DNA from: Gracilaria domingensis
Lineage: Eukaryota > Rhodophyta > Florideophyceae > Gracilariales > Gracilariaceae
Length of the DNA: 35,803 bases
Direction of reading: 5' to 3'
NCBI GenBank assembly: GCA_022539475.1
Contig: VCMS01000347.1
Span: 1-35,803 of the forward strand
Translations under genes and position numbers: made by a program
Part shown: piece after piece, positions 1 through 35,803 of the stretch
How the letters are laid out: each line of letters starts with the position of its first letter
Numbering within the stretch: position 1 is the first letter of the stretch
The notes under the pieces: generated by a model
Seen by the model: only the letters and a program-made list of their open reading frames with translations
Told to the model about the DNA's origin: nothing
Databases searched by the model: none

Positions 1-1252
1 TCCTTGCTTGGAGTCCGGAGCACGGGTTCTTTGCCCACACACATGAGCCACACACATCCACTTCTGAGCCACATCCACAATTCAGACCTGACCAACACCG
101 TTTCGAGCCATCTGCTTGATGCCTCCAAATTCACAGAGCATTCGAGCATGCCAAAGAGACAAGTCTGACAAGCGCACTCTCCATCCGTGAGCTGTTCTGC
201 AGCAGTGCAAAGGTAGTACAGGTCTTTGACGCGTCGCCCGACGGCAACCACTTTTGGAACCGCTTGTACACACATACCTTTTCTTTGTCAAACACTACCG
301 TGCAGCCCAGATCACAAATCTGTGACACAGAAAACAAGTGGTACCGGCAAGTTGGGCACGTGTACCACCTGTTTCAACTTGCACTTACGCTTGGACCCTT
401 CAACTGTCAGATCGAGCTCCCACACTTCCGTCACCAACAGACCGCAACTTGGAATCATTGCCGATACTCACACCCGACGACACCTTTGTCTCATACGTTT
501 GGAACATTGAGTCATCATACGTCATGTGCGCAGTAGCTCCAGAGTCAACAATCCAGTCACTGTTAGTGGCCTTGTCGGCACCATTCGCAATGAGGCATAC
601 CAAAGTCAGAATCGCTGCCGCCCGTACCTTGCTCATCGTGGAGCGCGGTATGTACACTTGGTGAGCAGCATCGATCTGATCCTTGTTGGCCCCATCACGT
701 TGCTTCTTGTTGCAACAGACGGGCTCTTCACAAACTCCATAGTGAGTTGCCCGATCTCCGATCGTGGGTGTCAATTGCAACAATGAGGTGCTCAAACGTT
801 CCGAAAGTCCACATAGAGCGGCCATGGCAAATGTCCTCTTCTTCAACGTTGACGTCCATACTCTTGAGGTCGGAGGCCAAGTGCCGAACACGATTGATGA
901 ATTGCAACATCTTCTCGTCTCGCGCATCTTGAAGAGTAGAAAGCACGTCTGGCGTTGATTCGGTTCAGAAGAGTCTTGCGTTGGAACACATTGCAAGATG
1001 GCCTTCCATGCGTCAGCAGCAGTGTAAATGTCATAATGTGATCCAAGTGCTCGTCGGCAAGCGTGAGTCCAATGATCGCTCTAGCCCTTTCGTCTCGGAT
1101 TTGCCATTTGCCAGTTCCTCTTCATCGGTGGGTGCAGAAGTGGTGAGATGGATTTTGAGGTCTTTCAGTGCAAGTACGTACTGAATCTTCTGCTTCCATG
1201 TGTGGAAGTTATCCTCACCCAACTTCTCGATCTGAGCCACTGACGAAACCAT
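1..1252 (-). pseudogene. 5'-part of gag-pol, diverged family-A relative (gag, protease, start of integrase)
   Basis: Minus-strand reading gives a copia-type Gag that starts at the ATG complementary to 1250-1252 with MVSSVAQIEKLGEDN, where the other copies have MDSFSGLKIEKLGEDN. It is therefore a distinct subfamily copy. Protease follows with the aspartic motif DWIVDSGATAHMTYD near 523-570, then the pre-integrase region up to the window edge. The CCHC zinc knuckle present in other copies is gone: near 690-715 the sequence jumps from the Gag segment SRLLQ to KKQRDG, consistent with a deletion between two similar caagaag/gcaac stretches. Frameshifts split the frame (readable pieces at 400-996 and 1031-1252). 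The element is cut at its 5' side by the LTR starting at 1256 and leaves the window on the left. It is non-functional as written. Confidence 0.9.
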
Positions 1253-1255
1253 GTT

Positions 1256-2036
1256 TGTTGGATGTTGACCTGTGCTGTCACTGAAAACCAAAAGTGCTTG
1301 AGAGCATATGCTGTTTTGGAGGGTGCCGTTGGAAAAGCGCATATGCGCCTCTGCGCAAACTCAACGTGAAACGGGCTTCTGATTGGGCTACTGCAAATGG
1401 TCATATGCATTGTGGTTGGTACAAGTGTTGTGGCGCTAATGGGTTGTTTCCGGGGTACACGTGTGTAGCTAGTACACTGGGGATACTGTACATGATGCAG
1501 AGGGTACACACGTATGTTCGTGGACATGTAGGACAGCTTGGTGTAACTTGGGCACTATGGTGAAGAGTTGATGCGTGTCAAGAGGATTACAGTGTGGTGT
1601 TGTTGGTGACGTAGGACTTGGAGTGAGTTTGTGGTGAGTGTTGTTGGTGAGCTTGTACGTAACTGTTATGGTGGCGTGTAGGATTACAGTGTGTTGGCAC
1701 TATGTGAATCTGTGCATGGTCATGGTTATGTGTAGGCACGTAACTTGATGTGCACGGTTGTGCAGTGTTGTGCGTTGTTGTGCTTTGTTGTTGTAAGCTG
1801 TCATGATAGTGTGGGATGTTACGATGTTATGTTAGAAGATGATTGGTAGTATTGAGTGTCTCTAGCTAGTGGTTTTGGTATTGCTTGGAGTTGGAGGTTT
1901 GCGATGGTTGCGCAAGTAGTTCTATATAAGCGGTGACTCGAGCACCTCCAAGTAAATTCCTGAGCCAGAGCTGGCGAACTTCCCTTCATTCCCCTATCCT
2001 TTCTTCAACCTTCCCTTTCAGCTTCAACCTCTATCA
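1256..2036 (+). repeat. Family-A LTR (left end of tandem array)
   Basis: 781 bp, beginning TGTTGGATGTTGACC and ending CCTCTATCA directly before the primer binding site. It contains a 12-bp palindrome GCGCATATGCGC at 1337-1348, four TGTGCA-like hexamers spaced 10 bp apart (1749, 1759, 1769, 1779) and a TATATAAG box at 1923-1930. Transcription should start shortly downstream of the TATA box, so U3 is most of the LTR and R-U5 is roughly the last 80 bp. The LTR sits 3 bp upstream of the minus-strand gag start of the remnant to its left. Confidence 0.93.
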
Positions 2037-2050
2037 GGTTATGGGCCAGC
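2037..2050 (+). other. Primer binding site, half initiator tRNA-Met type, one base short
   Basis: The bases after the LTR read ggttatgggccagc. The other copies read GGTTATGGGCCCAGC, the exact complement of 15 nt of the anticodon stem-loop of eukaryotic initiator tRNA-Met (it contains the CAT anticodon). This copy lacks one C, so priming would be weakened if the loss is real. Confidence 0.8.
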
Positions 2051-3140
2051 CCCGCTGACCTCTGCCGTTATCGTTTCCCTCTCGCCGCTGATTCTCGCTG
2101 CTCTCCCTCACCGCCGTTCATCCGCTTCGCTGTTTTCCGTTTCGTTCCCTTCTCCGTTGCGTCGGGTGTGTTGACCGTATCGTTGTCGGTGTTGACTTTC
2201 TTCTTTCGGTCGTTCGTTCCTCCCTGAGGGCGTTTTGTTGGTGGTGGTTCGACGTTGACTTCTATCGTGATTGTGTTTGGGCACTCGTTGTTGCCCGTGT
2301 TGTCGATCGCTATCCGCTTCGTTTGGTCTCCCTCTGTTATTATTGTTGGGATCCCCACGTCGTCTTTGTGGGTTCTGATCCGAGAGGTTGAGGACCTTGT
2401 GTTGTTGAAGTCTGTGCACTTGTGTGTTGTGCTCAGCATTCGTTTCTGTTGAAGTCCGTGCACTGCGTGTGTGCTCGGCAGGTGTGGTGATCACTTGAGT
2501 TTCGGTGCGACGAGCGGTTGATCCGAGCAATCGGGGACGTTAGTCTGGCGGCTTGAACCAAAGCATTTGTTCCGTCTTGCGAGTTTCCCACCGGTCCTTA
2601 GGGGCAGATAACGGTGTCGGTCGAAAGACCTGGTATTCTTCGCGGAGGCATTTGTGGACGGGGTGCCGTGACGTACTGCACTGGACAGGAGGTGGTCCAC
2701 CTTTATTGTTGCTGACCTGACTTTGTGTTGGGTTCTTGATCTGTGGCGAAGGCAAACTGAAACGAGCTTTTGATCCGTACTGCTTCGGTGGTGCGGGGAG
2801 GCGACGTGTCGTAGGCTGACCTCCTTTTTAGGATCAGGCCGCTTGTGAACTTCATTGTTTGCTTGCTAGAAGCGTACCTCGGTTTTTCATAGTACCTGCA
2901 GTTTCAGGGTCGCGCAAGTTCTTGCAAGAGACCAGAGAGGGTTTTACTTGGTGAAGGCATATCTTCGGTCATTAACCATCCTCTGGAAGTCTCGTAGAGA
3001 GCGACGCACCTTCTCCTAGAACGCAGGAGGAGGTAGACTGCAGAAGTCGTTTCTTACCCGGAGAGTCTCCGGGGTCAGGGGTCCGACTCCCTAGGGTACC
3101 AGGAATCTTAGTTCCTTTTGCACCCGACTATTCATCTTTA

Positions 3141-3206
3141 TTGTTGTTGTTGTTTGTTGTTATTGTTGTTTGTTGTTGTTTGTTGTTGTGTTTGCTGTTG
3201 TTGTTT
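3141..3206 (+). repeat. GTT-rich microsatellite upstream of gag
   Basis: Runs of gttgtt interrupted by tttg and att units, ending at gtttaccgctgtcg. The same tract recurs at the same place in every A leader (about 9210-9274, 16128-16193, and inverted at 33830-33895) with slightly different unit numbers. In family B it is contracted to a few units. Read in frame with gag it would give a Cys/Leu run, but that frame begins at TTG, so translation is unlikely. Confidence 0.85.
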
Positions 3207-3278
3207 ACCGCTGTCGTTTGCTATTGCCGCCTGTCTGCCACCGCATTATCTGGTTCGCTGCAGTTCCTCTCTTACATC

Positions 3279-6200
3279 ATGGACTCGTTTAGTGGGCTCA
3301 AGATCGAGAAGTTGGGTGAGGATAACTTCCATACTTGGAAGCAGAAGATTCAGTATGTACTTGCACTGAAAGACCTCAAGAACCATCTCACCATTCTGCA
3401 CCCACGGATGAAGAGAACTGGTAAAGTGGCAAATCCGCGACGAAAGGGCAGAGCTATCATTGGACTCACGCTTGCCGACGAGCACTTGGATCACAGTCGA
3501 GACATCGAGACTGCTGCTGACGCATGGAAGGCCATTTGCAATGTGTTTCAACGTAAGACTCTTCTTAACCGAATCAACGCCAGACGTGCCTTCTACTCTG
3601 TCAAATGCGCGAGGACGAGAAGATGTTGCAATTCATCAATCGTGTTCGGCACTTGGCTCCGACCTCAAGAGTATGGATGTCAACATTGAAGAAGAGGACA
3701 TTGCTATGGCCGCTCTATGTGGACTTCCGGAACGTTTCGACACCTCATTGTTGCAATTGACACCACGATCGGAGATCGCAACTCACTATGGAGTTTGTGA
3801 AGAGCCGTCTGTTGCAAGAAGAGCAACGTATGAGTGATCGTGCCAAGGAGGAGTCCGGTGTTGATGCTGCACTCTGGGACGCCAGTTTCGTAGGAAGTCA
3901 TTGAAGTCGGTTGTGTGTTACTATGGTGGCATAAAGGGTCATATCCAGAAGAACTGTTTCAAGAAGCAACGTGATGGGGCAACAAGGATCAGATCGATGC
4001 TGCTCACCCAAGTGTACATACCGCGCTCAACGATGAGCAAGGTACGGGCGGCAGCGATTCTGACTTTGTATGCCTCATTGCGAATGGTGCCGACAAGGCC
4101 ACTAACAGTGACTGGATTGTTGACTCTGGAGCTACTGCGCACATGACTTATGATGACTCAATGTTCCAAACGTACGAGACAAAGGTGTCTTCGGGTGTGA
4201 GTATCGGCAATGATTCCAAGTTGCAGTCTGTTGGTCACGGAAGTGTGGAGCTCGATCTGACAGTTGAAGGGTCCAAGCGTAAGTGCAAGCTAAAGCAGGT
4301 GGTACACGTGCCCAACTTACGGTACCACTTGTTGTCTGTGTCACAGATTTGTGATCTGGGCTGCACGGTAGTGTTTGACAAAGAAAAGGTATGTGTGTAC
4401 AAGGGGTCAAAAGTGGTTGCCGTTGGGCGCCGCGTCAAAGACCTGTACTACCTTTGCACTGCTGCAGATCAGTTCACGGACACGGACAGTGCGCTTGTGT
4501 CAGACTTGTCTCTTTGGCATGCTCGAATGGCTCATGTGAATGTGGAAGGCATCAAGCAGATGGCTCGAAACGGTGTTGTGTCAGGTCTGAATGTGGATGT
4601 GGCTCAGAAGCTGGATGTGTGTGCTCTTCTGGGGTGGGCAAAGCAACCCGTGCACCGACTCCCAAGCAAGGGGGGGAACGAGCTGAACACGTACTGGACC
4701 TGGTACACTCTGATATATCGGGTCCAGTGAACGTGAAGTCCTTGGGAGGCTCGCACTACTTTGTCACATTCATCGATGACCACAGCCGCTACTGCTTCTT
4801 GTACATGCTCAAGACGAAGGATGAGGTGTTCCGGATGTTCATCAAGTGGCTCAGGTTTGTGGAGAACCAGATGGGCAGGAAAGTGTTAACCATCACCGCT
4901 CGCAAGAGTGTGTTGCGTGCATTACGCACTGACAATGGTGGTGAGTACTTGTCCAATCGGTTCTCCGAAAAGCTTGAGCAGTACGGTATTGAGCATCAGA
5001 GAACTGTGCCTTATAATCCACAGCAGAACGGGCTGGCCGAGAGGTTCAACCGCACACTCATAGACTTGGTCAGGTCAATGTTGCATCACAAGAATGTGCC
5101 AAAAAGCTTTTGGGCTGAGGCTCTGAATGTCTCTGTGTATGTGCGCAACAGAGTGACCTGCAAAGCGCTTCCGAGTGACGTGACGCCGTTTGAGCTGTGG
5201 CATGGACAGAAGCCTGATCTGAGCAATCTGCGTGTGTTTGGTAGCCGTTGCTGGTACATGGTTGATCACAAGTTGAAGAAGCTGGAAGAGCGTGCAGTGG
5301 AGGCCATCTTCATTGGGTACACTTCAGGCTCCCACGGGTACAAGTTGTGGGACAGCCAGAAGAAGAAGGTGATTGTGTCACGAGATGTGAGGTTTGACGA
5401 GTGCTCTGCAACTGAAAGTGACGAGCACTCTGAACACGAGGACTACGCGGATATCGACTTGGTCGACAAGTCGGGAGCTGCTGAAGCCTCAACCTGTGAC
5501 ACATCCACCGATGATTCTGAAGATGATCCTTCTGCACCAGCTTCTCATGAGAGTACCTCGAATGCCAGTACGGATGAACACACCACACCAGTTCCACAAG
5601 ATGAGCCGGAAGTGACAGAGACGCAGCCCCTTCGTAGATCCACACGTCAGAGAAAGACGCCATCCTCGTGGTGGCGTGGTGCCAGTGCTTTCCTTACAGC
5701 CAGTGATGATACTCCTTCGTCGTACGGTGACGCAGTGTCACGTCCTGATTCCGAAGCTTGGAAGAAGGCGATGAAGAGTGAGTATCAATCGTTGATGGAG
5801 CACGACACGTGGGATCTAGTGCCAAGGCCAGCAGACAGCAACGTGATTTCGTCCAAGTGGGTGTATGTACAGAAGTATGAGGCTTCGTCATCTGGTGAAC
5901 CGACAGTGCGTTACAAGGCTCGTGTGGTTGCGAGAGGCTTCCTGCAGATCGAGGGTGTGGACTTCTCAGAGACTTATGCACCTGTAGTGAAGTTCACATC
6001 CATCAGAATGATCTTGTCTGTGACTGCCGTGCGAGACTTTCACTTGCACCAGATGGATGTGAAGACTGCCTTTCTGAACGGTGACCTTGACGAGACAGTG
6101 TACATGGAGCAGCCAATGGGATTCACACAGCAGGGAAAGGAGGACTTGGTGTGCCGACTGAAGAAAGCGATCTATGGGCTTAGACAAGCACCAAGACAGT

Positions 6201-7302
6201 GGCACGCCAAGATATACGCCTTCCTTGTTCGTGAAATGCACCTCAAGCCGAATGACGCAGACGAGTGTGTCTACACCGGGATCATACTAGGTTTCTTGGT
6301 TATCATTGCTCTGTATGTTGACGACTTGCTGATTGCCAGTCCGAGCATGAAAACCGTGGAACGTGTGAAGGCAGAGCTGTCAAGTCGTTTCCGCATGAAG
6401 GACCTCAAAGAAGCTCGCATGGTTCTTGGATTTGAAATCCATCGAGACAGAACCAAGCGAGAGCTGTATTGACTCAGTCAGCGTACACGAACAAGGTTTG
6501 GAGCGATTTGGCATGCAGCTGTCGAAACCCGTTGACACTCCTATGGAGTGCGGTGTGGACTTGTCTGTTGAAGAGGAAGTGCTCACGCATGTACCGTATC
6601 GTATCGTCAGGCGATTGGCTGCCTCATGTATCTCTCTGTGGGAACTCGTCGAGACATCTCATATGCTGTGGCTAAGCTGGCCAAGTATGTTGAGAAGCCA
6701 GGAAAAACTCACTGGAAGGCGGTCAAGCGTGTTCTTCGCTATCTCAATGGCACTACCACGTTCGGGTTGACGTATGGCTCCAGCACCGATTTGCAACTGC
6801 ACGGCTATGTGGGCTCTGACTGGGCTGGCGATGTTGCCAACCGCAAGTCCACTAGTGGATACTTGTTCATGTTGTTCGGTGGTGCTGTGTCGTGGTCGTC
6901 TCGTCAACAGGAGGTAGTTGCTCTGTCGAGTGCAGAGGCTGAGTACGTGAGCTTGTGCTCTGGCATCAAGGAGGCGATCTGGCTTAGGCGACTTTGGAAC
7001 GGCATTGGCAGTGTGATTGGCATGGAAGCAGACGGGTCTGTAAAGCTGCTGGTTGAACCAACTCCCATGTATGTTGACAACCAGGGAAGCATTGACCTTG
7101 CTCGAAATGGAGTGGTGAACAGGAGAACCAAACACATTGGATTTGGTTCCACTTCACTCGAGAAGCTCTGCAGGCCAAGTCGATTGTACTGTTCTACTGC
7201 CCGACGGATTCCATGGTTGCCGACATGCTGAATAAGCCGCTTGCGCGAGTGAAGCACGAGAGGTTCCACGAAGCCGGTGGTGTGATTCACATAGAAGTTT
7301 GA
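3279..7302 (+). pseudogene. gag-pol polyprotein of element 1, broken
   Basis: Copia-type gag-pol of about 4.0 kb, starting at the ATG in tcATGGACTCG (3279) and ending at the TGA at 7300-7302. Order: Gag (UBN2-like helical region, then CCHC), protease, integrase, RT, RNase H. In this copy Gag carries several one-base losses (near 3395, 3605, 3655, 3735 and 3877). The second zinc-knuckle cysteine is Gly (CYYGGIKGH instead of CYYCGIKGH), and the CGSC pair of the integrase zinc finger is frameshifted near 4625. Integrase core and RT are open from about 4677 to 6471. A lost base creates a stop at 6469-6472. A 5-bp duplication (cgtatcgtatcg, near 6597) and a frameshift near 7138 damage the RNase H end. 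It cannot encode a full polyprotein as read. Confidence 0.93.
4677..6472 (+). CDS. Partial open frame: integrase core plus reverse transcriptase (element 1)
   Basis: This is the longest uninterrupted pol stretch of element 1. The in-frame part begins around GGERAEHVLDLVHSDISGPV. Integrase catalytic residues are visible: Asp in LVHSD, Asp in ALRTDNGGEYLS, Glu in NGLAERFNRTL, followed by a GKR-like region and an acidic, Ser-rich linker (SATESDEHSEHEDYADIDL). RT starts near WDLVPRPADSNVISSKWVYV and includes ARVVARGFLQIEGVDFSETY, QMDVKTAFLNGDLDE and the catalytic YVDD. The frame ends prematurely after the RT at a one-base loss (ctgtat-tga). A three-base loss near 5258 removes one residue (CWYMVDHK against CWYKVVDHK). 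The frame upstream to 4391 is off-frame and not part of the protein. Confidence 0.85.
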
Positions 7303-7304
7303 AG

Positions 7305-7352
7305 TCAGTGACAGAGGGAGGGTGTTCGATGTTGACCGTATGCTGTCACTGA
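7305..7352 (+). other. Polypurine tract inside an inverted repeat at the pol/LTR junction (element 1)
   Basis: tcagtgacag (7305-7314) and ctgtcactga (7343-7352) are perfect 10-bp complements. The 28-nt loop holds the purine tract (7313-7322) and the first 20 bases of the LTR. The purine tract primes plus-strand DNA synthesis in LTR retroelements. The inverted repeat recurs at every A junction in the window. Confidence 0.85.
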
Positions 7353-8106
7353 AAACCAAAAGTGCTGGGGAGCATGGGCTGTTTTGGAGGGTGCCGTTGG
7401 AAAAGCGCATATGCGCCTCTGAGCAAACTCAACGTGAAATGGGCTTCTGATTGGCTACTGCAAATGGTCATATGCATTGTGGTTCGTACAAGTGTTGTGG
7501 CGCTAATGGGTTGTTTCAGGGTACACGTGTGTAGCTAATACACTGGGCATGCTGTACACGATGCACAGGGTACACAGTATGTATGTGGACATGTAGGACA
7601 GCTTCATGTGACTTTGGCACTATGGTGAAGAGTAGATGCGCTGTCAAGAGGTTTACACTGTGGTATTGTTGGTGACGTAGGACTTGGAGTGAGTGTGTGG
7701 TGACGTGTTAGTTGGTGAGCTTGTACGTAACTGTTATGGTGGCATGCACGGATTACAGTGTGTTGGCACTATGTGAATCTGTGCATGGTCATGGTTATGT
7801 GTAGGCACGTAACTTGATGTGCACGGTTGTGCACTGTTGTGCGTTGTTGTGCTTTGTTGTTGTAAGCTGTCATGATAGTGTGGCAGTGTTACCATGTTAT
7901 GTTAGAAGATGATTGGTAGTATTGATTGTCTCTAGCTAGTGGTTTAGGTATTGCTTGGAGTTGGAGTTGTGCAATGGTTGCGCAAAGTAGTTCTATATAA
8001 GCGATGACTGGAGCGCCTCCAAGTAAATTCCGAGCCAGAGCTGGCTAACTTCCCTTCATTCCCCTATCCTTTCTTCAACCTTCCCTTTCAGCTTCAACCT
8101 CTATCA
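7323..8106 (+). repeat. Family-A LTR shared by elements 1 and 2
   Basis: 784 bp, TGTTCGATG to CTATCA. A polypurine tract precedes it and a full primer binding site follows it (8107-8121, GGTTATGGGCCCAGC), so it is the 3' LTR of element 1 and the 5' LTR of element 2. TGTGCA-like hexamers lie at 7818, 7828, 7838 and 7848, and TATATAAG at 7994-8001. It differs from the 1256 LTR by scattered changes (for example accgtatgctg against acctgtgctg), so the two are not a freshly made pair. Confidence 0.92.
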
Positions 8107-9348
8107 GGTTATGGGCCCAGCCCCGCTGACCTCTGCCGTTATCGTTCCCTCTCGCCGCTGATTCTCGCTGCTCTCCCTCACCGCCGTTCATCCGCTTCGC
8201 TGTTTTCCCTTTCGTTCCCTTCTCCGTTGCGTCGGGTGTGTTGACCGTATCGTTGGTCGGTGTTGACTTTCTTCTTTCGGTCGTTCGTTCCTCCCTGAGG
8301 GCGTTCTGTTGGTGGTGGTTCGACGTTGACTTTCTATCGTGATTGTGTTTGGGCGCTCGTTGTTGCCCGTGTTGTCGATCGCTATCCGCTTCGTTTGGCT
8401 CCCTCTGTTATTATTGTTGGGATCCCCACGTTGTCTTTGTGGGTTCTGATCCGAGAGGTTGAGGACCTTGTGTTGTTGAAGTCTGTGCACTTGTGTGTTG
8501 TGCTCAGCATTCGTTTCTGTTGAAGTCCGTGCACTGCGTGTATGCTCGGCAGCTGTGGTGATCACTTGAGTTTCGGTGCGACGAGCGGTTGATCCGAGCA
8601 ATCGGGACGTTAGTCTGGCGGCTTGAACCAAAGCATTTGTTCCGTCTTGCGAGTTTCCCACCGGTCCTTAGGGCAGATAACGGTGTCGGTCGAAAGACCT
8701 GGTATTCTTCGCGGGGGCATTTGTGGACGGGGTGCCGTGACGTACTGCACTGGACAGGAGGTGGTCCACCTTTATTGTTGCTGACCTGACTTTGTGTTGG
8801 GTTCTTGATCTGTGGCGAAGGCAAACTGAAACGAGCTTTTGATCCGTACTGCTTCGGTGGTGCGGGGAGGCGACGTGTCGTAGGCTGACCTCCTTTTCAG
8901 GATCAGGCCGCTTGTGAACTTCATTGTTTGCTTGCTAGAAGCGTACCTCGGTTTGTCATAATACCTGCAGTTTCAGGGTCGCGCAAGTTCTTGCAAGAGA
9001 CCAGAGAGGGTTTTACTTGGTGAAGGATATCTTCGGTCATTAACCATCCTCTGGAAGTCTCGTAGAGAGCGACGCACCTTCTCCTAGAACGCAGGAGGAG
9101 GTAGACTGCAGAAGTCGTTTCTTACCCGGAGAGTCTCCGGGGGTCAGGGGTCCGACTCCCTAGGGTACCAGGAATCTTAGTTCCTTTTGCACCCGACTAT
9201 TCATCTTTATTGTTGTTGTTGTTTGTTGTTATTGTTGTTTGTTGTTGTTTGTTGTTGTTGTTTGCTGTTGTTGTTTACCGCTGTCGTTTGCTATTGCCGC
9301 CTATCTGCCACCGCATTATCTGGTTCGCTGCAGTTCCTCTCTTACATC
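8107..9348 (+). other. Primer binding site and leader of element 2
   Basis: Starts with the intact half-tRNA-Met primer site (8107-8121) and runs to the gag ATG at 9349, with the GTT-rich tract at about 9210-9274. It is nearly identical to the leaders of elements 1, 3 and 4. I see no sense gene in it. Confidence 0.8.
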
Positions 9349-9954
9349 ATGGACTCGTTTAGTGGGCTCAAGATCGAGAAGTTGGGTGAGGATAACTTCC
9401 ATACTTGGAAGCAGAAGATTCAGTATGTACTTGCACTGAAAGACCTCAAGAACCATCTCACCAGTTCTGCACCCACGGATGAAGATGAACTGGTAAAGTG
9501 GCAAATCCGCGACGAAAGGGCCAGAGCTATCATTGGACTGTCTCACGCTTGCCGACGAGCACTTGGATCACAGTCGAGACATCGAGACTGCTGCTGACGC
9601 ATGGAACGCCATTTGCAATGTGTTTCAACGTAAGACTCTTCTTAACCGAATCAACGCCAGACGTGCCTTCTACTCTGTCAAAATGCGCGAGGACGAGAAG
9701 ATGTTGCAATTCATCAATCGTGTTCGGCACTTGGCCTCCGACCTCAAGAGTATGGACGTCAACGTTGAAGAAGAGGACATTGCTATGGCTGCTCTATGTG
9801 GACTTCCGGAACGTTTCGAACACCTCATTGTTGCAATTGACACCACGATCGGAGATCGTCAACTCACCATGGAGTTTGTGAAGAGCCGTCTGTTGCAAGA
9901 AGAGCAACGTATGAGTGATCGTGCCAAGGAGGAGTCCGGTATTGATGCAGCAAT
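9349..9954 (+). pseudogene. gag 5' part of element 2, cut by a rearrangement
   Basis: N-terminal Gag (MDSFSGLKIEKLGEDNFHTW onward, UBN2-like region with NRINARRAFYSVK and RVRHLASDLKSMDV), about 200 codons. It carries a 4-base insertion near 9540 (ggactgtctcacg against ggactcacg). It stops at ...gatgcagcaat, where the exact 3' end of an inverted LTR follows. The remaining Gag and all of Pol of the same reading order lie inverted, ending at 14180. The last five bases, GCAAT, match GCACT on the other side of the break in four of five positions. Confidence 0.88.
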
Positions 9955-10735
9955 TGATAGAGGTTGAAGCTGAAAGGGAAGGTTGAAGAAAGGAAAGGGG
10001 AATGAAGGGAAGTTCGCCAGCTCTGGCTCGGAATTTACTTGGAGGCGCTCCAGTCACCGCTTATATAGAATTACTTTGTGCAACCATCGCACAACTCCAA
10101 CTCCAAGCAATACCTAAACCACCAGCTAGAGACATCAATACTACCAATCATCTTCTAACATAACATGGTAACACTGCCACACTATCATGACAGCTTACAA
10201 CAACAAAGCACAACAACGCACAACAGTGCACAACCGTGCACATCAAGTTACGTGCCTACACATAACCATGACCATGCACAGATTCACATAGTGCCAACAC
10301 ACTGTAATCCGTGCACGCCACCATAACAGTTACGTACAAGCTCACCAACTAACACGTCACCACAACTCACTCCAAGTCCTACGTCACCAACAATACCACA
10401 GTGTAAACCTCTTGACAGCGCATCTACTCTTCACCATAGTGCCAAAGTCACACAAGCTGTCCTACATGTCCACGTACATACGTGTATACCCTGTGCATCA
10501 TGTACAGCATGCCCAGTGTATAGCTACACACGTGTACCCTGAAACAACCCATTAGCGCCACAACACTTGTACGAACCACAATGCATATGACCATTTGCAG
10601 TAGCCAATCAGAAGCCCGTTTCACGTTGAGTTTGCTCAGAGGCGCATATGCGCTTTTCCAACGGCACCCTCCAAAACAGCCCATGCTCCCCAGTACTTTT
10701 AGTTTTCAGTGACAGCACAGGGTCAACATCCAACA
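9955..10735 (-). repeat. Inverted family-A LTR inside element 2
   Basis: 781 bp. On the minus strand it reads TGTTGGATG to CTATCA, with both ends exact. The TATA box (complement of CTTATATA) is at 10070-10077. Its U5 end abuts plus-strand gag at 9954, and its U3 end is joined normally to a polypurine tract and the pol 3' end. It is therefore a 3' LTR, and there is no matching 5' LTR or leader at the other end of the inverted segment. Confidence 0.92.
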
Positions 10736-10752
10736 CCCCCCTCTGTCACTGA
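10706..10752 (-). other. Polypurine tract inside the junction inverted repeat (inverted part of element 2)
   Basis: tcagtgacag (10706-10715) and ctgtcactga (10743-10752) enclose the LTR start and the complementary pyrimidine run of the polypurine tract (from 10736). This is the same arrangement as at the other A junctions. Confidence 0.83.
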
Positions 10753-10754
10753 CT

Positions 10755-13700
10755 TCAAACTTCTATGTGAATCACACCACCGGCTTCGCGGAATCTCTCG
10801 TGCTTCACTCGCGCAAGCGGCTTATTCAGCATGTCGGCAACCATGGAATCTGTCGGGCAGTAGAACAGCACAATCGACTTGGCCTGCAGAGCTTCTCGAG
10901 TGAAGTGGAACCAAATCCAATGTGTTGGTTCTCCTGTTCACCACTCCATTTCGAGCAAGGTCAATGCTGCCCTGGTTGTCAACATACATGGGAGTTGGTT
11001 CAACCAGCAGCTTTACAGACCCGTCTGCTTCCATGCCAATCACACTGCCAATGCCGTTCCAAAGTCGCCTAAGCCAGATCGCCTCCTTGGTGCCAGAGCA
11101 CAAGCTCACGTACTCAGCCTCTGCACTCGACAGAGCAACTACCTCCTGTTGACGAGACGACCACGACACAGCACCACCGCACATCATGAACAAGTATCCA
11201 CTAGTGGACTTGCGGTTGGCAACATCGCCAGCCCAGTCAGAGTCCACATAGCCGTGCAGTTGCAAATCGGTGCTGGAGCCATACGTCAACCCGAACGTGG
11301 TAGTGCCATTGAGGTAGCGAAGACACGCTTGACCGCCTTCCAGTGAGTGTTTCCCGGCTTCTCAACATACTTGGCCAGCTTAGCCACAGCATATGAGATG
11401 TCTGGACGAGTTCCCACAGAGAGATACATGAGGCAGCCAATCGCCTGACGATACGGTACATGCGTGAGCACTTCCTCCTCAACAGACAAGTCCACACCGC
11501 ACTCCATAGGAGTGTCAACGGGTTTCGACAGCTGCATGCCAAATCGCTCCAGGACCTTGTTCGTGTACGCTGACTGAGTCAAGTACAGCTCTCGCTTGGT
11601 TCTGTCTCGATGGATTTCAAATCCAAGAACCATGCGAGCTTCTTTGAGGTCCTTCATGCGGAAACGACTTGACAGCTCTGCCTTCACACGTTCCACGGTT
11701 TTCATGCTCGGACTCGCAATCAGCAAGTCGTCAACATACAGAGCAATGATAACCAAGAAACCAGTATGATCCCGGTGTAGACACACTCGTCTGCGTCATT
11801 CGGCTTGAGGTGCATTTCACCAACAAGGAAGGCGTATATCTTGGCGTGCCACTGTCTTGGTGCTTGTCTAAGCCCATAGATCGCTTTCTTCAGTCGGCAC
11901 ACCAAGTCCTCCTTTCCCTGCTGTGTGAATCCCATTGGCTGCTCCATGTACACTGTCTCGTCAAGGTCACCGTTCAGAAAGGCAGTCTTCACATCCATCT
12001 GGTGCAAGTGGAAGTCTCGTACGGCAGTCACTGACAGATCATTCTGATGGATGTGAACTTCACCACAGGTGCATAAGTCTCTGAGAAGTCCACACCCTCG
12101 ATCTGCAGGAAGCCTCTTGCAACCACACGAGCCTTGTAACGCACTGTCGGTTCACCAGATGACGAAGCCTCATACTTCTGTACATACACCCACTTGGACG
12201 AAATCACGTTGCTGTCTGCTGGCCTTGGCACTAGATCCCATGTGTCGTGCTCCATCAACGATTGTACTCACTCTTCATCGCCTTCTTCCAAGCTTCGGAA
12301 TCAGGACGTGACACTGCGTCACCGTACGACGAAGGAGTATCATCACTGGCTGTAAGGAAAGCACTGGCACCACGCCACCACGAGGATGGCGTCTTTCTCT
12401 GACGTGTGGATCTACGAAGGGGCTGCGTCTCTGTCACTTCCGGCTCATCTTGTGGAACTGGTGTGGTGTTTCATCCGTACTGGCATTCGTGGTACTCTCA
12501 TGAGAAGCTGGTGCAGAAGGATCATCTTCAGAATGATCGGCGGATGTGTCGGAGGTTGGGGCTTCAGCAGATACCGACTTGTCGACCAAGTCGATATCCG
12601 CATAGTCCTCGTGTTCAGAGTGCTCGTCACTTTCAGTTGCAGAGCACTCGTCAAACCTCACATCTCGTGACACAATCACCTTCTTCTTCTGGCTGTCCCA
12701 CAACTTGTACCCGTGGGAGCCTGAAGTGTACCCAATGAAGATGGCCTCCACTGCACGCTCTTCCAGCTTCTTCAACTTGTGATCAACCACCTTGTACCAG
12801 CAACGGCTACCAAACACACGCAGATTGCTCAGATCAGGCTTCTGTCCATGCCACAGCTCAAACGGGTCACGTCACTCGGAAGCGCTTTGCAGGTCACTCT
12901 GTTGCGCACATACACAGAAACATTCAGAGCCTCAGCCCAAAAGCTTTTTGGCACATTCTTGTGATGCAACATTGACCTGACCAAGTCCATGAGTGTGCGG
13001 TTGAACCTCTCGGCAAGCCCGTTCTGCTGTGGATTATAAGGCACAGTTCGCTGATGCTCAATACCGTACTGCTCAAGCTTTTCGGAGAACCGATTGGACA
13101 AGTACTCACCACCATTGTCAGTGCGTAATGCACGCAACACACTCTTGCGAGCGGTGATGGTTAACACTTTCCTGCCCATCTGGTTCTCCACAAACCTGAG
13201 CCACTGATGAACATCCGGAACACCTCATCCTTCGTCTTGAGCATGTACAAGAAGCAGTAGCGGCTGTGGTCATCGATGAATGTGACAAAGTAGTGCGAGC
13301 CTCCCAAGGACTTCACGTTCACTGGACCCGATATATCAGAGTGTACCAGGTCCAGTACGTGTTCAGCTCGTTCCCCCCCTTGCTTGGGAGTCGGAGCACG
13401 GGTTGCTTTGCCCACTACACAAGAGCCACACACATCCACCTTCTGAGCCACATCCACATTCAGACCTGACACAACACCGTTTCGAGCCATCTGCTTGATG
13501 CCTTCCACATTCACATGAGCCATTCGAGCATGCCAAAGAGACAAGTCTGACACAAGCGCACTGTCCGTGTCCGTGAACTGATCTGCAGCAGTGCAAAGGT
13601 AGTACAGGTCTTTGACGCGGCGCCCAACGGCAACCACTTTTGACCCCTTGTACACACATACCTTTTCTTTGTCAAACACTACCGTGCAGCCCAGATCACA

Positions 13701-14180
13701 ATCTGTGACACAGACAACAATGGTACCGTAAGTTGGGCACGTGTACCACCTGCTTAGCTTGCACTTACGCTTGGACCCTTCAACTGTCAGATCGAGCTCC
13801 ACACTTCCGTGACCAACAGACTGCAACTTGGAATCATTGCCGATACTCACACCCGACGACACCTTTGTCTCGTACGTTTGGAACATTGAGTCATCATAAG
13901 TCATGTGCGCAGTAGCTCCAGAGTCAACAATCCAGTCACTGTTAGTGGCCTTGTCGGCACCATTCGCAATGAGGCATACAAAGTCAGAATCGCTGCCGCC
14001 CGTACCTTGCTCATCGTTGAGCGCGGTATGTACACTTGGGTGAGCAGCATCGATCTGATCCTTGTTAGCCCCATCACGTTGCTTTTTAAAACAGTTCTTC
14101 TGGATATGACCCTTTATGCCACAATAGTAACACACAACCCACTTCAATGACTTCCTACGAAACTGGCGTCTCACGAGTGC
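10755..14180 (-). pseudogene. gag 3' part and pol of element 2, inverted and broken
   Basis: Minus-strand gag from the zinc knuckle region (CYYCGIKGHIQKNC) through protease (DWIVDSGATAHM), integrase (HHCC finger with CGSC; TDNGGEYLS; NGLAERFNRTL), RT (AFLNGDLDE, YVDD) and RNase H (DSDWAGD, SSAEAEYVSL) to the stop complement at 10755-10757. Compared with element 4, most differences are single-base losses: near 11320, 11762, 12037, 12260, 12452, 12862, 13206 and 13700. They split the frame into many pieces. Gag begins at the codon where the plus-strand piece ends at 9954, so the two pieces are complementary halves of one gag-pol. The piece ends at GAGTGC (14175-14180). Confidence 0.9.
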
Positions 14181-14218
14181 TGTTGGACCGGTGGTGTGAT
14201 CCACATAGAAGTTTGAAG
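14181..14218 (+). other. Rearrangement scar: 7 bp of LTR start joined to the pol 3' tail
   Basis: Directly after the inverted gag come seven bases TGTTGGA, identical to the LTR start, then ccggtggtgtgatccacatag, the last codons of pol (GGVIHIEV and stop at 14214-14216). About 29 nt of coding sequence remain. The first seven bases fit an LTR joined to gag and later deleted, but the match is short and chance cannot be excluded. Confidence 0.6.
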
Positions 14219-14266
14219 TCAGTGACAGACGGGGGGTGTTGGATGTTGACCCTGTGCTGTCACTGA
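14219..14266 (+). other. Polypurine tract inside the junction inverted repeat (before the 14237 LTR)
   Basis: tcagtgacag (14219-14228) and ctgtcactga (14257-14266) flank the tract gacgggggg (14228-14236) and the LTR start. The tract has one pyrimidine interruption not seen in other copies. Confidence 0.8.
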
Positions 14267-15020
14267 AAACTAAAAGTGCTGGGGAGCATGGGCTGTTTTG
14301 AAGGGTGCCATTGGAAAAGCGCATATGCGCCTTGAGCAAACTCAACGTGAAACGGGCTTCTGATTGGCTACTGCAAATGGTCGTATGCATTGTGATTCGT
14401 ACAAGTGTTGTGGAGCTAATGGGTTGTTTCCGGGGTACACGTGTGTAGCTAATACACTGGGCATGCTGTACATGATGCACAGGGTACACACGTATGTACG
14501 TGGACATGTAGGACAGCTTGTGTGACTTTGGCACTATGGTGAAGAGTAGATGCGCTGTCAAGAGGTTTACACTGTGGTATTGTTGGTGACGTAGGACTTG
14601 GAGTGAGTGTGTGGTGACGTGTTAGTTGGTGAGCTTGTACGTAACTGTTATGGTGGCGTGTACGGATTACAGTGTGTTGGCACTATGTGAATCTGTGCAT
14701 GGTCATGGTTATGTGTAGGCACGTAACTTGATGTGCACGGTTGTGCACTGTTGTGCGTTGTTGTGCTTTGTTGTTGTAAGCTGTCATGATAGTGTGGCAG
14801 TGTTACCATGTTATGTTAGAAGATGATTGGTAGTATTGAGTGTCTCTAGCTAGTGGTTTAGGTATTGCTTGGAGTTGGAGTTGTGCGATGGTTGCGCAAA
14901 GTAGTTCTATATAAGCGGTGACTCGAGCGCCTCCAAGTAAATTCCGAGCCAGAGCTGGCGAACTTCCCTTCATTCCCCTATCCTTTCTTCAACCTTCCCT
15001 TTCAGCTTCAACCTCTATCA
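14237..15020 (+). repeat. Family-A LTR, 5' LTR of element 3
   Basis: 784 bp, TGTTGGATG to CTCTATCA. TGTGCA-like hexamers at 14732, 14742, 14752 and 14762; TATATAAG at 14908-14915. A complete primer site follows at 15021. Confidence 0.93.
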
Positions 15021-16265
15021 GGTTATGGGCCCAGCCCCGCTGACCTCTGCCGTTATCGTTCCCTCTCGCCGCTGATTCTCGCCGCTCTCCCTCACCGCCG
15101 TTCATCCGCTTCGCTGTTTTCCCTTTCGTTCCCTTCTCCGTTGCGTCGGGTGTGTTGACCGTATCGTTGGTCGGTGTTGACTTTCTTCTTTCGGTCGTTC
15201 GTTCCTCCCTGAGGGCGTTTTGTTGGTGGTGGTTCGACGTTGACTTTCTATCGTGATTGTGTTTGGGCGCTCGTTGTTGCCCGTGTTGTCGATCGCTATC
15301 CGCTTCGTTTGGTCTCCCTCTGTTATTATTGTTGGGATCCCCACGTCGTCTTTGTGGGTTCTGATCCGAGAGGTTGAGGACCTTGTGTTGTTGAAGTCTG
15401 TGCACTTGTGTGTTGTGCTCAGCATTCGTTTCTGTTGAAGTCCGTGCACTGCGTGTGTGCTCGGCAGGTGTGGTGATCACTTGAGTTTCGGTGCGACGAG
15501 CGGTTGATCCGAGCAATCGGGGACGTTAGTCTGGCGGCTTGAACCAAAGCATTTGTTCCGTCTTGCGAGTTTCCCACCGGTCCTTAGGGGCAGATAACGG
15601 TGTCGGTCGAAAGACCTGGTATTCTTCGCGGGGGCATTTGTGGACGGGGTGCCGTGACGTACTGCACTGGACAGGAGGTGGTCCACCTTTATTGTTGCTG
15701 ACCTGACTTTGTGTTGGGTTCTTGATCTGTGGCGAAGGCAAACTGAAACGAGCTTTTGATCCGTACTGCTTCGGTGGTGCGGGGAGGCGACGTGTCGTAG
15801 GCTGACCTCCTTTTTAGGATCAGGCCGCTTGTGAACTTCATTGTTTGCTTGCTAGAAGCGTACCTCGGTTTGTCATAGTACCTGCAGTTTCAGGGTCGCG
15901 CAAGTTCTTGCAAGAGACCAGAGAGGGTTTACTTGGTGAAGGCATATCTTCGGTCATTAACCATCCTCTGGAAGTCTCGTAGAGAGCGACGCACCTTCTC
16001 CTAGAACGCAGGAGGAGGTAGACTGCAGAAGTCGTTTCTTACCCGGAGAGTCTCCGGGGGTCAGGGGTCCGACTCCCTAGGGTACCAGGAATCTTAGTTC
16101 CTTTTGCACCCGACTATTCATCTTTATTGTTGTTGTTGTTTGTTGTTATTGTTGTTTGTTGTTGTTTGTTGTTGTTGTTTGCTGTTGTTGTTTACCGCTG
16201 TCGTTTGCTATTGCCGCCTGTCTGCCACCGCATTATCTGGTTCGCTGCAGTTCCTCTCTTACATC
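15021..16265 (+). other. Primer binding site and leader of element 3
   Basis: GGTTATGGGCCCAGC at 15021-15035 matches the initiator tRNA-Met anticodon arm. The leader runs to the gag ATG and has the same hairpins and GTT tract (16128-16193) as the other A leaders. A 175-codon antisense frame (15516 to 14989) is open but starts at a TTG and contains almost no Met, so I do not call it a gene. Confidence 0.8.
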
Positions 16266-17366
16266 ATGGACTCGTTTAGTGGGCTCAAGATCGAGAAGTT
16301 GGGTGAGGATAACTTCCATACTTGGAAGCAGAAGATTCAGTATGTACTTGCACTGAAAGACCTCAAGAACCATCTCACCACTTCTGCACCCACGGATGAA
16401 GAGGAACTGGTAAAGTGGCAAATCCGCGACGAAAGGGCTAGAGCTATCATTGGACTCACGCTTGCCGACGAGCACTTGGATCACATTCGAGACATCGAGA
16501 CTGCTGCTGACGCATGGAAGGCCATTTGCAATGTGTTTCAACGTAAGACTCTTCTTAACCGAATCAACGCCAGACGTGCCTTCTACTCTGTCAAAATGCG
16601 CGAGGACGAGAAGATGTTGCAATTCATCAATCGTGTTCGGCACTTGGCCTCCGACCTCAAGAGTATGGACGTCAACGTTGAAGAAGAGGACATTGCTATG
16701 GCTGCTCTATGTGGACTTCCGGATCGTTTTGAGCACCTCATTGTTGCAATTGACACCACGATCGGAGATCGCCAACTCACCATGGAGTTTGTGAAGAGCC
16801 GTCTATTGCAAGAAGAGCAACGTATGAGTGATCGTGCCAAGGAGGAGTCCGGTGTTGATGCTGCACTCTTGGGACGCCAGTTTCGTAGGAAGTCATTGAA
16901 GTCGGTTGTGTGTTACTATTGTGGCATAAAGGGTCATATCCAGAAGAACTGTTTCAAAAAGCAACGTGATGGGGCTAACAAGGATCAGATCGATGCTGCT
17001 CACCCAAGTGTACATACCGCGCTCAACGATGAGCAAGGTACGGGCGGCAGCGATTCTGACTTTGTATGCCTCATTGCGAATGGTGCCGACAAGGCCACTA
17101 ACAGTGACTGGATTGTTGACTCTGGAGCTACTGCGCACATGACTTATGATGACTCAATGTTCCAAACGTACGAGACAAAGGTGTCGTCGGGTGTGAGTAT
17201 CGGCAATGATTCCAAGTTGCAGTCTGTTGGTCACGGAAGTGTGGAGCTCGATCTGACAGTTGAAGGGTCCAAGCGTAAGTGCAAGCTAAAGCAGGTGGTA
17301 CACGTGCCCAACTTACGGTACCATTGTTGTCTGTGTCACAGATTTGTGATCTGGGCTGCACGGTAG
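16266..17366 (+). CDS. Gag and protease part of the gag-pol polyprotein (element 3), best-preserved Gag in the window
   Basis: Open from ATG 16266 (tcATGGACTCG). The reading frame extends upstream to 16104, but only from a TTG through the GTT tract. Gag: residues about 1-200 are a helical UBN2/copia-type capsid region (WKQKIQYVLALKDL, ADAWKAICNVFQRKTL, RVRHLASDLKSMDVNVEEED). A CCHC zinc knuckle CYYCGIKGHIQKNC for RNA binding lies at about residues 217-230. The aspartic protease active site is DWIVDSGATAHM near residue 285. The frame fails near 17323, where one base of taccacttgttg is missing, and it stops at 17366. Gag packages the RNA, and protease cleaves the polyprotein in the particle. 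The encoded part is complete for Gag and nearly complete for protease. Confidence 0.88.
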   Translation: MDSFSGLKIEKLGEDNFHTWKQKIQYVLALKDLKNHLTTSAPTDEEELVKWQIRDERARAIIGLTLADEHLDHIRDIETAADAWKAICNVFQRKTLLNRINARRAFYSVKMREDEKMLQFINRVRHLASDLKSMDVNVEEEDIAMAALCGLPDRFEHLIVAIDTTIGDRQLTMEFVKSRLLQEEQRMSDRAKEESGVDAALLGRQFRRKSLKSVVCYYCGIKGHIQKNCFKKQRDGANKDQIDAAHPSVHTALNDEQGTGGSDSDFVCLIANGADKATNSDWIVDSGATAHMTYDDSMFQTYETKVSSGVSIGNDSKLQSVGHGSVELDLTVEGSKRKCKLKQVVHVPNLRYHCCLCHRFVIWAAR

Positions 17367-17870
17367 TGTTTGACAAAAAAAGGTATGTGTGTACAAGGGG
17401 TCAAAAGTGGTTGCCGTTGGGCGCCGCGTCAAAGACCTGTACTACCTTTGCACTGCTGCAGATCAGTTCACGGACACGGACAGTGCGCTTGTGTCAGACT
17501 TGTCTCTTTGGCATGCTCGAATGGCTCATGTGAATGTGGAAGGCATCAAGCAGATGGCTCGAAAGGTGTTGTGTCAGGTCTGAATGTGGATGTGGCTCAG
17601 AAGCTGGATGTGTGGGCTCTTGTGTAGTGGGCAAAGCAACCCGTGCTCCGACTCCCAAGCAAGGGGGGAACGAGCTGAACACGTACTGGACCTGGTACAC
17701 TCTGACATTTGGGTCCAGTGAACGTGAAGTCCTTGGGAGGCTCGCACTACTTTGTCACATTCATCGATGACCACAGCCGCTACTGCTTCTTGTACATGCT
17801 CAAGACGAAGGATGAGGTGTCCGGATGTTCATCAAGTGGCTCAGGTTTGTGGAGAACCAGATGGGCAGGA
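17323..17870 (+). pseudogene. gag-pol of element 3 continued: end of protease, integrase N-terminus
   Basis: Integrase HHCC finger (LWHARMAHVNVEGIKQMAR) and the start of the catalytic core (FIDDHSRYCFLYMLKTKDE) are recognisable across three frames. Single-base losses occur near 17323, 17378, 17565, 17665, 17705 and 17820. The sequence is interrupted after gggCAGGA by the B element and resumes at 22376 with the same five bases. Confidence 0.88.
17866..17870 (+). repeat. Target site duplication CAGGA, left copy
   Basis: CAGGA precedes the B element and is repeated at 22376-22380. An uninterrupted A pol has this sequence once (gggcaggaaagtgtt, as in element 1). Five base pairs is the usual copia integrase duplication. 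Confidence 0.96.
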
Positions 17871-18859
17871 TGTTGGAAGTCATGCTGTCACTGACATCAA
17901 GCAGTTGAGATGTGTGGAGTCTAGAATGGTACCTTGATACGTGAAACCGAGATTGATGTTGTTCTGTTTGGTATACTACGTTGCTGTGTGGTATACTCAG
18001 TATGGGTTGAACGTTTATGGCTACACTGGAACGCTATCGTTCAGCTGGGATGACCACAAGGTACAACGATGACAGGTTGTACAGTGGTCATGAAGTACAG
18101 GGTTGAAGGCTATGTATGTGCACACAAGGTACAGGTGGCAGCAGTGTCAGTGCTGTGAAGTTTACACCGTGTTTGAGTTGTGCTACATGCAAATGTGTGT
18201 GTATGGATGCATGGAACATGTTGCAGCTAAGTGACTGACGTCATGTGGTTTACAGGTACTTGTTGATGATGTGGGACTTTGTATCTGGCACGTACACATT
18301 ACGGTGTGGTGTACAGATTACAGCGTGCCAGCAACACGTGAAGTGTGATGTGATGTTCCGTAAGCATGGCTGGTCATGATGGTGAGGTGTTGCATTGTGT
18401 GTATGCATGGTCGCGTTGCTATGGTGAGCTGTCATATTGTTGACTGCATTGATGTGTGGTGCTTGGTGTCCTGTCGAAATGTGTCGGTACACTGTCAGGG
18501 ACGTGTATGGCTACTACATTGGTGTGCATTGTTGTGCATTGTTGTGCACTGCTGTGCAGTAGTGTACGGAATTGTTGTGCACTGCTGTACACTGTTGTGC
18601 GTTGTTGTGCACTGCTGTTGTAAGCAGTTCGGCACTGTTACCATGTTATGTCTGTAGATGATTGGTAGTATTGAGTGTCTCTGGTTAGTGAGTTGCATGT
18701 TGCTCAGAGTTGGAGTCGCATGATGAGTAGCGAAGAAGTGGTATATAAGTTGTGACTCAAGCACCTCCAAGTAAATCTGAGCCAGAGCTGGCGAACTTCC
18801 CTTGCATCCCCCCATCCTTCCTCATGTCAACTTTCCGATCCCAGCTATAACCTCTAACA
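17871..18859 (+). repeat. Family-B 5' LTR
   Basis: 989 bp, TGTTGGAAG to CTCTAACA (TGTT...AACA ends). It carries a perfect CRE-like palindrome TGACGTCA (18236-18243), nine TGTGCA-like hexamers (18523-18611), and TATATAAG (18742-18749). The last ~120 bp resemble the A LTR (cctccaagtaaat, gagccagagctggcgaactt). It appears to differ from the 3' copy only by two single-base indels. Confidence 0.95.
18523..18611 (+). promoter_or_regulatory. 10-bp-phased TGTGCA hexamer array in B LTR
   Basis: TGTGCA or one-base variants (TGTACG, TGTACA, TGTGCG) start at 18523, 18533, 18543, 18553, 18563, 18576, 18586, 18596 and 18606. Spacing is 10 bp except for one step of 13. This is one DNA helical turn, as expected for sites stacked on one face. 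The array ends about 130 bp upstream of the TATA box. A duplicate lies in the 3' LTR, offset by 3516 bp. Confidence 0.6.
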
Positions 18860-19960
18860 GGTTATGGGCCCAGCCCCGCTGACCTCTGCCGTTTGTCGTT
18901 CGTCATGAGGTTTCCTTTTCGGCCGCTCTCCCTCACCGCCGTCCGTGTTGTTGAACGCCGTTGTTGATGTTTTCGATGTTTTTTCTCCGTCGTGTTTCTT
19001 GTCATTGACCGGTTTGGTGGTGTTGTATTTCCCTTTTGGTTTGCGTTCCTCCCTGAGGGCGTTGTGGTGGTAGTGGCTCGACGCTGTTCTACTTTCGTGA
19101 TTCTGTTTGGTTTCTAGTTCATTTTCGTTTTCGTCGATCGCTATCCGCTCTGTTGGTCTCTCGCCTCTGTTTTCGTTGTTGTGATCCCCGTGTGGTGTTT
19201 GCGGGTTCTGATCCGAGGGGTTGAGTACCGTTGTCGATGAAGTCTGTGCACTTGTGTGTTGTGCTCAGCATTCGTTTTTTCGTTGAAGTCCGGGCACTGC
19301 CTGTGTGCTTGGCATTTGTGGTGATCACTTGGGTTTCGGTGCGACGAGCGGTTGATCCGAGCAATCGGGGACGTTAGTCTGGCGGCTTGAACCAATTCGG
19401 ACGCGCTGTCGAGCGGGCTCCCACCGGTCCTTCGGGGCAGATAACGGTGTCGGTCGGAAGACCTGGTAGTACCGCGAGTGCTGAAGTTGACGGGGTGCCG
19501 TGACGTACTGCATCGAACAGGGGTGGTTCACCTTTGTTGTGTGTGACCTGACTGTGTGTTGGGTTCTTGATCTGTTGGGAAGACAAACTGAAACGAGCTT
19601 TTGATCCGTACTGCTGCGGTGGTGCGGGGAGGCGACGTGTCGTAGGCTGACCTCCTTTTCAGGATCAGGCCGCTTGTGAACTTTATTGTTTGCTTGCTGG
19701 AAGCGTACCTCGGTTTGTCATAGTACCTGCAGTATCAGGGTCGCGCAAGTTCTTGCAAGAGACCAGAGAGGGTTTAACTTGGTGAAGGCATATCTTTGGT
19801 CACTAACCATCCTCTGGACGTCTCGTAGAGAGCGACGCGCCTTCTCCTGGAACGCAGGACGAGGTAGACAGAAGAAAGTCGTTTCCTACCCGGAGGGTCT
19901 CCGGGGGTCAGGGGTCCGACTCCCTAGGGTACCAGGAATCTTAGTTCCTTATGCACCCGA
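18860..19960 (+). other. Primer binding site and A-like leader of B element
   Basis: GGTTATGGGCCCAGC at 18860-18874. The first ~33 nt and the last ~350 nt (from about ggcgacgtgtcgtaggctg) are nearly identical to family A, and the middle is diverged. The hairpin cccggag-ggt-ctccggg is kept with a changed loop. Shared sequence runs to gcacccga (19953-19960). I see no sense gene. Confidence 0.82.
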
Positions 19961-19991
19961 TCGCTTGCAGTTTGTTGTTGTTATTCTCGCT

Positions 19992-20958
19992 ACAGTTCAG
20001 GAGGTGGAGTGTTTCCTGCCTGAGACTGTGTGTGTGAGATTCGTTTATGACACTTCCTGGGTGTTTGTTGTTGAACATGTCTGAGCTCTTCTTTGTATCA
20101 ACTTTGGAAAGTTGCGATGTTACTTGTCCGTTGTTATCGTGACTTCCTTACGCAGGCTCAGAAGGTTGTCGTTATGTATGCCCGGGATGTGTGCTGTGCT
20201 CTTCGCTTTACTTCTGTTGTACCGGAAGGTTGCTATTTGGTTGCATGTCCGGTGTGTATGGAAGAGCTGTTTGACTCAGGAGGTTGAGTGTTTCATGCCT
20301 GAGTGTATTATTGATTACTTGTGATGTGTGTTTTGCTCTCCATGTTGTTCTCATGTTACCAGAAGGTTGTTACATGTATGCATGTCCTGGTTATGGAAGA
20401 GCTGTTCGATTCAGGAGGTTGAGTGTTTCATGCCTGAGTGTTTGTTTCATTGCTTGTGATGTTTGTTTTGCTCTTTGTTTCAGTTTGTTGTCACTGGAAG
20501 TTTGCTATGTGTTTGCATGTCCGGTGTGAATGAAAGAGCTAATTGACTCAGGAGGTTGATGTTTCATGCCTGAGTGTGTAGGACATCACTTTGTAGGACG
20601 GGGCCTGGAAGGTTGTCATTTTGAAGTCCAGGATGCCTGTGTTGCAATTCTCTTTGTGTGTTATTCGCGGAAGGTTGCTGTGATTTTGTATGTCCGCTGT
20701 TTGAAGAGATTTGTTGAGCTGGAAGGTTGCTCTCTTTTGCATGTCCAGCTGTTACGAAGGTGATGCTGAACTGGAAGGTTGCTACTTGTTGCATGTCCGG
20801 TGTTCAGAAAATTGGTCTTGAATCAGAAGGTTGCGTGTGTTTGCATGTCTGGTTGAAGTACTGTGATTAATGGTGCTCCGAGAGGTTGTTATGTGTTACA
20901 TGCTCGGAGCAACATTCGTTTTCGGTGTCTAGAATGTGGTCACTTGTGGACATCTAGA
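19992..20958 (+). repeat. Array of about 16 hairpins with conserved loops and covarying arms
   Basis: Each unit has a variable arm, the core gaaggttgc, about 8 nt, ttgcatgtc, then the complementary arm. Clear units: acagttcagg/cctgagactgt (19992-20029), accgga/tccggt (20221-20253), actcagg/cctgagt (20274-20304), accag/ctggt (20358-20391), attcagg/cctgagt (20409-20439), cactgga/tccggtg (20492-20526), actcagg/cctgagt (20546-20575), cctgga/tccagg (20604-20632), gcgga/tccgc (20667-20697), agctgga/tccagct (20717-20750), ctgaactgga/tccggtgttcag (20766-20807), aatcaga/tctggtt (20821-20854), gctccgag/ctcggagc (20875-20910), tctaga/tctaga (20928-20958). Units near 20103-20140 and 20157-20195 are decayed. 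The inner trinucleotides also pair: TGC/GCA, TGT/ACA, TGA/TCA, GGA/TCC. Arm sequences differ from unit to unit while pairing is kept, so a folded RNA (or cruciform DNA) is the likely constraint. No function is known to me. Confidence 0.8.
20221..20640 (+). repeat. Three tandem ~136-bp hairpin-pair repeats
   Basis: A pair made of one TGC/GCA-type hairpin plus one ctcagg/cctgag hairpin repeats three times. The second hairpins start at 20274, 20409 and 20546 (steps of 135 and 137 bp). The B element at 26189 has only one such pair (28322-28410). This shows expansion or loss by slippage or unequal exchange. Confidence 0.8.
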
Positions 20959-21012
20959 TCCCTTTTGTGAAGGACTCTGAGGTGCATTTCCGTTCCGAGA
21001 GAAGTTCAAAGC

Positions 21013-21065
21013 CAGTGAGAGAGGGAGGGTGTCAGAGTAACATCCTCCGACTTAGGCTCTCACTG
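21013..21065 (+). other. Relic purine tract and LTR-start-like junction 1 in B 3' region, with hairpin
   Basis: cagtgagag (21013-21021), then gagggaggg and TG at 21030, then ctctcactg (21057-21065). It has the same layout as the true polypurine tract/LTR junction. The stem pair is changed on both arms relative to cagtgacag/ctgtcactg, so pairing is preserved. It is followed by TGTCAGAGTAACATCC, which could be the start of a third LTR family. Confidence 0.6.
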
Positions 21066-21138
21066 TCTGTTGTTGATATCTGGTTGAACCGGAAGCTGTT
21101 GTCTTCGTTGCCATACGAAGGATGAGTAAGAAGTTCAG

Positions 21139-21245
21139 AGTGTGTGACAAAAGGAGGGTGTTTCCAGAACATCCGAATCGTACAGAACAGAACTATATCT
21201 TGGTATACTGGTAGAACGGTACAGCCGTGGACTTGGACACACACT
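21139..21245 (+). other. Relic purine tract junction 2 in B 3' region
   Basis: agtgtgtgacaaaaggaggg then TGTTTCCAGAACATCC (TG at 21159). The upstream agtgtgtg (21139-21146) has a perfect complement cacacact at 21238-21245, but the loop is about 90 nt, longer than at the other junctions, so the pairing is less certain. Confidence 0.45.
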
Positions 21246-21367
21246 AACTGCACTTGATGTTTGGTTGTCACCGTTGGCCATCGTAAGGTTATTTGCAGTA
21301 ACATTGGTTTCTTGACTGCCCGACTTGTTACTTAGCATGTACTTGACCAGAGCGCTGGTTGCTTGAA

Positions 21368-21411
21368 GTCAGTAACAGAGGGAGGGTGTTGGAAGTCATG
21401 CTGTCACTGAC
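21368..21411 (+). other. Functional-position polypurine tract and hairpin of B element
   Basis: gtcagtaacag (21368-21378) pairs with ctgtcactgac (21401-21411) except for one A-C mismatch. The loop holds the tract agagggaggg and the LTR start at 21387. Confidence 0.82.
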
Positions 21412-22375
21412 ATCAAGCAGTTGAGATGTGTGGAGTCTAGAATGGTACCTTGATACGTGAAACCGAGATTGATGTTGTTCTGTTTGGTATACTACGTTGC
21501 TGTGTGGTATACTCAGTATGGGTTGAACGTTTATGGCTACACTGGAACGCTATCGTTCAGCTGGGATGACCACAAGGTACAACGATGACAGGTTGTACAG
21601 TGGTCATGAAGTACAGGGTTGAAGGCTATGTATGTGCACACAAGGTACAGGTGGCAGCAGTGTCAGTGCTGTGAAGTTTACACCGTGTTTGAGTTGTGCT
21701 ACATGCAAATGTGTGTGTATGGATGCATGGAACATGTTGCAGCTAAGTGACTGACGTCATGTGGTTTACAGGTACTTGTTGATGATGTGGGACTTTGTAT
21801 CTGGCACGTACACATTACGGTGTGGTGTACAGATTACAGCGTGCCAGCAACACGTGAAGTGTGATGTGATGTTCCGTAAGCATGGCTGGTCATGATGGTG
21901 AGGTGTTGCATTGTGTGTATGCATGGTCGCGTTGCTATGGTGAGCTGTCATATTGTTGACTGCATTGATGTGTGGTGCTTGGTGTCCTGTCGAAATGTGT
22001 CGGTACACTGTCAGGGACGTGTATGGCTACTACATTGGTGTGCATTGTTGTGCATTGTTGTGCACTGCTGTGCAGTAGTGTACGGAATTGTTGTGCACTG
22101 CTGTACACTGTTGTGCGTTGTTGTGCACTGCTGTTGTAAGCAGTTCGGCACTGTTACCATGTTATGTCTGTAGATGATTGGTAGTATTGAGTGTCTCTGG
22201 TTAGTGAGTTGCATGTTGCTCAGAGTTGGAGTCGCATGATAGAGTAGCGAAGAAGTGGTATATAAGTTGTGACTCAAGCACCTCCAAGTAAATCTGAGCC
22301 AGAGCTGGCGAACTTCCCTTGCATCCCCCATCCTTCCTCATGTCAACTTTCCGATCCCAGCTATAACCTCTAACA
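21387..22375 (+). repeat. Family-B 3' LTR
   Basis: 989 bp, TGTTGGAAG to CTCTAACA. TGACGTCA at 21752-21759, the phased hexamer array at 22039-22127, TATATAAG at 22259-22266. Against the 5' LTR I see one inserted base (gatagagtag against gatgagtag) and one fewer C near 22326. The near identity indicates a recent insertion. Confidence 0.95.
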
Positions 22376-22380
22376 CAGGA
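22376..22380 (+). repeat. Target site duplication CAGGA, right copy
   Basis: Repeats 17866-17870, after which pol continues with aagtgttaaccatc. Confidence 0.96.
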
Positions 22381-23516
22381 AAGTGTTAACCATCACCGCT
22401 CGCAAGAGTGTGTTGCGTGCATTACGCACTGACAATGGTGATGAGTACTTGTCTAATCGGTTCTCCGAAAAGCTTGAGCAGTACGGTATTGAGCATCAGC
22501 GAACTGGCGAACTGTGCCTTGCAATCCACAGCAGAACGGGCTTGCCAAGAGGTTCAACCGCACACTCATGGACTTGGTCAGGTCAATGTTGCATCACAAG
22601 AATGTGCCAAAAAGCTTTTGGGCTGAGGCTCTGAATGTTTCTGTGTATGTGCGCAACAGAGTGACCTGCAAGGCGCTTCCGAGTGACGTGACTCCGTTTG
22701 AGCTGTGGCATGGACAGAAGCCTGATCTGAGCAATCTGCGTGTGTTTGGTAGCCGTTGCTGGTACAAGGTGGTTGATCACAAGTTGAAGAAGCTGGAAGA
22801 GCGTGCAGTGGAAGCCATCTTCGTTGGGTACACTTCAGGCTCCCACGGGTACAAGTTGTGGGACAGCCAGAAGAAGAAGGTGATTGTGTCACGAGATGTG
22901 AGGTTTGACTAGTGCTCTGCAACTGAAAGTGACGAGCACTCTGAAGACGAGGACTATGCGGATATCGACTTGGTTGACAAGTCGGGACCTGCTGAAGCCC
23001 AACCTCCGACACATCCGCCCATCATTCTGAAGATGACCCATCTGCACCAGCTTCTCATGAGAGTACCACGAATGCCAGTACGGATGAACACACCACACCA
23101 GTCCCACAAGATGAGCCGGAAGTGACAGAGATGCAGCCCATTCGTAAATCCACGCGTCAGAGAAAGACGCCATCCTCGTGGTGGCGTGGTGCCAGTGCTT
23201 TCCTTACAGCCAGTGATGATACTCCTTCGTCGTACGGTGACGCAGTGTCACGACCTGATTCCGAAGCTTGGAAGAAGGCGATGAAGAGTGAGTACGAGTC
23301 ATTGATGGAGCATGACACATGGGATCTAGTGCCAAGGCCAGCAGACAGCAACGTGATTTCGTCCAAGTGGGTGTATGTACAGAAGTATGAGGCTTCGTCA
23401 TCTGGTGAACCGACAGTGCGTTACAAGGCTCGTGTGGTTGCAAGAGGCTTTCTGCAGATCGAGGGTGAGGACTTTCAGAGATATATGCACCTGTGGTGAA
23501 GTTCACATCCATCTGA
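22381..23516 (+). pseudogene. gag-pol of element 3 continued: integrase core and RT N-terminus
   Basis: Integrase resumes at VLTITARKSVLRALRTDNG and includes the Asp and Glu motifs (TDNGDEYLS, with one Gly to Asp change; NGLAKRFNRTL, where Glu of the usual NGLAERF is Lys). That change would remove the catalytic glutamate. An 8-base tandem insertion lies near 22503 (gcgaactggcgaactg). A TAG stop at 22910-22912 replaces GAG. A frameshift near 23465 and a TGA near 23514 follow. The RT N-terminal part (KWVYVQKYEASSSGEPTVRY) is readable at 23122-23460. Confidence 0.85.
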
Positions 23517-24809
23517 ATGATCCTGTCAGTCACTGCCGTACGAGACTTCCACTTGCACCAGATGGATGTGAAGACTGCCTTTCTGAACGGTGACCTTGAC
23601 GAGACAGTGTACATGGAGCAGCCAATGGGGTTCACACAGCAGAGAAAGGAGGACTTGGTGTGCCGACTGAAGAAAGCGATCTATGGGCTTAGACAAGCAC
23701 CAAGACAGTGGCACGCCAAGATATACGCCTTCCTTGTTGGTGAAATGCACCTCAAGCCGAATGACGCAGACGAGTGTGTCTACACCGGCATCATACTGGG
23801 TTTCTTGGTTATCATTGCTCTGTATGTAGATGACTTGCTGATTGCGAGTCCGAGCATGAAAACCGTGGAACGTGTGAAGACAGAGCTGTCAAGTCGTTTC
23901 CGCATGAAGGACCTCAAAGAAGCTCGCATGGTTCTTGGATTTGAAATCCATCGAGACAGAACCAAGCGAGAGCAGTACTTGACTCAGTCCGCGTACACGA
24001 ACAAGGTCCTGGAGCGATTTGGCATGCAGCTGTCGAAACCCGTTGACACTCCTATGGAGTGCGGTGTGGACTTGTCTGTTGAGGAGGAAGTGCTCACGCA
24101 TGTACCGTATCGTCAGGCGATTGGCTGCCTCATGTATCTCTCTGTGGGAACTCGTCCAGACATCTCATATGCTGTGGCTAAGCTGGCCAAGTATGTTGAG
24201 AAGCCGGGAAACACTCACTGGAAGGCGGTCAAGCGTGTTCTTCGCTACCTCAATGGCACTACCACGTTCGGGTTGACGTATGGCTCCAGCACTGATTTGC
24301 AACTGCACGGCTATGTGGACTCTGACTGGGCTGGCGATGTTGCCAACCGCAAGTCCACTAGTGGATACTTGTTCATGATGTGCGGTGGTGCTGTGTCGTG
24401 GTCGTCTCGTCAACAGGAGGTAGTTGCTCTGTCGAGTGCAGAGGCTGAGTACGTGAGCTTGTGCTCTGGCACCAAGGAGGCGATCTGGCTTAGGCGACTT
24501 TGGAACGGCATTGGCAGTGTGATTGGCATGGAAGCAGAGGGGTCTGTGAAGCTGCTGGTTGAACCAACTCCCATGTATGTTGACAACCAGGGCAGCATTG
24601 ACCTTGCTCGAAATGGAGTGGTGAACAGGAGAACCAAACACATTGAGATTCGGTTCCACTTCACTCGAGAAGCTGTGCAGGCCAAGTCGATTGTACTGTT
24701 CTACTGCCCGACGGATTCCATGGTTGCCGACATGCTGAATAAGCCACTTGCCCGAGTGAAGCACGAGAGGTTCTGCGAAGCCGGTGGAGTGATCCACATA
24801 GAAGTTTGA
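23517..24809 (+). CDS. Reverse transcriptase (most) and complete RNase H part of gag-pol, element 3
   Basis: 430 codons open to the natural stop TGA (24807-24809), the best-preserved Pol C-terminus in the window. RT: QMDVKTAFLNGDLDETVY (residues ~15-32), KKAIYGLRQAPRQW (~52-65), catalytic YVDD at residues 103-106 (23823-23834), and thumb/connection. RNase H: GYVDSDWAGDVANRKSTSGY, SSAEAEYVSL, VDNQGSIDLA, and RTKHIEIRFHFTRE near the C-terminus. The ATG at 23517 is simply an internal Met after a stop, and the natural product starts far upstream. RT and RNase H copy the genomic RNA in the particle. Confidence 0.88.
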   Translation: MILSVTAVRDFHLHQMDVKTAFLNGDLDETVYMEQPMGFTQQRKEDLVCRLKKAIYGLRQAPRQWHAKIYAFLVGEMHLKPNDADECVYTGIILGFLVIIALYVDDLLIASPSMKTVERVKTELSSRFRMKDLKEARMVLGFEIHRDRTKREQYLTQSAYTNKVLERFGMQLSKPVDTPMECGVDLSVEEEVLTHVPYRQAIGCLMYLSVGTRPDISYAVAKLAKYVEKPGNTHWKAVKRVLRYLNGTTTFGLTYGSSTDLQLHGYVDSDWAGDVANRKSTSGYLFMMCGGAVSWSSRQQEVVALSSAEAEYVSLCSGTKEAIWLRRLWNGIGSVIGMEAEGSVKLLVEPTPMYVDNQGSIDLARNGVVNRRTKHIEIRFHFTREAVQAKSIVLFYCPTDSMVADMLNKPLARVKHERFCEAGGVIHIEV

Positions 24810-24811
24810 AG

Positions 24812-24859
24812 TCAGTGACAGAGGGGGGGTGTGGGATGTTGACCCTGTGCTGTCACTGA
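24812..24859 (+). other. Polypurine tract inside the junction inverted repeat (element 3)
   Basis: tcagtgacag (24812-24821) and ctgtcactga (24850-24859) enclose gaggggggg and the LTR start at 24830. Confidence 0.85.
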
Positions 24860-25605
24860 AAACCAAAAGTGCTGGGGAGCATGGGCTGTTTTGGAGGGTG
24901 CCGTTGGAAAAGCGCATATGCGCCTCTGCGCGAACTCAACGTGAAACGGGCTTCTGATTGGCTACTGCAAATGGTCATATGCATTGTGGTTGGTACAAGT
25001 GTTGTGGCGCTAATGGGTTGTGTACGGTGTACACGCGTGTAGCTAGTACACTGGGCATACTGTACATGATGCACAGGGTATACACGTATGTACGTGGACA
25101 TGTAGGACAGCTTGATGTAACTTGGGCACTATGGTGAAGAGTTGATGCGGTGTCAAGAGGATTACAGTGTGGTGTTGTTGGTGACGTAGGACTTGGAGTG
25201 AGTTTGCGGTGAAGTGTTGTTGGTGAGCTTGTACGTAACTTTTATGGTGTGGTGTACGGATTACAGTGTGTTGTCACTATGTGAATCTGTGCATGGTCAT
25301 GGTTATGTGTAGGCACGTAACTTGTTGTGCACTGTTGTGCACTGTTGTGCTTTGTTGTTGTAAGCTGGCATGATAGTGTGGGAGTGTTACGATGTTATGT
25401 TAGAAGATGATTGGGAGTATTGAGTGTCTCTAGCTAGTGGTTTAGGTATTGCTTGGAGTTGGAGGTTTGCGATGGTTGCGCAAAGTAGTTCTATATAAGC
25501 GGTGACTGGAGCGCCTCCAAGTAAATTCCGAGCCAGAGCTGGCGAACTTCCCTTCATTCCCCCATCCTTTCTTCAACCTTCCCTTCTCAGCTTCAACCTC
25601 TATCA
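24830..25605 (+). repeat. Family-A LTR, 3' LTR of element 3 and right end of array
   Basis: 776 bp, TGTGGGATG to CTCTATCA (third T of the usual start changed to G). TATATAAG at 25492-25499. It ends directly against family-B LTR sequence (gtttacaggtacttg), not a primer site, so it is the outer end of the array. Confidence 0.92.
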
Positions 25606-26110
25606 GTTTACAGGTACTTGTTGATGACGTGGGACTTGTGTGTCTGGTACCTACACACTACGTTGTCGTGTGCGGACTACAGCGTGCAAGCAACACGTGA
25701 GGTGTAGTGTGATGTTCCGTAAGCACGTCTGGTCATGATGGTGAGGTTTTGCTTTGTGTGTATGCATGGTCGTGTTACTATGGTGAGCTGTCATATTGTT
25801 GACTGCATTGATGTGTAGTGTTTGTGGTCTGCTGTCGAAATGTGTCGGTACACTGTCAGGGACGTGCATGGCTACTACATTGGTGTGCATTGTTGTGCAT
25901 TGTTGTGCACTGCTGTGCAGTAGTGTACGGAATTTTTGTGCACTGTTTTACACTGTTGTGCGTTGTTGTGCACTGCTGTTGTAAGCAGTTTGGCACTGTT
26001 ATCGTGTTATGTCCGTAGATGATTGGTAGTATTGAGTGTCTCTGGTTAGTGAGTTGCATATTGGTCAGATGTGGAGTCACATGATGGAGTAGCGAAGAAG
26101 TGCTATATAA
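25606..26110 (+). repeat. Truncated family-B LTR, middle part
   Basis: Matches the B LTR from gtttacaggtacttg (18248 in the complete copy) through the phased TGTGCA array to the TATA box (tatataa, 26104-26110). Its first ~377 bp are absent at the A array boundary, and its R-U5 is cut off by the next B LTR start at 26111. Confidence 0.9.
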
Positions 26111-26188
26111 TGTTGGAAGTCATGCTGTCACTGACATCAAGCAGCTGAGATGGGTGAAGTCTAGAATGGTACCTTGCTATGTGAAAGC
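26111..26188 (+). repeat. Family-B LTR start, 78 bp, interrupted
   Basis: TGTTGGAAGTCATGCTGTCA onward matches the first 78 bp of the B LTR, starting exactly after TATAA of the previous fragment (26106-26110, probable target site). It is cut at 26188 by the recombinant LTR, with AAAGC as the probable target bases. Confidence 0.88.
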
Positions 26189-26968
26189 TGTTGGATGTTG
26201 ACGCTGTGCTGTCACTGAAAACCAAAAGTGCTGGAGAGCATGGGCTGTTTTGGAGGGTGCCGTTGGAAAAGCGCATATGCGCCTCTGCGAAAACTCAACG
26301 TGAAACGGGCTTCTGATTGGCTACTGCAAATGGTCATATGCATTGTGGTTGGTACAAGTGTTGTGGCGCTAATGGGTTGTTTTCGGGGTACACGTGTGTA
26401 GCTAGTACACTGGGGATACTGTACATGATGCACAGGGTACACACGTATGTACGTGGACATGTAGGACAGCTTGATGTAACTTGGGCACTATGGTGAAGAG
26501 TTGATGCGGTGTCAAGAGGATTACAGTGTGGTGTTGTTGGTGACGTAGGACTTGGAGTGAGTTTGCGGTGAAGTGTTGTTGGTGAGCTTGTACGTAACTT
26601 TTATGGTGTGGTGTACGGATTACAGTGTGTTGGCACTATGTGAATCTGTGCATGGTCATGGTTATGTGTAGGCACGTAACTTGTTGTGCACTGTTGTGCA
26701 CTGTTGTGCTTTGTTGTTGTAAGCTGGCATGATAGTGTGGGAGTGTTACGATGTTATGTTAGAAGATGATTGGTAGTATTGAGTGTCTCTAGCTAGTGGT
26801 GTAGGTATTGCTTGAGTTGGAGTTGTGCGATGGTTGCGCAAAGTAGTTCTATATAAGCGGTGACTGGAGCACCTCCAAGTAAATTCCGAGCCAGAGCTGG
26901 CGAACTTTCCTTGCATCTCCCCATCCTTTCTCATGTCAACTTTCCGATCCCAGCTATAACCTCCATCA
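26189..26968 (+). repeat. Recombinant LTR: A-type U3, B-type U5
   Basis: 780 bp. From TGTTGGATG through TATATAAG (26850-26857) to gagccagagctggcgaact it is family A. From there it reads ttgcatctccccatcctttctcatgtcaac and ccgatcccagctataacctcc, as in family B. The switch lies in the segment both families share just downstream of the TATA box, near the expected R region. A B-type internal region follows. Confidence 0.85.
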
Positions 26969-28068
26969 GGTTATGGGCCCAGCCCCGCTGACCTCTGCCG
27001 TTTGTCGTTCCTCATGAGGTTTCCCTTTCCGCCGCTCTTCCTCACCGCCGACCGTGTTGTTGAACGCCGTTTTTGATGTTTTTCGATGTTTGTTTGCCGT
27101 CGTGTTTGTTGTCGTTGACCGGTTTGGTGGTGTTCTATTTCCCTTTTGGTTTGCGTTCCTCCCTGAGGGCGTTGTGGTGGTAGTGGTTCGACGTTGTTCT
27201 ACTTTCGTTCTTCTCTTTGGTTTCTCGTTCATTTTCGTTTTCGTCGATCGATATCCGCTGTTGTTTGTTTCTCGCCTCTGTTTTCGTTGATGTGATCTCC
27301 GTGTCGTGTTTGCGGGTTCTGATCCGAGAGGTTGAGTACCGTTGTCGTTGAAGTCTGTGCACTTGTGTGTTGTGCTCAGCATTCGTTTTTTCGTTGAAGT
27401 CCGGGCACTGCCTGTGTGCTCGGCATTTGTGCTGATCACTTGGGTTTCGGTGCGACGAGCGGTTGATCCGAGCAATCGGGGACGTTAGTCTGGCGGCTTG
27501 AACCAATTCGGACGCGCTGTCGAGCGGCTCCCACCGGTCCTTGGGGCAGATAACGGTGTCGGTCGGAAGACCTGGTAGTACCGCGAGTGCTGAAGTTGAC
27601 GGGGTGCCGTGACGTACTGCATCGAACAGGGGTGGTTCACCTTTGTTGTGTGTGACCTGACTGTGTGTTGGGTTCTTGATCTGTTGGGAAGACAAACTGA
27701 AACGAGCTTTTGATCCGTACTGCTGCGGTGGTGCGGGGAGGCGACGTGTCGTAGGCTGACCTCCTTTTCAGGATCAGGCCGCTTGTGAACTTGATTGTTT
27801 GCTTGCTAGAAGCGTACCTCGGTTTGTCATAGTACCTGCAGTATCAGGGTCGCGCAAGTTCTTGCAAGAGACCAGAGAGGGTTTAACTTGGTGAAGGCAT
27901 ATCTTTGGTCACTAACCATCCTCTGGACGTCTCGTAGAGAGCGACGCGCCTTCTCCTGGAACGCAGGAGGAGGTAGACAGAAAAAGTCGTTTCCTACCCG
28001 GAGGGTCTCCGGGGGTCAGGGGTCCGACTCCCTAGGGTACCAGGAATCTTAGTTCCTTATGCACCCGA
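26969..28068 (+). other. Primer binding site and leader of second B element
   Basis: GGTTATGGGCCCAGC at 26969-26983, then a leader closely matching 18860-19960, ending gcacccga. It has no sense gene. The 186- and 169-codon antisense frames are not kept in the other B copy. Confidence 0.82.
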
Positions 28069-28099
28069 TCGCTTGCAGTTTGTTGTTGTTATGCTCGCT

Positions 28100-28793
28100 A
28101 CAGTTCAGGAGGTGGAGTGTTTCCTGCCTGAGACTGTGTGTGTGAGATTCGTTTATGACACTTCTGGGTGTTTGTTGTTGAACATGTCTGAGCTCTTCTT
28201 TGTATCAACTTTGGAAGTTGCGATGTTACTTGTCCGTTGTTATCGTGACTTCCTTACGCAGGCTCAGAAGGTTGTCGTTATGTATGCCCGGGATGTGTGC
28301 TGTGCTCTTCGCTTTACTTATATTGTACCGGAAGGTTGCTATTTGTTTGCATGTCCGGTGTGTATGGAAGAGCTGTTTGACTCAGGAGGTTGAGTGTTTC
28401 ATGCCTGAGTGTGTAGGACATCATTTTGTATGGACGGGGCCTCGAAGGTTGTCATTTGCAAGTCCAGGATGCCTGTGTTGCAATTCTCTTTGTGTGTTAT
28501 TCGGGGAAGGTTGCTGTGCTTTTGCATGTCCGCTGTTTGAAGAGATTTGTTGAGCTGGAAGGTTGCTCTGTTTTGCATGTCCAGCTGTTATGAAAGTGAT
28601 ATTGAACCGGAAGGTTGCTACTTGTTGCATGTCGGGTGTTCAGAAAATAGGTCTGAACCATAATGTTGCGTGTGTTTGCATGTCTGGTTGAAGTACTGTG
28701 ATTAATGGTGCTCCGAGAGGTTGTTATGTGTTACATGCTAGGAGCAACATTTGTTTTCGGTGTCTAGAATGTGGTCACTTGTAGACGTCTAGA
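28100..28793 (+). repeat. Hairpin array of second B element (shorter version)
   Basis: Same units as 19992-20958 without the two extra 136-bp pairs. Clear arms: acagttcagg (28100-28109) with cctgagactgt, accgga with tccggt, actcagg/cctgagt (28380-28410), agctgga/tccagct (28553-28586), gctccgag/ctaggagc (28710-28745, one mismatch), tctaga/tctaga (28763-28793). Some arms carry one mismatch, so this copy is slightly older or less accurate. Confidence 0.78.
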
Positions 28794-28928
28794 TCCTTTT
28801 GTGAAGGACTCTGAGGTGCATTTGGTTCGAGAGAAGTTCAAAGCAGTGAGAGAGGGAGGGTGTCAGAGTAACATCCTCAGACTTAGGCTTTCACTGTCTG
28901 TTGTTGATATCTGTTTGAACGGAAGCTG
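28794..28928 (+). other. 3' region of second B element, interrupted
   Basis: Contains relic junction 1 (cagtgagagagggagggtg, then ctttcactg). The single change from ctctcactg gives a G-U pair, so RNA pairing is kept. It ends at ggaagctg, where the inverted A element begins. The sequence resumes at 35786 with gctgttgctttcgttgcc. Confidence 0.8.
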
Positions 28929-29708
28929 TGATAGAGGTTAAGCTGAAAGGGAAGGTTGAAGAAAGGATGGGGGAATGAAGGGAAGTTCGCCAGCTCTGGC
29001 TCGGAATTTACTTGGAGGCGCTCCAGTCACCGCTTATATAGAACTACTTTGCGCAACCATTGCACAACTCCAACTCCAAGCAATACCTAAACCACTAGCT
29101 AGAGACACTCAATACTACCAATCATCTTCTAACATAACATGGTAACACTGCCACACTATCATGACAGCTTACAACAACAAAGCACAACAACGCACAACAG
29201 TGCACAACCGTGCACATCAGGTTACGTGCCTACACATAACCATGACCATGCACAGATTCACATAGTGCCAACACACTGTAATCCGTACACGCCACCATAA
29301 CAGTTACGTACAAGCTCACCAACTAACACGTCACCACAAACTCACTCCAAGTCTACGTCACCAACAATACCACAGTGTAAACCTCTTGACAGCGCATCTA
29401 CTCTTCACCATAGTGCCAAGTCACATGAAGCTGTCCTACATGTCCACGTACATACGTGTGTACCCTGTGCATCATGTACAGTATGCCCAGTGTACTAGCT
29501 ACACACGTGTACCCCGGAAACAACCCATTAGCGCCACAACACTTGTACAACACAATGCATATGACCATTTGCAGTAGCCAATCAGAAGCCCGTTTCACGT
29601 TGAGTTTGCCAGAGGCGCATATGCGCTTTTCCAACGGCACCCTCCAAAACAGCCCATGCTCCCCAGCACTTTTGGTTTTCAGTGACAGCACAGGGTCAAC
29701 ATCCAACA
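28929..29708 (-). repeat. 3' LTR of element 4
   Basis: 780 bp, minus-strand TGTTGGATG to CTATCA. TATA complement at 29033-29040. Very similar to the 35002 LTR, with a few one-base indels. Confidence 0.94.
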
Positions 29709-29725
29709 CCCCCCTCTGTCACTGA
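29679..29725 (-). other. Polypurine tract inside the junction inverted repeat (element 4)
   Basis: tcagtgacag (29679-29688) and ctgtcactga (29716-29725) flank the complement of the purine run (29709-29717) and the LTR start. Confidence 0.84.
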
Positions 29726-29727
29726 CT

Positions 29728-32700
29728 TCAAACTTCTATGTGGATACACCACCGGCTTCGCGGAACCTCTCGTGCTTCACTCGCGCAAGTGGCTTATTCA
29801 GCATGTCGGCAACCATGGAATCCGTCGGGCAGTAGAACAGCACAATCGACTTGGCCTGCAGAGCTTCTCGAGTGAAGTGGAACCGAATTCAATGTGCTTG
29901 GTTCGCCTGTTCACCACTCCATTTCGAGCAAGGTCAATGCTGCCCTGGTTGTCAACATACATGGGAGTTGGTTCAACCAGCAGCTTCACAGACCCGTCTG
30001 CTTCCATGCCAATCACACTGCCAATGCCGTTCCAAAGTCGCCTAAGCCAGATCGCCTCCTTGGTGCCAGAGCACAAGCTCACGTACTCAGCCTCTGCACT
30101 CGACAGAGCAACTACCTCCTGTTGACGAGAAGACCACGACACAGCACCACCGCACATCATGAACAAGTATCCACTAGTGGACTTGCGGTTGGCAACATCG
30201 CCAGCCCAGTCAGAGTCCACATAGCCGTGCAGTTGCAAATCGGTGCTGGAGCCATACGTCAACCCGAACGTGGTAGTGCCATTGAGGTAGCGAAGAACAC
30301 GCTTGACCGCCTTCCAGTGAGTGTTTCCCGGCTTCTCAACATACTTGGCCAGCTTAGCCACAGCATATGAGATGTCTGGACGAGTTCCCACAGAGAGATA
30401 CATGAGGCAGCCAATCGCCTGACGATACGGTACATGCGTGAGCACTTCCTCCTCAACAGACAAGTCCACACCGCACTCCATAGGAGTGTCAACGGGTTTC
30501 GACAGCTGCATGCCAAATCGCTCCAGGACCTTGTTCGTGTACGCTGACTGAGTCAAGTACAGCTCTCGCTTGGTTCTGTCTCGATGGATTTCAAATCCAA
30601 GAACCATGCGAGCTTCTTTGAGGTCCTTCATGCGGAAACGACTTGACAGCTCTGCCTTCACACGTTCCACGGTTTTCATGCTCGGACTCGCAATCAGCAA
30701 GTCGTCACATACAGAGCAATGATAACCAAGAAACCCAGTATGATCCCGGTGTAGACACACTCGTCTGCGTCATTCGGCTTGAGGTGCATTTCACCAACAA
30801 GGAAGGCGTATATCTTGGCGTGCCACTGTCTTGGTGCTTGTCTAAGCCCATAGATCGCTTTCTTCAGTCGGCACACCAAGTCCTCCTTTCCCTGCTGTGT
30901 GAATCCCATTGGCTGCTCCATGTACACTGTCTCGTCAAGGTCACCGTTCAGAAAGGCAGTCTTCACATCCATCTGGTGCAAGTGGAAGTCTCGTACGGCA
31001 GTCACTGACAGGATCATTCTGATGGATGTGAACTTCACCACAGGTGCATATGTCTCTGAGAAGTCCACACCCTCGATCTGCAGGAAGCCTCTTGCAACCA
31101 CACGAGCCTTGTAACGCACTGTCGGTTCACCAGATGACGAAGCCTCATACTTCTGTACATACACCCACTTGGACGAAATCACGTTGCTGTCTGCTGGCCT
31201 TGGCACTAGATCCCATGTGTCATGCTCCATCAATGACTCGTACTCACTCTTCATCGCCTTCTTCCAAGCTTCGGAATCAGGACGTGACACTGCGTCACCG
31301 TACGACGAAGGAGTATCATCACTGGCTGTAAGGAAAGCACTGGCACCACGCCACCACGAGGATGGCGTCTTTCTCTGACGTGTGGATCTACGAAGGGGCT
31401 GCGTCTCTGTCACTTCCGGCTCATCTTGTGGAACTGGTGTGGTGTCTTCATCCGTACTGGCATTCGTGGTACTCTCATGAGAAGCTGGTGCAGAAGGATC
31501 ATCTTCAGAATGATCGGCGGATGTGTCGGAGGTTGGGGCTTCAGCAGATACCGACTTGTCGACCAAGTCGATATCCGCATAGTCCTCGTCTTCAGAGTGC
31601 TCGTCACTTTCAGTTGCAGAGCACTCGTCAAACCTCACATCTCGTGACACAATCACCTTCTTCTTCTGGCTGTCCCACAACTTGTACCCGTGGGAGCCTG
31701 AAGTGTACCCAATGAAGATGGCCTCCACTGCACGCTCTTCCAGCTTCTTCAACTTGTGATCAACCACCTTGTACCAGCAACGGCTACCAAACACACGCAG
31801 ATTGCTCAGATCAGGCTTCTGTCCATGCCACAGCTCAAACGGCGTCACGTCACTCGGAAGCGCTTTGCAGGTCACTCTGTTGCGCACATACACAGAAACA
31901 TTCAGAGCCTCAGCCCAAAAGCTTTTTGGCACATTCTTGTGATGCAACATTGACCTGACCAAGTCCATGAGTGTGCGGTTGAACCTCTCGGCAAGCCCGT
32001 TCTGCTGTGGATTATAAGGCACAGTTCGCTGATGCTCAATACCGTACTGCTCAAGCTTTTCGGAGAACCGATTGGACAAGTACTCACCACCATTGTCAGT
32101 GCGTAATGCACGCAACACACTCTTGCGAGCGGTGATGGTTAACACTTTCCTGCCCATCTGGTTCTCCACAAACCTGAGCCACTTGATGAACATCCGGAAC
32201 ACCTCATCCTTCGTCTTGAGCATGTACAAGAAGCAGTAGCGGCTGTGGTCATCGATGAATGTGACAAAGTAGTGCGAGCCTCCCAAGGACTTCACGTTCA
32301 CTGGACCCGATATATCAGAGTGTACCAGGTCCAGTACGTGTTCAGCTCGTTCCCCCCCTTGCTTGGGAGTCGGAGCACGGGTTGCTTTGCCCACTACACA
32401 AGAGCCACACACATCCAGCTTCTGAGCCACATCCACATTCAGACCTGACACAACACCGTTTCGAGCCATCTGCTTGATGCCTTCCACATTCACATGAGCC
32501 ATTCGAGCATGCCAAAGAGACAAGTCTGACACAAGCGCACTGTCCGTGTCCGTGAACTGATCTGCAGCAGTGCAAAGGTAGTACAGGTCTTTGACGCGGC
32601 GCCCAACGGCAACCACTTTTGACCCCTTGTACACACATACCTTTTCTTTGTCAAACACTACCGTGCAGCCCAGATCACAAATCTGTGACACAGACAACAA

Positions 32701-33755
32701 ATGGTACCGTAAGTTGGGCACGTGTACCACCTGCTTTAGCTTGCACTTACGCTTGGACCCTTCAACTGTCAGATCGAGCTCCACACTTCCGTGACCAACA
32801 GACTGCAACTTGGAATCATTGCCGATACTCACACCCGACGACACCTTTGTCTCGTACGTTTGGAACATTGAGTCATCATAAGTCATGTGCGCAGTAGCTC
32901 CAGAGTCAACAATCCAGTCACTGTTAGTGGCCTTGTCGGCACCATTCGCAATGAGGCATACAAAGTCAGAATCGCTGCCGCCCGTACCTTGCTCATCGTT
33001 GAGCGCGGTATGTACACTTGGGTGAGCAGCATCGATCTGATCCTTGTTAGCCCCATCACGTTGCTTTTTGAAACAGTTCTTCTGGATATGACCCTTTATG
33101 CCACAATAGTAACACACAACCGACTTCAATGACTTCCTACGAAACTGGCGTCCCAAGAGTGCAGCATCACACCGGACTCCTCCTTGGCACGATCACTCAT
33201 ACGTTGCTCTTCTTGCAATAGACGGCTCTTCACAAACTCCATGGTGAGTTGGCGATCTCCGATCGTGGTGTCAATTGCAACAATGAGGTGCTCAAAACGA
33301 TCCGGAAGTCCACATAGGCAGCCATAGCAATGTCCTCTTCTTCAACGTTGACGTCCATACTCTTGAGGTCGGAGGCCAAGTGCCGAACACGATTGATGAA
33401 TTGCAACATCTTCTCGTCCTCGCGCATTTTGACAGAGTAGAAGCACGTCTGGCGTTGATTCGGTTAGAAGAGTCTTACGTTGAAACACATTGCAAATGGC
33501 CTTCCATGCGTCAGCAGCAGTCTCGATGTCTCGAATGTGATCCAAGTGCTCGTCGGCAAGCGTGAGTCCAATGATAGCTCTAGCCCTTTCGTCGCGGATT
33601 TGCCACTTTACCAGTTCCTCTTCATCCGTGGGTGCAGAAGTGGTGAGATGGTTCTTGAGGTCTTTCAGTGCAAGTACATACTGAATCTTCTGCTTCCAAG
33701 TATGGAAGTTATCCTCACCCAACTTCTCGATCTTGAGCCCACTAAACGAGTCCAT
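29728..33755 (-). pseudogene. gag-pol of element 4, nearly complete but frameshifted
   Basis: ATG complement at 33753-33755 and stop complement at 29728-29730, giving 4028 nt in the copia order Gag, protease, integrase, RT, RNase H. Breaks: indels near 33434 and 33470, a base lost near 33320 (MAAYVDF against MAALCGL), one near 33170 (gtgtgatgct against gtgttgatgct), one in the RT YVDD codons near 30708, and a frameshift near 29885 in the last part of RNase H. Everything else is intact and closely matches the other copies. Confidence 0.92.
30694..33156 (-). CDS. Zinc knuckle, protease, integrase and RT open frame, element 4 (820 codons)
   Basis: Longest coding stretch in the window. CCHC CYYCGIKGHIQKNC at residues 15-28; protease DWIVDSG at 80-86; integrase HHCC (LWHARMAHV ... 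CGSC), core Asp in LVHSDISGP, LRTDNGGEYLS and Glu in NGLAERFNRTL; acidic linker (SATESDEHSEDEDYADIDL). RT follows from WDLVPRPADS through AFLNGDLDE to ALYV, where a missing base converts the YVDD region to VTTC and stop. The start shown is only a frame boundary created by the upstream frameshift, because the natural start is at 33755. RT would end before its catalytic aspartates in this reading. Confidence 0.88.
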   Translation of the reverse strand: MGRQFRRKSLKSVVCYYCGIKGHIQKNCFKKQRDGANKDQIDAAHPSVHTALNDEQGTGGSDSDFVCLIANGADKATNSDWIVDSGATAHMTYDDSMFQTYETKVSSGVSIGNDSKLQSVGHGSVELDLTVEGSKRKCKLKQVVHVPNLRYHLLSVSQICDLGCTVVFDKEKVCVYKGSKVVAVGRRVKDLYYLCTAADQFTDTDSALVSDLSLWHARMAHVNVEGIKQMARNGVVSGLNVDVAQKLDVCGSCVVGKATRAPTPKQGGERAEHVLDLVHSDISGPVNVKSLGGSHYFVTFIDDHSRYCFLYMLKTKDEVFRMFIKWLRFVENQMGRKVLTITARKSVLRALRTDNGGEYLSNRFSEKLEQYGIEHQRTVPYNPQQNGLAERFNRTLMDLVRSMLHHKNVPKSFWAEALNVSVYVRNRVTCKALPSDVTPFELWHGQKPDLSNLRVFGSRCWYKVVDHKLKKLEERAVEAIFIGYTSGSHGYKLWDSQKKKVIVSRDVRFDECSATESDEHSEDEDYADIDLVDKSVSAEAPTSDTSADHSEDDPSAPASHESTTNASTDEDTTPVPQDEPEVTETQPLRRSTRQRKTPSSWWRGASAFLTASDDTPSSYGDAVSRPDSEAWKKAMKSEYESLMEHDTWDLVPRPADSNVISSKWVYVQKYEASSSGEPTVRYKARVVARGFLQIEGVDFSETYAPVVKFTSIRMILSVTAVRDFHLHQMDVKTAFLNGDLDETVYMEQPMGFTQQGKEDLVCRLKKAIYGLRQAPRQWHAKIYAFLVGEMHLKPNDADECVYTGIILGFLVIIALYVTTC

Positions 33756-35001
33756 GATGTAAGAGAGGAACTGCAGCGAACCAGATAATGCGGTGGCAGA
33801 CAGGCGGCAATAGCAAACGACAGCGGTAAACAACAACAGCAAACAACAACAACAAACAACAACAAACAACAATAACAACAAACAACAACAACAATAAAGA
33901 TGAATAGTCGGGTGCAAAAGGAACTAAGATTCCTGGTACCCTAGGGAGTCGGACCCCTGACCCCCGGAGACTCTCCGGGTAAGAAACGACTTCTGCAGTC
34001 TACCTCCTCCTGCGTTCTAGGAGAAGGTGCGTCGCTCTCTACGAGACTTCCAGAGGATGGTTAATGACCGAAGATATGCCTTCACCAAGTAAAACCCTCT
34101 CTGGTCTCTTGCAAGAACTTGCGCGACCCTGAAACTGCAGGTACTATGACAAACCGAGGTACGCTTCTAGCAAGCAAACAATGAAGTTCACAAGCGGCCT
34201 GATCCTAAAAAGGAGGTCAGCCTACGACACGTCGCCTCCCCGCACCACCGAAGCAGTACGGATCAAAAGCTCGTTTCAGTTTGCCTTCGCCACAGATCAA
34301 GAACCCAACACAAAGTCAGGTCAGCAACAATAAAGGTGGACCACCTCCTGTCCAGTGCAGTACGTCACGGCACCCCGTCCACAAATGCCCCCGCGAAGAA
34401 TACCAGGTCTTTCGACCGACACCGTTATCTGCCCCTAAGGACCGGTGGGAAACTCGCAAGACGGAACAAATGCTTTGGTTCAAGCCGCCAGACTAACGTC
34501 CCCGATTGCTCGGATCAACCGCTCGTCGCACCGAAACTCAAGTGATCACCACACCTGCCGAGCACACACGCAGTGCACGGACTTCAACAGAAACGAATGC
34601 TGAGCACAACACACAAGTGCACAGACTTCAACAACACAAGGTCCTCAACCTCTCGGATCAGAACCCACAAAGACGACGTGGGGATCCCAACAATAATAAC
34701 AGAGGGAGACCAAACGAAGCGGATAGCGATCGACAACACGGGCAACAACGAGCGCCCAAACACAATCACGATAGAAAGTCAACGTCGAACCACCACCAAC
34801 AAAACGCCCTCAGGGAGGAACGAACGACCGAAAGAAGAAAGTCAACACCGACCAACGATACGGTCAACACACCCGACGCAACGGAGAAGGGAACGAAAGG
34901 GAAAACAGCGAAGCGGATGAACGGCGGTGAGGGAGAGCGGCGAGAATCAGCGGCGAGAGGGAACGATAACGGCAGAGGTCAGCGGGGCTGGGCCCATAAC
35001 C
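33756..35001 (-). other. Leader and primer binding site of element 4
   Basis: Inverted A leader with the CAA/GTT tract at 33830-33895 and the complement of the primer site at 34987-35001 (gctgggcccataacc). The conserved hairpins are present. The 175-codon plus-strand frame at 34506-35033 starts at TTG and has one Met near its end, so it is not called. Confidence 0.8.
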
Positions 35002-35785
35002 TGATAGAGGTTGAAGCTGAAAGGGAAGGTTGAAGAAAGGATGGGGAATGAAGGGAAGTTCGCCAGCTCTGGCTCGGAATTTACTTGGAGGCGCTCGAGT
35101 CACCGCTTATATAGAACTACTTTGCGCACCATCGCACAACTCCAACTCCAAGCAATACCTAAACCACTAGCTAGAGACACTCAATACTACCAATCATCTT
35201 CTAACATAACATGGTAACACTGCCACACTATCATGACAGCTTACAACAACAAAGCACAACAACGCACAACAGTGCACAACCGTGCACATCAAGTTACGTG
35301 CCTACACATAACCATGACCATGCACAGATTCACATAGTGCCAACACACTGTAATCCGTACACGCCACCATAACAGTTACGTACAAGCTCACCAACTAACA
35401 CGTCACCACAAACTCACTCCAAGTCCTACGTCACCAACAATACCACAGTGTAAACCTCTTGACAGCGCATCTACTCTTCACCATAGTGCCAAAGTCACAT
35501 GAAGCTGTCCTACATGTCCACGTACATACGTGTGTACCCTGTGCATCATGTACAGTATGCCCAGTGTACTAGCTACACACGTGTACCCCGGAAACAACCC
35601 ATTAGCGCCACAACACTTGTACGAACCACAATGCATATGACCATTTGCAGTAGCCAATCAGAAGCCCGTTTCACGTTGAGTTTGCGCAGAGGCGCATATG
35701 CGCTTTTCCAACGGCACCCTCCAAAACAGCCCATGCTCCCCAGCACTTTTGGTTTTCAGTGACAGCACAGGGTCAACATCCAACA
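35002..35785 (-). repeat. 5' LTR of element 4
   Basis: 784 bp, minus-strand TGTTGGATG to CTATCA. TATA complement at 35106-35113. Its 5' end abuts B sequence at 35786. Confidence 0.94.
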
Positions 35786-35803
35786 GCTGTTGCTTTCGTT
35801 GCC
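35786..35803 (+). other. Resumption of second B element
   Basis: gctgttgctttcgttgcc matches 21095-21112 of the complete B element with two swapped bases. It continues the sequence interrupted at 28928. Confidence 0.85.

Follow-up and report, generated by a model that had tools for sequence, protein, structure and literature searches.

What takes the place of gag-pol in an LTR element that carries no genes, and does it bear the marks of selection? Element B, at 17871-22375 of the 35,803-nt stretch of Gracilaria domingensis DNA analyzed here (contig VCMS01000347.1; hereafter, the window), raises this question. A first-pass annotation made from the letters had proposed that its interior carries an array of about 16 hairpins with covarying arms, selected for pairing and perhaps serving as a Gag-binding or packaging signal in a non-autonomous element tied to a second family, A.

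The layout of B is that of a non-autonomous LTR retrotransposon, with an LTR pair of 989 bp each, TG...CA ends, a target-site duplication, a primer binding site (PBS), and a polypurine tract (PPT), and with no gag-pol coding capacity in its interior. Alignment of 17864-18859 with 21380-22375 gave 99.6% identity over 997 aligned positions. B is nested in a family-A copy, the halves of which stop at 17870 and restart at 22376. It measures 4.5 kb in total, of which the interior accounts for 2527 bp; the longest ATG-initiated open reading frame (ORF) overlapping 18860-21380 comprises 90 aa and is antisense, and no stop-to-stop frame of at least 150 aa was found within that interval. The PBS is presumably complementary to initiator tRNA-Met. 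The framing features are as follows.

17866..17870, no strand: left copy of the target-site duplication CAGGA (5 bp)
17871..18859, plus strand: 5' LTR of B (TG...CA, 989 bp)
18860..18877, plus strand: PBS of B, immediately 3' of the 5' LTR
18860..19985, plus strand: 5'UTR of B, family-A-like
20976..21386, plus strand: 3' segment of B without a long ORF, containing two additional PPT-like stretches (21020, 21149)
21377..21386, plus strand: polypurine tract AGAGGGAGGG, the same as the PPT in one family-A copy (7313)
21387..22375, plus strand: 3' LTR of B, from the LTR alignment
22376..22380, no strand: right copy of the target-site duplication CAGGA (5 bp)

Several other features of this sequence were recorded. 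PPT-like stretches followed by TGT, the first bases of the LTR, lie upstream of the real PPT at 21020-21032, 21149-21161, and 28851-28863; they may have been left behind by earlier ends or may act as a second primer site. Repeated TTGTTGTGCA-like 10-mers occur within the LTRs of A and B (1745-1791, 7814-7860, 14728-14774, 18517-18611, and 22033-22127). In addition, the plus strand of B is G/T-rich across LTR, leader, and array (17871-21386), with 29% G and 38% T in the array; a stretch of A pol, taken for comparison, has 29% G and 23% T.

The array does replace gag-pol in position, with the A-like 5'UTR on one side of it and the PPT on the other. Spanning 19995-20958, it comprises 14 hairpins detectable by a covariance model and two weaker ones (u3 and u17), in agreement with the proposed number, and the core, arm pairs, and inner pairs listed in the first-pass annotation (TGC/GCA, TGT/ACA, TGA/TCA, and GGA/TCC) are all present. 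Each unit consists of a variable outer arm of 7 bp, an asymmetric 4x2 internal loop (AGGU/UG, exactly so in 12 of the 14), a 3-bp inner stem, and an apical loop. The units, with the evidence for each in brackets, are listed below.

19995..20025, plus strand: unit u1, arms GTTCAGG/CCTGAGA, inner GGA/TCC (alignment, covariance model, arm test)
20102..20133, plus strand: weak unit u3, degenerate, missed by the model in the window (placed by position)
20156..20187, plus strand: unit u4, imperfect arms (covariance model)
20220..20577, plus strand: 135-bp tandem module, 2.6 copies, each with one long-loop and one short-loop hairpin
20220..20254, plus strand: unit u5 (geometry scan, covariance model)
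20274..20304, plus strand: unit u6 (geometry scan, covariance model)
20357..20391, plus strand: unit u7, bulged arm, not forming as registered (covariance model)
20409..20439, plus strand: unit u8 (geometry scan, covariance model)
20492..20526, plus strand: unit u9, loop AGUU (geometry scan, covariance model)
20546..20575, plus strand: unit u10 (geometry scan, covariance model)
20603..20633, plus strand: unit u11, variant core in which AG replaces UG (covariance model)
20665..20699, plus strand: unit u12 (geometry scan, covariance model)
20717..20750, plus strand: unit u13 (geometry scan, covariance model)
20769..20802, plus strand: unit u14 (geometry scan, covariance model)
20821..20854, plus strand: unit u15 (geometry scan, covariance model)
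20876..20909, plus strand: unit u16, arms extending to 20874-20911 (9 bp) (geometry scan, covariance model)
20928..20958, plus strand: weak unit u17, TCTAGA arms and different loops (by eye only)
26186..28929, plus strand: second array-bearing element, an A/B mosaic, 10 units at 28103-28744

The geometry scan specified, in order, outer arm, 4-nt loop, 3-bp inner stem, apical loop, inner stem, 2-nt loop, and outer arm. It returned 67 matches on both strands of the window, eleven of which are B units at 19996-20911 whose loops are all AGGU (AGUU once) and UG. The covariance model, built from the 14 aligned units at 19995-20909, found 24 units in the window at E<=1, namely these 14 (by construction) and the 10 of the second element; none lay in the family-A copies of the window at that threshold. 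The degenerate u3 has a better-formed counterpart in another copy (L041, 2583-2614; E=1.3e-4), and the u4 pair 20159/20184 is C-G in most copies and T-A in 3. We also observed a hairpin common to A and B at the end of the 5'UTR (19927-19958, 3094-3125, 9163-9194, 16080-16111, 28035-28066, and 33910-33941), which on the strand opposite to the element has the geometry of an array unit (4x2 loop, inner GGA/UCC, and UG as 3' loop) and carries AUAA or AAAA where array units have AGGU.

Whether the arms pair was assessed by arm exchange, a control that leaves composition and core unchanged, alters partnership alone and, like the shuffles used below, takes no account of kinship among units. In the 11 core-selected units of the window copy, a unit's own arm pairs at 6.09 of 7 positions and the arms of other units at 4.77; 4 of 5000 permutations were as good, and none of 5000 when Watson-Crick pairs only were counted. 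Across the 14 units there are 79 Watson-Crick pairs out of 98, compared with 49.7 after exchange (0/20,000 permutations). The proposal that opposite arms are complementary, and differ from unit to unit, also holds for the 10 non-duplicated units, in which 57 of 70 pairs are Watson-Crick vs 34.9 when exchanged (0/20,000 permutations; with G-U pairs included, 1/20,000 was as good). Among the seven most different units, 44 of 49 positions pair, and the single permutation of 5040 that reaches this value is the true partnership, the best of all.

A broader sample came from a unit search over 51 of 54 sources (the window and L001-L053, without L001, L015, and L023), which yielded 675 matches, some of which may count a unit twice, as the loci partly overlap. 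Among 97 distinct units drawn from 10 of these 51 sources, arms were complementary more often than in shuffled units (90.2% of cells paired vs 74.2%), and 200 cells displayed a two-sided change vs 82 in shuffles. The covariation score was 0.539 vs 0.254 when shuffled, and 0.04-0.13 with partners slid by 1-3 columns. Of the five measures taken on these units, two did not rise above shuffles: pair types (23 vs 22.4; 232/500), the counting of which was dropped as evidence for this reason, and pairs with a two-sided change (9 vs 8.0; 101/500). Since the structure was derived from these 97 units and their alignment fitted to it, the arm-exchange tests are the cleaner evidence. Judged between units, the selection for arm pairing proposed in the first-pass annotation is well supported.

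As the arms vary, the loops stay nearly constant. AGGU is exact in 77 of the 97 distinct units, UG in 90, and both in 70; column entropy (in bits) ranges over 0.08-0.61 for the 4-nt loop and 0.20-0.28 for the 2-nt loop, vs 0.56-1.90 for the outer arms. A constant loop with varying arms is the usual picture of a loop-recognized RNA site, in which the stems present the loop. Within the 4-nt loop, GG is conserved less well (87-90 of 97 units) than the flanking A and U (95-96), and a protein that simply reads GG is therefore not favored.

Partition-function folding of the sense array predicted that 12 of the 14 units form their outer stem, with a mean probability of 0.66-1.00; u4 and u7, as registered, do not form in the predicted ensemble. 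GG is predicted to be unpaired at >=0.75 in 11 of the 12 forming units (the exception being u1, at 0.30), so that 11 of the 14 both form and leave GG unpaired at that level. The whole sense array is more stable than its shuffles (z -2.99; 0/20 shuffles). Stability was not retained as proof for the sense strand, since in 150-nt windows the mean z of the sense array (-0.71) is similar to that of the rest of B (-0.54).

Is B still a moving element? The core pattern has 246 matches in the 77.9-Mb genome (reversed control, 0), a figure for matches rather than for B elements. Among 35 loci compared, nine rows have two full-length flanking LTRs, two of which represent one copy (L031/L096). In the resulting 8 distinct copies, the LTR pair differs by 0-1 substitutions in 6, by 4 in one, and by 5 in one; without L031/L096, 5 of 7 copies have 0-1. 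Matching 5-bp duplications flank the window copy, L049, L088, and L095; those of L091 agree where unmasked, and no matching pair was found for L090, L092, and L098. Given that L088 and L090 have a common left flank, they may be segmental copies of one insertion. Judged from its young LTR pairs and target duplications, B is recently mobile.

Two candidates were set aside in this analysis. L031/L096 was taken up as a possible case of movement with a truncated leader and then dropped, since positions 18860-19254, which contain the PBS, are missing, no duplication matches, and another B interior ends before the left LTR. L031/L096 and L044 are tandem arrangements of LTRs and B pieces. Occurrence of the unit well beyond this genome was likewise rejected: the pattern GGAAGGTTGCN{6,10}GCATGTCC matched once in each of 32 stretches of a prokaryote collection (~37 expected by chance, by hand estimate) and once in viral contigs, and these matches were taken as chance.

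The partner suggested for B is family A, a Ty1/copia element with copia-type gag, a zinc knuckle, and a copia-type reverse transcriptase. Gag, zinc knuckle, and a Pol_BBD domain lie in a single ORF at 16266-17363, which matches PF14223 (Retrotran_gag_2), PF00098 (CCHC), and PF22936, and the reverse transcriptase at 23517-24806 matches PF07727. The start of A gag has 135 genomic matches (control, 0), and a homologue search with A Gag returned 62 proteins, mostly unnamed, the best at 59% identity. The 15 bases directly after the LTR are common to B (18860) and A (8107, 15021, and 34987 on the minus strand), the first A copy (2037) being one base short there, and the 5'UTRs of B and A are 82% alike over a 1444-position match that includes the LTR end.

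In addition, two A/B mosaics were found. Single sites excepted, the window mosaic is A-like to 26887 and B-like from 26913; its TATA starts at 26850, so that the switch falls 37-63 nt after the TATA start. A second mosaic (L044, 378-1118) switches between 1038 and 1064, that is, 35-61 nt after a TATA at 1003. Since these breakpoints lie where the R region, the site of first-strand transfer, is expected, they fit the presence of A and B RNAs in one particle, and the mosaics suggest strand transfer between co-packaged RNAs. Instead of two events, they may represent a single recombinant lineage. In each of them, among the 14 loci listed, the A-like LTR is preceded by a piece of B-like LTR, which makes their history not a simple one. 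Collectively, the common PBS, PPT, and 5'UTR, the young LTR pairs, and the mosaics support, at the level of sequence, the view that B is non-autonomous and mobilized by family A, as the first-pass annotation had held.

We therefore give a probability of roughly 0.45 to the following main reading: B, a Ty1/copia derivative that lacks coding capacity and has moved recently, is mobilized by A, and its array is a multivalent Gag platform that aids packaging. A single RNA hairpin design, present about 16 times, takes the place of gag-pol; the constant loop would be the recognized feature, and the arms would need only to pair. On the genomic RNA of B, the array would act as a multivalent protein-binding platform. 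The bound protein might be the zinc-knuckle Gag of A, and the array might help B RNA into A particles, adding to the signal of the shared 5'UTR; these last two steps are the least certain. The Gag of A is the best candidate, given its zinc knuckle and the recognition of exposed guanosines by retroviral Gags. As no unit was found in A in the window, the array would be an additional device of the parasite atop the shared leader signal. Counting against this main reading are that absence from A, the recent movement of a copy with about half of the units (L049, below), the unremarkable 150-nt stability of the sense array, the slight difference in variability between units and spacers among copies, the equal numbers of GU-making and AC-making changes, and the lower constancy of GG. 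A bolder form, that genes were replaced by a tandemly growing hairpin device that recruits the partner's Gag and wins the parasite RNA its place in the particle, is put forward tentatively. The first-pass interpretation thus stands in part: selected pairing, non-autonomy, and mobilization by A are supported, while a Gag-binding or packaging role, drawn from structure models and analogy, is putative.

A host protein is the main alternative to the Gag of A. The hairpins could be selected as RNA, but for binding such a protein, or for export, stability, ribosome avoidance, or compaction, which we regard as rather unlikely. The structural evidence is the same for this explanation as for a Gag platform, and A, necessarily packaged by the same Gag, has no units in the window; on the other hand, none of the Rfam families matches the region 19900-21400 at E<=5, nor any part of the window at gathering scores.

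It is improbable that mutation and not selection produced the hairpins and kept them paired, with palindromes in the DNA corrected by template switching and modules exchanged unequally. The 135-bp module number does differ among element copies, with fewer or more elsewhere, the arms are short, and the folding z-scores are stronger on the minus strand. Conservation among copies is also weak. Comparisons among copies drew on 51 sequences, the 53 projected ones minus two exact duplicates (L053 had no projection), and gave a variability of 0.0503 per site in units vs 0.0625 in spacers (202/5000 permutations), with 26 of 5000 permutations in the 5' part, 1124 in the modules, and 638 in the 3' part. 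The most conserved part is the 5'UTR (0.0225 per site; array classes, 0.0228-0.0698; 3' segment, 0.057). Moreover, the covariation across many copies that the first-pass annotation had called for is seen between units and not in orthologous units of young copies, in which a Watson-Crick pair was restored in just 3 of the 7 cases where both sides of a standard pair had changed. As young copies mostly carry post-insertion changes, the evidence for selection rests on the older divergence between units. What argues against palindrome correction is that it should pair up the loops too, yet the 4x2 loop is kept and its sides are not complementary: none of the 97 distinct units has a 2-nt loop that could pair with two neighboring positions of the 4-nt loop, which is in effect one conserved fact rather than 97 independent ones. 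An excess of G-U over A-C in the window arms (8 and 3, or 7 and 0 without the badly registered u4 and u7, vs 1.30:1.05 in exchanged arms) points the same way weakly, the cases being non-independent. Among copies, GU-making and AC-making changes number 25 and 25, counts that favor neither strand; a GU/AC asymmetry was not accepted as proof of constraint at the RNA level.

It is still less probable that the array is a relic, selected in an ancestor and today carried passively as a spacer. The little constraint on units among young copies would fit such a relic, and so would L049, which has 1 LTR substitution and a target duplication, yet holds 6 strict units, about half of the usual complement; as this copy moved recently, movement does not need all units. 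However, 10-13 strict units are kept in 8 of the 9 copies counted (the window copy and seven others), and the u16 core, found at 51 genomic places (control, 0), is unchanged at 42, though the copies are young. Least probable of all is that the array functions through its minus strand, as antisense RNA or as cDNA of that strand, with A/C-rich linkers between stable hairpins. Although the folding z-scores of the minus strand are stronger (mean -1.90 vs -0.71 in 150-nt windows; -7.39 with 20 shuffles vs -2.99 for the whole array), mean predicted stem probabilities are similar on the two strands (plus, 0.75; minus, 0.74), the richness of the plus strand in G and T probably accounts for the difference in z, and the G-U excess is weak evidence for the plus strand.

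How does B compare with known systems? No paper on the retrotransposons of this alga was found, and titles and abstract openings in the open-licence literature revealed no counterpart, i.e., a hairpin array in a non-autonomous LTR element. LARDs, such as Sukkula of barley, are similar to B in their non-coding core, absence of gag-pol, and presumed reliance on an autonomous partner; a constant-loop, covarying-arm hairpin array is not described for LARDs in the portions of the literature available to us. Like them, B has a non-coding interior with structured RNA, the structure, as modeled, being that of the array. LARD LTRs are several kb long, whereas those of B measure 989 bp; B may therefore work in a LARD-like manner without being classed as a LARD. 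LARDs and TRIMs are described in PMC7215508 as coding-free LTR elements with structured RNA, and TRIMs (Cassandra) resemble B in both respects. TRIMs have short LTRs and almost no interior, in contrast to the 989-bp LTRs and 2527-bp interior of B.

Similar in its presumed way of life is BARE2, a Gag-less Copia element of barley; according to PMC3735527, BARE1 particles package its RNA. BARE2 retains coding sequence beyond gag, whereas B has none and carries the array in addition. In ssRNA viruses such as MS2 and STNV, PMC3662417 describes dispersed packaging-signal stem-loops that, like the units of B, are many, have a common recognition feature in variable primary sequence, and are proposed to act jointly; the array of B is tandem and lies in a retroelement, and its binding protein is putative. 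In HIV-1 and HIV-2, unpaired guanosines drive packaging by Gag (PMC12031250), and their 5'UTR offers several exposed-G sites, as B is predicted to do; there, nine sites lie in the leader, and in B, ~16 units of one design lie downstream of it.

Precedents thus exist for LTR elements that lack genes and have structured RNA, for a Copia element parasitizing Copia particles, and for packaging signals made of multiple stem-loops. To our knowledge, the means by which LTR elements without coding capacity compete for the particles of their partners are little understood. The non-coding core of B can be broken down into repeats of a single RNA design whose constant loop is defined, and for this reason binding and packaging can be addressed unit by unit. 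If the array is indeed a Gag platform, it would be a natural multivalent packaging device outside viruses.
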